A DNA stretch of 64,000 nucleotides, from the NCBI RefSeq assembly GCF_016599855.1, contig NZ_CP067041.1, forward strand, positions 434,001-498,000, written 5' to 3'. The notes under the pieces are model-generated. The model worked only from the letters and a program-made list of their open reading frames with translations. It ran no database searches and had not been told where the DNA came from. This DNA comes from Bradyrhizobium diazoefficiens (GTDB lineage: Bacteria; Pseudomonadota; Alphaproteobacteria; Rhizobiales; Xanthobacteraceae). The first letter of the stretch is position 1; each line of letters opens with the position of its first letter. A program made the position numbers and the translations under genes. Shown here in pieces: positions 1 to 64,000 of the stretch.

Positions 1-20
1 GCTGCGTACGTATCTATGTT

Positions 21-98
21 CGTCATTCCGGGGCGATGCGGAGCATCGAACCTGGAATCTCGAGATACCGGATCGCGCTGCGCGCGTCCGGAACGACG
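21..98. repeat. intergenic palindromic repeat (gtcattccgggg family)
   Basis: The segment opens with cgtcattccggggcg and closes with the complementary ccggaacgacg, so it can fold into one long imperfect hairpin. It lies just after the stop of the leftmost minus-strand kinase. Copies of the same family are at 6103-6228, 29397-29523, 51207-51284 and 56163-56281. Confidence 0.7.
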
Positions 99-106
99 TC
101 TAAACA

Positions 107-3100
107 TCACCCCTGCAGCGCCTTGCGGATGATCCGCGCCAGGTCGGATTTGCGATAGGGCTTTGCCAGCAGCAGCACGCCCGAATCCAGCCGGCCGTGG
201 TGGATGATCGCGTTCTCGGTATAGCCGGACGTGTAGACCACCCTCAGATCGGGACGTGTCTTCAACACCTCGTCGGCGAGCTGCCGTCCGTTCATGTTGC
301 CCGGCATGATCACGTCGGTGAACAGCAGGTCGAACGGCTCGCCGCTCGCGACGATCGTGAGGGCCTCCGCGGCGTTGGCAGCCTGCAGGGTGGCGTAGCC
401 GAGCGAATGGAGCTGCGCCAGCACGTAGTCGCGCACCAGCCGGTCGTCCTCGACCACCAGGATCGTCTCGTGCCCACCCTCGATCGAGGCCGGCAGCACG
501 CCTTCGCTGGCCGCCGTGGGCGTCTTGCCCGGCGGCAGATACATCTTGATCGTGGTGCCGTGGCCCTCCTCGCTGTAGATCTTGATGTGGCCCGCGGACT
601 GCTTGATGAAGCCGTAGACCATGGAGAGCCCGAGGCCGGTGCCCTTGCCCGGGCCCTTCGAGGTGAAGAATGGATCGAACACGCGCGCCAGCATGCCGCA
701 GGGAATGCCGGTGCCGGTGTCGCTCACCGCAATCAGCACGTAGTGTCCGGACCGCACGTCGTTGACGCTGGCATAGACCTCGTCGAGATAGGCGGCCCCA
801 GTCTCCACGATCAGCTTGCCGCCGCTGGGCATCGCATCGCGCGCGTTGAGCGCTAGATTGAGGATGGCCGTGGTGAGCTGGTTCGGATCGACGATGGCGA
901 CGCAAGCTTCGTCCTCGAACACGGATTCGATCTGGATCTGCTCGCCTAGCGTCGGCCGCAACAGCTTCGCGGTGTCCACGATCAGCGAATTGATGTCGAT
1001 CTCGCGCGGCTGGAGCGGCTGCTTGCGCGCAAAGGCGAGCAGATGCTGGGTCAGTTCGGCGCCGCGGCCGGCAGCCTCGTCGATCATCTTGGTGATCGCC
1101 GCAAGCTCCGGCTCCTTTGCCACCGCATCCGACAGGATTTCGATCGTCCCGGTGATGACGGTGAGGATATTGTTGAAATCGTGCGCCACGCCGCCGGTGA
1201 GCTGGCCGACCGCCTCCATCTTCTCGGCATGGCGGATGCGTTCCTCGGACGCGATCTTGTCGGTGAGGTCGCGGTAGAACACGTTGAACAGGATGCCTTC
1301 GCGGCGTCTCAGCGCCGTGACGCTGAGCTCGGCCCTGAATTCCTTGCCGTCGCGGCGGCGAACCATGAGCTCGCGGCGGCGGTTGAGGGTCTGGCCTTCC
1401 GCGGATTCCAGGAAGCGGGCGAGGCCGGCCTTGACCCTCTCGCGTTCGCTCTCCGCGACGATCATGTCGATCGCGTTCTTGCCCAATGCCTCGTCGCGCC
1501 GCCAGCCGAACAGCTCCTCGGCCCGCGAGCTCCAGTTGAGGATCGTGCTGCGATCGTCGGTCTGGACAAAAGCGTCGAGCGCGGTCTCGACGATGTTGCG
1601 CGCAAGCTGCTCGCTGTCACGCAAGGATTCGGCGGTGAGCCTCGCCTCGGTCATGTCGCGGCCGACGAGGAAGAAGCGCTTGGCCTGATCCGACCAATTG
1701 CCGAGCCAGGAGAGCCAGACTTCGCGGCCGTTCTTGTGGAAGCAGCGGGTGTCGGCGAGCTTGGGGTGGCCGCCGCGCCGAAGCGCGCGCAGCTCCTCGC
1801 GGGATCGATCGAGGTGGGCGGGATGAATGAAGTCGGCGCCGCTGCGCCCGATCATCTCGTCAGGCTTGTAGCCGAGAATGGTCTCGCTGCTCGGGCTGAT
1901 CTGCACGATCTCGCCGTGCGAGTTCATGATCATGATCAGATCCTGCGAGGTGTCAAAAAGCTGCCGCCGCTCCTCCAGTTGCTGCTGCAGCGCCCGCTCT
2001 GCGCGGCGCGCTTCGGTCAGACTGCGCGCCGACCCGGAGGCACCCACGATCTCGCCTGACGGCCCCCTGATTGGCGACAGGCTGAGCGAGATATCGACCG
2101 GCGTGCCGTCCTTGCGCAGGCGCACCGTCTCGAAGCGCTCGATCGGCTCGCCTCGGGCGATCCGTCGCAGAATATCCTTGCCCTGCTCGCGGCGGTCGGC
2201 CGGGACGATGATCGAGGTGGACTGCCCGATCGCCTCGTCGGCCGAATAGCCATAGAGGCGTTCGGCGGCAGGATTCCACCCGGTGATGATGGTATCGAGC
2301 GATTGCATTACGATCGCATCGTCGGAGGACTCGACCGCGGCGCTGAACAGGCGCTCACGCGCTTCATGATGGATTCGCGCAGCCTCGGTGCGGCGATGCT
2401 CCTCGATCTCGCGTTCGAGCGCGGCGGTTTTCGCCCGCGTCTCTTCGACCATTTGGGCAAAGGCCCGCGCCAGCACGCCCGTCTCCCCACCGGCATCGAC
2501 GGGTATATCTGCCGGCCGTCCGCTGCCGATGGCCTCCACAGCTTCGGTCAGACGCCCGATCGGACGCGCCAGAGAGCGCGCCAGCAGCACCGCGAGCGCG
2601 GCCGCGGCGAGCACGGCAAGGACGCCGACGAGCAACGAGGTCTTTTGAATGGCCGTCGGCACCCGGGCAAAAACGGGCGGGGGGATCGTTTCGATGATCG
2701 CGATCCATTCCTTGCCCGCAAGCAGCGCCGGCGCGATCGCTGCGCCGCTCGGCCGGCCCGACCCGTCGGTCGTCAGATGCGTCGATCCTTCGAGCTTGCC
2801 GGCCAACGCTGCAAAAAACGGAAAGTCTTGGCGCCAGTCGGTGGGATGGCCGCGAATTGAGCCGAATTCCCGCGCGCGGTCGGGGTGGACGAGATAGTCG
2901 CCGCGCGAATTCACGACGTAGATTTCGCTCCCAGCGCCCGTCGTGGAGCGGACGCCGTCCAGTGCCGGGCGCATGTCGATATTGGCGATGATGATGCCGA
3001 ACGGCTTGCCGTCCGGCGTGAACAGCGGCGTCGCGACCCGCAGCGTCGGAATGTGAAGCTCGGTGCTTCCCCCTTGGCGGCTGGCGAGATCGACCGGAGA

Positions 3101-3703
3101 AACATAGACCTCGCCCGGCGCCAGTCGCATTGTGTCCTGAAAGTAGGTCCGCTCGCTCTTGCGCTCCAGTTCGTTGTTGGGGACGATCCGTGCCGCTCCG
3201 TTCGGGCCGGAACGATCGACGCGGACCAACTCGCGTTGGCCGTCGTCAAGGCCGATGATTCGAAACTGCCCATAGCTCGGTTTGGCGTCGATCTCGGCCG
3301 CGAGACGCGCTGCGATGCGCTCGCGCCAGGTTTGCTCCGAAACGCCGTCGAGAGCGTCGATGCCGCCTGCGATATGGGCGCGGATCAGGCCATTGATGGC
3401 TGCCGCGGAGCGATAGCCGAGGAGGTCGCCGCGGGCTCCGGCAACGTAGGATTCAAGGTTGGTCGCCAACAGGCGTGACTGGGCTTCGACGCGTTCGAGG
3501 ACCCGTGGAATGACGGCCTGGGTGGTGTTGCGATAGCCCAGCCAGCCCACTGCGGCCACGGTCACCGCCACCAGCAGGATCATCGCGATCGCGAGTCGCG
3601 TTGCGAGCGTCATGGGAATAATCGCACCGCTACCCGAACGGCCTCGCCTGGTCCGCCCTGGAACAAAACGAAGACCCTTGTCATCGGCAGCCGGTGCTGA
3701 CAT
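107..3703 (-). CDS. hybrid sensor histidine kinase, dCache-HAMP-3xPAS-HisKA-HATPase-REC
   Basis: Inner-membrane hybrid kinase of 1198 aa. A membrane segment near residues 32-56 is followed by a dCache-like periplasmic sensor of about 300 residues and a second membrane segment near 365-387. Then come a HAMP linker, three PAS domains (roughly 465-580, 590-705, 715-830), a HisKA domain with the phosphoacceptor His in GGVAHDFNNIL, an ATPase with DTGTGIP and GTGLGLS boxes, and a C-terminal receiver (VVEDDR, phosphoacceptor Asp in LLFTDVIMP). I chose the ATG at 3703 because GGAGG lies 6 nt upstream; an ATG at 3727 and another at 3613 are weaker. The start overlaps the end of the preceding receiver gene, so the two are probably co-translated. 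The ligand is not predictable from sequence. Confidence 0.93.
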   Translation of the reverse strand: MSAPAADDKGLRFVPGRTRRGRSGSGAIIPMTLATRLAIAMILLVAVTVAAVGWLGYRNTTQAVIPRVLERVEAQSRLLATNLESYVAGARGDLLGYRSAAAINGLIRAHIAGGIDALDGVSEQTWRERIAARLAAEIDAKPSYGQFRIIGLDDGQRELVRVDRSGPNGAARIVPNNELERKSERTYFQDTMRLAPGEVYVSPVDLASRQGGSTELHIPTLRVATPLFTPDGKPFGIIIANIDMRPALDGVRSTTGAGSEIYVVNSRGDYLVHPDRAREFGSIRGHPTDWRQDFPFFAALAGKLEGSTHLTTDGSGRPSGAAIAPALLAGKEWIAIIETIPPPVFARVPTAIQKTSLLVGVLAVLAAAALAVLLARSLARPIGRLTEAVEAIGSGRPADIPVDAGGETGVLARAFAQMVEETRAKTAALEREIEEHRRTEAARIHHEARERLFSAAVESSDDAIVMQSLDTIITGWNPAAERLYGYSADEAIGQSTSIIVPADRREQGKDILRRIARGEPIERFETVRLRKDGTPVDISLSLSPIRGPSGEIVGASGSARSLTEARRAERALQQQLEERRQLFDTSQDLIMIMNSHGEIVQISPSSETILGYKPDEMIGRSGADFIHPAHLDRSREELRALRRGGHPKLADTRCFHKNGREVWLSWLGNWSDQAKRFFLVGRDMTEARLTAESLRDSEQLARNIVETALDAFVQTDDRSTILNWSSRAEELFGWRRDEALGKNAIDMIVAESERERVKAGLARFLESAEGQTLNRRRELMVRRRDGKEFRAELSVTALRRREGILFNVFYRDLTDKIASEERIRHAEKMEAVGQLTGGVAHDFNNILTVITGTIEILSDAVAKEPELAAITKMIDEAAGRGAELTQHLLAFARKQPLQPREIDINSLIVDTAKLLRPTLGEQIQIESVFEDEACVAIVDPNQLTTAILNLALNARDAMPSGGKLIVETGAAYLDEVYASVNDVRSGHYVLIAVSDTGTGIPCGMLARVFDPFFTSKGPGKGTGLGLSMVYGFIKQSAGHIKIYSEEGHGTTIKMYLPPGKTPTAASEGVLPASIEGGHETILVVEDDRLVRDYVLAQLHSLGYATLQAANAAEALTIVASGEPFDLLFTDVIMPGNMNGRQLADEVLKTRPDLRVVYTSGYTENAIIHHGRLDSGVLLLAKPYRKSDLARIIRKALQG

Positions 3704-4100
3704 CAGGCCCCTCCGGCTCGGCCGCATTCAGGCAACCATCGACCGCCGCCAGCAGCGCATCCGCCCGGAACGGCTTCTGCAGGCTCGCGACCGCGCCGAG
3801 CTTGGTCGCCATCTTCAGGAAGTCCGGCTCGGCATAGCCGTCCGGCGTGGTCGAGCGACCCGAAATGACGATGATCGGAATCGTCGGTTGCAGCGCCCGG
3901 ACGTGGCGCATCGTCTCCAACCCGTCCATGCCGGGCATGAAGATGTCGAGGAACAGCAGGTCGAACGGGCTGCCTTCGAACAGAGCGAGGCCCCTGCGGC
4001 CGTCGCCGGCGACCGTCACGCAATGGCCGGCCCGCTCCAACAGCAGCCGGATGGTCAACTGAACGGCCGGGTCGTCATCCACGATCAGGATGTTGGCCAA
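3681..4100 (-). CDS. single-domain response regulator (CheY-like)
   Basis: 139-aa stand-alone receiver. The acidic pocket is in ILIVDDDPA, the phosphoacceptor Asp in LLFLDIFMPGMDG, a Ser-type switch position in VISGRS, and the conserved Lys in LQKPFRAD. There is no output domain. Translation most likely starts at a TTG codon (4100), because GGAGGA sits about 8 nt before it and the first residues MANILIVDDD match the family. Its end overlaps the start of the hybrid kinase by about 23 nt, making a two-gene unit in which this protein may take phosphate from, or pass it to, the kinase relay. Confidence 0.9.
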   Translation of the reverse strand: MANILIVDDDPAVQLTIRLLLERAGHCVTVAGDGRRGLALFEGSPFDLLFLDIFMPGMDGLETMRHVRALQPTIPIIVISGRSTTPDGYAEPDFLKMATKLGAVASLQKPFRADALLAAVDGCLNAAEPEGPDVSTGCR

Positions 4101-4249
4101 GTTCCAATCCTCCGGGCCGGATGATGATTTGCAATTCGATCGTTAAGTCGACGCGTCGGATGTGGAAATTGTTGCGCGGATTCTGCCCAACCCGCAAGCA
4201 CTTCGCGACCCACGAATGCTGGTTGGCCGGATATTGCGCCGCACCTTGA

Positions 4250-4273
4250 GGTATGCACGCCGCCATGCATACC
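4250..4273. promoter_or_regulatory. perfect inverted repeat, putative operator of the dehydratase operon
   Basis: GGTATGCA and its exact complement TGCATACC are separated by 8 nt, 87 nt upstream of the dehydratase start, in the 259-bp divergent region between the receiver gene and the dehydratase. The symmetry suggests a dimeric repressor such as a GntR-family protein. No regulator gene lies adjacent, so the partner is unknown. Confidence 0.45.
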
Positions 4274-4359
4274 AGAGACCCGCGCAGCGCCCCGCGTACC
4301 GGCTTGCGAGGGGTGGAGGGGCTGTGAGAAGAGCAGGGCTGATTTCCCGACGGACGAGG

Positions 4360-6099
4360 ATGATGACAAAAAAGAAAACGCCCGACCAGTTCCGCAGCGC
4401 GCGCTGGTTCGCGCCTGACGATCTCCGCTCGTTCGGCCACCGCTCCCGCGCCATGCAGATGGGCTACGCGCCGGAGGAGTGGAAGGACCGCCCGATCATC
4501 GCGATCCTCAACACCTGGTCGGACGCGCAGCCCTGCCACATGCATTTCAAGTCGCGCGTCGACGACGTCAAGCGCGGCATCCTGATGGCCGGCGGTCTGC
4601 CGCTGGAACTGCCGGCACTGTCGCTGTCGGAGTCGCTGCTGAAGCCGACCACTATGCTCTACCGCAATCTGCTGGCGATGGACGCCGAGGAGCTGCTGCG
4701 CAGCCATCCCGTCGACGGCGTGGTGCTGATGGGCGGCTGCGACAAGACCACGCCGGCGCTTCTGCTCGGCGCGACCTCGATGAACATCCCGGCGATCTAT
4801 CTGCCGGCCGGCCCCATGCTGCGCGGCAACTGGAAGGGCAAGACGCTCGGCTCCGGCTCGGACGGCTGGAAATATTGGGATGAGCGGCGCGCCGGAAAAA
4901 TCTCCGACAAGGACTGGCTAGATATCGAAGCCGGCATTGCGCGGAGCTACGGCACCTGCATGACCATGGGCACCGCCTCGACCATGACCGCGATCGCGGA
5001 AGCGATCGGCATGACCCTGCCGGGCGCCTCCTCGATTCCCGCGGCGGACGCCAACCACATCCGCATGGCCTCCGAATGCGGTCGCCGCATCGTCGAGATG
5101 GTGTGGGAAGATCTGACGCCGAAGACGATCCAGACCCGCAAGGCGTTCGAGAATGCGATTACGGTGGCGATGGCCATGGGCTGCTCGACCAACGCCATCA
5201 TCCATCTGATTGCGCAGGCCCGCCGCGCCGGCCAGGATATCGGGCTCGACGATTTCGAGATCGCGAGCCGCAAGGTGCCCGTGATCGCGAACGTCCGTCC
5301 GAGCGGCGATGCCTATCTGATGGAAGATTTCTTCTACGCCGGCGGCTTGCCGGCGCTGATGGGCCAGATCAAGGACCATCTCCATCTCGATTGCCTCACG
5401 GTCACGGGCAGGACGCTCGGGGAGAACATCGACGGTGCCGAAGTGCACAATGCCGACGTCATCCGTTCGGTCGATAATCCCATCTACAAGGAAGGCGCGC
5501 TCGCCGTGCTCAAGGGTAATCTCGCGCCCGACGGCTGCGTCATCAAGCCGTCCGCCTGCGCGCCGCGTTTCCTCAAGCATACGGGGCCAGCGCTAGTGTT
5601 CGACGACTATCCCGCTATGAAGAAGGCGGTCGACGATCCCGATCTCGATGTCACCGAGGACCACATCCTGATCCTGCGCAATGCGGGCCCGCAAGGCGGG
5701 CCGGGCATGCCGGAATGGGGCATGCTGCCGATCCCGACCAAGCTCGTGAAGCAGGGCGTGCGCGATATGGTGCGCATCTCGGATGCGCGCATGAGCGGCA
5801 CCAGCTACGGCGCCTGCATCCTGCACGTCTCGCCCGAGTCCTATATCGGCGGTCCGCTGGCGCTGGTGCAGAACGGCGATCGCATCACGCTCGACGTCGC
5901 GGCGCGCACCATCAATCTCGATGTGCCCGAGGCGGAGCTCGACAAGCGCCGTGCCGCCTGGAAGCAGCCCGAGCGCCGCTTCGAGCGCGGCTATGGCTGG
6001 ATGTTCACCAAGCACATCAAGCAAGCCAATGACGGCTGCGATTTCGACTTCCTGGAGACAGATTTCGGCGCGCCGATCGGCGAGCCGTCGATTTATTGA
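4360..6099 (+). CDS. IlvD/Edd family sugar-acid dehydratase
   Basis: 579-aa member of the IlvD/Edd dehydratases, [Fe-S] enzymes that remove water from 2,3-dihydroxy acids to give 2-keto-3-deoxy acids. The three cluster-ligand Cys are visible in QPCHMHF, GGCDKTTPA and GTCMTMGTAST; the late active-site stretch SDARMSGTSYG is intact. Length and overall sequence resemble sugar-acid dehydratases such as L-arabinonate dehydratase more than valine-pathway IlvD, and no branched-chain genes are nearby. The frame is open from 4162, but the pair of ATGs at 4360/4363 gives the family N-terminus. It is followed 144 nt later by an RraA-like aldolase, consistent with a sugar or aromatic acid degradation step. 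The exact substrate is unproven. Confidence 0.9.
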   Translation: MMTKKKTPDQFRSARWFAPDDLRSFGHRSRAMQMGYAPEEWKDRPIIAILNTWSDAQPCHMHFKSRVDDVKRGILMAGGLPLELPALSLSESLLKPTTMLYRNLLAMDAEELLRSHPVDGVVLMGGCDKTTPALLLGATSMNIPAIYLPAGPMLRGNWKGKTLGSGSDGWKYWDERRAGKISDKDWLDIEAGIARSYGTCMTMGTASTMTAIAEAIGMTLPGASSIPAADANHIRMASECGRRIVEMVWEDLTPKTIQTRKAFENAITVAMAMGCSTNAIIHLIAQARRAGQDIGLDDFEIASRKVPVIANVRPSGDAYLMEDFFYAGGLPALMGQIKDHLHLDCLTVTGRTLGENIDGAEVHNADVIRSVDNPIYKEGALAVLKGNLAPDGCVIKPSACAPRFLKHTGPALVFDDYPAMKKAVDDPDLDVTEDHILILRNAGPQGGPGMPEWGMLPIPTKLVKQGVRDMVRISDARMSGTSYGACILHVSPESYIGGPLALVQNGDRITLDVAARTINLDVPEAELDKRRAAWKQPERRFERGYGWMFTKHIKQANDGCDFDFLETDFGAPIGEPSIY

Positions 6100-6102
6100 C
6101 GC

Positions 6103-6228
6103 CGTCGTTCCGGGGCGATGCGACGGGACCGCGAAGCGCGGCCCGGAGCATCGAACCCGGAACCCATTTCACCGCGCTGCGTGCGGCCCGATGGATTCCG
6201 GGTTCGCGCTGCGCGCGCCCGGAATGAC
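6103..6228. repeat. intergenic palindromic repeat (gtcattccgggg family)
   Basis: Long imperfect inverted repeat from cgtcgttccggggcg to cgcccggaatgac, filling the gap between the dehydratase and the RraA-like gene. The two genes probably remain one operon despite it. Confidence 0.7.
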
Positions 6229-6243
6229 AAGAAAGGGCCAACC

Positions 6244-6963
6244 ATGACCAGACTTTCCGACGCTACCCGCAACAAGCTCAAATCCGTGTCCACTGCCACT
6301 GCCGCAACCGCGCTGTTCAAGCGCGGCCTGCGCATCCAGATGATCCAGGATGTGCACCCCGTCGGCCCGAGCCAGCCCACGATGGTCGGCGAGGCTTTCA
6401 CGCTGCGCTACATGCCGGCGCGCGAGGATCTCAACACCATCGACGTCTTCAGGGATCGCTCGCATCCGCAGCGCAAGGCGGTCGAGGATTGCCCGGCAGG
6501 CAGCGTCCTGGTGATGGACAGCCGCAAGGATGCGCGCGCTGCCTCCGCCGGCGCGATCCTGGTGACGCGGTTGATGAAGCGCGGCGTTGCCGGCGTCGTC
6601 ACCGACGGCGGTTTTCGCGACTCCGCCGAGATCGCCAAGCTCGGCATCCCCGCCTACCACCATCGTCCTAGCGCGCCGACCAATCTGACGCTGCATCAGG
6701 CGATCGAGATCAACGTTCCCATCGGCTGCGGCGATGCGCCGGTGTTTCCCGGCGACGTCATCTTGGGCGATGCCGACGGCGTCATCGTCATCCCTGCGCA
6801 TCTCGCCGATGAGATTGCGAATGAGACGTTCGAGATGACCGCGTTCGAAGATTTCGTTACCGAGGAAGTCAGTAAGGGCCGCGGCATTTTCGGTCTCTAT
6901 CCCGCGACCGATCCGCAGACGCTCACCGACTTCGCGACATGGCGGAAGAACAATGGCCGTTGA
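6244..6963 (+). CDS. RraA family protein (HMG/CHA aldolase-like)
   Basis: 239 aa. RraA-fold proteins include the ribonuclease E inhibitor RraA and divalent-metal class II aldolases acting on 4-hydroxy-4-methyl-2-oxoglutarate or related keto acids. The signature GVVTDGGFRDS carries the Arg and Asp used for substrate and metal binding in the aldolases. The C-terminal extension after VIVIPAH is typical of the metabolic, not the RNase-regulating, members. The ATG at 6244 is preferred; the reading frame extends into the upstream repeat but that part is not coding. Position behind a sugar-acid dehydratase supports an aldolase or lyase role. Substrate unknown. Confidence 0.85.
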   Translation: MTRLSDATRNKLKSVSTATAATALFKRGLRIQMIQDVHPVGPSQPTMVGEAFTLRYMPAREDLNTIDVFRDRSHPQRKAVEDCPAGSVLVMDSRKDARAASAGAILVTRLMKRGVAGVVTDGGFRDSAEIAKLGIPAYHHRPSAPTNLTLHQAIEINVPIGCGDAPVFPGDVILGDADGVIVIPAHLADEIANETFEMTAFEDFVTEEVSKGRGIFGLYPATDPQTLTDFATWRKNNGR

Positions 6964-6971
6964 TTTCTTCG

Positions 6972-7108
6972 CCTCTCCCCGCTTGCGGGGAGAGGCCGGA
7001 ATGCGCGCTGAAAGCGCGGATTCCGGGTGACTCTCCACGAATCCATCTGTCGCCGTCCTCGCGGAGACTCCCCCTCACTCAACCCTCTCCCCGCAAGCGG
7101 GGAGAGGG
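6972..7108. repeat. intergenic palindromic repeat between convergent genes
   Basis: Two GC-rich hairpins flank the unit: cctctccccgcttgcggggagagg at 6972-6995 (described by its arms cctctccccgc / gcggggagagg) and a second at 7083-7108 with arms ccctctccccgc / gcggggagaggg. They are complementary to each other as well. The repeat sits between the convergent rraA-like gene and oligopeptidase gene and could act as a bidirectional terminator. Confidence 0.65.
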
Positions 7109-7114
7109 AGAAGA

Positions 7115-9214
7115 TCACGCCTCGGCCATCCCCGCCGCCCACAGCGCGAACGCATAGACGATCGCGACTTCATCGAGCCGGTCAAACCGTCCCGAGGCGC
7201 CGCCGTGGCCGGCGCCCATGTTGGTGCGGAGCAGGACCGGGCCGCCGCCCGTCATGGCCGCGCGCAGGCGTGCGATCCATTTGGCGGGCTCCCAGTATGT
7301 GACGCGCGGATCGGTTAGGCCGCCCATTGCGAGGATCGCCGGATAGTCCTTCGCGGTGACATTGTCATAGGGCGAATAGGACAGGATGGTGCGGAAATCC
7401 GTCTCGCTCTCGATCGGGTTGCCCCATTCCGGCCATTCCGGCGGCGTCAGCGGCAGCGTGTCGTCGAGCATGGTGTTGAGCACGTCCACGAACGGCACTT
7501 CGGCGACAATGCCCGCGAACAATTCGCCGGCGCGGTTGGCGACTGCACCCATCAGCATGCCGCCCGCCGAGCCGCCATGGCCGACGATGCGTTTTGCGCT
7601 GGTGTATTTCGCGTCGATCAGCGCGCGGGCGCTTGCGGCAAAATCGTCGAACGAATTGGTCTTCTTCTCGCGCTTGCCGTCGAGATACCAGCCCCAGCCC
7701 TTGTCGGCGCCGCCGCGGATATGGGCGATGGCATAGACGAAACCGCGATCGACCAGCGACAGGCGGTTGGCGCTGAAGGAGGCCGGCATCGACATGCCGT
7801 AGGAGCCGTAGCCATAGAGCAGCAGCGGCGCGGTGCCGTCGAGCTTCAAGCCACGGCGATGAAGGATCGAGACCGGCACCTCGGCACCGTCGTGTGCCTT
7901 CGCCATGATGCGCGTGGTGACGTAATCGACCGCATTGTGGCCGGACGGAATCTCCTGGCGCTTGCGCAAGGTGCGCGTGCGCTTGGCCATGTCGTAGTCG
8001 TAGACTTCCGACGGCGTCGTCATGGACGAATAGGCAAAGCGCAAATTCGTCGTAGTGAATTCGTACGAGCCCATCGTATCAAGGGAATAGGCGGCCTCAT
8101 CGAACGCAATCGCATGCTCCTCGCTGGTCGCGAGGTCGCGGATCACGATCGCCGGCAGCGCGCTGGCGCGCTCCAGCCGCACCAGATGGCCGGCATAGAG
8201 ATCGAGGTCGATGATGTAGATGCCGGGCCGATACGGGATCAAATCGCGCCAGTTCTCGCGCTCGGGCGTGGCGAGCGGCGCGGTGACGATCTTGAAATCG
8301 ATGGCATCGTCCGCATTGGTGAGGATGAAGAGTTCGTCGCCGCGATCGGCCAGCGAATATTGCACGCCCTCCTCGCGCGCCGCGGCCAGGCGCGGCGGTG
8401 CGTCGGGATGGGCAAGATCGATCAGCCGCTGCTCGCTGGTCTCGTGATCGCCGCCCGCGATGACGCAGAAGCGGCCGCTGGTGCTCTCGTGCAGATGGGT
8501 GAACCAGCCCGGATCCTGCTCTTCATAGACGAGCGCGTCGTCAGCCTGATTGGTGCCGAGCCTGTGCCGCCACACCTGCATCGGACGATGGTTGTCGTCG
8601 AGCTTCACATAGAAGAAGGACTTCGCATCCTTGCTCCAGACGACCCCGCCATCGGTCTCCTCGACGACATCGTCGAGGTCCTTCCCGCTCGCCCAGTCGC
8701 GGACGCGGATCGTAAAATACTCCGAGCCCTTGGTGTCGGCGCTCCAGGCCTGCAGCTTGTGATCGTCCGAGTGGCGGCTGCCGCCGAACTTGAAATATTT
8801 GTGGTCTTTTGCCAGTGCGTCGCCGTCGAGCACGATATGCTCGTTGCCACCATCGCGCGGTATGCGACCGAACAGCTCGTGCTGCCCGCCTTCGCGAAAC
8901 CTGCGGAAATAGGCGAACGGCCCGTCCGGCGACGGCACGCTGGAATCGTCTTCCTTGATGCGTCCGCGCATCTCACGCACCAGCGTCTTCTGCAGGGACG
9001 AAGTGTGACCGAGCACGCTCTCGGTGTAGCCGTTCTCCTCGTCCAGATATTTGCGGATATCAGGATCGAGCACCCCGGGATCGCGCAGCACCTCCTGCCA
9101 TTTCGCGTCCTTCAGCCAGGCATAGTCGTCGGTCACGGTGATGCCGTGCCGGGTGTAGGAATGCGGCCGGCGCGGGGCGACGGGGGGCTGGGAAGGTGTC
9201 TTGGCCTGGGTCAC
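7115..9214 (-). CDS. ptrB: S9 family peptidase, oligopeptidase B-like
   Basis: 699-aa serine peptidase of the prolyl oligopeptidase family: an N-terminal seven-blade propeller that gates access (about residues 75-400), then an alpha/beta-hydrolase domain. The nucleophile Ser is in GHGGSAGGMLMG, and the catalytic His in MGAGHGGASGRFD near the C-terminus. Overall length and the GGADKGWGWY stretch fit oligopeptidase B, which cleaves short peptides after basic residues in the cytosol; no signal peptide. I chose the GTG at 9214 because GAGG lies 5 nt upstream and the family N-terminus begins there; another GTG at 9259 would add 15 residues. Single gene, convergent with the RraA-like gene. Confidence 0.92.
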   Translation of the reverse strand: MTQAKTPSQPPVAPRRPHSYTRHGITVTDDYAWLKDAKWQEVLRDPGVLDPDIRKYLDEENGYTESVLGHTSSLQKTLVREMRGRIKEDDSSVPSPDGPFAYFRRFREGGQHELFGRIPRDGGNEHIVLDGDALAKDHKYFKFGGSRHSDDHKLQAWSADTKGSEYFTIRVRDWASGKDLDDVVEETDGGVVWSKDAKSFFYVKLDDNHRPMQVWRHRLGTNQADDALVYEEQDPGWFTHLHESTSGRFCVIAGGDHETSEQRLIDLAHPDAPPRLAAAREEGVQYSLADRGDELFILTNADDAIDFKIVTAPLATPERENWRDLIPYRPGIYIIDLDLYAGHLVRLERASALPAIVIRDLATSEEHAIAFDEAAYSLDTMGSYEFTTTNLRFAYSSMTTPSEVYDYDMAKRTRTLRKRQEIPSGHNAVDYVTTRIMAKAHDGAEVPVSILHRRGLKLDGTAPLLLYGYGSYGMSMPASFSANRLSLVDRGFVYAIAHIRGGADKGWGWYLDGKREKKTNSFDDFAASARALIDAKYTSAKRIVGHGGSAGGMLMGAVANRAGELFAGIVAEVPFVDVLNTMLDDTLPLTPPEWPEWGNPIESETDFRTILSYSPYDNVTAKDYPAILAMGGLTDPRVTYWEPAKWIARLRAAMTGGGPVLLRTNMGAGHGGASGRFDRLDEVAIVYAFALWAAGMAEA

Positions 9215-9377
9215 TCGATCCTCATTCAGATGCGTGTTCGCAACGTCGCCGTCGCTCACCTTATATCGTTCCGATTCCGCGAATTGCCAGCGCGTCTAGC
9301 AAAGGGCTGCGCCAAGCCGCCGGGTTGTTGCAGGGTCGCTTCTATGCTTTAGGGTCAATAACCCGCCGGTCCAGCCA

Positions 9378-10814
9378 ATGCTGTTCAATTCCTATCCGTT
9401 CATCCTGCTGTTCCTCCCCGCCGTGCTGGCCGGCTATTTCTGTCTGGGGCGGCGCAGCAATCTGGCGCCGGTGATCTGGCTGGCGCTGGCCTCGCTCGCC
9501 TTCTATGCCATCGGCAACTGGGAGTTCGTGGCGCTGCTGCTGACCTCGATCGCGTTCAACTACGGCGTCGGCCATCTCCTCATCGTGGCGAAGCTCGGCG
9601 CGGCGCAACGAAAATCTGCGCTCGCGCTTGGCGTCGTTGGCGACCTCCTTGTGCTCGGCATCTTCAAATATGCCGGCTTCGCCACCGAGAACGTCGACGC
9701 GCTGCTCGGCACGGACTTTGCGATTCACGTCCTTCTGCCGGTCGGCATCTCCTTCTACACCTTCACGCAGATTGCCTTCCTGGTTGATGCCTGGCGCGGA
9801 CAGGTCGCCGCCTATGCGCTGCCGCCCTACGCGTTGTTCGTGACTTACTTTCCGCATCTGATCGCGGGGCCGATCCTTCACCACAAGGACATGATCCCGC
9901 AATTCGAGCGGCAGGAAACGAAACGTCCGTACGCGCACCTGATCCTGTGCGGCATCATCATCTTCGCGATCGGCCTGTTCAAGAAGACGTGCCTCGCCGA
10001 CGGCATCCAGCCGCTGGTCGCGCTTGCCTTCGAGGCCCGTTCGCCGAGCTTCGACCAGGCCTGGCTTGGTGCGCTCGCCTACACGTTCCGGCTCTATTTC
10101 GATTTCTCCGGCTATTCCGACATGGCGATCGGGATATCGCTGATGTTCGGCATCTTCCTGCCCGTCAATTTCAACTCGCCCTACAAGGCCATCAGCATCG
10201 TCGATTTCTGGCGGCGCTGGCACATGACGCTATCGCAATTCCTGCGCGACTATCTCTACATCACGCTCGGCGGAAACAGGCGCGGCCGCGTGCTGCGTTA
10301 CGTCAATCTGATGATCACGATGCTGCTCGGCGGGCTCTGGCACGGCGCGGCGTGGACGTTCGTGGTGTGGGGCGCGCTGCACGGCGCCTATCTCTGTATC
10401 AACCACGCCTTCAACGCGCTGGTGCCGGATGTTCCGGCGATCTTTGCGCGCCCGGCCCGCATCGCCGGCGCCGTGTTGACTTTCATTGCCGTCGTCGTCG
10501 CCTGGGTGTTCTTCCGCGCCGAGAGCGTCTCATGGGCGCTGCGGGTCCTTTGCGCCATGGCGGATCCCTCGAACATCGTCTTCGGGCGCGAAGAGATCGC
10601 AGGGCTTGTTCTCGTCGTCATCTATGCCGCGCTCGTCTGGCTGGCGCCGAATACGCAAGACATCATGGGATATGACCACGGCAACCGCACGGTCGGCGAA
10701 ACCTTGCGGGAAGGGCGCTTGCGGCCGCTGCTTCTCTATGCTGGGTCGCTGGTGCTCGCCTTTGGCATTCTGGGCATCCAGAGCCACAGCGAATTCATCT
10801 ATTTCCGGTTCTGA
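9378..10814 (+). CDS. MBOAT family O-acyltransferase (AlgI-like)
   Basis: 478-aa polytopic membrane protein of the membrane-bound O-acyltransferase family, related to AlgI and DltB. About ten hydrophobic segments are visible, beginning at NSYPFILLFLPAVLAGYF. The family hallmarks are present: YFDFSGYSDMAIG, VDFWRRWHMTLSQFLRDY and the conserved His in GGLWHGAAWTF. AlgI-type proteins carry acetyl groups from cytosolic acetyl-CoA across the membrane to a periplasmic transferase. The next gene overlaps its stop codon (TGATG) and looks like that periplasmic partner. No polysaccharide synthesis genes are adjacent, so the glycan being modified is unknown. Confidence 0.93.
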   Translation: MLFNSYPFILLFLPAVLAGYFCLGRRSNLAPVIWLALASLAFYAIGNWEFVALLLTSIAFNYGVGHLLIVAKLGAAQRKSALALGVVGDLLVLGIFKYAGFATENVDALLGTDFAIHVLLPVGISFYTFTQIAFLVDAWRGQVAAYALPPYALFVTYFPHLIAGPILHHKDMIPQFERQETKRPYAHLILCGIIIFAIGLFKKTCLADGIQPLVALAFEARSPSFDQAWLGALAYTFRLYFDFSGYSDMAIGISLMFGIFLPVNFNSPYKAISIVDFWRRWHMTLSQFLRDYLYITLGGNRRGRVLRYVNLMITMLLGGLWHGAAWTFVVWGALHGAYLCINHAFNALVPDVPAIFARPARIAGAVLTFIAVVVAWVFFRAESVSWALRVLCAMADPSNIVFGREEIAGLVLVVIYAALVWLAPNTQDIMGYDHGNRTVGETLREGRLRPLLLYAGSLVLAFGILGIQSHSEFIYFRF

Positions 10815-11920
10815 TGCACGGGCCGTTCACACATTTAAGGCGCCTTCTGCTCGCGAGCATCGCCTGCGTGCTGGGGGCGGCCGCGCTCACCTATCTCGTC
10901 GATCCCCTGCAACTCTTCCGCGCCTCGCATCTCGCCGCCTTTTATTCCGACGACACCCGCGTGCAGAATGCCGGGCTGATCCGCAGCCAGTCGTTCGACA
11001 CCGCCTTCATGGGCACCTCACTCGCGATTCATTTCCGTCAGAGCGACATCAATCGCGCGCTCGGCGTGCATTCGCTCAAGCTCGCAATGACCGGCTCCAA
11101 TTCGCGCCAGCAAAGCTTTGTGCTGGAGCAGGCGATCGACCGCGGTGCGAGGCGCGTGATCTGGGAGATGGACGATTTCATCTTCGTCGATGCAGCCGAT
11201 ATCGAGGCCGATCCCTACCTGTCCGTCGATCTCTACCGACGAACGGCCAAGGGCATCGCGTCCTATCTGTTCAGCGCGGCGATGGCGAAGGAATCCCTGT
11301 TCGTATTGCTGCGGTCGATTCCGCCTCTGCGTCAGCCGCTGACGAGCGCGGCGCCTTTTCTCCCCGTCAAGTTCGCATTGTCCGATGTCGATGTCATTTA
11401 CGCATTGCCGCGGGAATTCGACCTCGCGCGTGACTACAATGCGAAAAAAGCGCTTGCCTCTTTTGCCTACATCACCAATCCCGTACGCAGCCGCTTCCTT
11501 GGCGAAGGCTATGGGTACGACGCCATGGTCCGGCATTTCGAGCAGGATGCGCTCGGCCTGATCACGCGCCATCCGGACGTGATGTTCGACATCTACTTCC
11601 CACCCTATTCAATCCTGCAATTCGTCGCCATGCGCGATGCCTCGCCCGAGACGCTGAAGATCGTCACCGATGTCACAGCGGTGATTGCAGAGCGCCTGGC
11701 GCAGGTTCCCAACGTGCGGCTGCACGATTTCCGTGCGATCAAGGCGGTGACGCACGATCTCAACAATTACGGCGACGTCATCCACCATTCACCGGTGGTG
11801 GATGCGATGGTGCTGAAGTGGCTGGCGAGTGGGGAGTATCGCGTTGATCCGAACAGGCCACTCGCGTCGCTGGAGAGACTGAAGGCGCAGGTCGAAGCGT
11901 ATCGCGTGCCGCAGCCCTAG
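10814..11920 (+). CDS. membrane-anchored SGNH-hydrolase-like protein, partner of the MBOAT protein
   Basis: 368 aa. One N-terminal membrane anchor (about residues 9-29) leads into a periplasmic domain. FMGTSLAIHF near residue 65 has the Gly-x-Ser block of SGNH/GDSL-like O-acetyltransferases (AlgJ/AlgX type), and NNYGDVIHHSP near the C-terminus has the Asp-x-x-His block. Together with the one-base overlap with the MBOAT gene, this suggests it receives acetyl from the MBOAT protein and transfers it to an exported sugar polymer. Sequence similarity to characterised members looks low, so the function is inferred mainly from the blocks and the pairing. Confidence 0.75.
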   Translation: MHGPFTHLRRLLLASIACVLGAAALTYLVDPLQLFRASHLAAFYSDDTRVQNAGLIRSQSFDTAFMGTSLAIHFRQSDINRALGVHSLKLAMTGSNSRQQSFVLEQAIDRGARRVIWEMDDFIFVDAADIEADPYLSVDLYRRTAKGIASYLFSAAMAKESLFVLLRSIPPLRQPLTSAAPFLPVKFALSDVDVIYALPREFDLARDYNAKKALASFAYITNPVRSRFLGEGYGYDAMVRHFEQDALGLITRHPDVMFDIYFPPYSILQFVAMRDASPETLKIVTDVTAVIAERLAQVPNVRLHDFRAIKAVTHDLNNYGDVIHHSPVVDAMVLKWLASGEYRVDPNRPLASLERLKAQVEAYRVPQP

Positions 11921-11952
11921 CCAACCATCCCGCTGTCAGCCAAACAGTCCGC

Positions 11953-12138
11953 CGTCGTCCCGGACAAGCGCGCCACAAGCGAGCGTAGATCCGGGACCCA
12001 ACCCAAGGGAGGAGTTACCGCGCGAGTTGGCAACTCCGAGTCTTCCTCAAGCCACTTCCTGTGGCAATGGATCCCGGATCTGCGCTCCGCCCTCGACAAC
12101 GCTACGCGTTGCCAAGAGCTGCGCTTGTCCGGGACGAC
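11953..12138. repeat. intergenic palindromic repeat (cgtcgtcccgg family)
   Basis: Outer arms cgtcgtcccggacaagcgc and gcgcttgtccgggacgac are complementary over about 18 bp. It fills the gap between the convergent SGNH-like gene and the aminotransferase gene. Confidence 0.75.
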
Positions 12139-12159
12139 AGCGGAGTTTGTAGCTCCGCC

Positions 12160-13347
12160 TTACACCGCGACCTGCTCGCCGAGATACGACGCCGCCGCTT
12201 CCAGTCCACCCTTGCCGTGCGGAATCTTCAGCGCATTCAACCCGACCTCGATCACCCCCAGCGTGCCGAGCAGCATCGGCGCGTTGACATGGCCCATATG
12301 GGCTATGCGGAAGGCTTGTCCCGAGAGATCGCCGATGCCGGTGCCGAGCACGACGCCGCATTTCTCCTTGCAATAGCGTTGCAGCACCGCCGGATCATGG
12401 CCGGTGGTCATGGTCACCGTGGTCACGGTGTTGGAGCGCTCGCTTGGCTCTGCAACGTTGAAGCCGAGCACCTGGCCTTCCGACCATGCGCCGACCGCGC
12501 GGCGGGCGGCTTCGCCGAGCAGGCTGTGGCGGCGGAACGCGTTTTCCAATCCCTCCTCATGCAGCATGTCGATCGCCTGGCGCAGCGCGAACAACAGATG
12601 CACCGGCGCGGTGCCGGCATATTTGCGGTAGTTCTCGGTGCCCTCGCGCTCGCTCCAGCTCCAATAGGGCGTTGTCATATTGGCTTTCTTGTGCACCTCC
12701 TGCGCGCGCGCATTGGCGGCGACGAAGCCGAGCCCGGGCGGCGTCATCAGGCCCTTCTGCGAGCCGGACATCGCGATGTCGACCCCCCATTTGTCCATCT
12801 CGAACGGCATGCAGCCGAGCGAAGCCACGGTGTCGACCATGTACAACGCGGGATGGCCGGCCGCCTTGATCGCCTTGCCGATCGCCTCGATGTCGTTCTG
12901 CACGCCCGAGGCCGTGTCGACCTGGACGACGACGACGGCCTTGATCTTGTGCTCGGTGTCGCGGCGCAGGCGCTCCTCGAGCTCGTGCGGCCGCACTGCG
13001 CGGCGCCAGTCGCCCTTGAGCACCTCGACCTCGGCGCCCATCAGCGCCGCTGCGTTGCCCCAGCCGATCGCAAAGCGTCCGCTCTCCAGCACCAGCACCT
13101 TGTCGCCGCGCGAGAGCACGTTGCTTAGCGCGGCTTCCCAGGCGCCGTGGCCATTGGCGATGTAGATGTAGGACTTGCCCTTGGTCGCAAACAGTTTTGA
13201 GATGTCGCCGAGCAGGCTCTCGGTCAAATCGAGCATCTCCTTGGAGTAGATGTCGATCGCCGGACGATGCATCGCCCGCAGCACCTCGTCGGGCATCGTG
13301 GTGGGCCCGGGGATGGCCAGAAATTCCCGGCCCGCGCGAACGGTCAT
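12160..13347 (-). CDS. alanine/serine-glyoxylate aminotransferase family protein (class V)
   Basis: 395-aa PLP-dependent fold-type I aminotransferase, class V. Family signatures are AIPGPTTMPDEVLRAM at the N-terminus, the PLP-stacking region ANGHGAWEAAL, Asp in YMVDTVASLGCMPF and the Schiff-base Lys in MSGSQKGLM. Members transfer the amino group of alanine or serine to glyoxylate and feed the serine cycle or photorespiratory-type salvage; some act on other substrates. The ATG at 13347 has AAGGAAGA 5-7 nt upstream and yields the family start; an ATG at 13395 would add 16 unrelated residues. No neighbour points to one substrate. Confidence 0.9.
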   Translation of the reverse strand: MTVRAGREFLAIPGPTTMPDEVLRAMHRPAIDIYSKEMLDLTESLLGDISKLFATKGKSYIYIANGHGAWEAALSNVLSRGDKVLVLESGRFAIGWGNAAALMGAEVEVLKGDWRRAVRPHELEERLRRDTEHKIKAVVVVQVDTASGVQNDIEAIGKAIKAAGHPALYMVDTVASLGCMPFEMDKWGVDIAMSGSQKGLMTPPGLGFVAANARAQEVHKKANMTTPYWSWSEREGTENYRKYAGTAPVHLLFALRQAIDMLHEEGLENAFRRHSLLGEAARRAVGAWSEGQVLGFNVAEPSERSNTVTTVTMTTGHDPAVLQRYCKEKCGVVLGTGIGDLSGQAFRIAHMGHVNAPMLLGTLGVIEVGLNALKIPHGKGGLEAAASYLGEQVAV

Positions 13348-13452
13348 TGCTATCTTCCTTGTGTCGTGAAGACTGGTGGTGGGTCGCTGATTCACACTTT
13401 TACGCGGCGCTTGGGCCTGAGAAAAGCACGTAAAATGCAGCCCTGACGGCCC

Positions 13453-14178
13453 CTATCGTTTGGTCTGGCGGCAGCCGGCGGCTTCCGCCTCCTCGACAGA
13501 GCAGAACCAGCGGGTGCCCTTGCTGATCTTCATCTTGATCTGGGCGTACCAGCGGCTGGTCGGGGTGTGATAGATGCACTCGCCGGCGCTGTTGACGTTG
13601 CCCTTGATGGTGCAATCCGGCGACGGCGCGACCGGCCCCGACGCCGAGGCGAGCAGGATCGCATGCGCGCCCTCGGGCGGCTTGGTGGCACCCAGAATGG
13701 CGGTCTTCTTGTTGCGCACGCGCCAGTCCCAGGGTGCGATGAAGGCGCCCTGCCACATCCCGGCCTTGGCTTCGCGCGCGGCCTTTTCGTCGGCATCATA
13801 GTCGTGGGACATGCGGGTGTAGGCCAGCGCCCAGCCGCTGCGCACCAGCCATTTCTGGATGTCCTCGCCGCCGACCTCGCAGCGCGCCACGGTGCGGCCG
13901 CGCCGGTCGATCGAGCGGGCATGGCAGGCCCAGCTCTTGCCGTCGGCGTATTTGGCGAGCTCGTCGCGCGCGGCGATGCCGCAGGTCCAGCGCTCGCCCT
14001 TGGTGTTGAGGCAGAGCTGATCGACCGACGGCGCATCGATGCCGCCGAGCCGGATCCGCGTGTTGCCGACCAGGACGGAATCGCCATCGCGGACCTTTGC
14101 GGTGCCGGTAACGTCGGCCGCCTGCGCCAGCGAGGGGACAGCGAGCAAAGACAGCGCAATCAGGAATTTTCGCAACAT
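13453..14178 (-). CDS. secreted thermonuclease-like (SNase) protein
   Basis: 241 aa with an N-terminal signal peptide (MLRKFLIALSLLAVPSLAQA, cleavage near residue 20). A staphylococcal-nuclease domain follows at about 22-140: VRDGDSVLVGNTRIRLGGIDAP contains the metal-binding Asp and the first catalytic Arg region (split here between VRDGDSV and RIRLGGIDAP), and RRGRTVARCEV the second Arg. The remaining C-terminus is Cys-containing and of unknown function. A Ca-dependent periplasmic or extracellular nuclease acting on DNA or RNA is the family role. Start at 14178 is set by the signal peptide. Confidence 0.85.
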   Translation of the reverse strand: MLRKFLIALSLLAVPSLAQAADVTGTAKVRDGDSVLVGNTRIRLGGIDAPSVDQLCLNTKGERWTCGIAARDELAKYADGKSWACHARSIDRRGRTVARCEVGGEDIQKWLVRSGWALAYTRMSHDYDADEKAAREAKAGMWQGAFIAPWDWRVRNKKTAILGATKPPEGAHAILLASASGPVAPSPDCTIKGNVNSAGECIYHTPTSRWYAQIKMKISKGTRWFCSVEEAEAAGCRQTKR

Positions 14179-14302
14179 GCCGGTCCGCGCTTTAAGGAAG
14201 ATCTCGATAGACCCCGCAATTGTGGTCGGCTTTGGGCCACCCGGCCAGCCTATGCCGAACAGAGAGGCTTTCAACTTCCCGTCATTGTGTAGTGCCTCCG
14301 CT

Positions 14303-14442
14303 CTCGTGTCCCGGACGCGGTGCGGCGTGCAAGGCCGCTCCGCAGAGCCGGGACCCAGAAAATCGCGGGCGAGCGATTCGCTGGCATGGGGCCCGGCTCA
14401 GCAGCGCATCACTACGTGCTGCGCTGCGTCCGGGGCACGAGA
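14303..14442. repeat. intergenic palindromic repeat (cgtgtcccggacgc family)
   Basis: Outer arms ctcgtgtcccggacgc and gcgtccggggcacgag pair with one mismatch. It lies between the nuclease gene start and the stop of the next minus-strand gene. Confidence 0.7.
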
Positions 14443-14452
14443 CCTCGGCAAC

Positions 14453-16180
14453 CTACCCCCGCGCCATCGCCCGCTTCGCCACCGCCAGTCCCATCAGCAC
14501 GAACGCCGACGTCACCTCCGGCCCGCCCACCAGAATCCGCGTCGGCGTCTTCATCTTGTTCCATTCATAGGCGCGGAACGGGCCGCGGCGGCCGCCTTCG
14601 CCGACGGCAGCGACGATCACGTTCAGCGCCGGCGCGAAGGCGCGCGGATCGGCGCCGAGATGGCCGAGCGCGATCAGCGCCAACGCCGCGTCGAACACGT
14701 TCATCTCGGCGGCCATCAGCTCGCCCTTGACGTAGGCCAGCACGCGATGGCGGATGAAATCGAAATCGCCATTGGGATCGACCGCGGCCTGCGCGGCCAG
14801 CGGCAGCGCCAGGAAGGCCGCGTAACAGCGGCCGAAATAGGCGCTGTAGAGCTCCGGTAGATAGTAGATGTGTGAGCGCGGATAGGCGAAGGCCCAGCTC
14901 GCCACCAGCCGCTTCTGGAAGCCGATGATCCGATGCACGGTCGCAAGCCGCGCCGGCGTCTCCAGAACTTTCCAGCGCGCCAGATTGCGAAAGCTCACCT
15001 CGAGAATGTCGAGATTGAGCGTCGGATCGAGATCGTTGCCATAGGGCCGCTCGCCCCTGAGATTGTCGATCCAGGTCGCAACCCCGCCCTCATAGTCGAT
15101 AGTTTCGTTGATGGGCACGGTCACGCGCGGCTCGTTGACGCCTGCCCGCACCTGATAGCCGGCATAGAAATCGAGTAGCGGCTGGTCGAGGATCGGATCG
15201 GTGCAGCCGGCCTGTGTCGCTGCGGAGATCGAGCACGCCGTGGTGTCACAGTCCGGCACGTAGATACCGAAGCCGAGGTCCTGCTTGATCTGGGCGAAGA
15301 AACGCGAGAATCGCGGATGCGGCGCGGGTGCCAGCGCGGTGATGACGTTAAACCGCGCGCCGTCGGTGCCCGCGACCTCTTCGCGGCTGATGTTGACGCA
15401 GAAATCGACCATGTCTGCGATCGCGCGCGCCGCTGCCGTCTTGTCGGCCGGTGAAGCCAGCCCGGTCTCGATATAGCTCAGCAGCGCCTCGATGAAGAAC
15501 GCATCGTAATAGGCCGAGCGGTGGCGGATCTGCACCGGCTCCCACATCGGCTCGGCGATCCCTCGCCAGGGCGGATTGACCACGGCGGCTGCCTGCGAGC
15601 GCGCAATGAAGACGCGGGCGAGATTGAACAGCAGCGACGAATTCTTGTAGCCGCGCGCATTCAAGCCGGTGAGCGCCATGATCAGCTCGCGCCCGCGAAA
15701 ATCGGGGTCGCCGATCAGGTTGAAGGCGGCATAGGTCGGCAGGAAACCGTTCTTGCGGTACGAGCCCAGGAGATGCTGCGCGCAATCGCGGATCACGCCG
15801 TCAATCTGCGATTGTGCCGGCATGGCGCCGACGAACATGGCTGGCGGCGGCTTGGGATGCTCGAGCGCGATGCTGTCGACGAGTTCGGCCACGGGCCCGC
15901 CGACCGCCGCCCAGTCGGGTTCGGCATCGTCGCGGGCGCGGACCAAAGCCTCGCGCAGCCGCGCCAGCCTGGCCTCGTCACGCAGCTCGGGGAGCCCGGC
16001 GCGGCGGAGCAGGATCCGCAGCGCGGGATTGCCGAGCGCGGTCTGGTAGAACTTGGCGAGGTGCGGATCGCCGCTGGCTTGCCCCGACAATACGGGGTCG
16101 CAGACGTCATACAGCGAGGGACCGTCTTTCCGCGCCGTCAACGCCCGGCACGCGGCACCTGCGAAATAATGAAAGCTCAT
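14453..16180 (-). CDS. protein of unknown function, 575 aa
   Basis: I do not recognise the family. From the ATG at 16180 (a CAGG lies 7 nt upstream) the product has 575 residues and neither a clear signal peptide nor membrane segments. The sequence is rich in Trp, Tyr and aromatic-Pro pairs and is probably all-helical: NPPWRGIAEPMWEPV, HRSAYYDAFFIEALLSYIETG, CVNIS, a Cys-containing stretch VPDCDTTACSIS, and ETIDYEGGVATWIDNLRG. Such repeated helix pairs would suit an alpha/alpha toroid, as in glycan lyases or terpene cyclases, but no catalytic DxDD or similar motif is evident. The frame is open upstream to 16390, but that part overlaps regulatory-looking DNA. Confidence 0.75.
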   Translation of the reverse strand: MSFHYFAGAACRALTARKDGPSLYDVCDPVLSGQASGDPHLAKFYQTALGNPALRILLRRAGLPELRDEARLARLREALVRARDDAEPDWAAVGGPVAELVDSIALEHPKPPPAMFVGAMPAQSQIDGVIRDCAQHLLGSYRKNGFLPTYAAFNLIGDPDFRGRELIMALTGLNARGYKNSSLLFNLARVFIARSQAAAVVNPPWRGIAEPMWEPVQIRHRSAYYDAFFIEALLSYIETGLASPADKTAAARAIADMVDFCVNISREEVAGTDGARFNVITALAPAPHPRFSRFFAQIKQDLGFGIYVPDCDTTACSISAATQAGCTDPILDQPLLDFYAGYQVRAGVNEPRVTVPINETIDYEGGVATWIDNLRGERPYGNDLDPTLNLDILEVSFRNLARWKVLETPARLATVHRIIGFQKRLVASWAFAYPRSHIYYLPELYSAYFGRCYAAFLALPLAAQAAVDPNGDFDFIRHRVLAYVKGELMAAEMNVFDAALALIALGHLGADPRAFAPALNVIVAAVGEGGRRGPFRAYEWNKMKTPTRILVGGPEVTSAFVLMGLAVAKRAMARG

Positions 16181-16279
16181 GAAATACCTGGTCGCGGGGG
16201 ACTTTCGCGAAGGCCGGGCCGGTGACCCCATCCCCCGCAAGTCGTTGAAAAAGCTACCCGGATTCGCGGGAAATACAAA

Positions 16280-16295
16280 TGTGATGGACGTCACG
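16280..16295. promoter_or_regulatory. Crp-like binding site
   Basis: TGTGA-TGGACG-TCACG matches TGTGA-N6-TCACA at 9 of 10 arm positions. It is 100 nt upstream of the unknown 575-aa gene (minus strand) and about 290 nt upstream of the caspase-fold gene, inside a 408-bp divergent intergenic region (16181-16588). A Crp-type regulator with the matching recognition helix is encoded at 42767-43441. Confidence 0.45.
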
Positions 16296-16399
16296 GAAAA
16301 ACCCGGCACAAGGGCGGCATGATCGAGCTCCGGAAGGCTACGGAAGGGCCAAAAATGGAGGAGCTCTGGTCTGGTAATTAACCAACCCATTCAGTGGCT

Positions 16400-16422
16400 T
16401 AGATCAAACTCTGGGTGATCTA
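16400..16422. promoter_or_regulatory. perfect 7-bp inverted repeat, putative operator
   Basis: TAGATCA and TGATCTA are separated by 9 nt in the same 408-bp divergent intergenic region. It is roughly midway between the two divergent starts. Resembles an Fnr/Crp-family or other dimeric operator; the binding protein is unknown. Nothing else is recognisable in the region. Confidence 0.4.
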
Positions 16423-16588
16423 TTGCCGTGCCGCTGATCTCAGGTTAAGGGTTTGTTTGGTGCGGCGCCGCAAATTGCGCGCAATTCGGGGGCACTCCCT
16501 CGGCCGATCCCTCAAACCTAAAGACGCCATCGCGCTACTCAATGTGTGCGCGCGCTTGGATAGGTCTTTGGCACAGGAATGAAGCGAG

Positions 16589-17440
16589 ATGAATGTAAGG
16601 CAGCTCGACATTTCCCGACGCACGATTGCGCTCGCCGCAGCCCTCATCGGCACGGTGTCGCTGGCGATCGGCGCCCATGCTGCCCTCAACATGCGCGCGC
16701 TGGACGCCGCGAAGGCGGTTGCGACCGACCAGATCACGGGCTCGGTGGGCCAGACCTCGCGTCTGGCGCTCGTCATCGGCAATGGTCACTATCCCGACGC
16801 CAACGCGCCGCTGACGCAGTCGATCAACGATGCGCGCGCGCTGTCCTCGTCGTTGCGCAAGAAGGGTTTTGACGTCGACATGGTGGAGGACGCGAGCAAG
16901 GACGACATGATCCGCGCCGTCAACCGCCTCAAGTCACGGATCAACCGCGACACCACCGTCATGCTATTTTTCGGCGGCTATGGCGTGCAGGCCGGCCGCG
17001 AGAGCTACATGCTGCCGGTCGATGCCGTGATCTGGAAAGAAAGCGACGTCCGCCGCCAGGGCGTCTCGATCGAAGGCGTGCTCGACATGATGAAGCAGCA
17101 GGGCGCCAAGGCCAAGCTCGTCGTGGTTGATGCGTCCCGCCGCAATCCCTATGAGCGCCGCTTCCGCTCCTACAGCCACGGTCTCGCGCCGATCGGCACG
17201 CCTGACAACGCGCTGATCCTATCCTCGGCTTCGCCCGGCAAGGTCGTCGACGACGGCAAGGGCGAGCACTCTACGCTGGTCGCCGAGCTCCTCAACAACC
17301 TCAATGCGCAAGGTGCCAGCGCCGAAAGCGCCTTCAACAAAACCCGAATCGCCATCTCCCGCGCTTCCGAAGGCGACCAGGTCCCGACCGTCTCCTCCTC
17401 GCTGCTCGAGGACATCCACTTCAACGAAGCCGGCGGCTAG
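16589..17440 (+). CDS. exported caspase-fold (peptidase C14-like) protein, catalytic dyad lost
   Basis: 283 aa. A hydrophobic N-terminal segment (about 13-32) serves as a signal peptide or anchor. The caspase-like p20 fold follows: RLALVIGNGHYPD, SINDARALSSSLRKKGFDV, VMLFFGGYGVQ and KLVVVDASRRNP. In active metacaspases and paracaspases the last two blocks read S-G-H-G and D-A-C-R. Here the His is Tyr131 and the Cys is Ser183, so proteolysis is not expected. The rest of the fold is well kept, which argues for a binding or scaffold role. A paralogue with the same double loss is at 48505-50019. Start ATG at 16589. Confidence 0.85.
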   Translation: MNVRQLDISRRTIALAAALIGTVSLAIGAHAALNMRALDAAKAVATDQITGSVGQTSRLALVIGNGHYPDANAPLTQSINDARALSSSLRKKGFDVDMVEDASKDDMIRAVNRLKSRINRDTTVMLFFGGYGVQAGRESYMLPVDAVIWKESDVRRQGVSIEGVLDMMKQQGAKAKLVVVDASRRNPYERRFRSYSHGLAPIGTPDNALILSSASPGKVVDDGKGEHSTLVAELLNNLNAQGASAESAFNKTRIAISRASEGDQVPTVSSSLLEDIHFNEAGG

Positions 17441-17462
17441 TCTTTTAAGGCTCGCGAGCTCT

Positions 17463-17556
17463 CGTAGGGTGGGCAAAGGCGCAAAGCGCCGTGCCCACCA
17501 TCTTTCCGATAGTTCGACAGAAAGACGTGGGCACGCTTCGCTTTGCCCACGCTACG
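17463..17556. repeat. intergenic palindromic repeat (gtagggtgggcaaag family)
   Basis: Begins cgtagggtgggcaaaggcg and ends with the near-complement tttgcccacgctacg. Lies between the convergent caspase-fold and adaptor genes. A second copy of this family is at 59836-59928. Confidence 0.7.
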
Positions 17557-17566
17557 AAATCGTCCG

Positions 17567-18454
17567 CTACTTCGCCGCTTCGCTCGCCATCACCGGCCGC
17601 ACGGAGTCGCCTTCGCGCAGCAGCGCGCCGGCACGGGCGACGACGATGTCGCCTTCGTTGAGGCCGTCACGGACCTCGATATTGCCGCCCGACATCAATC
17701 CGGTCTCGACGCGCTTGGTCTCGACGCGATTGCGGCGGATCACCTGCACCACGGTGCCGGCGGATGAATATTGCACTGATGTCAGGGGGACCGCGACGTT
17801 GCAGCTCTGCCCGGTCTTGATCAGCGCACGCCCGCTCGCGTTCAGCAGCAGCCGCTTCTGCGAGGAGATACCGATATAGACCATGCCCTGCTGGATGTTC
17901 GGCTCGACGGTCGGGCCGATGCGCCGCACCTTGCCGTCGAGATCGCCGGCGCCGGCAATGCGCACCGTGGTCGGCTGATTGACCGCGAGCTTCCTGACAT
18001 CGTTGGTCGCGACCAGGCCGACGAGGTCGTATTCGCTGCGCGCCACGATCGTGAACAGCGCCTCGCCCTTGGCGGAGGCCGGCGCGCCGATCTGCGCCGT
18101 CGACGTGGCGATAATGCCGGCCACGGGCGCAGTGACCTGAAGCGTGCCGCCTTCGGGCAGCGCCAGCCGCGCCAGCACCTGCCCGGCCGTCGTGGTTTCG
18201 CCGGCTTCGGCTAGCACGTCCGTCACCTTCAGCCCCGGACGCTCGGGTCGCACCGAGGTCTCCTCGCGCGCCATGATCGAGCCGGTGGCCTCGACGATGT
18301 CGGAGAAGCAGGATTTTGCCGCCTTCAGCACCGTGACCGCCGGCCCCTTGGGCGTATCGTCGTCGGCAGCAAAAGCGGGCTGGGCGGAGACCAGCATTAG
18401 TCCGGCAAGGGCAACGAAGGTCTGGGAAAGGGAACGCGCAGGCAATGAACGCAT
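17567..18454 (-). CDS. periplasmic efflux adaptor (HlyD/RND membrane-fusion type), no pump adjacent
   Basis: 295 aa with a signal peptide ending in QPAFA (residues 1-29). The remainder has the pattern of RND membrane-fusion proteins: a lipoyl-type half (REETSVRPERPGLKV, VLAEAGETTTAGQVLARL), a short hinge rather than a long coiled coil, a beta-barrel (DLVGLVATNDVRKLAV) and a C-terminal VIRRNRVETKRVETGL block. It is clearly related to the adaptor at 46625-47554: both have a CFSD near the mature start, the barrel and the V-E-T-(K/R)-R-V block. Unlike that one it has no RND gene next to it, so it may serve a pump elsewhere. Confidence 0.85.
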   Translation of the reverse strand: MRSLPARSLSQTFVALAGLMLVSAQPAFAADDDTPKGPAVTVLKAAKSCFSDIVEATGSIMAREETSVRPERPGLKVTDVLAEAGETTTAGQVLARLALPEGGTLQVTAPVAGIIATSTAQIGAPASAKGEALFTIVARSEYDLVGLVATNDVRKLAVNQPTTVRIAGAGDLDGKVRRIGPTVEPNIQQGMVYIGISSQKRLLLNASGRALIKTGQSCNVAVPLTSVQYSSAGTVVQVIRRNRVETKRVETGLMSGGNIEVRDGLNEGDIVVARAGALLREGDSVRPVMASEAAK

Positions 18455-18630
18455 CGGTCATTCCGGTTGGCCGTAAGGCCTTGATCGATAGCAGAAGCGG
18501 CAGCAGCGGGCCATGGGCTGACCGGATGAGAAATGCCGCAGCAGCGCAGGCGGCGCGATGCCGCCTGTTGATTTAGTCGCTGCACACGCGAAGAGGTTCG
18601 CCGCCTGCCGAGCCAGCTCGGCCTGCATGG

Positions 18631-18732
18631 TTCGAGACGCCCGCTTTGGCGGGCTCCTCACCATGAGGGTCTGCTGTTCCGCCGCAAAACGCGACCTCAT
18701 CCTGAGGGCCCGCCGTGGGCGGGCGTCTCGAA
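18631..18732. repeat. intergenic inverted repeat (ttcgagacgcccgc family)
   Basis: Outer arms ttcgagacgcccgc and gcgggcgtctcgaa are exact complements. It occupies part of the 295-bp gap between the beta-propeller gene and the orphan adaptor gene; nothing else is seen in that gap. Confidence 0.75.
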
Positions 18733-18749
18733 GGATCGGCCGCGGGACC

Positions 18750-19877
18750 TCACTGCAACGTCAAAAACTCCACCCAGTTCGGCTTCTTGCCGGTGGCGTA
18801 GGATTTCAGCTTGCTGAGGGCGCCGCTGGTCTGGTCGATGGCGTAGACCGTCATGCCGTCGGACAGCTCGCCGACCGCGGCGAGGTAGTGCCCGGTCGGA
18901 TCGATGTTGAAGCCGCGCGGCTGCTTCTCGGTCGGCACGCTGCCGATCGTGGTCAGCTTGCCGCTCGACCCATCTACCTTGTAAGCGGTGAGCGTGTTGG
19001 TGGTGCGCTCGGAGGCGTAGAGGAAGCGGCCGTCCGGGGTGATGTGGATGTCGGCGGCCCAAGGCTTTCCGGAAAAACCTTCGGGCAGCGCCGTCGTGCG
19101 CTGGATCTCGCTCCAGGCCCCGCTCTTGGCTTCATAGCTGTACGCCGCAAGGTCGCCGTTCAGCTCGTGAATGAGATAGACGAACTTTCCGTTGGGATGG
19201 AATACGAAGTGCCGCGGCCCGGATTTCTCCGGCGTCTTGATCGCTGGCGGATTGCCTGGCGTCAGCATGCCGGCGGCGGCGTCGAACGCGAAGCTCAGTA
19301 CCTGGTCGGAGCCGAGATTGGTCGCGAACACAAAACGGTTGTCAGGCGAGGGCAGGAAGGCGTGCGCGTTCAGCCCGGTCGGGATCACCTGCTTGGGCTC
19401 GGCGACGACGCCGTTCGCGGCAAGCGGATTCAGCGCGACCTTGTTGCCGCCATAGGAGGCGCTGAACAGCACCTTGCCGCCGCGGTCGGTGGCGATGTTG
19501 GCCATGCTGTCGGCGAGCGGCCCATTGCCGATATGGCTGAGCTGGCCGCTCTTGGGATCGATCGCAAAGCTCACCGCCTGATATGGCTGCGAGCGGACGC
19601 CGGCGATCAGCACGCGGTGGTCCGGCGTGATCGCGAGCGGCGTCGAGGCGCCCGGCTTTTCGACGCCCGTGAAGGCGGCTGTCTGCACCGGCGTCATTTC
19701 GCCATTCTCGGCGATCTTGAACACGCTGATGCTGTTGGAATCGGCATTGCCGACATAGGCAAAGGTATCGGCCATGCCGGCGCGGACTCCGGAAATGAGG
19801 GCAAGCGCGGTGACAAGAGCGGTGAAGAGGGTGGTGGCGATCGTAGCGCGGGGTGCGGGGCGTGTCGGTCTGATCAA
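18750..19877 (-). CDS. exported beta-propeller (lactonase-like, YncE/Pgl type) protein
   Basis: 375 aa. Seven propeller-blade repeats are visible, each with the pattern as in TFAYVGNADSNSISVFKI, RFVFATNLGSDQVLSF and RFLYASERTTNTLTAY, matching the 6-phosphogluconolactonase-like (PF10282) propellers. A signal peptide (about residues 8-34, ending SGVRA) sends it to the periplasm, unlike cytosolic Pgl, so sugar-phosphate lactonase activity is doubtful. The start is a TTG at 19877: AGGAGG is 6 nt upstream and it places the basic n-region directly before the hydrophobic core. An ATG at 19955 lacks such a site. Confidence 0.85.
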   Translation of the reverse strand: MIRPTRPAPRATIATTLFTALVTALALISGVRAGMADTFAYVGNADSNSISVFKIAENGEMTPVQTAAFTGVEKPGASTPLAITPDHRVLIAGVRSQPYQAVSFAIDPKSGQLSHIGNGPLADSMANIATDRGGKVLFSASYGGNKVALNPLAANGVVAEPKQVIPTGLNAHAFLPSPDNRFVFATNLGSDQVLSFAFDAAAGMLTPGNPPAIKTPEKSGPRHFVFHPNGKFVYLIHELNGDLAAYSYEAKSGAWSEIQRTTALPEGFSGKPWAADIHITPDGRFLYASERTTNTLTAYKVDGSSGKLTTIGSVPTEKQPRGFNIDPTGHYLAAVGELSDGMTVYAIDQTSGALSKLKSYATGKKPNWVEFLTLQ

Positions 19878-20054
19878 GGGCGTCCTCCTGCCGGTGTGGT
19901 GTTGTCGTTTTGCGGCAGAGGATAGCGGCTCGCCTTCCGTTGCACCAAATTCCAATTGGGATTGATTGATGCCGAAATTGTATCGGTTGCAAAGCGTTTT
20001 CGAGCGAAGCGGATGCCGGTTCGTGCAGAGGAAAACGCCTCAAAACAAGACTCT

Positions 20055-20192
20055 CTAGCGCACTGACGCTGTCAGGTCGCGCGAGGGCAGATGCGGGCCG
20101 GCCGGATGGTCGGGCGGCCCGAGCACGGTCCACACGGCGACCGCCAGCAAGGCCGAAGTCAGGATGGTCCAGGCGACGAGTTGCTTGCGCAT
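20055..20192 (-). CDS. possible small single-span membrane protein (45 aa)
   Basis: From the ATG at 20192 the peptide starts MRKQLVAWTILTSALLAV, a positively charged start followed by one membrane segment, and ends in a Pro-rich tail. No clear ribosome binding site precedes it. It is one of three weak small frames in the otherwise empty stretch 19878-20878. No family recognised. Confidence 0.35.
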   Translation of the reverse strand: MRKQLVAWTILTSALLAVAVWTVLGPPDHPAGPHLPSRDLTASVR

Positions 20193-20341
20193 GAGGCCAA
20201 ATCCGTCCGTCGAAGCGTCGATGCGCCGAAAGCGCGGGGCCATCGTGCACTGCAAACGGCAACGCTCCTATGAACTCGTTCACAGCCGGACAATGCCTGC
20301 GCAAATTGCGAACCATTGCCGGCCGAATGCATTGACCCGGC

Positions 20342-20524
20342 ATGCCCCGCGAAAACGACCTCGAAGGCAAGCCCGACATGGGTGGCAAGCACGGCGGCCA
20401 GTCCGGCCAGCCCAAGCCGCCGCCGCGCCCGCGCGAAGGCGGGCAGGATGAAGACGTCGTGGCAAAGCGCCCAACCGGTCAAACCGACCGCAAAGTCTCG
20501 CCGACCAACACCAGAAAGCGCTAA
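20342..20524 (+). CDS. possible small hydrophilic protein (60 aa)
   Basis: A 60-codon frame with ATG start encodes a Gly-, Pro- and Lys-rich peptide (GGKHGGQSGQPKPPPRP) with no hydrophobic core; probably disordered if made. There is no strong ribosome binding site. No family recognised; could be chance. Confidence 0.3.
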   Translation: MPRENDLEGKPDMGGKHGGQSGQPKPPPRPREGGQDEDVVAKRPTGQTDRKVSPTNTRKR

Positions 20525-20656
20525 GCTTTGCCTGCTCTCGCTCCAGCCGCAGGGCCCCCGCCATGGATCGCCGGGAACGGCAGCGCCTTCCCGCCGTTAC
20601 CCCGATCCCGCGGGCGAAGGCGCCAAAACGGAGGCTGGCAAAACGGAGGCCGGAGA

Positions 20657-20779
20657 GTGTTTTGGATTTATTGGGACACCGCCTGGTCGCTCATCATCAG
20701 CGGCATCATGTTCGCCACCATCGTCGCCCATCCCGACGCCGAGTTCGTCGAGATCCAGGCCGGCAGGCGGGCGAAATGA
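20657..20779 (+). CDS. small membrane peptide with GTG start (40 aa)
   Basis: A GTG at 20657 has GGAGG 7 nt upstream and encodes MFWIYWDTAWSLIISGI, followed by a short polar tail. One membrane segment is obvious. The good ribosome binding site and aromatic N-terminus make this the most credible small gene of the 19878-20878 stretch. Function unknown. Confidence 0.45.
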   Translation: MFWIYWDTAWSLIISGIMFATIVAHPDAEFVEIQAGRRAK

Positions 20780-20878
20780 GCCGCGCAGCCTGAGGTCGGC
20801 ATCCCTCACCGGCGCAAATTGAGCATGGCTCGTGCGTGCCGCGTGCGCCTTTGCCTACCCTCGAAACCGTCGCCGAGA

Positions 20879-22576
20879 TCACTGCATCATCGCCGCCGCG
20901 ATCTTCTCCGCCGCCATCAACACCGGAAAATTGGTGTTGGCGCATGGCACCACCGGGAAGATCGAGGCGTCGACGACGCGCAGACCCTGAATGCCTTTGA
21001 CCCGGCCCTCCGTGTCGACCACTGCCATCGGATCGTCGGCCCGGCCCATGCGGCAGGAGCAGGAGGCGTGCCACACGCCGATGGTGGCCTTGCGCACGAA
21101 GGCTTCCAGCGCTTCGTCGTCGTTGATGACGTCATCGAAGGTAAATCCTTCGACCACGAAATTGTCGATCAGATAGTGACGCAGCGCTGCCGGGCCGTCC
21201 ATCATGGCCGCGGCGATCCTGGTCAGGATCTTGTTTTTGGTATTGACCACGCCGATCTTGCGGACCTTGTCGGTATAGGCGGCCGGGAACGGCTTGTCGG
21301 TCACCTTTCTCACGATGTCGCTCATCTGAATCGCCGCCATTTTGCGGAAGCCGCTCATCAGGCGATCGAGGTCGCGCCGGTCGGACAGCAAATTGAACTC
21401 GACGATCGGCTCGGCCGAGGGATCGCGCGAGGCGAGCTGGACCTGTCCGGTCTCGGAATAGGTCTTGTTGACGAAGGTGAGCAGCGAGCCGATCTGCGCG
21501 CCGACGGCATGCCATGCCGATTTAGAGAGCACAACGACGAACATGTCGCCTTTCGGTACGCCGGCGAGCCCGGAGGAATAGCGCAGGCCAAGCTGCATGT
21601 GCCGCCTGGTGTGCTCGTCCATGCGCGCGCCGCGGCGGACGAATGACGACAGTGAGATCGACGGATGGTCCATCAGGCGCTGGCCGACGCCTGGCAGCCC
21701 CATCAGCACCGGAATCCCGAGATCCTTGAGGTGGCCGACCGGGCCGATACCGGCGCGGAGCAGATGCGCCGGCGAATGGATGGCGCCGCTGGAGAGAATG
21801 ATCTCGCGTCCGCGGAATTCCTGCTCGCGTCCGTCGATCATCGCCTTCACGCCGACGCCTTGCGTTCCCTCAAACAGCAGCTCTCGCACCTCCGTGTTGG
21901 TCGAGATCGTGAGGTTGGCGCGCCTGCGGGTGTCGCGATCGAGATAGCCCATGGCGGCCGAGACGCGCTGCTCGGCCTCGTTGGAATGCGTCACCGGGAA
22001 ATAGCCGTCGACGAACTCGCCGTTCTGGTCCGGCAGATATTGATGCCCGGCCTCTCGAAAGGCATCGGCAAAGGCTTGGGAATGCCGCGTCCAGTGCTCC
22101 CTGGGAATGCGGCGCACGGGAATTCGACCGTCCTTGCCGTGATAGGGGCCGTCGAAATCGAGGTCGCGCTCGACCTTCTTGAAGAAGGGCAGCACGTCGG
22201 CCCAGGCCCAGCCCTCGGCGCCGCGCGTCTGCCATTCGTCGTAGTCGGTCGGTGCGCCGCGATTGGCCATCTGGCCGTTGATCGAGGATCCGCCGCCGAG
22301 CACGCGCGCCTGCTCGTATTTGCGCAAGGGCGGGCGCGCTTCGTTCGGATTGTTGTGGCTGACGACCTGTGTCGTGACCTTCAATTCTGTCCAATGGAAG
22401 CGCGGATCGAAATAGGCGGTGCCCGGATAGCTGTCCCTGATCTCGGCTGGCTCGTTGCCGGGCGGTGTGTCCTGTCCGGCTTCGCACAGCAGGACCTTGT
22501 TGGCGCTCCTGGCGGAGAGCCGGTGGGCCAGTACGGACCCCGCCGAGCCGCCGCCCACGATAATGAAGTCGTACAC
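20879..22576 (-). CDS. GMC family FAD-dependent oxidoreductase (choline/alcohol dehydrogenase type)
   Basis: 565-aa glucose-methanol-choline oxidoreductase. The N-terminal dinucleotide fold is YDFIIVGGGSAGSVLAHRL; GMC signature 1 is in VLGGGSSINGQMANRG and signature 2 in SSGAIHSPAHLLRAGIG. The catalytic-base His is in WHASCSCRMG and the second active-site position is Asn in CANTNFP. Such enzymes oxidise primary alcohols such as choline or long-chain alcohols using FAD. I start it at the GTG at 22576: AGAGGAA is about 9 nt upstream and the protein then opens directly on the FAD motif, as in the family. An ATG at 22684 would add 36 unrelated residues. No betaine genes are nearby, so the substrate is open. 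Confidence 0.9.
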   Translation of the reverse strand: MYDFIIVGGGSAGSVLAHRLSARSANKVLLCEAGQDTPPGNEPAEIRDSYPGTAYFDPRFHWTELKVTTQVVSHNNPNEARPPLRKYEQARVLGGGSSINGQMANRGAPTDYDEWQTRGAEGWAWADVLPFFKKVERDLDFDGPYHGKDGRIPVRRIPREHWTRHSQAFADAFREAGHQYLPDQNGEFVDGYFPVTHSNEAEQRVSAAMGYLDRDTRRRANLTISTNTEVRELLFEGTQGVGVKAMIDGREQEFRGREIILSSGAIHSPAHLLRAGIGPVGHLKDLGIPVLMGLPGVGQRLMDHPSISLSSFVRRGARMDEHTRRHMQLGLRYSSGLAGVPKGDMFVVVLSKSAWHAVGAQIGSLLTFVNKTYSETGQVQLASRDPSAEPIVEFNLLSDRRDLDRLMSGFRKMAAIQMSDIVRKVTDKPFPAAYTDKVRKIGVVNTKNKILTRIAAAMMDGPAALRHYLIDNFVVEGFTFDDVINDDEALEAFVRKATIGVWHASCSCRMGRADDPMAVVDTEGRVKGIQGLRVVDASIFPVVPCANTNFPVLMAAEKIAAAMMQ

Positions 22577-22642
22577 GATTGGCGTTTCCTCTTGTTCTTG
22601 TCCCAAGAGGGTAGCGTGGTTTGATTGCGAGGTCACGCCAAA

Positions 22643-22676
22643 GGCCCGGAACGTCGCGCGTCGCGACGTCCGGGCC
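22643..22676 (-). terminator. probable terminator of the NmrA-type reductase gene
   Basis: GGCCCGGAACGTCGCG pairs with TCGCGACGTCCGGGCC with one bulged base, giving a 15-bp GC-rich stem. On the minus strand, downstream of the reductase stop at 22715, the stem is followed by a short TTT. The T-run is weak, so the call is tentative. Confidence 0.5.
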
Positions 22677-22714
22677 GTTCGCAAAAGTCGGTCGCGTTCG
22701 CACGGGCGCTGCGG

Positions 22715-23596
22715 TCAGGCCGGCTTTGCGACGGCCGCCGCGATCTGGGCCGCGAAATCGCGGTAAGAGTGCAGCGGACGACCAAGTATCCTGGTCAGCC
22801 GCTCGACGTCACCGGCTTTGGGGATCATGCCGTCGGTGACATAGCGCTCGGCCATCAGGCGCATCTCATAGGCGGTCCATTTCGGCATGAAGCTCGCCAT
22901 GTTCTGCTCGAAGGCGCTGGGATCGTCGCCGCCATAGACGATCGGGCGGCCGAGGAGGTCCGACCAGATCTTCGCCACTCCCGGACCGGTCAACGTGTCG
23001 GGGCCGACCAGGTTGATGGTCTCGACCGGAAGCTTTTCCGAAGCCCGGTCGCGACGGATCAATTCGATCGCGGCAACCTCGGCGATGTCGCGCGCGTCGA
23101 CCATGGCGACGCCCTTGCTGCCGATCGGCATCGGGTAGACGCCGTGATTGAGGATCACGTCCTTGATCATGAGTTCGTTGTCGATGAAGTAGCTCGGGCG
23201 CAGGATGGTAGCGCTGAAGCCCATCCGCTCGAGCATGAGCTCGGCGCCCGACTTCACGGCGAAGTGCGGCACGTTCACGGCCCCGTCGGCGTCGAACACC
23301 GATTGATAGACCACCCGTCCGACACCGGCCTCGCGGGCGATGTTGAGCGTGATGATCGCCTGCGTGAATTCGTCGCCGGTCACGGCGTTCAGCAGGAACA
23401 GCGTTCTGACGCCGTCGAACGCGGCGCGCAGCGCCTCGATGTCGAGAAGGTCGCCCTTGGCGATTTCGACCCCGGCCGGGACGTTGTTCTTCGCGGGATC
23501 ACGGGTCAGCACGCGCACCTTGGCGCCGCGCGTGACGAGTTGTTCGACAACGTGGCGGCCGACACGGCCGGTGGCGCCGGTCACGAGGATGGTCAT
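22715..23596 (-). CDS. NmrA-type NAD(P)-binding protein (atypical SDR)
   Basis: 293 aa. The N-terminal Rossmann motif TILVTGATGRVGRHVVEQL, RVLTRDPAK (NADP-type basic residues), KGDLLD and the LRPSYFIDN stretch identify the NmrA/QOR2-like atypical short-chain reductases, which bind NAD(P) and either reduce quinones or sense redox state. The usual catalytic YxxxK is missing, as in this subgroup. Start at ATG 23596 with AGGAGT 8 nt upstream; an ATG at 23629 is less likely. Divergent from a LysR regulator with only 96 bp between the starts, the classical arrangement for regulator and target. Confidence 0.88.
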   Translation of the reverse strand: MTILVTGATGRVGRHVVEQLVTRGAKVRVLTRDPAKNNVPAGVEIAKGDLLDIEALRAAFDGVRTLFLLNAVTGDEFTQAIITLNIAREAGVGRVVYQSVFDADGAVNVPHFAVKSGAELMLERMGFSATILRPSYFIDNELMIKDVILNHGVYPMPIGSKGVAMVDARDIAEVAAIELIRRDRASEKLPVETINLVGPDTLTGPGVAKIWSDLLGRPIVYGGDDPSAFEQNMASFMPKWTAYEMRLMAERYVTDGMIPKAGDVERLTRILGRPLHSYRDFAAQIAAAVAKPA

Positions 23597-23674
23597 GGGG
23601 GTCACTCCTGTTTGGGGGTTAGAAGACACCCCGCAAATTAGTGATCCACATTCGGCCCGATAGACGCTATTTTT

Positions 23675-23687
23675 AGACTATATGTCT
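23675..23687. promoter_or_regulatory. putative LysR-type operator
   Basis: AGAC-TATAT-GTCT is a short inverted repeat 6 nt before the LysR start, in the 96-bp region shared with the divergent reductase. The surrounding T-N11-A spacing fits LysR-type boxes. An additional AGAC half-site is 13 bp to the left. Confidence 0.4.
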
Positions 23688-23692
23688 CACTG

Positions 23693-24592
23693 GTGGAACA
23701 GATGGATCTACTTGCGCTTGCTGACTTCAATCTGGTTGCCCGGCACGGAGGGTTTGGCCGAGCCGCACGGGCCTCGGGCCGGCCGAAGGCGACGCTGTCC
23801 CGCCGGGTCTCGGAACTGGAGAGCAGCCTCGATCTGCGCCTGTTCGAGCGCGGAACGCGTACCCTGAAGCTCACCCAGGAAGGGCGGGCACTCCATGAGC
23901 GCACGGGCGCATTGCTGACTGAACTCGATGAGACGGCCGCGGCGATCGCCGCAGGCGGAGACAGGCCGCGCGGCCGGTTGCGGATCAGCGCGCCGCTTCT
24001 GTTCTCGCAGACTGCGATGGGAAAGCTGGCCGCAATGTTCGCGCTGAAATTTCCCGAGATCCGACTCGAGGTCACGACAGAAGATCGTCCCGTCGACATG
24101 ATCGAGGAGGGCTATGACCTGGTGATCCGCGTCAATCCGGATCCGGACGAGAGTCTTGTCGGACGAATCTTTTTGCGTGATCGGCCGGTGGTCGTGGCGT
24201 GCCCGAGCCTTCCTCGTCCCACGGGCGATCTCACCGTGCGGGCCGTGGTACGCGGCGCGGACGACTTGAGCACCGTCTGGAATGTGGTGACGCCAGGCGG
24301 AAGCTCAGACATCGCGACCGAACCAGTGCTTCGCCTGTCATCGCTCATCATGATCCGCGATGCCGTCCGAGCCGGCGTCGGTGCCGCGCGCCTTCCTGTC
24401 TCGCTGGTGAGCCGCGACGTGGCTGCCGGCAGGCTCGTGCATTGGGGGGATATCGATGGACCCGAGATCACGCTCTGGACGCTCTATCCATCTCGCCGGC
24501 TGCTGAGCGCGCGCGTATCGGCGTTTCTCGATTGTCTCAAGGAGGCATTCCCCTCCGGGATCCCGGAGGAGCTTGCATCCTTCATCGATTGA
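23693..24592 (+). CDS. LysR family transcriptional regulator
   Basis: 299 aa (GTG start at 23693; an ATG nine bases on is possible). Winged helix-turn-helix at residues 5-65: LALADFNLVARHGGFGRAA and PKATLSRRVSELES carry the recognition helix, and LFERGTRTLKLTQEG the wing. An effector-binding domain follows, with GRLRISAPLLFSQ and IRVNPDPDESLVGR typical of the CrgA/AaeR-like group. Divergent from the NmrA-type reductase, which it probably controls. Inducer unknown. Confidence 0.92.
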   Translation: MEQMDLLALADFNLVARHGGFGRAARASGRPKATLSRRVSELESSLDLRLFERGTRTLKLTQEGRALHERTGALLTELDETAAAIAAGGDRPRGRLRISAPLLFSQTAMGKLAAMFALKFPEIRLEVTTEDRPVDMIEEGYDLVIRVNPDPDESLVGRIFLRDRPVVVACPSLPRPTGDLTVRAVVRGADDLSTVWNVVTPGGSSDIATEPVLRLSSLIMIRDAVRAGVGAARLPVSLVSRDVAAGRLVHWGDIDGPEITLWTLYPSRRLLSARVSAFLDCLKEAFPSGIPEELASFID

Positions 24593-24611
24593 GCAAGGTC
24601 TTGCCGGCGGC

Positions 24612-24872
24612 CTATTGCAGAACCTTCGGCATCACGACGACGACGTCGACCTGCTTCTTCAGCACGCGTGAGGCGACGGCTGCGATCAGCGGCGAGTAGC
24701 TGTCCTCGATGTCGGATGCGACGTCCTGGTTCCTGGCGAAGGCGTAGAGCATCGTGCCCTCGATTTCATCGAAGCGGATGCCCGCGAAAACGTGATCGAA
24801 CGTCTCGGCGCCGACGATGCCGGCCATCAGCGCCTGAATGGCATCGTCTTGAATGCGTGTGAGCTTCATCAT
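24612..24872 (-). CDS. hypothetical protein, 86 aa
   Basis: Small acidic soluble protein (MMKLTRIQDDAIQALMAG, then FDEIEGTMLYAF and QVDVVVVMPKVLQ). No family recognised. Tight position, 20 bp after the LysR stop on the other strand, and protein-like alternation of helix and strand residues support coding. The ribosome binding site is poor. Confidence 0.55.
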   Translation of the reverse strand: MMKLTRIQDDAIQALMAGIVGAETFDHVFAGIRFDEIEGTMLYAFARNQDVASDIEDSYSPLIAAVASRVLKKQVDVVVVMPKVLQ

Positions 24873-24951
24873 GCCGAGGAAATATGGCAGCGTCGCGCGA
24901 ATACAAGATGCGCTGCAAGCTAACGAAAGCCAATCCGTCGCTCTGATGACC

Positions 24952-25311
24952 TCACGTCATGCTGCCGGGCATGAAGCAGCGGATGATGGCGCGGCCGTTG
25001 ACGTAATAGGGCCAGACGATGGTGCGGCCGATGCGGTTCGGCTCGGTGATCACGGTATCGTCAGGCACGTCGATCCAGTCGCCCATGATCCTGACGCGAT
25101 AGTGTCCATCTCGCGTGTCCCAATCGACATCGTCGAGTGCGGTGCCGTCGGCGTCGGCGCAGCAGGGGCCGCCGCCCTTGCTGTGCAGGCTCTCGAACCA
25201 GCCCTTGAGCGGTGAGTTTGCGTAGCGGCCGTCGTCGCGCGCCTGCGCAGCGAAGCCGATCACGGCAGCGGCCGCTATCAGAGGGATCATCCTGAATGTC
25301 ACGATCGCCAT
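24952..25311 (-). CDS. hypothetical secreted protein with CCADADG motif, 119 aa
   Basis: From the ATG at 25311 (GAGG 5 nt upstream) the product has a signal peptide (about 1-24) and a mature domain of 95 residues: WFESLHSKGGGPCCADADG, YRVRIMGDWIDVP and a C-terminal GRAIIRCFMPGSMT. The Cys pair and the third Cys near the end may form a disulfide. This short exported type with a GGGPCCxDADG box recurs in rhizobial genomes in my recollection; its function is not known. It stands alone. Confidence 0.75.
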   Translation of the reverse strand: MAIVTFRMIPLIAAAAVIGFAAQARDDGRYANSPLKGWFESLHSKGGGPCCADADGTALDDVDWDTRDGHYRVRIMGDWIDVPDDTVITEPNRIGRTIVWPYYVNGRAIIRCFMPGSMT

Positions 25312-25511
25312 GTCGCCTCGCTCGATGTGCACGCGCGCAAGCGGTCGCAGACGACAAGCCGTCTGCGGTGCGCGTGATGCAATGTTGACCGATGCCCGCC
25401 GGCCGGAGTTCCGACCGTCTCAGCAGGTCGATAACTGCGAGGTGCGAGGTTTGATCCTATTTTGGGGACAGGATGCGATCATAGTGGCAATTGCACGCGC
25501 GGCAGCCGGCC

Positions 25512-28175
25512 TCAAGCCGCTGCCGCCTGCTTCGACAGCAATTGCTTCAGCTTCGCCGCCGGTACCGCCGGGCTGAACAGCCAGCCCTGCATCTGGCTGC
25601 ATCCGAGCTGGCGCAGCACATCGCGCTGGGCTTCGGTCTCGACGCCTTCGGCCGTCGTCGCCATGTGGCGGGCGGCGGCCATATGCACCACGGCCTGGAC
25701 GATCGGCGAGGAATCCTCGGCCTCGCCGATGTCGCTGATGAAGCTGCGGTCGATCTTGATCTTGTCGAAGGGGAAGCGGTGCAGATAGCTCAGTGACGAA
25801 TAGCCGGTGCCGAAATCGTCGAGCGCGATGCGCACGCCGAGCTGGCGCAGCTGCTGGAGGATGGTCAGCGCTTCCTCGTCGTCGCGGATCAGCACGGTTT
25901 CGGTGATCTCGAGCTCGAGCCGCCCCGGCGCGAGGCCTGACTCCGCGAGCGCCGCGGCGACTTTCAGCGCCAGCGTCTTGGCACGGAACTGCACCGGCGA
26001 AACGTTGACGGCGATTTGGATGTCGCCGGGCCAGGAAGCCGCCTCAGTGCAGGCCTGCTTCAGCACCCATTCGCCGATCTCGCCGATCAGGCCGGTGTCT
26101 TCCGCGACCGGAATGAAATCCGCCGGCGAGACCATGCCGCGCTCCGGATGGCGCCAGCGCAGCAGCGCCTCGCAGCCGGTGACGACATTGGCGGACAGGT
26201 CGACAAGCGGCTGGTAGTGCACCTCGAACTCGCCGCGGACCAGCGCCTGGCGCAGGTCGAGCTCGAGCTGGCGGCGCTGCCTGGCCTTGGCGTCGTATTC
26301 GGGCACGAAGATGCGGAAGGTGCCGCGTCCCTCCGTTTTCGCCGCATACATCGCGAGATCGGCGCGCTTGAGCAAATCGTCGAGATTGTCGCCGTGGTCG
26401 GGCGCGACGGCGATGCCGATGCTGGCGTCGGTCGATATCTCCTGGTCCTTGCAGGTCACCGGCATGCGCAGCATCGTCAGGATTTGTTCGGCGAGCGTCG
26501 TCAGCTCGGCCTGGTCGCAGGTGCTGGCCTTGACGATTGCGAACTCGTCGCCTCCGAGCCGCGCCACGAGATCGTTGCCGCTGACGCAGGCGCGCAGGCG
26601 GCTCGCGACCTGGCGCAGCAATTCGTCGCCGACCTCGTGACCGAGCGAATCGTTGACGCCCTTGAACTCGTCGACGTCGATATAGAGGATCGCGAACGGA
26701 TTGCCGTGGGCAAGCTCCGCCACGCGCCGTTCCAGATGTCCGCGCATCAGCACGCGGTTGGGCAGGTCGGTCAGCGCGTCGTAATGCGCCATATGCGCGA
26801 TACGCTCGTCGGCGCGGATGCGCTCGGTGACATCGTCATGGGTGGCAAGCCAGCCCCCGGCCGCTCCTGGCTGGTTCTTGATTTCGATCAGGCGGCCGTC
26901 GGCGGTCTCCATGACGGTGCTCTGGGTCCGCCCGACGCCGTTCAAGATGCCCTCGCAATAGGAATCGACGTCGCCGTCGAACGAGCCGGTGTCGGCGCGA
27001 TGCTGGATCACGTCGCGGAAATGGACGCCGGGCTTCACCACTTCGGTCGATAGCCCGTACATGTCGATGTAGCGGCGGTTGCAGACGATGAGCCGCTCGT
27101 CCTGGTCGAACATCAAGAGGCCCTGCGTCATCGTGTTCATCGCGGTGTCGAGCCGCTGCTTTTCCAGCGAGACGCGGCGCGTCACCTGACGGAAGATCAG
27201 GAACAGCGTCAGCACGAGCAGGCCGATCGACGCTACGGCCACCGTGACGAAGAATTTGGTTTGCGTGCGCCAGGTGACAAGCGTCGCGTCCAGCGATCTG
27301 GTGGCGACCACGACCAGCGGCTCGCCGGTCAGCATGCGCGAGGCGACGAGGCGGTCCTTGCCGTCGATCGGGCTTGCGAGCTCGGTCGTAACGAAGCTGC
27401 GCTCGAACACCGCCTTCTGCTCGGGCGAGCCGGTCCGGTAGTTCTGGCCGATCATGTCGTCGACATGCGGAATGCGCGCGAGCAGCTGGCCGTTCTGGTG
27501 GTGCATCGCGATCGAGGAGTCCTCGCCGAGGCCGGTCGAGGCGAAGAAGGATTCGAGCTGCTCCGGCGTAATGGCGCGCGACACCAGGCCGAGGAACTCG
27601 CCGTGCGGGCCCGACACGCGCCGCGCGAACACGATCGCAGGACCCTTGCCGAACCGGCCGGGCACCACCTCGATCTCTTCCTGCGCAGCCGGATCGTTCT
27701 TGAGCCGGTTGAAATAGCCGCGGTCGGATATCGAGATATCGGCGACGGGCCAGCGTTTCGAGGAGTTGATCAGCACGCCGTTGGAATCGAACAAATTGGC
27801 GCCGGCGACGTCGGACCATCCGCTGGCCTTGGCGCGCAGCACCTCGTGCACGGCCAACGTCGCCATCTCGCTGCGGAAGACATCAGGGGAATCGATGCCG
27901 TGGCCCTCGAGTTCTGCGATGATGCTCTTCTGAAGCACCGCAAAATCCTCGAACTCGCGGTCGAAATGACTCGCAAGCAGACGGACCGAACTTTCCAGGC
28001 TGTCGCGGCCGCTCTCGATCGCGTTCTGGCGGAAGCGGTCGACAGTGAGCCCGGTGCCCACGGCCATCGCCGCCATCAGCACGAAGCCGCCAACGATCAG
28101 CCATGTCAGCGGCGCGCTCCGCCAACGGCGAAGCAGCGCGCGCACGCGCGCGGTCCATCGAATTGATGCGCCCAT
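25512..28175 (-). CDS. membrane GGDEF-EAL protein with dCache sensor and PAS domain
   Basis: 887 aa. N-terminal membrane segment (about 20-45), a dCache-like periplasmic sensor (about 50-320), a second membrane segment near 325-348 and a PAS domain (MFDQDERLIVCNRRY). A diguanylate cyclase domain with intact GGDEF (ARLGGDEFAIV) follows, and then a c-di-GMP phosphodiesterase domain with intact EALLRWRHP and DDFGTGYSSL. Both catalytic sites look functional, so the protein may switch between making and degrading c-di-GMP on an external cue. The product-inhibition I-site (RxxD before GGDEF) reads SGND and is lost. Divergent from the LysM gene across 189 bp. Confidence 0.93.
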   Translation of the reverse strand: MGASIRWTARVRALLRRWRSAPLTWLIVGGFVLMAAMAVGTGLTVDRFRQNAIESGRDSLESSVRLLASHFDREFEDFAVLQKSIIAELEGHGIDSPDVFRSEMATLAVHEVLRAKASGWSDVAGANLFDSNGVLINSSKRWPVADISISDRGYFNRLKNDPAAQEEIEVVPGRFGKGPAIVFARRVSGPHGEFLGLVSRAITPEQLESFFASTGLGEDSSIAMHHQNGQLLARIPHVDDMIGQNYRTGSPEQKAVFERSFVTTELASPIDGKDRLVASRMLTGEPLVVVATRSLDATLVTWRTQTKFFVTVAVASIGLLVLTLFLIFRQVTRRVSLEKQRLDTAMNTMTQGLLMFDQDERLIVCNRRYIDMYGLSTEVVKPGVHFRDVIQHRADTGSFDGDVDSYCEGILNGVGRTQSTVMETADGRLIEIKNQPGAAGGWLATHDDVTERIRADERIAHMAHYDALTDLPNRVLMRGHLERRVAELAHGNPFAILYIDVDEFKGVNDSLGHEVGDELLRQVASRLRACVSGNDLVARLGGDEFAIVKASTCDQAELTTLAEQILTMLRMPVTCKDQEISTDASIGIAVAPDHGDNLDDLLKRADLAMYAAKTEGRGTFRIFVPEYDAKARQRRQLELDLRQALVRGEFEVHYQPLVDLSANVVTGCEALLRWRHPERGMVSPADFIPVAEDTGLIGEIGEWVLKQACTEAASWPGDIQIAVNVSPVQFRAKTLALKVAAALAESGLAPGRLELEITETVLIRDDEEALTILQQLRQLGVRIALDDFGTGYSSLSYLHRFPFDKIKIDRSFISDIGEAEDSSPIVQAVVHMAAARHMATTAEGVETEAQRDVLRQLGCSQMQGWLFSPAVPAAKLKQLLSKQAAAA

Positions 28176-28364
28176 CCAATCCTCCCGTGGGGGGCAAGAT
28201 GCAGCAAAAGCGACAAGAGCCGGTTACCAGTGACGGTTAGGGAACTATGAATCGGAACAAAATCAGGAGGTTGGTTTCGGATCATCCCTTTGAACGTCTT
28301 GCTGCCGCAGCTAAAACGGCGCAATTTGCCGGGGCCGATTTTGCGACCTGAGGGTTGAGCACCG

Positions 28365-29390
28365 ATGATCACCGTATCCAAGGCCGTCATAGCATTCTGT
28401 GTGCTTGCGGTGGCCGGCGCCGTGCTGGTGATCGGCCCGACCGAGCTGCGCCGCCTGCTGCCGGGCGCGGCGAACACCGAGGTCGCCGCGGCCGCGAAGC
28501 CGGACGTGAAACAGCCTGAGGCCAAGGTCGAGGCCAAAGCCGAATCCAAGCCGGATGAGCCAAGGCTTGCCGCCGGCGCGCTGCCCGCCTCGTCGCCATC
28601 GGCTGCTCCTGTCCCGGCTCCCGCGCCGAAGGCGGATGCGCTCGCCGAGACCCAGAAGCAGGTCGCGTCGCTGGCCGATGTCGCGCCGGTCAAGCCGCCG
28701 CTAGCCGTAACCGATGCCGGTCCGCGTTTCGACGTCGCCCGCGTCGATGATCATGGCGAGGCGGCCGTCATCGCGGGCCAGGCCGCACCGGGCGCCAAGG
28801 TCGAGCTGTTGCGTGACGGCCAGCCGCTCGACAGTGCGGTGGCCAATGCGTCGGGCCAGTTCGTGATGACCCCGCCAAAGCTTCCCGCCGGCAGCTATGA
28901 GCTGGCGCTGCGCGCCAGGGCGCCCGATGGCACCATCACGTCGTCCAGCCGCACCATGCCGGTGACGATCGCCGAAGCCGCGCCGCCGCCTGCGCGCGTC
29001 ATGGCGACCGCAGGGCCGGAGGCCAATCGGGATGATAAATCGGATGTTGTCGCGTCCCTGCCGGCGCCGCGTCTCGCCTCCATGCTTGAACGGCCGGCAG
29101 CTCGGCCCCGCATGATGGGCATGTCCAAGCCCAAGGCCCTGGCGAGAGTGCCGGGTGCTGCGACCACGGTCGCATCTGCCTCGCCCGCGGACGTCATCGC
29201 CGCGACACCGGCAGAAGCCGGCCGCAGCCGGGTGATTTCCCGCGGCGACAGCCTCTGGGCGCTGAGCCGCCTCGCTTACGGCGACGGCGCGCGCTACGCG
29301 GTGATCTTCAACGCCAACCGCGGAAAGATCCACAATCCCAACCTGATCTATCCCGGCCAGACCGTCGTGCTGCCGCAAAAGGCGCGGTGA
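28365..29390 (+). CDS. LysM peptidoglycan-binding protein with Ala/Pro-rich linker
   Basis: 341 aa. An N-terminal membrane segment (5-27) anchors it. A long Ala-Pro-Lys-Glu-rich spacer (about 30-115) crosses the periplasm, then comes a small Ig-like beta domain (about 120-205, AVIAGQAAPGAKVELLRDGQ). After a second linker, the C-terminal LysM domain (SRVISRGDSLWALSRLAYG ... NPNLIYPGQTVVLP) binds peptidoglycan. This layout is common among rhizobial envelope proteins. The gene stands alone, divergent from the GGDEF-EAL gene, and is followed by an intergenic repeat. Confidence 0.9.
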   Translation: MITVSKAVIAFCVLAVAGAVLVIGPTELRRLLPGAANTEVAAAAKPDVKQPEAKVEAKAESKPDEPRLAAGALPASSPSAAPVPAPAPKADALAETQKQVASLADVAPVKPPLAVTDAGPRFDVARVDDHGEAAVIAGQAAPGAKVELLRDGQPLDSAVANASGQFVMTPPKLPAGSYELALRARAPDGTITSSSRTMPVTIAEAAPPPARVMATAGPEANRDDKSDVVASLPAPRLASMLERPAARPRMMGMSKPKALARVPGAATTVASASPADVIAATPAEAGRSRVISRGDSLWALSRLAYGDGARYAVIFNANRGKIHNPNLIYPGQTVVLPQKAR

Positions 29391-29396
29391 GGGGAG

Positions 29397-29523
29397 GTCA
29401 TTCCGGGGCGCCGCGAAGCGGCGAGCTATGATGCGCAATCGCGCATCTGAGAATCCATCCAACCATCCTCGCCGCGGCTCGATGGATTCCGGGCTCGCGC
29501 CAAGAGGCGCGCCCCGGAATGAC
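29397..29523. repeat. intergenic palindromic repeat (gtcattccgggg family)
   Basis: Outer arms gtcattccggggcgc and gcgccccggaatgac are exact complements. The first 60 bases are nearly identical (two differences seen) to those of the copy at 56163-56281, including the internal gagctatgatgcgcaat. Confidence 0.8.
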
Positions 29524-29656
29524 GCGCCATGACGGGCAGGGTCGCACAGCCGCAATCGTGCAACGCTGTAACCGTCTCGCTGGGGAACAAACGGTTCCCC
29601 CGTGAGTCTTCTCCCTGCGCTGCGATGCGCGCTTGGCACGGGAGGAGGGCCAAGAC

Positions 29657-30970
29657 GTGATCAGCTCAGTGGTCGGTTCGGTGGTCAGCTCAGCGGCCAT
29701 GTCGACATCCCGCGCGCGATTGGCGCTGGCGGGCGCAACCCTGATCATTCTGACAGTGCTGCTGCCGAATACCGCCAATGCGCAGTTCGGACTGCGCGGC
29801 GGTCCGCTCGGGGTTGCGCGCTTTGCTTTCGGCCACATCATCGGTCTGTCGCGCCTGCGCCACGCCCGCATGGCGGTGCGCGGCGGCCGCTATCGCTCCG
29901 CGGCGCTGAGGTCGCAGGATCCGCGCGGCGGCGAGCGCGGCCAGCCCGCCAACCCCTATGTCTTGCGCGCGGCGCTCACGGCGCAGGCGGCATTGTCAGG
30001 CTGGCACGGCGGCCGCCGTCCGCAGGGCTGGTGGCGGCATCCCGACGGCAGCTATGGCTGGATCGGTCCTGTGTTCTGGCCGTTCGCGCATGACGATCTC
30101 ACCTCCGCCGTGATCTATGGCGATACCACCAGCCTCTCGCTCTATGGCTACGGCGACATCTATGCCGCCATCTTTGCGCCCTATGCGGCCCCGGAGCTCG
30201 CCGCCTACACCGCGCCGCAGGGCAGGCGTGCGCGAAAAATCCCCTCGGCAGAGAATGTCTGTGACGCCAGCGACACCGGCGGCTTGCCTGTCGACCGCAT
30301 CGCGGCCGCCGTGCAGCCGAACGAGATGCAGCGCACCGCGCTCGACGAGCTCGCGAATGCCTGGGCCTCGGCGCGTGATACTATCCGAGCCTCCTGTCCG
30401 GCGGAGGCGCCAATGACCGCGGCGGAGCGCCTCGACGTGATGCAGACCCGCCTCGACGCGATGATCAAGGCCACGGACGCCGTCTCGGCGCCGCTGGCCA
30501 AGTTTGTCGACCTCCTCGATGCCGGCCAGAAAGCAAAGCTCGATTCGTTGGCCAAAGAGCGCCAGGCGGCACTTGCTTCGGCTCAGCACAAGGATGCGCA
30601 GGCGGCTAAAGCCTGCGATCCCAACTACGATCCGAGCTACGATGTGCAGGCGCAGCGCCAATACGAGCAGCTCGTGCAGCAGCAATGGCCCGCCGACGAC
30701 ATTGCTTCGACGCTCAAGCTCGACGACACCGGCCGCGCCAGGTTCGACGTGCTCCAGGACACCACGCTGCGCACCATGCAGACGCTGAGCGCTTGCCCGA
30801 CCAAGGCGGAAGCGACCCCGCAAGCCCGCCTCGCCGCCGTCAAGGCGCGGCTGCAGACGATGCAGCAAGCGGTGGGCGGCGTCGCCGACGCGCTCGATGA
30901 TTTCTTCTTCGATCTCAGCGACGAGCAGAAGGCCGGGTTCGAAGCGATCGGGCCGAAGCGGGGGATGTGA
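29657..30970 (+). CDS. exported Spy/CpxP-like (LTxxQ) protein with a duplicated C-terminal module
   Basis: 437 aa. A signal peptide ends in PNTANA just before QFGLRGG. A Gly/Arg-rich region and an aromatic segment (GWWRHPDGSYGWIGPVFWPF) precede two helical Spy-like modules. Module 1 runs from VQPNEMQRTALDEL to LDAGQKAKLDSL and module 2 from LKLDDTGRARFDVL to LSDEQKAGFEAI; these are internal repeats with one Cys pair pattern (RASCP, SACPT). Spy-type proteins are periplasmic chaperones induced by envelope stress. I use the GTG at 29657 because GGAGGAGG is about 8 nt upstream; an ATG at 29699 also gives a signal peptide. Confidence 0.85.
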   Translation: MISSVVGSVVSSAAMSTSRARLALAGATLIILTVLLPNTANAQFGLRGGPLGVARFAFGHIIGLSRLRHARMAVRGGRYRSAALRSQDPRGGERGQPANPYVLRAALTAQAALSGWHGGRRPQGWWRHPDGSYGWIGPVFWPFAHDDLTSAVIYGDTTSLSLYGYGDIYAAIFAPYAAPELAAYTAPQGRRARKIPSAENVCDASDTGGLPVDRIAAAVQPNEMQRTALDELANAWASARDTIRASCPAEAPMTAAERLDVMQTRLDAMIKATDAVSAPLAKFVDLLDAGQKAKLDSLAKERQAALASAQHKDAQAAKACDPNYDPSYDVQAQRQYEQLVQQQWPADDIASTLKLDDTGRARFDVLQDTTLRTMQTLSACPTKAEATPQARLAAVKARLQTMQQAVGGVADALDDFFFDLSDEQKAGFEAIGPKRGM

Positions 30971-31082
30971 GGGGCTCAGGCCGGCAAGCTGCGCCTCTTC
31001 TTTTTGATTATCCTTCCGATAGTTGCCACGGCTCGCCATCTGGGGCACTTCTGTGCCTGGATATCCCCCGGGCCAGGGCTCT

Positions 31083-33818
31083 ATGAACGCAGTTGAGATT
31101 GAAGAGGCCATCTCCGCGCTGGCCGAACAGCCGTTTGACGCGGTCGAGTTCCCCTTCGCCTTCCTCCAGGCCTTCGGCAACAAGGACACCACGCTCAAGC
31201 GCCTGCGCAAGGGCGAGACCAACCGTTCCGACCTCGGCGGCGTCCTCCAGACCGGTAACATCCACATCGCAGTGGCTGCGTCCGGCGAGGTTACGGCTAA
31301 GCTCGCCGCGCTGAAGGCAACCCCGGCAACGTCGCGCGCCAAGGCAAAATTCGTGCTCGCCACCGACGGCGTGATGTTCGAGGCCGAGGATCTGACCAGC
31401 GGCGAGACCGTAGCCTGCCCATTTCCCGACTTCCCCAACCATTTCGGCTTCTTCCTGCCGCTCGCCGGCATCACCACCGTCCAGCAGATCCGCGAGAACG
31501 CCTTCGACATCCGCGCCACCGGCCGGCTCAACCGGCTCTATGTCGAACTGCTCAAGACCAATCCGGACTGGGGCACCTCCGAGCGCCGCCACGATATGAA
31601 CCATTTCATGGCGCGGCTGATCTTCTGCTTCTTCGCCGAGAGCACCGACATCTTCATTGGTAACGACCTGTTCACCGCGACGATCGCGCAGATGAGCGAC
31701 GCCACCAACACCCATGAGGTGATCGGTGCGATCTTCCGCGCCATGAACGTCAAGATCACGGAGCGCGCGGCCGAAAACCTGCCGCGCTGGGCCGACGCCT
31801 TTCCTTACGTCAATGGCGGCCTGTTCTCCGGCAGCCTCGACGTGCCGCGCTTCAGCCGCATCGCGCGCTCCTATCTCCTGCACATCGGCAGCCTCGACTG
31901 GCGCCAGATCAATCCCGACATCTTCGGCTCGATGATCCAGGCCGTGGCCGAGGACGAGGAGCGCGGCGCGCTCGGCATGCACTACACCAGCGTGCCGAAC
32001 ATCTTGAAGGTGCTCAATCCGCTGTTCCTCGACGATCTGCGCGAGCGTCTCGCCGAGGCCGGCGACAATTCCCGCAAGCTGCTCAATCTACGCAATCGCA
32101 TGGCACGCATCCGCGTGTTCGACCCGGCCTGCGGCTCCGGCAACTTCCTCGTCATCGCCTACAAGGAGATGCGGAAGATCGAGGCCGAGATCAACCACCG
32201 CCGCGGCGAGCCGGAGCGGCGGACCGACATTCCGCTGACCAACTTCCGCGGCATCGAGTTGCGTGACTTTCCCGCTGAAATCGCGCGGCTGGCGCTGATC
32301 ATCGCCGAGTATCAGTGCGACGTGCTGTATCGCGGGCAGAAGGAAGCGTTGCAGGACTTTCTGCCGCTGGATGCCGAGAACTGGATTACGTGTGGGAACG
32401 CGCTGAGATTGGACTGGTTGAGTGTTTGCCCACCGACTGGAGTAGGAGTGAAGCACCGAGCCGACGACTTATTTCAAACTCCTCTCGATCAGATGCAGAT
32501 CGATTTCGAAAATGAAGGCGGAGAAACCTATATTTGCGGGAATCCCCAGTTCAAAGGAGCTCGAAAGCAGACCCTGGCTCAAAAGAAGGATATGTCTCTC
32601 CTTTTTGAGGGGAATAACGACTTTAAAGATTGCGACTATGTAGTCTGCTGGTTCCTCAAAGCAGCTTTTTTTATCAGTCAATGCAAAGCAAGCTTTGCTT
32701 TTGTTGCGACCAGCTCGATCAGCGAAGGCGAGCAAGTAGCGCATCTTTGGTCGCGGCTGTATTCTCTCGATTGCCATATTCGGTTCGCTCACCAAGCCTT
32801 TAAGTGGCGAAATAACGCCTCCAACAACGCTGCTGTGACCTGCGTTATCATTGGTGTCGATTTGGGTCGCCGCAATTCGTGTACGCTGTACGATGGAGAT
32901 GTGAAAAGAGACGTTGAATGTATCTCTCCGTATTTGGTCGCTGGTGATGAAATTTATATTGAAGCGCTTGCCGCTCCCCTCAACCGCGAAATGGGAAAGA
33001 TGGTATCGGGGAGCATGGCAAGGGACGATGGAAATCTGATACTTTCTCTAGACGAGGCGAGAGCCCTTATTTTTGAAGACGCGAGATCGGCGTACTTCAT
33101 TCGTAGTTTTGTTGGATCTCAAGAGTTGGCAAACTATCGAAATCGTAGGTGCTTATGGATTGAAGATCCCGACTTAGATGTAGCCGTTGCTATTGAAAGC
33201 ATCGCGCAAAGAGTCTCGAACGTAGGTATCTTTAGGGCCGCGTCTTCGGCAAAAACAACGCGCGGCTATGCAACCATCCCTCATAAGTTCGCACAGCGCG
33301 CGCATAGGAACACTCTATCAATATCAGTCGCGAAGACGTCGTCGGAGTCCAGAGCATATCTGCCAGCGGACTTGTTTAAGGAAGATGCGGTCATATCTGA
33401 CGCGGCGTTTGCGATTTATTCGCCGTCCATTTGGGAGTTAGCTATCATAGTATCCTCTCTTCATAGAGCTTGGATTGCTACCGTATGCGGTAGACTTAAG
33501 ACCGACTTCCGCTATTCTGCGACGCTCGGCTGGAATAGCTTTCCCGTCCCCGTGCTCACAGACAAGAATAAGGCTGATCTGACCCGCTGCGCCGAAGACA
33601 TCTTGCTCGCACGCGAGGCGCATTTCCCCGCGACAATCGCCGAACTCTATGATCCCGAGAAGATGCCGACCGATCTCCGCGCGGCGCACGAGCGCAACGA
33701 TGAGACATTGGAGCGCATCTATATCGGGCGACGCTTCCGCAACGACACCGAACGGCTGGAGAAGCTGTTCGAGCTCTATACCAGGATGGTCGCGGGCAAA
33801 GCGAAAGACGTGGCCTGA
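31083..33818 (+). CDS. MmeI-type class I SAM-dependent DNA methyltransferase (defence operon gene 1)
   Basis: 911 aa. The layout follows the MmeI/YeeA type: an N-terminal domain (1-130), a helical spacer (about 135-330, with FGSMIQAVAEDEERGALGMHY), the methyltransferase core with motif I FDPACGSGNF at 346-355, motif IV at 486-490, then a target-recognition region and a C-terminal helical tail. These enzymes methylate adenine within a target site. The N-terminal domain lacks a readable D-(D/E)xK nuclease motif. Motif IV reads NPQF instead of NPPF/NPPY, which may weaken catalysis. From about 32430 to 33550 base composition falls sharply (24 of 60 G+C at 32641-32700 against 38 of 60 at 31441-31500), as if the specificity region had been exchanged. 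First gene of a five-gene run; start ATG at 31083. Confidence 0.9.
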   Translation: MNAVEIEEAISALAEQPFDAVEFPFAFLQAFGNKDTTLKRLRKGETNRSDLGGVLQTGNIHIAVAASGEVTAKLAALKATPATSRAKAKFVLATDGVMFEAEDLTSGETVACPFPDFPNHFGFFLPLAGITTVQQIRENAFDIRATGRLNRLYVELLKTNPDWGTSERRHDMNHFMARLIFCFFAESTDIFIGNDLFTATIAQMSDATNTHEVIGAIFRAMNVKITERAAENLPRWADAFPYVNGGLFSGSLDVPRFSRIARSYLLHIGSLDWRQINPDIFGSMIQAVAEDEERGALGMHYTSVPNILKVLNPLFLDDLRERLAEAGDNSRKLLNLRNRMARIRVFDPACGSGNFLVIAYKEMRKIEAEINHRRGEPERRTDIPLTNFRGIELRDFPAEIARLALIIAEYQCDVLYRGQKEALQDFLPLDAENWITCGNALRLDWLSVCPPTGVGVKHRADDLFQTPLDQMQIDFENEGGETYICGNPQFKGARKQTLAQKKDMSLLFEGNNDFKDCDYVVCWFLKAAFFISQCKASFAFVATSSISEGEQVAHLWSRLYSLDCHIRFAHQAFKWRNNASNNAAVTCVIIGVDLGRRNSCTLYDGDVKRDVECISPYLVAGDEIYIEALAAPLNREMGKMVSGSMARDDGNLILSLDEARALIFEDARSAYFIRSFVGSQELANYRNRRCLWIEDPDLDVAVAIESIAQRVSNVGIFRAASSAKTTRGYATIPHKFAQRAHRNTLSISVAKTSSESRAYLPADLFKEDAVISDAAFAIYSPSIWELAIIVSSLHRAWIATVCGRLKTDFRYSATLGWNSFPVPVLTDKNKADLTRCAEDILLAREAHFPATIAELYDPEKMPTDLRAAHERNDETLERIYIGRRFRNDTERLEKLFELYTRMVAGKAKDVA

Positions 33819-33901
33819 AGACATCTGCAATCATTGCGAGAAAGAACGCTGGACGCACGCCCATCAGGAACATATGATGAACGACGGAAATGGGGGCGTC
33901 C

Positions 33902-34186
33902 ATGGCAGGGTTCGAATGGAACCCCGAGAAGAATATTGCGAACCGGCGCAAGCACGGGCTCTCCTTCGAGGAAGCCGCACAGATTTTCGAAGGTCCGGTT
34001 CTGACGGGACCGGACCACAGCACGGACGTGGTTCGGGACAAGAGCTTTGGCCTGCTCGGCGGTATGGTCGTGGTCTGCGTCATCCACACCGAGCGCAATG
34101 GCAGGATCCGCATCATCAGCGCCCGCAAGGCGACGGCGAGTGAAAGAAAGCATTTCGATGTCTATCTCAAAAAGGCGCTTGGCTGA
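33902..34186 (+). CDS. brnT: BrnT-family toxin (RNase)
   Basis: 94 aa. BrnT toxins are RelE-fold ribonucleases that stop translation until bound by BrnA. The family pattern is clear: FEWNPEKNIANRRKHGLSFE, EAAQIFEGP, a central D-x-R region, and the C-terminal RIRIISARKATASERKHFD with the conserved Arg, Ser-Ala-Arg and Glu-Arg residues. A GGGGG run lies 5-9 nt before the ATG at 33902; an in-frame ATG at 33890 is an alternative. It sits 83 bp after the methyltransferase stop, and its last 29 bases overlap the next gene, whose N-terminus resembles the cognate antitoxin. Confidence 0.9.
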   Translation: MAGFEWNPEKNIANRRKHGLSFEEAAQIFEGPVLTGPDHSTDVVRDKSFGLLGGMVVVCVIHTERNGRIRIISARKATASERKHFDVYLKKALG

Positions 34187-36335
34187 GCTGGCAGCCCTTC
34201 CGGAGGATGCGATCGACACCGCCGACATCGTGGAGGCGGACGAGGCGTTTTTTCGCGCCGCGAAGCTGCGGCCGGCGAAGGCGCCGGCCGGCGTTCCCAG
34301 CGTCGCCGTCACCTATGCCAGGACGGGGCAATCCACCCGCGCCAACGCGCTCGGCATGCGGCCGATGCAGGAGCGAGCCTATGAGCGGCGCGGCGAGCAA
34401 TATCTCCTCATCAAGTCGCCGCCGGCCTCGGGCAAGAGCCGGGCGCTCATGTTCATCGCGCTCGACAAGCTGCACAACCAGGGCATCAGCCAGGCCATCA
34501 TCGTCGTGCCCGAAAAATCCATCGGCGCGAGCTTCCACGACGAGCCGCTGAACAAGTACGGCTTCTGGGCCGACTGGATCGTCGTGCCCAAATGGAATCT
34601 CTGCGATGCCCCCGGCTCTGACAATGGCGGCAAGGTCAATTCGGTCGGTGCCTTCCTCGAAAGCACGGACAAGGTGCTGGTCTGCACCCACGCCACCTTC
34701 CGCTTCGCCGTGGACAAGTTCGGCGTCGAGGCGTTCGATGGCCGGCTGATCGCGGTAGATGAATTCCATCACGTATCGGCCAATCCCGATAACAAGCTCG
34801 GCCAGCATCTCGGCGAGTTCATCGCCCGGGACAAGGTCCATCTCGTCGCGATGACCGGCTCCTATTTCCGTGGCGATGCCGAGGCGGTGCTGTCCCCCGC
34901 GGACGAGGCGAGATTCGATACCGTCACCTATACCTATTACGAGCAGCTCAACGGCTACGAGCACCTCAAGGAACTCGACATCGGCTATTACTTCTATTCG
35001 GGTGCTTATGCCGATGACATCATCAAGGTGCTCGATCCCAATGAAAAGACGATCGTTCACATCCCCAGTGTCAACGCTCGCGAAAGCACCAAGGACAAGA
35101 TCAAGGAAGTTGAGCACATCATCGAGTCGCTAGGCGAATGGCAGGGGACTGATGCCAAGTCCGGCTTCCAACTCGTGAAGGCTCCGGCCGGTAACGTGCT
35201 CAGGATCGCCGATCTCGTCGACGACGATTCCACCAAGCGCGACCGGGTCTCTACCGCGCTGAAAGACCCCGCGCAGAAGAACAACCGCAACCACGTCGAC
35301 ATCATCATTGCGCTCGGCATGGCCAAGGAAGGCTTCGACTGGGTCTGGTGCGAGCATGCGTTGACGGTGGGCTACCGTTCCAGCCTGACCGAGATAGTCC
35401 AGATCATCGGCCGTGCCACCCGCGACGCGCCGGGCAAGACCCGCGCGCGTTTCACCAATCTGATCGCCGAGCCCGATGCCTCACAGGAGAACGTCAATGA
35501 GGCCGTGAACGACACACTCAAGGCGATTGCCGCCAGCCTGCTCATGGAGCAGGTGCTGGCGCCACGTTTCGAGTTCAAGCCGAAGAACCCGGCAATCGGC
35601 CCGGTCGAAGGATACGACTACGGCGAGGGCGGTTACGATCAGGCCAAGTGCAACGTCGGCTTCAACGAAGGCACCGGGCAGTTCCAGATCGAGATCAAGG
35701 GCCTCGTCGAGCCGAAGAGCGAGCAGGCGCAGCGCATCTGCCAGCAGGATCTGAACGAGGTGATCGCCGCCTTCGTGCAGGACAAGAACACCATCGAGCG
35801 CGGGCTGTTCGATCCGGAAGTGGTTCCGGCCGAGCTGACCCAGCTTCGTCTCGGCAAGATCATCAAGGACAAATATCCTGAGCTCGACGAAGGCGATCAG
35901 GAAGCTGTGCGCCAGCACGCAATTGCCGCGCTCAACCTGACCCAGATGGCGAAGAAGGTCGCCCTCGGAGGAGCCGATGGTCCGGGCGAGGCCAGCCCGA
36001 ACACGGCCTTCGTCGATGGCGTCCGGAAATATGCGATGGACGTGCGCGAGCTGGACATCGACTTGATCGACAGCATCAATCCGTTCGGAGAAGCCTACGC
36101 CATCCTCGCTAAAACCATGAGCGAAGAGAGCCTCAAGCAGGTTCAGGCCGCCATTTCGGCCAAGCGCGTCAGCATGACCATGGACGAGGCACGTGATCTT
36201 GCCAAACGCGCCCTGAAGTTCAAGCAGGAGCGCGGCCGGCTGCCCTCGATCACGGCGGCCGATGCCTGGGAGAAGCGCATGGCCGAAGGCGTCGCTTTCC
36301 TCGCCCGCATGAAGGCGGAGGCCGCGCGTGGCTGA
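34158..36335 (+). CDS. SF2 helicase with a BrnA-antitoxin-like N-terminus (defence operon gene 3)
   Basis: 725 aa. Helicase core: Walker A PPASGKSR (88-95), DEFH box (201-204), motif III MTGSY (232-236), GFDW near 392 and motif VI QIIGRATRD (415-423), followed by about 300 residues of unique C-terminus. Residues 5-36 read KRRLAELAALPEDAID, TADIVEADEAFF and RAAKL, which matches the N-terminal, toxin-binding half of BrnA antitoxins (IDTSDIPE-type block). The BrnA DNA-binding half is missing; after residue 45 the chain runs directly into the helicase. The ATG at 34158 overlaps brnT by 29 bp, the normal brnT-brnA geometry. The next gene starts 8 bases before its stop. Either a true antitoxin-helicase fusion or a remnant read through in frame. 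Confidence 0.88.
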   Translation: MSISKRRLAELAALPEDAIDTADIVEADEAFFRAAKLRPAKAPAGVPSVAVTYARTGQSTRANALGMRPMQERAYERRGEQYLLIKSPPASGKSRALMFIALDKLHNQGISQAIIVVPEKSIGASFHDEPLNKYGFWADWIVVPKWNLCDAPGSDNGGKVNSVGAFLESTDKVLVCTHATFRFAVDKFGVEAFDGRLIAVDEFHHVSANPDNKLGQHLGEFIARDKVHLVAMTGSYFRGDAEAVLSPADEARFDTVTYTYYEQLNGYEHLKELDIGYYFYSGAYADDIIKVLDPNEKTIVHIPSVNARESTKDKIKEVEHIIESLGEWQGTDAKSGFQLVKAPAGNVLRIADLVDDDSTKRDRVSTALKDPAQKNNRNHVDIIIALGMAKEGFDWVWCEHALTVGYRSSLTEIVQIIGRATRDAPGKTRARFTNLIAEPDASQENVNEAVNDTLKAIAASLLMEQVLAPRFEFKPKNPAIGPVEGYDYGEGGYDQAKCNVGFNEGTGQFQIEIKGLVEPKSEQAQRICQQDLNEVIAAFVQDKNTIERGLFDPEVVPAELTQLRLGKIIKDKYPELDEGDQEAVRQHAIAALNLTQMAKKVALGGADGPGEASPNTAFVDGVRKYAMDVRELDIDLIDSINPFGEAYAILAKTMSEESLKQVQAAISAKRVSMTMDEARDLAKRALKFKQERGRLPSITAADAWEKRMAEGVAFLARMKAEAARG

Positions 36336-37548
36336 TTTCACCGATGAAGACGACGCGCTGCTGGACGAGCTGGGCGTCGAGGTGGAGACAAAGAAGCATG
36401 CGGGCCGGACCGCGCGCGAGGAGCGGGTCGTCGCCGGCTTTGAGGACATCCAACGTTTCGTTGATGCGCACGGTCATCCCCCGCAACACGGCGAAGAGCG
36501 AGACATTTTCGAGCGGCTTTATGCAGTACGCCTCGATCGCCTCCGCGAGCTTGAGGAATGCCGCGACTTGCTGAAGCCGCTCGATTGCCAAGGGCTGCTG
36601 GAAGGCGTTTCGTCGCCCATGGGTTTCGCAGAGCAGCTGGATGACGATCAACTCCTGGCGCAGCTCGGCGTCGAAGCGGCCCGCCCCGATGACATCACCG
36701 AGCTCCGGCACGTTCGCTCGACAGCCGAGAAGCGCACCGCCGAGGAGATCGCCAATCGGCAGAAATGTGAGGATTTCGAAATATTCAGACCTCTGTTCGA
36801 GCAGGTCCAAAAGGACCTCAGCCTCGGCTTCCGCCAGACGCGGCGTTTCGAGCGCAAGTCCGAGATTGCGCCGGGGCGATTCTATATCCTCGGCGGGCAG
36901 AAAGCCTATGTCGCTGCCATGGAGGAGCCGTTCAGGAACGAGCATGGCAATATCGACGCCAGGCTTCGCGTAATCTTCGACAACGGCACCGAGAGCAATC
37001 TGTTGATGCGCTCATTGCAGAAGGCCTTGCAACAGGATCCCGCGGGCCGACGGATCATCGAGCCGTCAGCCGGTCCGCTATTCGCCGACGACAACGAGGA
37101 GGGGGACGAGGCGAGCGGCATCGTCTACGTGCTCCGGAGCAAATCTGACCATCCGACTGTGGCGGCTCATCGCAGTGTCCTGCACAAGATCGGGGTGACG
37201 GGCGGCGACGTGAAGCAGCGCATCGCGAATGCGAAACTCGACCCCACCTTTCTGATGGCCGAGGTCGAGGTCGTCGCAACCTACGAACTTTACAACGTCA
37301 ACCGCACCAAACTTGAAAACTTCATCCATCGCGTTTTCGGCGCAGCACAGCTCGATATCGAGATTCCCGATCGCTTCGGCAACCCCGTGGTGCCGCGCGA
37401 ATGGTTCCTGGTGCCGCGTTTCGTCATCGATGAAGCCGTCGAACGCATCAAGGACGGGACGATCACGAGTTATACCTACGACCCGGCGAAAGCCGCGCTG
37501 GTGCGCGTGGACGACAGCAAGCTGCCGCGTGAGATGCAAGCGAAATGA
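36328..37548 (+). CDS. GIY-YIG family nuclease (defence operon gene 4)
   Basis: 406 aa from a GTG at 36328 that overlaps the helicase stop. The N-terminal 240 residues are acidic and mostly helical with no recognised domain. The nuclease domain spans about 262-345: IVYVLRS (GIY block), HKIGVTGG (YIG block, with Lys-Ile-Gly), the catalytic Arg in KQRIANA (298) and the metal-binding Glu in LENFIHRVF (330). This matches the T5orf172/MUG113 group of GIY-YIG nucleases. In this operon it is the only evident DNA-cutting enzyme and probably supplies the restriction activity missing from the methyltransferase. Residues after 350 are a beta-rich tail. Confidence 0.9.
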   Translation: MADFTDEDDALLDELGVEVETKKHAGRTAREERVVAGFEDIQRFVDAHGHPPQHGEERDIFERLYAVRLDRLRELEECRDLLKPLDCQGLLEGVSSPMGFAEQLDDDQLLAQLGVEAARPDDITELRHVRSTAEKRTAEEIANRQKCEDFEIFRPLFEQVQKDLSLGFRQTRRFERKSEIAPGRFYILGGQKAYVAAMEEPFRNEHGNIDARLRVIFDNGTESNLLMRSLQKALQQDPAGRRIIEPSAGPLFADDNEEGDEASGIVYVLRSKSDHPTVAAHRSVLHKIGVTGGDVKQRIANAKLDPTFLMAEVEVVATYELYNVNRTKLENFIHRVFGAAQLDIEIPDRFGNPVVPREWFLVPRFVIDEAVERIKDGTITSYTYDPAKAALVRVDDSKLPREMQAK

Positions 37549-37700
37549 TCACTACGCTGAAAATCTTCAGGTGGGACGATGATCTTGCCATTGCACTTCC
37601 CCAGGAGCTGGTCGACAAGCTCGCTGTCAGGGAAGGGGACGAAATCGAAATCGTGGAGGCGGTCGCGCCGGAGGACGAGAGCAAGAAGCCGCAAGACTGA
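37545..37700 (+). CDS. small AbrB/MazE-like protein (51 aa), last gene of the defence operon
   Basis: The ATG overlaps the nuclease stop as ATGA. The product begins MITTLKIFRWDDDLAIALP and continues QELVDKLAVREGDEIEIVEA, the swapped-hairpin pattern of SpoVT-AbrB/MazE N-terminal domains (hydrophobic strand, aliphatic-Pro, then L-x-hydrophobic-x-x-G-D-x-hydrophobic-x-hydrophobic). These dimerise and bind DNA, often as antitoxins. No toxin gene follows; the next gene is convergent. It could autoregulate the operon. Too short for many gene finders, but the coupling and pattern are convincing. Confidence 0.75.
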   Translation: MITTLKIFRWDDDLAIALPQELVDKLAVREGDEIEIVEAVAPEDESKKPQD

Positions 37701-37880
37701 TGCTGCAGCCAAGCGCATGATGTCAGGTTTCGCCGGATCAGCCCGATGATGCCATCATGCGGGTGTTTTGCCCGACGTGTCAAAGAAAATTTCTAAAAAT
37801 CCGTATCTTTGCGAAAATCGCAAGGCGGCCCACTGCCTTGCCTACTGTGCATGGGGTTGTTTTCGACTTTTGTGTTGGCG

Positions 37881-40328
37881 TCACCCTCTCCGCCGCGCCG
37901 CGGAAGCATCCACCACGTTCTCCACCTCCTCGCGCCAGCCCAAAATCTCCATCGCCAGCACGGGATGATTGAACCCCTTGAGCATGAGGTCGTCGAGCGC
38001 GCAGGCCTCGACCCAAGGCTCGACCATGCCGTAGACGCGGCGGCTCACCACGATCTGGTTGGGCTGGGCCTCGGCGCAGAGGCGGGAGGCGAGGTTGGTG
38101 ACGCTGCCGATCGCGGCATATTCCAGCCGCTGCTCAAAGCCGACCTGGCCGAGCGTGGCGTAGCCGAGCGCGATGCCGATGCCGAAGCCGAGGCTGTGTC
38201 CGCGGTTGCGCCAGCGCTCGGTCAACGGGCCGATGGTGTCGCGCATCTCCAGCGCCATCTTCACGGCGCGCTTTGTGTGGTCCTCGAACTGGATCGGCGC
38301 GTTGAACAGGATCATCACGCCGTCGCCGGCATATTTGTCGAGCGTGCCCTCATATTTGAAGATCAGCTTGCCGAGCGCGGCGTGATATTCGCGCAGCACG
38401 TTCATCGCCTCTTCCGGCTCGGTCGCTTCCGTGAACGCGGTGAAGCCGCGCAGATCGCAGAACACCACGGTCACTTCGCGGCGCTGGCTGGTGAGCAGTC
38501 CCTCGGGGCTGTCGGAGGAAGCGATCAGCTGCGCCACCTGCGGCGCCAGGAAACGCTCGAGCTTGCGGATGCGCTCGATCTCGCCGAGCTGGGTCGCGAC
38601 GCGCTCCTCGAGCGACTTGTTCCAGTCCTTGAGCTGCTCGGTCTGCTCGCGCAGCTTGTCGGCCTGGGCGCGCACGGTCTCGTTCGCGCTCTCCAGCGCG
38701 TGGCTCTTGTGGTCGACCTCGGTGAACAGGCGCGCGTTGCGCATCGCCAGCACCGCCTGGTTGGCGAAGGTGCGCATCAGGCCGGTGAGGCTGGCTTCGA
38801 ACGCGCCGCTTGAGCGGCGCAGCACCACCAGCGCGCCGAGCGTGCCCTGCTGGTCGACCAGCGGCACCACCAGCACCGAATGGAAGCCGGCATTGACCGC
38901 GATGTCGCGCAGCGGCTGCTCGGCGGCGTGATCGAGATCGGGAAGCGCGATCGGCTCACCGCGCGCGGCGGCCTCGCTCAGGACGTTCTCGCCTTCGTCG
39001 ATGGTGACGTGGGCGCCGTCGGCCGATTTGTCGATGCCGTTCGCCTCGATCAGGTTGAAGCGATGTTGCTCGGCATCATAGCCATAGATCAGCACCGCAT
39101 CGGCGTGGCTGATCTCCAGCGCGCGGGCGGCGATGGTCGGCAGCACGGCGTTGAGGTCGAGCGAGGAGGAGACCGCGCGGCCGACCTCTTCCAGCACCTT
39201 CAACTCGTTGATCGACTGCGCGAGGTCGCGGGTGCGCTCTTCGACTTTTGTTTCGAGGTCCGTATAGGTCTCCTGGAGCTGACCGGCCATGCGATTGAAC
39301 TGGCCGGCGAGCTCTTCCAGTTCGTCGGAGGTGTGCACGTCGATGCGGTGGCTGAAATCGCCTTCGCCGAGCTTGTGCGCGCCGTCGCGTAGCGCGGTGA
39401 TCGGAATGATCATGCGGCGCGCCAGCAGCGTGCCGGCGAGAATTGCGACCATCAGCCCCATGCCGATCAAAAGCGCGATGCGCACGAGCTGGTCGCGGAT
39501 CGGCATCAACGCCTGCGTGGTCGGCTGCTCGAACAACACGCTCCAGCCGAGCTTCGGCACCGCGCTCGCGGCTGACAGCACCGAATGGCCGTTGAAGTCG
39601 GTGCCTGACGTGTCGGGCTCACGGCCGGGCGCGATCGCAGCTGCGACCTGCGGCAGTTTGGACAGATCCTTGCCGACCTCGGGCCCCTTCGACGAGCTCG
39701 CCAGCACGCGGCCGCGTGCATCGACCACATAGGCAAAGGCGGCCTTGCCGACCTGGGCGTCGGTCAGGAAGTCGGAGAGGAAGCTGAGATCGATCTCGGC
39801 CACGGTGACGCCGGCTTTGAAGCCGGAATGCGCCACCGAAATCGACATCACCGGCTTCTCATCGACGAAGTTGACGGACGAGTAGCTGACGCCGCGGGCG
39901 ACCGTGTCGGTGAAGCGCATGTCGCGGGAGAGGTCGGTGTTGGCCCCCGTCGTGGTCGACTGGCGCGAGACGCGCAACACCTCGCGGCCATCGCCGTCGA
40001 GCTGGAACAGCTGGGAGACGACGGAGACCTGATGCAAGAGCTGGGCGTAGTCGGCGCGCCGCTTCTCGAGCGTGTCCTGGCTCGCCCGCGTCACCCAGCT
40101 GATCTGGCGCTCGAGCTCGGAGACGGATTGCTCCATCCGCCGGGCGGTGCCTTGCGCCTTGTCCTCGAGCCCGCCGGTCAGCTGCGCCTTGGTGGCGCGA
40201 TAGGAGATCCAGGTCTCCATCGCGCCGTTGACGGCGAGCACGAACACGACGAGGCCGACGAGGGAGACGACGTATTTGGCGAATAGGCCCTCGCGCAGAA
40301 ATCGGGTCTTGTCTTTCGCGCCCGCCAT
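37881..40328 (-). CDS. class III adenylate/guanylate cyclase with Cache, HAMP and GAF domains
   Basis: 815 aa. N-terminal membrane segment (about 19-42), Cache-like periplasmic sensor (to about 280), second membrane segment (about 283-310), HAMP, a GAF domain (about 385-530), a coiled coil rich in Glu and Gln, and a C-terminal class III cyclase domain. The two metal-binding Asp are in VVFCDLRGFT and KYAGDGVMILF, and the Asn-Arg transition-state pair in SVTNLASRL; all are present, so it should be active. The Lys in LDKYAGDG fits adenine selection, so cAMP is the likely product. A Crp-type regulator is encoded 2.4 kb away (42767) and could read the signal. Confidence 0.93.
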   Translation of the reverse strand: MAGAKDKTRFLREGLFAKYVVSLVGLVVFVLAVNGAMETWISYRATKAQLTGGLEDKAQGTARRMEQSVSELERQISWVTRASQDTLEKRRADYAQLLHQVSVVSQLFQLDGDGREVLRVSRQSTTTGANTDLSRDMRFTDTVARGVSYSSVNFVDEKPVMSISVAHSGFKAGVTVAEIDLSFLSDFLTDAQVGKAAFAYVVDARGRVLASSSKGPEVGKDLSKLPQVAAAIAPGREPDTSGTDFNGHSVLSAASAVPKLGWSVLFEQPTTQALMPIRDQLVRIALLIGMGLMVAILAGTLLARRMIIPITALRDGAHKLGEGDFSHRIDVHTSDELEELAGQFNRMAGQLQETYTDLETKVEERTRDLAQSINELKVLEEVGRAVSSSLDLNAVLPTIAARALEISHADAVLIYGYDAEQHRFNLIEANGIDKSADGAHVTIDEGENVLSEAAARGEPIALPDLDHAAEQPLRDIAVNAGFHSVLVVPLVDQQGTLGALVVLRRSSGAFEASLTGLMRTFANQAVLAMRNARLFTEVDHKSHALESANETVRAQADKLREQTEQLKDWNKSLEERVATQLGEIERIRKLERFLAPQVAQLIASSDSPEGLLTSQRREVTVVFCDLRGFTAFTEATEPEEAMNVLREYHAALGKLIFKYEGTLDKYAGDGVMILFNAPIQFEDHTKRAVKMALEMRDTIGPLTERWRNRGHSLGFGIGIALGYATLGQVGFEQRLEYAAIGSVTNLASRLCAEAQPNQIVVSRRVYGMVEPWVEACALDDLMLKGFNHPVLAMEILGWREEVENVVDASAARRRG

Positions 40329-40490
40329 CCGGATCCTCTCGCGCCGCGACCGACGCCGACGCTATGGGCCGTACGGGCCCTTGGCCTTTCTAACACAATT
40401 TTGGCTCTTGGACCGGCGAGCGGCGGGTTGTGGTTACCCGCCCCCGGGGAACGTTGCGATGGCTGGCAGGGCGCCGCCTTGGTCCGCCAA

Positions 40491-42521
40491 TCACCGATTG
40501 AACAGCTGCCGCATCACGTCGTTCATCGGCTGGCTGTCCTGCTGCGCCGCGGGCGGGTTCTGGGTCGGCGGGGCAGGCGAAGCCTGCGGCGCCGGTATGG
40601 CGGGTGCGCCCGGCAGGCTGCGGCTTCGGCCGGTGCCGCTCGAGAGCCCCTGCTGGATCAAATTGCCGATCGCCTCCCCCAGCTGGCCGCCGAGCAGATT
40701 GTTCTGCCCCTGTCCTTGCCCCTGCTGCTGCGCCTGCGGATTGGCGTTGCCGCCGCTTGGAGCGCTACCGCCGAGGCCGAAGCTGTTCAGGATGTTGCCG
40801 AGCCCGGCGCCGTCAGGACCGAACAGGCCTTTGCCCATCTCGCGCAGCTTGGCATAGGCCGCATCGGGATTGTCGAGCACGCCGGCCATATCAGGATAGA
40901 TCCGCGGCTGCGACCAGGCGCCGGTGACCATCACGGGAATGCCGAAGCCGACTGGTTCGGAGGTGCGGCCCTGGCCTTCGGCCGTCATCACCAGCTTCGG
41001 CTCGACGCGGAAGCCCATCATCTTGGTGTCGAGCGCAATGGTGCCGGCGCCGGTGACGCGCACCAGCGGCCCGATCAGATTGAGATCGGTCGTCACCGCC
41101 TGGCCCTTGTCGATGCGGAAGGACGCCGAGAGCTGCGACAGATCGGTGCTCTGCTCCTGACTGGGGTTCTGGCTATCCTGCCAGCCCGACAGCGTGCCCG
41201 ACGTCAGCGAGCGGATCATCTGCGCAACATTGATGCCGCGGACGGCGCCGTCCTGGAAATTGACGAAGGCGGTGCCCTGCATGTTCGCCATTAGCGCGCG
41301 CTGGCTGGTGCCGGCGCTGCGCAGAGCGAGCTTGGCTTGCAGCTTGCCATCGATGCGGTCGAATTCGGCAAGGCCCTGGAGCAGCGGCAGCGCGCGCACG
41401 CCGACGAGGTCGGAATGCATGGCAAAGCTCGGCGCGCCGCTGGTCGCATCCAAAATCACCTCGCCCGAGATCTGTCCGCCATAGGCGCCAAGATTGGCGG
41501 TGCCAGCCTTCAAGATGCCGCCGGCGAGTTTTGCATCGAGCGCAAGCGGCGCAAGACGCGCCTCGCCGACGACGGCTTCATTCGCCGAGATCCTGATTTG
41601 CGCGTCGACATAATTGAGCCCGGACACATCGATTGGTGCATCGCTCCAGGGCTGCCCGGCCGCGCCATCAGGCGATTTCGCCAGCGGGATTGCCAGCCGC
41701 TGGAAGTCGAGATCGAGTTTCACCAGCGGCTTGCTCGCGATATCGACCGAGGCCCAGCCGTTGAAGCCGCCATCGCCGAGCGTCCCGTTGACGCCATTGA
41801 TCATCACAACCGCGCCACTCAGCCGCATTTCGGCATGGCCGGCGAGCTGAGACTTTAGCAGGTCGGGCATGTCGATGGCGAAATCCACCGGCATGGTCTG
41901 CCGCTCGATCGATGGTGCCGGTGCGGTCGCCTTGATGTCGAACTTGGTCGGGTGCTCGCCGATACGCGCGGTGCCGGCGATGTTGACCTCGCGGTCGTGC
42001 CCCATGACGGCGTCGGCGTTGATGGCGCTGATGCGGCCGTCGACGCGATCGCGTGCGCGCGAGAATGCGACTTCGCCGTTGGTGATCTTGATATGGTCGA
42101 TCCTCGCGCCGTCCATGTCGAGCGCAAGCGGCTTTGGCGATGCATCGGCGTTGGGCAGGCGCTCACGCAGTAGCGGCTGGTACATCACGGGATGGGTGAC
42201 GACGATCTCGCTGAGCTTCGGGCGCCCCGACCAGACGCTTGCGAGCGACATGTCGGCCTGCACGCTGTCGATCGTCAGGCGCGTGATGCCGCTGCGGTCC
42301 TTGGGATCCTGGAGCGTGAGGTCGTTCAGCGTGACGTTCAGCGTCGGCCACAGGCTGATTTTGGTGGTGCCGTCGATCGACAGCCGATAGCCGCTCGCCT
42401 GCTCGACGCGCGAGGCAATCGTCGCGGTCAGGAAGCCCGAGGGAATCCCGATCACCAGCAGGAGCGCGATCACGACAATGATGGCGGCCAAGGCCGCGCC
42501 GGTGAATTTCACTGCTTTCAT
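40491..42521 (-). CDS. AsmA family protein
   Basis: 676 aa. One N-terminal membrane segment (about 5-30) is followed by the AsmA N-terminal domain (ASGYRLSIDGTTKISLWP, NVTLNDLTLQDP) and a long beta-strand-rich periplasmic body ending in the AsmA C-terminal region (FRIDKGQAVTTDLNLIGP, VRVTGAGTIALDTK). The last 100 residues are low-complexity Gln/Gly/Pro. AsmA-like proteins form bridge-shaped grooves that move phospholipids toward the outer membrane. It stands alone; its start is next to the divergent Crp gene with a shared 245-bp region. Confidence 0.9.
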   Translation of the reverse strand: MKAVKFTGAALAAIIVVIALLLVIGIPSGFLTATIASRVEQASGYRLSIDGTTKISLWPTLNVTLNDLTLQDPKDRSGITRLTIDSVQADMSLASVWSGRPKLSEIVVTHPVMYQPLLRERLPNADASPKPLALDMDGARIDHIKITNGEVAFSRARDRVDGRISAINADAVMGHDREVNIAGTARIGEHPTKFDIKATAPAPSIERQTMPVDFAIDMPDLLKSQLAGHAEMRLSGAVVMINGVNGTLGDGGFNGWASVDIASKPLVKLDLDFQRLAIPLAKSPDGAAGQPWSDAPIDVSGLNYVDAQIRISANEAVVGEARLAPLALDAKLAGGILKAGTANLGAYGGQISGEVILDATSGAPSFAMHSDLVGVRALPLLQGLAEFDRIDGKLQAKLALRSAGTSQRALMANMQGTAFVNFQDGAVRGINVAQMIRSLTSGTLSGWQDSQNPSQEQSTDLSQLSASFRIDKGQAVTTDLNLIGPLVRVTGAGTIALDTKMMGFRVEPKLVMTAEGQGRTSEPVGFGIPVMVTGAWSQPRIYPDMAGVLDNPDAAYAKLREMGKGLFGPDGAGLGNILNSFGLGGSAPSGGNANPQAQQQGQGQGQNNLLGGQLGEAIGNLIQQGLSSGTGRSRSLPGAPAIPAPQASPAPPTQNPPAAQQDSQPMNDVMRQLFNR

Positions 42522-42649
42522 ATCGACTTTCCAACGACGGACGAGCGACGTCGAATCCGGCAGATGACCCGTCCTTTCCGTCTGAGTTTATCCCGGGACG
42601 GGAAGCCCCTCCAAGCGGCTAAAAATAGGCGGGAGGTGCTGCAAAGTTA

Positions 42650-42665
42650 TGTGACTTGTGCCACA
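42650..42665. promoter_or_regulatory. Crp-like site upstream of the Crp-type gene
   Basis: TGTGA-CTTGTG-CCACA matches the TGTGA-N6-TCACA pattern at 9 of 10 arm positions, about 100 nt upstream of the regulator's start and 130 nt from the divergent AsmA start. Suggests autoregulation. Confidence 0.5.
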
Positions 42666-42766
42666 CTTCTCCGGCGCGGTTTTACGCGATTCTGACGTTG
42701 ATGCTTCCAAGCGATTTCCAAGCGTTTGCCACACAAACTGGCCGAGAAATTCACAAGGACATTGAA

Positions 42767-43441
42767 ATGAGCAAGCAGGCCGAATTTGCGGTCATTCTGA
42801 AAATGAACGCCATGTTCGCCGATCTCGGCGCGGACGAACTCCAGCGATTGTCCAACCTCTGCCGCACCCAGCATTTGGCGAATGGCGAAGTGCTGTTCCA
42901 GAAGGGCGATCCGGGTGACGCGCTGTTCGGTGTGCGCCGCGGCCAGGTCCGCATCGAGACCGGCGCCTCCGACGGCAGCCGGCTGACGCTGAACTTCATG
43001 GGCCCCGGCGATTTGTTCGGCGAGGTCGCGGTGCTGGACGGTCAGAGCCGCACTGCGGACGCGACCGCCGGCGAGGCCAGCGAATTGTTCGTGCTGCGGC
43101 GCGAAGATTTCCTCGCCTTCCTCGAACGCGAGCCTAGGGTTGCGATCAAGATCATCGCGCTACTGTGTCAGCGCATTCGCTGGCAGAGCGAGCGCATGGA
43201 GGAATCCATGCTGCAGCCCCTGCCGGTGCGATTGGCGCGGCGACTCTGCGCGCTCGCCGCCGATTTCGGCTCCGAGGTGCACATCTCGCAGGAGCAGCTC
43301 GGCGTCTTCGTCGGCGCCGCCCGCGAGAGCGTCAACCGCCAGCTTCAGGCCTGGCGCAAGGACGCGATCCTCGATCTCCAGCGCGGCCGTATCATGCTGA
43401 GGAACATGACCAAGCTGACGGCGATCGCGCGGAACGAGTAG
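42767..43441 (+). CDS. Crp/Fnr family transcriptional regulator, cAMP-binding type
   Basis: 224 aa. A cyclic-nucleotide-binding beta-roll (about 10-125) has a phosphate-binding cassette FGEVAVLDGQSRTADA, where the Glu and Arg-Thr positions match cAMP-binding Crp. After the C-helix comes the winged helix-turn-helix (about 150-215). The recognition helix ARESVNRQLQAW has the R-E-x-V-x-R spacing of Crp, which reads TGTGA. There are no Fnr-type Cys. I start it at the ATG at 42767, with AAGGA 8 nt upstream; the frame extends back to 42656. Sites fitting this helix occur at 16280, 42650 and 50265. Confidence 0.92.
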   Translation: MSKQAEFAVILKMNAMFADLGADELQRLSNLCRTQHLANGEVLFQKGDPGDALFGVRRGQVRIETGASDGSRLTLNFMGPGDLFGEVAVLDGQSRTADATAGEASELFVLRREDFLAFLEREPRVAIKIIALLCQRIRWQSERMEESMLQPLPVRLARRLCALAADFGSEVHISQEQLGVFVGAARESVNRQLQAWRKDAILDLQRGRIMLRNMTKLTAIARNE

Positions 43442-43475
43442 CGCGCGCAGCCAAGCTACTCCTTCGGAATCGCGA

Positions 43476-46400
43476 CTACTCCGCCGCGGGATGCACGATG
43501 CTCTTCGGTCTAGGGGCCGTCTCCGTAGGCGCGGCGCCGTGATGATTGGCGGTCTCGGCATCCTCGCTGTGCACGATCAGCCGCTTGCCGAAGCGCCAGA
43601 TCAGGGCGCCGAGATCGTCCATCACCATGAACATCGCGGGCACGAACACCAGCGACAGGATGGTCGAGAAGATCAGGCCGCCGATCACCGCCAGCGCCAT
43701 CGGCGAACGGAACTCGCCGCCGGCGCCGACCGCGAGCGCGCTCGGCATCATGCCGGCGGCCATCGCGATCGTGGTCATCACGATCGGGCGGGCGCGCTTC
43801 ATGCCGGCGTCGATCATGGCCTCCTCGCGCGGCTTGCCAGCATTGATGGATTCGATCGCGAATTCCACCAGCATGATCGCATTCTTGGTGACGATGCCCA
43901 TCAGCATCAGGATGCCGATCCACACCGGCGTGGTGAGCTGCTTGCCGGTGACGAGAAGCGCTGCGATGGCGCCGCCAATCGAGAGCGGCAACGAGAACAG
44001 GATGGTGATCGGCTGCAGGAAGGTGCCGAACAGCAGCACCAGCACCGCATAGACCATCATCAGGCCGGCCGTGATCGCGGTGGCAAAGCCGTCGGAGAGC
44101 TCGTTGAGGCTTTCGGCGTCGCCGGAGGGGGAGACCTTCACGCCCTTCGGCAGGCTCTTCATGACAGGGAGATCGTAGATCTTCCTGGTGGCATCGCCGA
44201 GCGCGGCGGAGCCGACGAGGTCGGCGGCGACGGTGGCCTGCCGCTCGCGGTCGTAACGGTTGATGCTGGTCGGACCCTGGTCGAGCTTGACGTCGGCGAT
44301 GACCGAGAGCGGCACGCCGCCTTTCTCGCCGTGCTCGCCGAGCGGCACGCGCAGTTGCTCGAGCGTCTTCAGATTGCCGCGCGCGGCGTCCTCGAACTGC
44401 ACGCGGATCGGCACCAGGCGATCGCCGACATCGAACTTGGCGAGCGCCGGGCCGACATCGCCGATGGTGGCGACACGGATGGTCTGCGAGAGACTTTCGG
44501 TCGAGACGCCCAGCCGCGCAGCGAGGTCGGCGCGCGGCTCGATGCGCAGTTCGGGACGCTCCAGCGAGGTTTCCGAGATCACGTCGGAGATGGTCGGAAT
44601 CCGCTTCATCTGCGTCGCGAGCTCGCTGGCGACGTTGTTGACGATGTTGGCATCGACACCGGTCACCACCAGCGAAATCGCGCGCAGGCCGTTCTCGTCG
44701 AGGAACCAGAAGCGGATATCGGGAACGTTCTCCAGCTCCTGGCTGATCGAGAATTCGAGCTCGCGCTGGGTGATGTTGCGGTCGTTCTTGGGCGTGTAGT
44801 TGATGATCAGGGCGGCGCGCCGGACCTCCTGGGTGCCCGGCGGAACGCGTCCGCCGTCGACGAAGATGCTCTTCACCTCGGGCCGCTTGCGCAGGCGTGC
44901 GACGATGTCCTCGGTGACCTTTTCGGTGTAGGCGAGCTGCGTGCCCGGCGGTAGTTCGAGGGCCAGCAGCGAGCGCGCACTGTCCTGCGCCGGCAGAAAG
45001 CCCTGCGGCAGCAGCGTGATGCTCCAGATCGAGGCCGCGAAGATGCCGAAGCCGATCAGCACGGTGATGAAATAGTGCTTCACCGACCATGAAACGAGGC
45101 CGTGATAGGTTCGCAGGATGCGGCCGGGGGGCGGCTCTTCATGCTTACCATGTTTGAGGAAGTAGGCTGCCAGCATCGGCGTCACGAAGCGTGCCGCGAG
45201 CAGCGAGAAGAACACCTGCACCGAGACGGTGATGCCGAACTGTTTGAAGAACTGTCCGGCGATGCCCGACATGAAGCTCGCGGGCGCGAAGATCGCGATG
45301 ATGGTCAGCGAGATCGCGATCACGGCGAGGCCGATTTCGTCGGCGGCTTCCAGCGCGGCACGATAGGGCGACTTGCCCATGTTCATGTGCCGTACGATGT
45401 TCTCGATCTCGACGATAGCGTCGTCGACCAGAATACCTGTCGACAGCGTGATGGCGAGGAAGCTGACGAGGTTGAGCGAGAAGCCGAGGATGTCCATCGC
45501 CCAGAAGGCCGGGAAGATCGACAGCGGCAGCGAGACCGCGGCAATCATGGTGGCGCGCAGGTCGCGCAGGAATAACAGCACGATGACGACGGCGAGGATG
45601 GCGCCTTCGAACAGGGTCGAGATCGCCGCCTCGTAATTGCCATTGGTGTATTCGACGGAGGTGTCGATCAGCTTGAGGTCGACATCGGGATAGGCGGTCT
45701 TGAGCGCATCGATGCGCTTCTGCACGGCTTCGGCGACCTTCACGTCGCTGGCGCCCTTGGAGCGTTTGATGCCGAGCGCGACCACCGGCTCGCCGTTGAA
45801 GCGGGCGAAGGTACGGCGGTCGGCGATGGTGTCGGTCACGGTGCCGAGATCGTCGAGCCGAACCTCGCCGCCGCCAAACAGCGGGACCATGGTGCCGGCG
45901 AGATCGCTCAGTGTCTTGGCGCCGGCCAGAGTCCGGATTGCCTGGTCGTTCTTGCCGATCTCGGCACGGCCGCCGGCGACGTCGACATTGGTGCCGCGCA
46001 AGCTCTGGCCGACATTGACGGCGGTCAGGCCCATCGCCTGCAGGCGGTCGGGGTCGAGTGAGACCAGGATTTCGCGTTCGACACCGCCGATGCGCTCGAC
46101 CTGGGCGACGCCGCGCACGCCTTGCAGGGCGCGCTTGACCACGTCGTCGACGAAATAGGAGAGCTGCTCCGGCGTCTTGCCGGGTGAAATCGCGGCATAG
46201 GTGACGATCGGCAAGCCGATCACGTCGACGCGCTGGATCAGCGGCTCGGTGACGTTTTGCGGCAGGTTCGAGCGCACGCGCGTCACCGCGTCCTTGACGT
46301 CGTTGAGCGCGCGGTCGGTGTTGGTCTCCAGCGCGAACTGGATGGTGGTGACTGAAACGCCGTCGGTGATCGAGGAGGCGATGTGCCGCACACCCTCGAC

Positions 46401-46625
46401 GCCGGAGACAGCGTCTTCGACCGTCTTGGTGACTTGGGATTCGAGCTCCGCAGGCGCGGCGCCGAATTGGGCCACCGCGACCGAGATCACGGGAATGTCG
46501 GCCGACGGCAGTCGCGTGATCGCGAGCTTTGTGAAGGAGGTCCAGCCGAGGATCAGGAGGATGATCGAAAACACCACCGACGGCAGTGGATTACGGATCG
46601 ACCATGCCGAGATATTGAGAGCCAT
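43476..46625 (-). CDS. RND multidrug/solute efflux transporter (AcrB/MexF-like inner-membrane pump)
   Basis: 1049 aa with twelve membrane segments and two large periplasmic loops, the usual size and layout of HAE-type RND pumps. Family blocks include SIRNPLPSVVFSIILLILGW at the first helix and GILVDDAIVEIENIVRHM in TM4, which carries the paired Asp of the proton relay; a Lys is expected in TM10. The adaptor gene ends at its start codon (overlap of one base), so both are made from one mRNA. The outer-membrane channel is not in this window. Substrate not predictable. Confidence 0.95.
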   Translation of the reverse strand: MALNISAWSIRNPLPSVVFSIILLILGWTSFTKLAITRLPSADIPVISVAVAQFGAAPAELESQVTKTVEDAVSGVEGVRHIASSITDGVSVTTIQFALETNTDRALNDVKDAVTRVRSNLPQNVTEPLIQRVDVIGLPIVTYAAISPGKTPEQLSYFVDDVVKRALQGVRGVAQVERIGGVEREILVSLDPDRLQAMGLTAVNVGQSLRGTNVDVAGGRAEIGKNDQAIRTLAGAKTLSDLAGTMVPLFGGGEVRLDDLGTVTDTIADRRTFARFNGEPVVALGIKRSKGASDVKVAEAVQKRIDALKTAYPDVDLKLIDTSVEYTNGNYEAAISTLFEGAILAVVIVLLFLRDLRATMIAAVSLPLSIFPAFWAMDILGFSLNLVSFLAITLSTGILVDDAIVEIENIVRHMNMGKSPYRAALEAADEIGLAVIAISLTIIAIFAPASFMSGIAGQFFKQFGITVSVQVFFSLLAARFVTPMLAAYFLKHGKHEEPPPGRILRTYHGLVSWSVKHYFITVLIGFGIFAASIWSITLLPQGFLPAQDSARSLLALELPPGTQLAYTEKVTEDIVARLRKRPEVKSIFVDGGRVPPGTQEVRRAALIINYTPKNDRNITQRELEFSISQELENVPDIRFWFLDENGLRAISLVVTGVDANIVNNVASELATQMKRIPTISDVISETSLERPELRIEPRADLAARLGVSTESLSQTIRVATIGDVGPALAKFDVGDRLVPIRVQFEDAARGNLKTLEQLRVPLGEHGEKGGVPLSVIADVKLDQGPTSINRYDRERQATVAADLVGSAALGDATRKIYDLPVMKSLPKGVKVSPSGDAESLNELSDGFATAITAGLMMVYAVLVLLFGTFLQPITILFSLPLSIGGAIAALLVTGKQLTTPVWIGILMLMGIVTKNAIMLVEFAIESINAGKPREEAMIDAGMKRARPIVMTTIAMAAGMMPSALAVGAGGEFRSPMALAVIGGLIFSTILSLVFVPAMFMVMDDLGALIWRFGKRLIVHSEDAETANHHGAAPTETAPRPKSIVHPAAE

Positions 46626-47554
46626 CAGCGTACCCGCGTGCGATCGAGTTCATCGGCGAACATAGTCTTGATCTGGTCGCCGTCATGGAGCGAAGAGCCG
46701 GCATCGGCCACGACGATTTCGCCGACGTCGACCCCTTCAAGGATTTCCGTTTGACTGTCGGATGTCAGCCCGACGCGCACCCGGCGCGTCTCGACCACGT
46801 TGGCTTTGACCACCTGCACGGTGAGATGGTCGATCGCGGTCTTGGGAACTGCGACGCCACAGCTTCGCTTGGCGTCGATCGCGGCGCGGGCGAACATGCC
46901 GACCTTCAGTGAAGGATTGTTGGTGACGCTGATGCGGACGCGGCCGAGCTGCGTGGCGCGGTCGATCTCGGGTGCGACCAGCCGGACCCGGCCGATCAGG
47001 TCGGCGGCGTCATCGCGGCTGATCCGCACCGTCGCGCCGGGGCTGAGCTTCGGCATGTGCACCGCCGGGACCTGCGCATCCAGCTCGATCTCGTTGTTGA
47101 CGGCGATGCGGAACATCGGTCCGGCCTGCGGCGAGGCCGGCGCACCGACAATGGTCCGGACTTCCGTGATGAGACCAGGGGCGGGCGCCTTCAGCGACAC
47201 CGGACCTTGCGGGCCCGGCCGTTGCGGCTGGCCCGGAATCTGCGGCGGCGCCGTCAGGCGCGCGAGCTCCTGGTTATCTGTGACGACGGCGCCTTCGCTG
47301 ACAAAGAGGTCGGTGACCTTCGATCCTTCCTGGTCGGCCATGACAACGGCCTCGCGCCGCGGCACAAAGAAGCCGGTCACCCGGACGAGGTCGGAGAAGC
47401 AGGCATTGGTCGACTTCGTCACGACGACGAGCGCTTCGCCCGGCGTCTCCTTCGCCTCGGGGCGATGCCGATGCTCGAACCAGTAATAGCCGACGCCGAG
47501 CGCAACGATGAACGCCACGGTTCCCGCAGGCTTGAGATATTCGGAGATGTTCAT
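46625..47554 (-). CDS. RND efflux periplasmic adaptor (membrane-fusion protein)
   Basis: 309 aa. The N-terminal membrane segment (about 11-27, VAFIVALGVGYYWFEH) anchors it. Then a lipoyl-type half (REAVVMADQEGSKVTDLFV, EGAVVTDNQELARL), a Pro/Gln-rich short hinge (QIPGQPQRPGPQGP) instead of a long coiled coil, a beta-barrel (TVRISRDDAADLIGRVRLV) and the C-terminal VVETRRVRVGL block. It links the RND pump encoded by the overlapping downstream gene to an outer-membrane channel. A close paralogue without a pump is at 17567-18454. Confidence 0.93.
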   Translation of the reverse strand: MNISEYLKPAGTVAFIVALGVGYYWFEHRHRPEAKETPGEALVVVTKSTNACFSDLVRVTGFFVPRREAVVMADQEGSKVTDLFVSEGAVVTDNQELARLTAPPQIPGQPQRPGPQGPVSLKAPAPGLITEVRTIVGAPASPQAGPMFRIAVNNEIELDAQVPAVHMPKLSPGATVRISRDDAADLIGRVRLVAPEIDRATQLGRVRISVTNNPSLKVGMFARAAIDAKRSCGVAVPKTAIDHLTVQVVKANVVETRRVRVGLTSDSQTEILEGVDVGEIVVADAGSSLHDGDQIKTMFADELDRTRVR

Positions 47555-47697
47555 CGCCGGATCATCCTGGCCTGGCTCGGGGTTGCTGGGAACGTTTCCC
47601 TGGAACGAAGCAGCGTCCCGCAGGGCTGCGGGACGCGCGCTGGAGCTGAGACTTTACACCGCATCACGACTTGTCACCGCAAAGGATTGCGTCGTCG

Positions 47698-48360
47698 TCA
47701 CTTCGATGCGGTGGCCTTGTTTTCCATATTCACGACCTGCACGCGGCGATTCACCTCCGCCAGCGGCTGGCTCGGATCCTTCAGCTTGCTCTTGCCGTAA
47801 CCGACGGTGACGAGATCGCTCGCGGCGATGCTGTACTTCTCGACGAGGTAACGCTTGATCGAATCCGCGCGGCGTTCCGACAGCTCCTGGTTGTAGCTCT
47901 CGCCTCCGGCGGCGTCGGTATGGCCGGCGACGACGAAGGTCGAGCCTTTGAGGTCGGGGCTGGTCAGCGCGCGGCCCAAGGCCTGCACAGAAGGCAGCGA
48001 TTTGGCGCCGATATCGGCCGAGTTGTAGTCGAAGGTGATCTCGAGATCGATATTCGGCTTGTCCTTGGCGACGGAGGCGATCTCCTCGCGCTCGGTCGAC
48101 GACAGCGAACGCGTGGCGCGGCCGCGGACGGACTGGATTAGTCTGGTTTCCGCCGGGTTCGGTGCGGGATCGGCCTGCGGAGTGATCGAGAGGCCGCGGG
48201 TCAGGGGCTTTTTCGGCGGCGCCAGCGCGCGGACGATCTCGTCCTCGGTGACATTCTTGCTGTTGCCGTCGTCGCCGGCGAAGGCGGGCGGGAGCGTCAG
48301 CGCGGCACTGATGGTGACGATGGACAGGATCGCGGTCAGTCCCTTTGCAGCCAATCTCAT
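47698..48360 (-). CDS. OmpA-family (peptidoglycan-associated) protein
   Basis: 220 aa. Signal peptide of about 26 residues ending PPAFA, an unstructured linker with KNVTEDEIVRAL and Pro-rich stretches, then a C-terminal OmpA domain (about 100-215). FDYNSADIG opens the domain, AGHTDAAGGESYNQELSERRA carries the Asp and Arg that hold meso-diaminopimelate of peptidoglycan, and VGYGKSKL closes it. It lacks a beta-barrel, so it is a periplasmic or lipoprotein-like anchor. Start ATG 48360 with GGAGG 8 nt before it. It is 144 bp behind the caspase-fold gene on the same strand and may be co-expressed with it. Confidence 0.92.
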   Translation of the reverse strand: MRLAAKGLTAILSIVTISAALTLPPAFAGDDGNSKNVTEDEIVRALAPPKKPLTRGLSITPQADPAPNPAETRLIQSVRGRATRSLSSTEREEIASVAKDKPNIDLEITFDYNSADIGAKSLPSVQALGRALTSPDLKGSTFVVAGHTDAAGGESYNQELSERRADSIKRYLVEKYSIAASDLVTVGYGKSKLKDPSQPLAEVNRRVQVVNMENKATASK

Positions 48361-48504
48361 TGCCAGTCCCTCCTGCGCGAACCCGCGCGGTTCCAAAAAT
48401 TCCTGCAATACGCCCCACGGCAAGACCGCCTGCGGCATCCGTTCGGTTAGTCTTGGCCGGGCCGCCAGCGGTTCGAGGCGCTGCCTGCCTCAAATCAAAA
48501 AATA

Positions 48505-50019
48505 CTAGCGTACTCCGTAACTTGCGAATTCGCCGGCGATGTTCGGGTCCATCGCCTTGGCATTGGCGATGTCCAGCGCGCCCTCCTGGGCCGAACCGTT
48601 GCGCTGCTTCGCCACGCCGCGGCCGTAGAGCGAGGAGGTCAGGCGTGGGTTGATCCTCAGCGCCGCATCGAAATCGACGATGGCGTTCTTCACCGCTCCG
48701 GATTTGAGGTTCACCAATCCGCGGCTGTCCAGTGCATCGACGAAATTCGGCCGCAGCCGCAGCGCTTCGTTGCAGTCCTTCAGGGCGCCCTGGAGATCGC
48801 CGACGACGGTACGGGTCCAGCAGCGGTTGTTCAGCGCCTCGACGTCCTTCGAATTGATCCGGAGCGTGTCGTCAAAATCCTTGATGGCAAGGCTGTAAGC
48901 GCCCTTGCTGGCATAGACCTGGCCACGTCGGTACAGCGCGTTGACGTCGTCTGGATTGGCAGCAATCTTGGCCGTCAACCCCTTGATGGTGGGATCCTCC
49001 GCCAACGCGGCTGCGCTCGGCCCGCCATCCGCGTTGGGCGCCGGGGCGGTCTCGGCCGGCTTCACCGGCGGTTGCGGTGGGGGCAGCGTGGCCTCGACCT
49101 GCGGCTTCGGCGTCGGCGGGGGTGGTGGAGGTGCAAGCGGCGGCGGCGGATTGTTCGCAGCCACGGGTGCTGGCGGCGGAGTCGGTGGCCCCGGAGGTGG
49201 GTTGTTGGCGACCGCAGGAGACGGCGGTGCGGGAGGCGGCGTCGTCGCCGTCGGGCGCGATCCGGCGGCGCCAGGAATGAACGAGAAATCCTCGGCGAGC
49301 GAAGACGAGATCCACGGCACCTGCTCGCCGCGCGAGGCGCGGGTCACGCCCATCTTGGTGCGGTTCAGCGTTTCCTCGGCCATCAGGTCGGGCACGCGGA
49401 TTTCCTTGAGCAGTTCCTGGACGAACAGGCTGTGGTCACCGCCGGCATCCGAGACCACCGACGCCAGCGCCGCCGAATACATCACCAACGTGCCGTTCGG
49501 CGCGATGACCGGGGTCAGGCCCGCCGAGAAGCTGCGGAACCGCCGTTCGAATGGGTTGCGCCTGGAGGCGTCGACCAGCGCGATCTTGACGCCGGCGCCG
49601 CGGGTGTTGAGCTCGCCCAGGATGGTTTCGATGCTGAAGCCGTCGCGGCGCACGTCGGACTCGCTCCAGATCTGGGCATCGACCGGGATCATGAAGCTCT
49701 GGCGCGCCGACTGGATGCCGAACCCGCTGTAGAACAGCAGCGCCACCGAGCCCGGCTTGATCTTGCCGTAAAGCTTGTCGAAGGCGCGGCGCATGCCGTC
49801 GCCGGTCAGGTTCTCGCCGATCTCCACCGAAAAACCGTCACGCTTGAGCTCGTCGGCGACGTCGCGCGCGTCGTTGATCGGCTCCTTCAGCGGGCTGTCG
49901 GCATCCGGATACTTGGCGTTGCCGATGACTAGCGCGTAGCGGTCGCCGGCCGCATGCGACGGCGCGGTCGGGATAAACGAGGCAAGCAACGGCAGAAGAA
50001 AAAGGAAGCGAATTTTCAT
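48505..50019 (-). CDS. exported caspase-fold protein with Pro-rich linker and TPR repeats, catalytic dyad lost
   Basis: 504 aa. Signal peptide (1-23, SHAA). A caspase-like domain at about 26-245 has DRYALVIGNAKYPD, INDARDVADELKRDGF, VALLFYSGFGIQ and KIALVDASRRNP. The His of the usual S-G-H-G is Phe100 and the Cys of D-A-C-R is Ser152. A low-complexity Pro-rich linker spans about 255-340, and three to four TPR repeats fill 345-490 (KGLTAKIAANPDDVNALY, AIKDFDDTLRINSKDVEALN, ALKDCNEALRLRPNFVDALD). A periplasmic scaffold, not a protease, is the best reading. Homologous in the caspase part to 16589-17440. OmpA gene follows. Confidence 0.9.
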   Translation of the reverse strand: MKIRFLFLLPLLASFIPTAPSHAAGDRYALVIGNAKYPDADSPLKEPINDARDVADELKRDGFSVEIGENLTGDGMRRAFDKLYGKIKPGSVALLFYSGFGIQSARQSFMIPVDAQIWSESDVRRDGFSIETILGELNTRGAGVKIALVDASRRNPFERRFRSFSAGLTPVIAPNGTLVMYSAALASVVSDAGGDHSLFVQELLKEIRVPDLMAEETLNRTKMGVTRASRGEQVPWISSSLAEDFSFIPGAAGSRPTATTPPPAPPSPAVANNPPPGPPTPPPAPVAANNPPPPLAPPPPPPTPKPQVEATLPPPQPPVKPAETAPAPNADGGPSAAALAEDPTIKGLTAKIAANPDDVNALYRRGQVYASKGAYSLAIKDFDDTLRINSKDVEALNNRCWTRTVVGDLQGALKDCNEALRLRPNFVDALDSRGLVNLKSGAVKNAIVDFDAALRINPRLTSSLYGRGVAKQRNGSAQEGALDIANAKAMDPNIAGEFASYGVR

Positions 50020-50264
50020 AATCAGCGCGGTCCAGCCAAAAAGGCGCCGTTCCCAGCTTGCGCCGCGGCGACCTTAACTTACGCAATGTGCATTATCAAA
50101 CCGGGGAGAGGGGGCGTCAACCACTTGGAAATTCGGCACTATCGCGACAATTGACCGCGACGCACAGGCTGCTCGCGAGGGGAATAATTCGGTAGTCACG
50201 GCTTTCCTCGACGCGTTCTCGTCCATGGTTCCGGCAGCCATGTTAGGCCGGCACACGCGACGAA

Positions 50265-50284
50265 AATGTGATTGGTCTCACATT
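50265..50284. promoter_or_regulatory. perfect Crp-type palindrome
   Basis: AATGTGA and TCACATT, exact 7-bp complements separated by 6 nt (TTGGTC), matching TGTGA-N6-TCACA at every arm position. It lies in the 370-bp divergent region 50020-50389, 105 nt upstream of the metallo-hydrolase start and about 245 nt upstream of the caspase-fold gene. Apart from this site I see nothing recognisable in that region. Confidence 0.6.
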
Positions 50285-50389
50285 GTAGCCCCGGTTCGCT
50301 GCGGCCCGCAGGCGTTTGACCTTTGTTGCGAGCGATGGCTTGGTAGGCGACAGACCCATTCAGAAAAAGCAAGAGCCGGGATCAAAGCC

Positions 50390-51196
50390 ATGGGAAACGT
50401 CTACGAAATCTACGCCTTGCGCTATGCGACGATGTCGCCGCGCACCCCCAGCATGAATTTCCTGGCGCCCGATCCGCATGACAGCGCGGCGCAGGATCTC
50501 GACTATTTCGTTTGGCTGATCCGAGGGCAGGGCCGCGATATCCTGGTCGATACCGGATTCAATGCCGAGGAAGCCACCTTGCGCGCCCGCAAGCTGACGC
50601 TCAATCCAGTCGATGCGCTGGAGCGCTTTGGCGTCGCCGCATCTGATATTCGCGACATTATCGTGACACATCTGCATTACGACCATGCCGGCAATCTCGA
50701 CCGCTTTCCGAATGCGCGCTTCCATCTCCAGGAGCGCGAGATGGCTTATGCGACGGGCCGCTGCATGTGCAACGGACTGCTGCGACATCCATTCTCGGTC
50801 GAGCACATCACGCAGATGGTGCACCATGTCTATGGCGAGCGCGTCACCTTCTATTCCGGTGACGGCGAGGTCGCGCCCGGCGTCACCGTACACCGCGTCG
50901 GCGGCCATTCCGACGGCTTGCAGGTCGTTAAGGTGGAGACAGCGCGCGGCCCGGTGGTGCTGGCATCCGATGCCGCGCATTACTACGCCAATCTCCAGCG
51001 CGGGAGCCCGTTTCCGATCGTCTACAATATCGGTGACATGGCGGTGGGCTGGGAGACGATCGAGCGCCTCGCCGGCCATCCCGACCGCTACATCCCCGGG
51101 CATGACCCTGTTGTGACCGAGATCTATCCGCGCGCCAGCGACAAGGTCGATGCCTGGGCGCTGCATCTGCCACCGACGCGGTCGTTTGCGAAATGA
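50390..51196 (+). CDS. metallo-beta-lactamase fold hydrolase, AHL-lactonase-like family
   Basis: 268 aa. The zinc-binding motif H-x-H-x-D-H is intact in VTHLHYDHAGN, with further His/Asp ligands in GGHSDG (VHRVGGHSDGLQVV) and ASDAAHYYAN and a final GHD near the C-terminus. The order and length match the MBL subgroup annotated as N-acyl-homoserine lactonase-like, but most members are untested, and the substrate could be another lactone or ester. The ATG at 50390 is chosen; the frame extends back to 50225. Probably under Crp control through the palindrome 105 nt upstream. Confidence 0.88.
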   Translation: MGNVYEIYALRYATMSPRTPSMNFLAPDPHDSAAQDLDYFVWLIRGQGRDILVDTGFNAEEATLRARKLTLNPVDALERFGVAASDIRDIIVTHLHYDHAGNLDRFPNARFHLQEREMAYATGRCMCNGLLRHPFSVEHITQMVHHVYGERVTFYSGDGEVAPGVTVHRVGGHSDGLQVVKVETARGPVVLASDAAHYYANLQRGSPFPIVYNIGDMAVGWETIERLAGHPDRYIPGHDPVVTEIYPRASDKVDAWALHLPPTRSFAK

Positions 51197-51206
51197 CGGC
51201 GAAGCC

Positions 51207-51284
51207 GTCATTCCGGGGCGTGCACAGCGCGAACCCGGAATCTCGAGATTCCGGGTTCGCCGCTATCGCGGCGCCCCGGAATGA
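51207..51284. repeat. intergenic palindromic repeat (gtcattccgggg family)
   Basis: Outer arms gtcattccggggcg and gcgccccggaatgac pair; a nested perfect palindrome cccggaatctcgagattccggg lies in the middle (arms cccggaatctc / gagattccggg). Between the convergent hydrolase and MarR genes. Confidence 0.8.
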
Positions 51285-51293
51285 CAGAGACGG

Positions 51294-51836
51294 CTAATAC
51301 GCCTCTTTCGCGTCGGCCTCTTCGCTGGTCTGGATCAGGTCAAGGCTTTGTTCGATCTTGCCGAGCAGTGCCGAGAGCTGCTTGCGCTCCGACGCGGAAA
51401 GGCAGGCAAGGATCTCGTCCTCGCGCCGCAGCAATTGTGGGAACAGTTCCTCATAGAGGGCGCGGCCCTTGTTCGTCAGTTGCAGACGGAATTCGCGACG
51501 GTCGGCTTCGTTCTCGACGCGCTCGATCAGGCCGTCATGCATCAGCGTCGTCACCGCGCGGCTGATGGTGGATTTGTGCGTGCGGGTACATTGCGCGATG
51601 TATTGCGCGCTGCAGGCATCGTTGCGGAAGCCGAGCGTCGCAATCACGCGCCAGGCCGGAATGTCGAGGCCGTGGCGTTCCTGATACTCGACCGCAAGCG
51701 CGGAACTGACTTCCGCCGCCAGCCGGTTGAGGCGGAACGGCACGAACTTGAACAAATCGAGCCGGGTTTTTGGCCGCGAAGAAGCCTCGTCGGCTTGCCG
51801 CGTCTTCAGCCCGGTGTCGCTGGATGTCCTCGCCAA
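51294..51836 (-). CDS. MarR family transcriptional regulator
   Basis: 180 aa. Winged helix-turn-helix at about 55-130: ALAVEYQERHGLDIPAWRVI, SAQYIAQCTRTHKSTISRAV (recognition helix) and a wing with DRREFRLQLTNKGRALYEEL. It is divergent from the homogentisate-pathway run and a near-perfect 20-bp palindrome lies between the two starts, so it likely represses that operon (and itself) until an aromatic ligand binds. The end is close to a repeat. The N-terminal 30 residues are hydrophilic and variable. Confidence 0.92.
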   Translation of the reverse strand: MARTSSDTGLKTRQADEASSRPKTRLDLFKFVPFRLNRLAAEVSSALAVEYQERHGLDIPAWRVIATLGFRNDACSAQYIAQCTRTHKSTISRAVTTLMHDGLIERVENEADRREFRLQLTNKGRALYEELFPQLLRREDEILACLSASERKQLSALLGKIEQSLDLIQTSEEADAKEAY

Positions 51837-51884
51837 GGAGAGCCCTCCGAATTTCAGTTGACGGCCGGCCGGCTCCGGTCCAAA

Positions 51885-51904
51885 ATAGTTGCACGTGAGA
51901 CTAT
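51885..51904. promoter_or_regulatory. putative MarR operator
   Basis: ATAGTTGCAC is followed directly by GTGAGACTAT; a perfect palindrome would need GTGCAACTAT, so 8 of 10 positions pair. It is centred 52 nt before the FAD monooxygenase start and 58 nt before the MarR start, in their shared 110-bp region. Confidence 0.55.
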
Positions 51905-51946
51905 CTAGCAGATCGATCCTCTCCTGACCAGAGCCGAGGTTAGCGT

Positions 51947-53575
51947 ATGGCGCAGGCCAATATCCATCAGGCCAAAACCCAGTTCGGCTATCGCCGTCAC
52001 CCCGATCAGGATCGCGCCGGCCCGGGCGCGGCCGACTATCCGGTCGTGGTCGTCGGCGCGGGGCCGGTGGGGCTGTCGCTGGCGATCGATCTCGCCCAGC
52101 GCGGCCAGCACGTCGTCCTTCTGGATGACGCCGATCGTATCGGCGAGGGTTCGCGCGCGATCTGCTTCTCGAAACGTTCGCTGGAATATTGGGACCGGCT
52201 CGGCGTTGCCGATCGCATGGTCGACAAGGGTGTGGTTTGGAGCGTCGGCCGCATCTTCCATGGCGAGTCTCAGGTCTATCAGTTCGATCTCTTGCCCGAG
52301 GAGGGTCACAAGCGGCCGGCCTTCATCAACCTCCAGCAATATTACGCCGAGGCCTATCTGGTCGACCGCATCAGCGAACTGCCTGCGATTGACCTGCGCT
52401 GGCGCAACAAGGTGACGGCACTCGAGCAGCGCAACGACTCTGTCGCGCTGACAATCGAGACTCCCGAGGGCGCCTATTGCCTGCACGCGCAATATGTCGT
52501 TGCCTGCGACGGCGCACGTTCTTCGCTGCGGCAGATGGTCGGCGCCGAATTCGCGGGACAGGTGTTCGAAGACCAGTTCCTGATCGCCGACGTCAAGATG
52601 AGCGCGGAATTTCCGACGGAACGCTGGTTCTGGTTCGATCCGCCGTTCCATGCCGGGCGTTCGGCGCTTTTGCATCGGCAACCCGACGATGTCTGGCGCA
52701 TCGACCTCCAGCTCAGCCGAGATGCCGATCCTGCCGTCGAGAAGAAGCTCGAAAACGTGCGGCCGCGGATCGCGCGCATGCTCGGCTACGACAAATTCGA
52801 GTTCGAGTGGATTTCGCTGTATAAATTCCAGTGCCGGCGGATGGATCGCTTCATCCATGGTCGCGTGATCTTTGCCGGCGATTCCGCGCATCAGGTCTCG
52901 CCCTTTGGCGCGCGCGGTGCCAATTCCGGGCTTGAGGACGCTGAAAACCTGTCATGGAAGCTCGATCGTGTGCTGCGCGGCACTTCGCCCGCGAGCCTGC
53001 TTGAGAGCTATCATGTCGAGCGCAGCCTGGCGGCCGACGAGAACATCCGCGAATCCACCCGCTCGACTGATTTCATGGCGCCGCACTCACGTCAGGAAGC
53101 GCGGCTGCGCCAGGCGGTGCTGTCGCTCGCCAAGGAGACCGAGTTCGGCAAACGCATGGTCAATGGCGGCCGGCTGTCGGTGCCGTGCAGTTATGACTCG
53201 CCGCTGTCATCGCCCGATACGGATGCCTGGCGCGCTGGACCGCCTCCCGGCTCTTCCATGCCGGATGCGCCGGTTGCGACGCGCATGGGCGAACAGGCCT
53301 ATCTGACGGACGCGTTCCGCACGGGTGGAACGGACTTCACCCTGCTGTCGTTCAGCAATGGCGCGGCCATCGATCCGCCCGATGGCGTCAAGGACATCCG
53401 CATCGGCCGCGAGGGCGGACTAGCCGATCCCTCGGGCCTTACCGCGAAGCGCTATGACGCCGCGCCGGGTACTGCCTATCTGCTCAGGCCCGATGGCTAC
53501 GTCGCAGCGCGCTTCCGCCATCCGACGCGTGAGGCGATCGCCGCCGCGCTGTCGCGGGCCGCAGCTCTGAATTGA
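51947..53575 (+). CDS. FAD-dependent aromatic monooxygenase (UbiH/MhpA-like)
   Basis: 542-aa class A flavoprotein monooxygenase. The FAD-binding motif VVVGAGPVGLSLAIDLAQRG is at about 30-50, the DG motif is in VACDGARSSLRQMVG, and the second FAD motif in FAGDSAHQVSPFGARGANSG. Family members hydroxylate aromatic rings using NAD(P)H; the length and the C-terminal thioredoxin-like extension fit the 3-(3-hydroxyphenyl)propionate hydroxylase group. First of a run with DUF2783, metallo-hydrolase, hmgA and fahA; it may feed a hydroxylated phenyl compound into homogentisate breakdown. The substrate is an inference. Confidence 0.9.
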   Translation: MAQANIHQAKTQFGYRRHPDQDRAGPGAADYPVVVVGAGPVGLSLAIDLAQRGQHVVLLDDADRIGEGSRAICFSKRSLEYWDRLGVADRMVDKGVVWSVGRIFHGESQVYQFDLLPEEGHKRPAFINLQQYYAEAYLVDRISELPAIDLRWRNKVTALEQRNDSVALTIETPEGAYCLHAQYVVACDGARSSLRQMVGAEFAGQVFEDQFLIADVKMSAEFPTERWFWFDPPFHAGRSALLHRQPDDVWRIDLQLSRDADPAVEKKLENVRPRIARMLGYDKFEFEWISLYKFQCRRMDRFIHGRVIFAGDSAHQVSPFGARGANSGLEDAENLSWKLDRVLRGTSPASLLESYHVERSLAADENIRESTRSTDFMAPHSRQEARLRQAVLSLAKETEFGKRMVNGGRLSVPCSYDSPLSSPDTDAWRAGPPPGSSMPDAPVATRMGEQAYLTDAFRTGGTDFTLLSFSNGAAIDPPDGVKDIRIGREGGLADPSGLTAKRYDAAPGTAYLLRPDGYVAARFRHPTREAIAAALSRAAALN

Positions 53576-53583
53576 GGTTTTGC

Positions 53584-53808
53584 ATGCCGCTTTCGACCAG
53601 CTCCAACTTCGTGCGCCCGGACGATGCCTTTCGCGCCATCGTCGAGGCGCATCGCGGCCTCACCGACGAGCAGAGCGCCGATTTCGACGCCGCGCTGGTG
53701 CTGATCCTCGCCAACCATATCGGCGATATCGATGTGCTGCGGGAAGCGCTCGTGCTGGCGAAACGCCGCATGATCGACGGCCAGCAGCAACAACAGCAAC
53801 AACAATAG
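53584..53808 (+). CDS. DUF2783 family protein with C-terminal Gln run
   Basis: 74 aa. Helical small protein (NFVRPDDAFRAIVEAHRGLTD, then ADFDAALVLILANHIGD and LREALVLAKRRMIDG) matching the DUF2783 family, which is found next to FAD monooxygenases of aromatic pathways. The last eight residues are all Gln, from a tract of CAG/CAA codons at 53782-53805. It begins 8 bp after the monooxygenase stop, and the metallo-hydrolase follows. Role unknown, perhaps a small partner of the monooxygenase. Confidence 0.85.
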   Translation: MPLSTSSNFVRPDDAFRAIVEAHRGLTDEQSADFDAALVLILANHIGDIDVLREALVLAKRRMIDGQQQQQQQQ

Positions 53809-53845
53809 CCCAAAAACTTGAAGCAAAGAACTTGAGGATAAACTG

Positions 53846-54802
53846 ATGGCGAAGAACTTCGCATCCACCGGCGATCTCTCCGAGAAGAAGATCACCTTCT
53901 CCGAGATTGGCACCGATCTCTATGCCTTCACCGCCGAAGGCGATCCCAACACGGCCGTCATCGTCGGCGACGACGGCTGTCTCGTGTTCGACGCGCAGGC
54001 GACGCCGGCGATGGCCAATAAGGTGATCGAGCGCGTCCGCACCGTCACCGACAAGCCGATCAAATATGTCGTGCTGTCGCACTATCACGCCGTGCGCGTA
54101 CTTGGCGCCTCCGCCTACAAGGCGCAAGGCATCGTCGCCTCGCAGGAGACCTATCGTCTGATCGAGGAGCGCGGGCAGCAGGATTGGGATTCCGAATATG
54201 GCCGCTTCCCTCGCCTGTTCCAGGATGCGCAGAGCATTCCCGGCCTGACCTGGCCGACGCTGACTTTCGAAGGCGAGATGTCGATCTATCTCGGCAAGCG
54301 TGAGGTGCGGCTGATGCAGCTCGGCGCCGGTCATACCTCCGGCGACATCGTCGCCTGGGTGCCGGATGCGGAGGTGATGTTCTCCGGCGATCTGATCGAA
54401 TATCACTCGGCCTGCTATTGCGGCGATGCGCATTTGCGCGAATGGCCGCTGACGCTGAACGAAATCCGCAACTTCAATCCCAAGGCGATCGCGCCGGGCC
54501 GCGGCGATGCGCTGAAGGGCACCGCCACGGTGCGCGAGGCCATCGCGATGACGCGTGACTTCGTCACCTCGCTCTATGGCGCAGCCGAGATCTCGGTCGC
54601 CAAGGGGCGCACGCTGAAGGAATCCATGGCCGCAACGCGCGAGGTGATGGATCCGAAATTCCACAGCTTCGCCATTTACGAGCACTGCCTGCCGTTCAAC
54701 GTGTCGCGCGCCTATGACGAAGCATCGGGCATCGACGACCCCGTGATCTGGACCGACAAGCGCGACCAGGAAATGTGGGCCGCTTTGCAAGGAGGAGGAT
54801 AG
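53846..54802 (+). CDS. metallo-beta-lactamase fold hydrolase with atypical zinc motif
   Basis: 318 aa. MBL fold with strands at [30 protein letters not shown] and [17 protein letters not shown]. The usual H-x-H-x-D-H motif reads H-Y-H-A-V-R, so the Asp and third His are missing. Later ligands are present: His in [10 protein letters not shown], Asp in [11 protein letters not shown]. This suggests one metal site or loss of hydrolase activity. I recall the same variant in similar neighbours of aromatic gene sets, so it is probably a subfamily trait, not a recent mutation. It lies between DUF2783 and hmgA, ending 2 bp before the hmgA start. Confidence 0.85.
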
Positions 54803-54804
54803 TC

Positions 54805-56151
54805 ATGAACATCAATACCTCGCCTGATCAGATCGTCCGAAGCTCGGCCCAGGTCACGCCGGGCTACATGTCCGGCTTCGGCAACAGCTTCGAGACCGAG
54901 GCGCTGCCCGGCGCGCTGCCGATCGGGCGCAATTCGCCGCAGCGCTGCGCCTATGGGCTCTATGCCGAGCAGCTCTCGGGTTCGCCCTTCACCGCGCCGC
55001 GCGGCACCAATGAGCGCTCCTGGCTCTATCGCATCCGTCCCTCGGTGAAGCATTCCGGCCGTTTCGAGAAGGTCGATGCCGGCCTGTGGCGCTCGGCGCC
55101 GTGCCATGAATACGATTTGCCGATCGCGCAACTGCGGTGGGACCCGGCGCCGATCCCGGAGGAGGATATGACCTTCCTCCATGGCGTGCAGACCATGACG
55201 ACGGCGGGTGATGTGAACACGCAGGCCGGCATGGCCGCGCATGTCTATCTCATCACGAAGTCGATGGTGGACCAGCACTTCTACAATGCCGACGGCGAGC
55301 TATTGTTCGTGCTGCAGCAGGGCAGCTTGCGCCTCATCACCGAGTTCGGCCGCATCGATGCGGAGCCCGGCGAGATCGTGGTGATCCCGCGCGGGGTCAA
55401 ATTCCGCGTGGAGATTCCGAACGGGCCGGCGCGCGGCTATCTCTGCGAAAACTATGGCGGTGCCTTCACGCTGCCGGAGCGCGGCCCGATCGGTGCCAAC
55501 TGCCTCGCCAATGCACGCGACTTCCTCACGCCGGTCGCAAACTATGAGGACAAGGACACGCCGACCGAGCTCTACGTGAAATGGGGCGGTGCGCTGTTCA
55601 AGACGCAGCTCGCCCATTCGCCGATCGACGTCGTCGCCTGGCACGGCAATTACGCGCCGTACAAATACGATCTGCGCACCTTCTCGCCGGTCGGTGCGAT
55701 CGCCTTCGATCATCCCGATCCCTCGATCTTCACGGTGCTGACCTCGCCGTCGGAAACGGCCGGCACGGCGAATATCGACTTCGTCATCTTTCCCGAGCGC
55801 TGGCTGGTCGCCGATAATACTTTCCGTCCGCCCTGGTATCACATGAACATCATGAGCGAGTTCATGGGGCTGATCTACGGCATCTACGACGCCAAGCCGC
55901 AAGGCTTCGTCCCCGGCGGTATCAGCCTGCACAATTGCATGTTGCCGCACGGTCCGGATCGCGACGCCTTCGAGCACGCCGGCAATGGCGAGCTGAAGCC
56001 GGTGAAGCTGACCGGCACCATGGCCTTCATGTTCGAGACACGGTACCCGCAGCGCGTCACCGCACACGCCGCACAATCGTCGACGCTCCAGGACGACTAC
56101 GCCGCTTGCTGGAAGGGTCTCGAGAAGCGGTTCGATCCAAACCGGCCGTAG
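54805..56151 (+). CDS. hmgA: homogentisate 1,2-dioxygenase
   Basis: 448 aa, the family's usual length. Fe(II) enzyme that opens the homogentisate ring to give maleylacetoacetate, a central step in tyrosine and phenylalanine breakdown. Conserved segments: [19 protein letters not shown], the iron-ligand region [17 protein letters not shown] (His and Glu), [10 protein letters not shown] and the N-terminal [10 protein letters not shown]. The ATG at 54805 follows a strong GGAGGAGG. Downstream, fumarylacetoacetase is 170 bp away after a repeat. Confidence 0.97.
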
Positions 56152-56162
56152 CTTTCTCTGCC

Positions 56163-56281
56163 GTCATTCCGGGGCGCCGCGGAGCGGCGAGCTATGATGC
56201 GCAATTGCGCATCTGAGAATCCATACTCACGATCGTGGTTATGGATTCCGGGCCTGGCCCTTCGGGCCATCCCGGAATGAC
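56163..56281. repeat. intergenic palindromic repeat (gtcattccgggg family)
   Basis: Outer arms gtcattccggggcg and the imperfect cgggccatcccggaatgac; the first 60 bases nearly match the copy at 29397-29523 (two differences). It lies between hmgA and fahA and evidently does not separate their function. Confidence 0.8.
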
Positions 56282-56321
56282 GAAGAGGAGAGTTTGCCCG
56301 ACTGCAAACAGGATTCATAAA

Positions 56322-57593
56322 GTGCCCGACCCCAACGACCCCAGCCTCCGCTCCTTCATCGACGTCGATTCCGCCTCCGATTTCCCGATCCAGAACCTGC
56401 CTTATGGCGTGTTCTCGACGGCAGCCAATCCGACGCCGCGGGTCGGCGTTGCGATTGGCAATTACGTGCTCGACCTCTGGGAGCTCGAGCAGGAGTCGCG
56501 GCTCGACATCGGCCCGCTCGGCGTGTTCTCCGGGCCCTCGCTCAATGCCTTCATGGCGCTGGGACCGAAGGTCTGGACCAGGACGCGGGCGCGGATCAGC
56601 GAGCTCTTGCGTCACGATCATCCGGAGCTGCGCGACAATGAGGAGCTGCGCAGGCAGGCCCTGGTGCCGATGAGCGAGGCAAAACTGCATCTGCCGTTTG
56701 CGGTCTCCGGCTACACCGACTTCTATTCCTCCAAGGAGCACGCCACCAATGTCGGCGTCATGTTCCGCGGCAAGGACAATGCGCTGCAGCCGAACTGGCT
56801 GCATATGCCGATCGCCTATAACGGCCGCGCGTCAACCGTCGTTGTCTCCGGCACCCAGGTGAAGCGGCCGCGCGGGCAGCTGAAGCCGCCGAATGTGGAC
56901 GTGCCGAGCTTTGCGCCCTGCAAGCGGCTCGATTTCGAGCTGGAGATGGGCGTCGTGGTCGGCCAGCCCTCGCCGATGGGCGGTATGCTGAGCGAGCAGC
57001 AGGCCGAAGAGATGATCTTCGGCTTCGTGCTGCTCAACGACTGGAGTGCGCGCGACATCCAGCAATGGGAATATGTGCCGCTCGGGCCGTTCCTGGCAAA
57101 AGCGTTCGCGACCTCGATCAGCCCGTGGGTGGTGACGCGCGAAGCGCTGGAGCCGTTCCGCCTGAAAGGGCCGGAGCAGGAGCCGGTGCCGCTCGACTAT
57201 CTGAGACAGAGCAAGCCGCAGAACTACGACATCGAGCTCGATGTTTCCTTGCGCGCCGCCGGCGCCAACGCACCCGCCAGCATCAGCCGCACCAATTTCA
57301 AATACATGTACTGGTCCTCGGTGCAGCAACTGATGCATCACGCCTCCTCAGGCTGCGCCATGAATGTCGGCGATCTCCTGGGATCCGGCACCATCTCCGG
57401 TCCGGAAAAGAACCAGCGCGGCAGCCTCTTGGAGATCAGCTGGAACGGCACCGAGCCGGCCGAGCTGCCCGACGGCGCCAAGCGCACCTTCCTGGAAGAC
57501 GGCGACAGCCTCATCATGCGCGGCTGGTGTCAGGGCAACGGCTATCGCGTCGGGTTTGGCGAGGTCGAGGGGACGATATTGGCGGCGGAGTGA
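56322..57593 (+). CDS. fahA: fumarylacetoacetase
   Basis: 423 aa. Hydrolyses fumarylacetoacetate to fumarate and acetoacetate, the last step of homogentisate catabolism. Family signatures: FTDFYSSKEHATN-type block (SGYTDFYSSKEHATNVG, split SGYTDFY and SSKEHATNVG), RLDFELEMGVVVG with metal-binding Glu residues, and NDWSARDIQQWEYVPLGPF with the Asp ligand. The start is a GTG at 56322 with AGGA about 9 nt upstream, giving the family's short N-terminal SH3-like domain. It follows hmgA. The intermediate isomerase MaiA is not encoded in this window. Confidence 0.96.
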   Translation: MPDPNDPSLRSFIDVDSASDFPIQNLPYGVFSTAANPTPRVGVAIGNYVLDLWELEQESRLDIGPLGVFSGPSLNAFMALGPKVWTRTRARISELLRHDHPELRDNEELRRQALVPMSEAKLHLPFAVSGYTDFYSSKEHATNVGVMFRGKDNALQPNWLHMPIAYNGRASTVVVSGTQVKRPRGQLKPPNVDVPSFAPCKRLDFELEMGVVVGQPSPMGGMLSEQQAEEMIFGFVLLNDWSARDIQQWEYVPLGPFLAKAFATSISPWVVTREALEPFRLKGPEQEPVPLDYLRQSKPQNYDIELDVSLRAAGANAPASISRTNFKYMYWSSVQQLMHHASSGCAMNVGDLLGSGTISGPEKNQRGSLLEISWNGTEPAELPDGAKRTFLEDGDSLIMRGWCQGNGYRVGFGEVEGTILAAE

Positions 57594-57616
57594 GGCTCCG
57601 CCGTCACCACAATCTC

Positions 57617-57702
57617 CGTCATTGCGAGCGCAGCGAAGCAATCCAGAATCTTTCCGCAGCTGTAGTCTGGATTGCTTCGTCGCAAGGGCTCCTCGCAATG
57701 AC
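57617..57702. repeat. intergenic inverted repeat (gtcattgcgagc family)
   Basis: Outer arms cgtcattgcgagcg and ctcgcaatgac and inner arms gaagcaatccaga / tctggattgcttc pair. It lies between convergent fahA and the DUF1272 gene. Confidence 0.75.
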
Positions 57703-57713
57703 CTGGAGAGAGC

Positions 57714-58025
57714 TCACCGCTTCTCCGGCGGCACGTCGCGTATCCTCGCGCAATGCGCCGCGACGTCCTCCACGCTGTACTTCAAATGCACCCGCTTGTC
57801 CGACGGCGCCTGCTTGCCCGTGCACACGCTTGGCCGCCATTCCTCCGTCGGCCTGATCGGCCGCGGGGCAAAACCGCCGCCGCAGTTCGGGCAGACATTG
57901 GAGAGTTTCGTCTCCACGCAATCCGCGCAGAACGTGCATTCATACGAACAAATCCGCGCATCCGTTGCGTCAGGCGGCAGGTCGCGGTCGCAATATTCGC
58001 AGTTCGGCCGAATCTGCAGCGCCAT
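57714..58025 (-). CDS. DUF1272 zinc-ribbon protein
   Basis: 103 aa. Two Cys-x2-Cys-type knuckles, NCEYCDRDLPP and SYECTFCADCVE, plus VCPNCGGGF make a small treble-clef or zinc-ribbon domain of the DUF1272 family (about 60 residues), followed by a charged tail with VHLKYSVEDVA. Function unknown; not obviously DNA-binding. The ATG at 58025 has GAGGA about 10 nt before it; an upstream ATG at 58055 is less likely. Minus strand, in front of it lies the Lrp gene. Confidence 0.85.
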   Translation of the reverse strand: MALQIRPNCEYCDRDLPPDATDARICSYECTFCADCVETKLSNVCPNCGGGFAPRPIRPTEEWRPSVCTGKQAPSDKRVHLKYSVEDVAAHCARIRDVPPEKR

Positions 58026-58098
58026 TTCGGAAGTCCTCGCTTGGGAGTGCATCATTGCAAATCGGGCGGGAGCCGCGAATGCCGCATTTCCCTCGATT

Positions 58099-58578
58099 TC
58101 AGCCGGGCTTGATCTCCTTGAGCGGCAGCCGTGCGCTCTCCTTCAGCCGGTCCAGCACGATTGACGAGCGCACATGCGCCACGCTCTGGTGCGGCATCAG
58201 CACGTCGTTGACGAGTTTGGAGAGCCCCTTCAGGTCGCGCAGCACCGCCTTCAGCACGTAATCGGCATCCCCCGTCAGCGAATAGGCCTCCTGGATCTCG
58301 TCGATGCGGTTGACCAGCGCTCGGAAGCGCTTCGAATTGTCGGGCGAGTGGGTTGCGAGCCCCACCTGGATAAAGGCGATCACGCCGAAGCCGAGCGCCT
58401 CGCTGGAGAGATCGGCGTGATAGCCCGATATCACCTTCTCCTCCTCCAGCCGCATCCGCCGCCGCGAGCATTGCGAGGCCGACAGGCCCGCGACTTCCGC
58501 AAGCTCCTGGTTGGTGAGGCGGCCGTCGTCCTGGAGCGCGCCCAGGATCTTGAGGTCAAATGCATCCACGAAAATCAT
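58099..58578 (-). CDS. Lrp/AsnC family transcriptional regulator
   Basis: 159 aa. N-terminal helix-turn-helix (about 3-60: DLKILGALQDDGRLTNQELA, AGLSASQCSRRRMRLEEE) and a C-terminal RAM (ActR-like) ligand domain (about 70-145, with GVIAFIQVGL and SLTGDADYVLKAV). Such proteins sense amino acids and form octamers. It is divergent from 4-hydroxyphenylpyruvate dioxygenase across 121 bp, so it probably controls tyrosine breakdown in response to tyrosine or a related amino acid. The start is taken at ATG 58578; 58602 is also possible. Confidence 0.92.
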   Translation of the reverse strand: MIFVDAFDLKILGALQDDGRLTNQELAEVAGLSASQCSRRRMRLEEEKVISGYHADLSSEALGFGVIAFIQVGLATHSPDNSKRFRALVNRIDEIQEAYSLTGDADYVLKAVLRDLKGLSKLVNDVLMPHQSVAHVRSSIVLDRLKESARLPLKEIKPG

Positions 58579-58595
58579 GCGCCATTTGTCCATTT

Positions 58596-58614
58596 TATGC
58601 ACGGATCATGCATA
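58596..58614. promoter_or_regulatory. putative Lrp operator
   Basis: TATGCA and TGCATA, perfect complements separated by 7 nt, lie 18 nt upstream of the Lrp start in the region shared with hpd. Additional ATGC half-sites are at the flanks. Confidence 0.4.
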
Positions 58615-58699
58615 CGATAGCCAAAACGTGTCTCATTTGCACGCTCTTTGCGCGTCCGATGAGGGATAGTTCATTGCAGCAGCCATTCGGGAGAACACC

Positions 58700-59818
58700 A
58701 TGGGTCCGTTTCCGCACGATGCACCGCCGGCCACTATTAGCGCCGACAATCCGATGGGAACCGACGGGTTCGAGTTCGTCGAATATGCGCATCCCAATCC
58801 GCAGGAGCTGCACGCGCTGTTCAATCTAATGGGCTATGCGCCCGTCGCACGCCACAGAACGAAGAAGATCACGGTCTATCGCCAGGGCGACATCAACTAT
58901 CTCGTCAACGAGGAGCCCGGCACCCACGGCACGTCGTTCGTGGCCGCGCACGGCCCGTGCGCGCCGTCGATGGCATTCCGCGTGGTTGACGCCGAGGCGG
59001 CCTATGACCGCGCGATAGCGCTTGGCGCGGAGCCTGCCGATCTGTCATCGGTGCAGAAGGCGCTCGACCTGCCCGCCATCAAGGGCATCGGCGGCAGCCT
59101 GCTCTATTTCGTCGATCGTTACGGCGCCAAGGGCTCGGCCTATGATGCCGAGTTCGAATGGCTCGGCGGGCGCGACCCGTGGCCGATCGGCGCCGGTCTG
59201 TTCTATCTCGATCACCTCACCCACAACGTTCATCGCGGCCGCATGGACATGTGGACCGGCTTCTACGAAAAGCTGTTCAACTTCCGCCAGATCCGCTTCT
59301 TCGACATCGAGGGCCGTGCCTCGGGCCTGTTCTCGCGCGCGCTGACCAGCCCCGACGGCAAGATCCGCATTCCGATCAACGAGGACGCCGGCGATTCCGG
59401 CCAGATCGAGGAATATCTGAAGATCTATCGCGGCGAGGGCATCCAGCACATCGCCTGCGGCTGCCGCGACATCTACGGCACCATTGAGGAATTGCGCGAG
59501 GCTGGATTGCCGTTCATGCCGGCGCCGCCCGACACCTATTTCGAGCGGATCGACGCGCGGTTGCCCAAGCATGGCGAGGACGTCGCACGTCTCCAAAGGA
59601 ATGGCATCCTGATCGACGGCGAAGGCGTCGTCGATGGTGGCCAGACCAAGGTGCTCTTGCAGATATTCTCCGCGAACGCGATCGGCCCGATCTTCTTCGA
59701 GTTCATCCAGCGCAAGGGCGATGACGGCTTTGGTGAGGGCAACTTCAAGGCCCTGTTCGAGTCGATCGAGGAAGATCAGATCCGGCGCGGGGTGCTGAAG
59801 GTGGAGAGCGCGGCGTAA
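58700..59818 (+). CDS. hpd: 4-hydroxyphenylpyruvate dioxygenase
   Basis: 372 aa, standard length. Converts 4-hydroxyphenylpyruvate to homogentisate with O2, supplying HmgA. Iron ligands: His in LDHLTHNVHRG, His in GIQHIACG and Glu in FFEFIQRKGDD; the C-terminal GFGEGNFKALFESIE helix that closes the active site is intact. Two vicinal oxygen chelate domains (about 20-165 and 175-355). Divergent from the Lrp regulator. With hmgA and fahA on the same side, the window covers the pathway from tyrosine keto acid to fumarate, except for MaiA. Confidence 0.97.
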   Translation: MGPFPHDAPPATISADNPMGTDGFEFVEYAHPNPQELHALFNLMGYAPVARHRTKKITVYRQGDINYLVNEEPGTHGTSFVAAHGPCAPSMAFRVVDAEAAYDRAIALGAEPADLSSVQKALDLPAIKGIGGSLLYFVDRYGAKGSAYDAEFEWLGGRDPWPIGAGLFYLDHLTHNVHRGRMDMWTGFYEKLFNFRQIRFFDIEGRASGLFSRALTSPDGKIRIPINEDAGDSGQIEEYLKIYRGEGIQHIACGCRDIYGTIEELREAGLPFMPAPPDTYFERIDARLPKHGEDVARLQRNGILIDGEGVVDGGQTKVLLQIFSANAIGPIFFEFIQRKGDDGFGEGNFKALFESIEEDQIRRGVLKVESAA

Positions 59819-59835
59819 GCCCGTAGCCTCATGCG

Positions 59836-59928
59836 GTAGGGTGGGCAAAGCGAAGCGTGCCCACCGCACCTTCTGTCTATTGCGGAGAGATGGTGGGCAC
59901 GGCGCAAGAGCGCCTTTGTCCACCCTAC
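59836..59928. repeat. intergenic palindromic repeat (gtagggtgggcaaag family)
   Basis: Arms gtagggtgggcaaag and ctttgtccaccctac pair; a sister of 17463-17556. Between convergent hpd and the CoA-transferase gene. Confidence 0.75.
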
Positions 59929-60011
59929 AGATTTTGCGCTCTTCGGCACACTACTGCGTTAAACAAGGCTGCCGCCGGGACGACGGCGGAGTGTGACGCT
60001 GCAGCGGAGAA

Positions 60012-61178
60012 CTACTTCGCCGCCCATTCCTTCATCACCGCGCCGATCTCCGCTACCTCCGGCTCGCGCGCCGCTGACGGTGTGCGCGAGAAGCGCGGCG
60101 CCGGCGCCGGCTGCTTCACGCCGTGGCGCTCGATGAAGACGTTGCGGGCGACCATGTGCGGGTGTTCGGTCGCTTCCGACATGGTCAGCACGGGGGCGAA
60201 GCAGATATCGGTGCCTTCCATGAGCTTGCACCAGTCCTCGCGCGTCTTGCTCTTGAACACGGCCTTCAGCTTCTCCTTCAGCGCGGGCCAGGCCTTGGGA
60301 TCCATCTGCGCGTCGAAATCGGCATCTAGCAGGCCCGCGTGCTCGCGCAGCAGTGCGTAGAATTGCGGCTCGATCGAGCCGATCGAAACGAAATGGCCGC
60401 AGGCGCACTCATAGACGCCGTAGAAGTGAGCGCCGCCATCGAGGAAGTTCCGGTTGCGGCCCTCGGTCCAGCGACCGAGCGTCTTCATGTCGAAGAAGAA
60501 CGACATCAGCGAGGCCGCGCCGTCGCACATCGCAGCGTCAACGACCTGGCCCTTGCCGGACTTTGATGCTTCCAGCAGTGCAGCGAGCACGCCGACGACA
60601 AGATAGAGCGCGCCGCCGCCGAAATCGCCGACTAGGTTGAGCGGCGGCACTGGGGCTTCCTTAGGTCCGATCGCGGCGAGTGCGCCGGTGATCGAGATGT
60701 AATTGATGTCGTGGCCGGCGGCATTCGCGAGCGGACCTTCCTGGCCCCACCCGGTCATGCGGCCGTAAACCAGCTTCGGGTTGCGCGCGAGCACCACGTC
60801 AGGTCCGAGCCCGAGCCGCTCCATCACGCCGGGACGAAAGCCTTCGACCAGCGCGTCGGCATTCGCAAGCAGGTCGAGCACCTCCGCGATCGCCGCCTTG
60901 TCCTTGAGGTCGAGCTCGATCAGCTTGCGGCCGCGGCCTGCCACCGACTTCATGCTCTTCTTCGCGCCGACGCGGTCGAGCGTGACGACGTCGGCGCCCA
61001 TGTCGGCCAGCATCATGCAGGCGAACGGGCCGGGTCCGATGCCGGCGAATTCGACGATACGGAAGCCTGAAAGCGGCCCGGAGGTGCGGACGGAGGATGT
61101 GGGAGGTAATTTGTCGAGCACGTTTCGTTTCCTCGGGTCGCGAGCGGAGGCCGGTGCTTCGGCAAACGGCTCGGACAT
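60012..61178 (-). CDS. CoA-transferase family III protein, alpha-methylacyl-CoA racemase type
   Basis: 388 aa. The CaiB/BaiF fold is recognised by [32 protein letters not shown] and [17 protein letters not shown]. The segments [15 protein letters not shown] (His and Asp) and [12 protein letters not shown] (Asp) carry residues positioned as the general bases of alpha-methylacyl-CoA racemase, which interconverts 2R- and 2S-methyl-branched acyl-CoAs, rather than the Asp of transferases. An N-terminal extension of about 35 residues precedes the domain. It is alone, with the coxLM pair upstream on the same strand. Confidence 0.88.
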
Positions 61179-61272
61179 TCCTCAGCGGGGGGGTGAGTTA
61201 ATTGGCTGATTAACTTTTCTCGCCTTCACGCCGGCGAGGCAAGCGCTTTTCATGCATGGGCGCATAATAAAA

Positions 61273-61296
61273 CGGCGCGCACCAAAGTGCGCGCCG
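61273..61296 (-). terminator. rho-independent terminator of the coxL-coxM operon
   Basis: cggcgcgcac and gtgcgcgccg form a perfect 10-bp stem with a CAAA loop (minus-strand loop TTTG). On the minus strand, 24 bp after the coxM stop, it is followed by TTTTATTA. Also ends the region before the CoA-transferase gene. Confidence 0.75.
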
Positions 61297-61319
61297 TGAA
61301 AACTTGTGTCGAGACGCTA

Positions 61320-62120
61320 TCAGCCGGCGGAAGCCACCGCGCGTTGCGCCATGACCTTGATCAGGTTGGCGCGGTATTCGGCCGTGCCGTGGATGTCAGC
61401 CAGCAATCCGCTCGCGGGAATGCTGACGCTGTCGATCGCCGATGGCGACCAGTTCGCCTTCAGCGCGGCTTCGATCGCGGGCACCCGCATCACGCCGCTC
61501 TGCGACGCGCCGGTCGCGGCGACGCGGATCTCGCCTGACTTCGTCTGCGCGACGAAGACGCCGGTTAGCGCAAATCGCGAGGCAGGGTGCCGCATTTTCT
61601 CGTAGCCGGCTTTCGCCGGAACCGGGAACGACACGGCGGTGATGATCTCGCTGTCTTCGAGGGCCGTCGTGAACAGGCCCTTGAAGAAGTCGTCCGCCGA
61701 GATCGATCGCTTATTGGTCTTCACGGTGGCACCGAGCGCGAGCAATGCGGCCGGGAAGTCCGCGGCCGGATCGTTGTTAGCGATCGAGCCGCCGATCGTG
61801 CCGCGATAGCGCACCGCGGGATCACCGAGCACCGAGGTGAGATAGGCGATCGCGGGGATTGCCTTCTTCACATCGGCATTCTGCATGATGTCGTAATAGG
61901 TCGTGGCGGCCTTGATGGTCAGCACGTCGCCCGAGAGCTCGACACCCTGCAGCTCCTTGATCTTGCCGAGATCGATGACATCAGAGGGGCTCGCGAGCCG
62001 TTGCTTCATCACCGGCAGCAGCGTCTGGCCGCCGGCGAGGAACTTTGCTTCGCTGCCCTTCGCGAAGAGAGAGGCAGCCTCATCCACTGAAGAGGCGCGA
62101 TGATAAGTGGTCTGATACAT
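61320..62120 (-). CDS. coxM: FAD-binding medium subunit of a form II CO dehydrogenase-like (xanthine oxidase family) enzyme
   Basis: 266 aa. The FAD-binding signatures AGGQTLLPVMKQRLA (pyrophosphate loop) and TIGGSIANNDPAADF are intact, and C-terminal GVMRVPAIEAALKANW is typical of the domain. It transfers electrons from the iron-sulfur subunit to quinone or another acceptor. The start (62120) is 12 bp after the coxL stop, so both are one operon, and a terminator follows. Order L then M with a form II motif in CoxL fits the S-L-M form II arrangement; coxS would lie beyond the window end. Confidence 0.9.
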   Translation of the reverse strand: MYQTTYHRASSVDEAASLFAKGSEAKFLAGGQTLLPVMKQRLASPSDVIDLGKIKELQGVELSGDVLTIKAATTYYDIMQNADVKKAIPAIAYLTSVLGDPAVRYRGTIGGSIANNDPAADFPAALLALGATVKTNKRSISADDFFKGLFTTALEDSEIITAVSFPVPAKAGYEKMRHPASRFALTGVFVAQTKSGEIRVAATGASQSGVMRVPAIEAALKANWSPSAIDSVSIPASGLLADIHGTAEYRANLIKVMAQRAVASAG

Positions 62121-62132
62121 CTTTCTCTCCTC

Positions 62133-64000
<1,868 letters not shown>

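Follow-up and report, generated by a model that had tools for sequence, protein, structure and literature searches.

Gene content of the operon

The window (the whole stretch of 64,000 nucleotides analysed in this study) lies in a host genome represented by one contig of 7.1 Mb. We identified in it an operon of four genes on the + strand, in the order MmeI-like methyltransferase, brnT, superfamily 2 helicase and GIY-YIG/T5orf172 protein, with the following features:

31023..33818, + strand: MmeI-like DNA methyltransferase, operon gene 1, with five MmeI Pfam domains; start codon uncertain
33902..34186, + strand: brnT, encoding a BrnT-family ribonuclease toxin of 94 aa (PF04365); another ATG at 33890
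34158..34186, + strand: overlap of 29 bp between brnT and the start of the helicase gene, read from the sequence
34158..36335, + strand: whole fused helicase frame, 725 aa
34158..34268, + strand: BrnA-like N-terminal segment of the helicase, residues 1-37, delimited by the BrnA N-terminus profile, conservation and pN/pS
34269..34292, + strand: variable linker of the helicase, residues 38-45, with identity near the shuffled level
34293..36335, + strand: superfamily 2 helicase proper, residues 46-725 (DEAD, ResIII), where relatives begin
36328..37548, + strand: GIY-YIG-type protein (MUG113/T5orf172; PF13455, PF10544), final operon gene

The methyltransferase scored 371.9 bits for its MTase domain in Pfam and 900.8 bits with the REase_MTase_IIG model of PADLOC, compared with 94.5 bits for DrmMI of DISARM; the BREX PglX models gave 12.3-21.8 bits, below their cut-offs of 400-900. 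From these scores, it is classified as a putative MmeI-like, type IIG-like enzyme, and PADLOC found no other defence signature among the four operon proteins. The helicase was assigned by DEAD (27.4 bits) and ResIII (24.7 bits), both above the Pfam cut-off, and its nearest named relatives belong to Bradyrhizobium, while the GIY-YIG protein matched PF13455 and PF10544 with 50.3 and 44.7 bits in Pfam. This gene context is conserved across 80 genome loci, all of which (80/80) have the GIY-YIG gene downstream of the helicase and 78 of which have the methyltransferase upstream.

The start of brnT lies 83 nt past the stop of the methyltransferase gene, and brnT is probably co-transcribed with it; promoter-like matches, including the one at 33850-33878, occur at chance level (three found vs 2.2 expected). 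The overlap of 29 bp, which had been pointed out in the initial annotation of this DNA, was verified in the sequence, and the helicase also starts 29 bp inside the end of brnT at loci L006 and L009/L086.

A BrnA segment at the N-terminus of the helicase

The initial annotation had also suggested a block typical of BrnA antitoxins at the N-terminus of the helicase, with the DNA-binding half of BrnA replaced by the helicase, and both suggestions are confirmed by our comparisons. A set of BrnA proteins was gathered independently of the helicase: a BrnT search in 397 genomes of the order led to locus L105, and the BrnA encoded there (58.3 bits with PF14384) drew 120 listed proteins, 120/120 of which match PF14384. 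A BrnA N-terminus profile of 38 columns was built from 101 proteins with a regular motif (94 distinct once copies were removed), leaving out the 19 that vary at the motif. Among the 1105 stop-to-stop frames of at least 30 aa in the window, this profile found the helicase frame with E=1.1e-16, and the runner-up frame had a value of 4.1. In the reverse direction, a profile of 51 helicase N-termini recovered all 120 BrnA proteins, including the 19 with an irregular motif.

Residues 1-38 of the window helicase share 26 of 38 positions with the best-matching BrnA N-terminus, against a maximum of 11 in 200 shuffles, and the fused helicase P0070 matches BrnA P0216 at 32/38 positions. A chance resemblance to BrnA is ruled out by the E value and by the shuffles. 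Conserved in the BrnA and helicase sets alike are R7, E10, A13, I19-D20-T21-S22-D23-I24, E26, F31-F32, A35 and L37. Residues 1-37 of the helicase are thus identified, by profile and alignment, as the N-terminal segment of BrnA antitoxins, and the fused helicase may work like the first half of BrnA.

What comes after the segment is a ribbon-helix-helix (RHH) half in BrnA and the helicase in the window protein. With neither the RHH half nor PF14384 present, the protein is therefore not a BrnA. The Pfam BrnA model, a check proposed for the helicase N-terminus, gave no match at E up to 1 on the whole helicase or on residues 1-61, and residues 1-61 had no BrnA match in Pfam or NCBIfam and none in the PDB. 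Pfam is silent here because PF14384 omits most of the segment: in both BrnA proteins checked, the model starts at residue 23 and spans mainly the RHH half.

Conservation of the segment, linker and helicase core

Most of the 80 kept genome loci (537 found) align to the window helicase only from about residue 46, which is also where the relatives' own frames begin. The 120 nearest proteins listed cluster near 685 aa in length without the segment and at about 710-748 aa with it, with some shortened gene calls between. The helicase of ~685 aa is therefore complete without the segment. The protein record P0002 (689 aa) begins past the segment, which the gene caller therefore omitted, and P0019, P0021 and P0022 look likewise shortened.

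From 58 fused helicases with a full N-terminus, 20 whose cores share less than 90% identity were compared; their mean pairwise identity is 0.74 in the segment, 0.30 in the linker (0.27 when shuffled) and 0.85 in the core; linker length varies from 8 to 27 aa across the 58. The pN/pS ratio is 0.30 for the segment and 0.17 for the helicase core (seven distinct loci, 21 pairs each) and 0.29 for brnT (six loci, 15 pairs). A wrong start codon of the helicase is ruled out by this ratio for the segment, which is read in all seven distinct loci. The AlphaFold2 model of the window helicase is poor (pLDDT 57.9), with helices at 5-12 and 29-34; that of P0241, a natural BrnT-BrnA fusion, has a pLDDT of 87.4, with segment helices at 91-98 and 115-120. 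At low confidence, the predicted helix pattern of the helicase segment is like that of P0241.

Linkage of the segment to brnT

Among 163 loci with the helicase core, 13 carry the segment, and brnT sequence lies within 1.5 kb upstream in 13/13 of these. The 13 represent seven distinct loci: the window (L004, L085, L116), L005 (L166), L006 (L165), L009 (L086), L010 (L115), L167 and L168. The other 150 loci of the helicase family (139 distinct when compared over 300 nt of core DNA) have neither the segment nor brnT, with the limit that 13 of them have less than 1500 nt upstream and four of these (L149, L150, L151, L160) less than 400 nt, too little to judge. The segment was found in no family locus lacking brnT among the 163. 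Homologous helicases with the same N-terminus in operons without brnT had been named as evidence against the initial proposal, and the distribution (13/13 vs 0/150) runs the other way. The search for other genomes with the same fusion was also successful, as shown by the seven distinct loci and by the 78 of 121 helicases (P0001-P0120 plus that of the window) that the BrnA profile detects with E<1e-3 when the database size is set nominally to one million.

The fused loci do not form one clade in the helicase tree, which requires five changes in 71 loci; with 158 labelled rows, a broader FastTree requires 12. Forcing the fused loci together lowers the log-likelihood by 57.3, and a single fusion inherited as one clade is weakly rejected (p-AU 0.033; 71 loci after clustering, with long branches dropped). 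The segment and brnT have thus moved, or been gained or lost, together more than once, and the two independent contrasts on well-supported branches are too few for a formal test. The segment is missing from all 21 viral-contig loci. A segment search in 385 genomes gave 21 matches, namely two helicases (one of them that of the window) and 19 frames of 64-174 aa; with 19 of 21 matches in such short frames, there is no other large segment fusion in those 385 genomes.

An in-frame stop interrupts the brnT of L167 (= L225) close to its start, which leaves brnT open in six of the seven distinct fused loci. This locus is a natural allele in which the toxin gene is broken and the helicase retains the segment. 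Short BrnA N-terminus frames without the RHH half and without detectable brnT occur at L134 and L135 (1501-1668) and look like remnants. A BrnT-like match with 44% identity lies on a viral contig (L153:7580-7858), ~5 kb downstream of a segment-free helicase.

These broken or partial copies, together with the Asn7 of the window BrnT described below, could be taken to mean that a brnA already in decay was joined to the helicase by a deletion, leaving a functionless segment beside a failing toxin. Since a useless relic should resemble the linker, the conservation of the segment (0.74 identity) beside a linker near random disfavours this explanation, and its pN/pS of 0.30, its presence in 78/121 scored helicases and the open brnT in 6/7 distinct loci also argue against it. 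We consider it very unlikely.

The BrnT toxin and its putative binding partner

The window BrnT reaches 76.1 bits with PF04365 (cut-off 34.5) over the full profile (1-77 of 77), and matches 7vd7_A with E 2.9e-11. In Brucella abortus BrnT, D6, E7, K9, R41 and E78 have been described as important for ribonuclease activity (PMC5086665). The window BrnT retains K10, R45 and E81, and N7 and P8 stand at the positions of D6 and E7. The E7 position is variable in BrnT; at the D6 position, 74 other BrnT have D in 70 cases and N in two, and Asp is present in all five of the other fused BrnT whose frame is open. The window's copy may accordingly be weakened by Asn7 at the catalytic Asp6 position, which bears more on this copy than on the fusion architecture. 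Among nine BrnT frames extended by long open stretches, no natural BrnT-BrnA fusion was present; such fusions (P0241 etc.) were found later.

PDB entry 7vd7 is a BrnT-type toxin-antitoxin complex, in which the antitoxin chain of 44 residues is the same segment with no DNA-binding half; we found no paper naming it in the open-licence PMC literature. The L099 antitoxin, a BrnA relative, matches 7vd7_B with E 3.7e-4, and the L105 BrnA as a lone query did not recover this chain. A profile of 21 helicase N-termini reaches 7vd7_B with E 0.056, and ranks an unrelated SzPolF chain higher (0.012). Because this direct match is weak, the link to 7vd7 was rested on the BrnA family, and by analogy with the complex the segment would bind BrnT.

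Segment profiles gave one match in the host genome, the window helicase, and three PF14384 proteins elsewhere in this genome are without the conserved block (the genome segment searches scored 12/71 and 19/53 first-look candidates). From this we infer that the helicase likely neutralises BrnT as its antitoxin. The earlier proposal that the helicase itself is the antitoxin is thereby upheld in part: the BrnA segment, its likeness to 7vd7, the linkage to brnT (13/13 vs 0/150) and the single genome match speak for it, and the perhaps weakened BrnT of the window speaks against it.

A variable slot and the insertion site

The interval between methyltransferase and helicase genes was surveyed in 143 loci with the methyltransferase in view, after seven repeat copies had been dropped and 13 loci without the methyltransferase set aside. 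It is at most 250 nt in 82/143 loci and larger in 61/143. This interval is a variable cargo slot, often with defence-type genes, and BrnT is one cargo. Labelled by one representative per cluster, the cargo includes:

RhuM, nine loci (PADLOC PDC-S05)
YhcG/DUF1016, four loci (PDC-S02)
PDDEXK_4, four loci (PDC-S26)
AlbA_2, three loci
GmrSD_N, three loci
PLD-like, three loci (weak match, below cut-off)
zeta-toxin-like gene, one locus
PDC-S67 match, three loci
family of 263 aa, seven loci, e.g., L055:4177-4965 (no Pfam or PADLOC match)
family of 277 aa, four loci, e.g., L016:5174-6004 (no Pfam or PADLOC match)

Two small slot genes at L051:5397-5980 resemble a HicA/HicB pair by eye, with no PADLOC match, and the helicase at this locus is without the BrnA segment.

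The presence of nuclease-type genes in the slot of sister operons, together with a conserved segment on a free linker, would also fit a docking role, in which BrnT, tethered to the helicase by the segment, serves as an effector arm close to the nucleic acid that has been captured or else modulates the helicase, so that the toxin is delivered and not silenced. However, the source of the segment, BrnA, is an antitoxin, and the same segment forms the antitoxin chain of 7vd7; docking of this kind seems improbable to us.

The operon flanks lie 0.96 kb apart in the relative G799 vs 6.8 kb in the window genome, and the GC content of the operon is 59.5% vs 63.9% for the window. Because of these close flanks and the lower GC, the operon looks like an insertion. 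The site (about 30965-37744) varies among Bradyrhizobium-group genomes; in G784 the flanks are 4.1 kb apart and enclose other genes, including one for a long repetitive surface-type protein.

A mobile-looking insertion of this kind, in a helicase family with members on plasmids, might be maintained by addiction. In such a scheme the helicase neutralises BrnT and selection is for operon retention, with loss removing the antitoxin while the toxin persists and with no phage sensing; the view of restriction systems as addiction modules is taken up in PMC12707154. On the other hand, an unfused brnTA would serve equally, so that joining antitoxin and helicase gains little, and in all 40 plasmid records that were listed, out of 264 with a match, alignment to the helicase starts at residue 46 or later. 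Addiction is in our view an unlikely explanation of the fusion.

Proposed role and comparison with known systems

We regard it as rather probable that the helicase is the antitoxin of BrnT and ties immunity to growth arrest, with release of the toxin on infection being hypothetical. A brnTA pair may have inserted itself between the methyltransferase and helicase genes, in the variable slot of a restriction-like operon with three genes, after which the antitoxin would have shed its DNA-binding half and its toxin-binding N-terminus would have been joined in frame to an intact helicase. The first ~37 helicase residues would then cap the BrnT ribonuclease, and because the RHH half is gone, the self-repression of BrnA cannot work in the usual way. 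Since toxin and defence helicase come from overlapping genes, and the antitoxin would now be a defence subunit, whatever removes, inhibits or occupies the helicase would free BrnT. An anti-restriction protein, host shut-off or operon loss could each have this effect, and growth would stop. Toxin release as a trigger of abortive infection is a hypothesis, and we infer the operon's defence function. It is possible, and we advance it tentatively, that the state of the restriction machine (inhibited, engaged or lost) sets toxin activity, and that brnT and the 5' end of the fused helicase gene make up a plug-in suicide module moving between operons of this family. In favour of the helicase as BrnT antitoxin are also the conservation of the segment beside a near-random linker, its pN/pS close to that of brnT, the scattered tree position of the fused loci and the defence-type cargo of sister operons. 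The Asn7 of the window BrnT, the nonsense codon in the brnT of L167/L225, the E of only 0.056 for 7vd7_B and the mere two well-supported tree contrasts count against it.

The closest known relatives are the type II brnTA modules (PF04365, PF14384), which share with the window operon BrnT, the BrnA N-terminal segment, the toxin-first order and overlapping genes, as seen in the standalone pairs L132 and L137. They differ in that the RHH half is present, whereas the window segment sits in a 725-aa helicase of a three-gene operon. Sister operons such as L007, L012 and L036 have the same three core genes, with helicases 82-86% identical, but are without brnT and the segment, and their slot is empty or holds other genes. 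The PrrC anticodon nuclease of the EcoprrI locus, as treated in the available text of PMC12707154 and PMC3506569, would share the logic of a restriction system that restrains a toxic RNase, and exemplifies the guard idea in the former. Its toxin is, however, unrelated and it has no borrowed antitoxin segment, and release has been shown for PrrC but is hypothetical for the window operon.

BrnT-like toxins are described upstream of RtcR-associated CoCoNuTs in the accessible portions of PMC11090510, where a BrnT-like gene likewise stands directly upstream of a restriction operon; the core genes are different, and in these portions no CoCoNuT protein is said to carry a BrnA segment. According to the available parts of further sources, brnAT occurs beside type I systems in hotspots (PMC12707154), and HicA found beside viperins or fused to SMC illustrates toxins wired to defence genes (PMC10865869). 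A BREX survey (PMC12839542) contains no occurrence of BrnT or GIY-YIG, and we found no description of an antitoxin-helicase fusion of the BrnA type in the open-licence PMC literature.

Makarova and colleagues argued, in the available text of PMC3506569, that immunity loci carry suicide genes but apparently no typical toxin-antitoxin antitoxins, and that immunity components themselves may restrain toxins. With a BrnA binding segment built into an immunity-type helicase beside BrnT, the operon looks like a direct case of this hypothesis. The hypothesis thereby becomes a simple question of co-expression, for which the 150 sister loci (139 distinct) provide natural controls.

As in the window, the antitoxin is covalently joined to another protein in single-gene BrnT-BrnA fusions (the available text of PMC11980606; P0241 etc.), but there the partner is the toxin itself and the RHH half is retained. 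Another BrnA fusion is P0265 (176 aa), in which a nucleotidyltransferase (PF18765, 56.5 bits) is joined to BrnA (PF14384, 65.5 bits).
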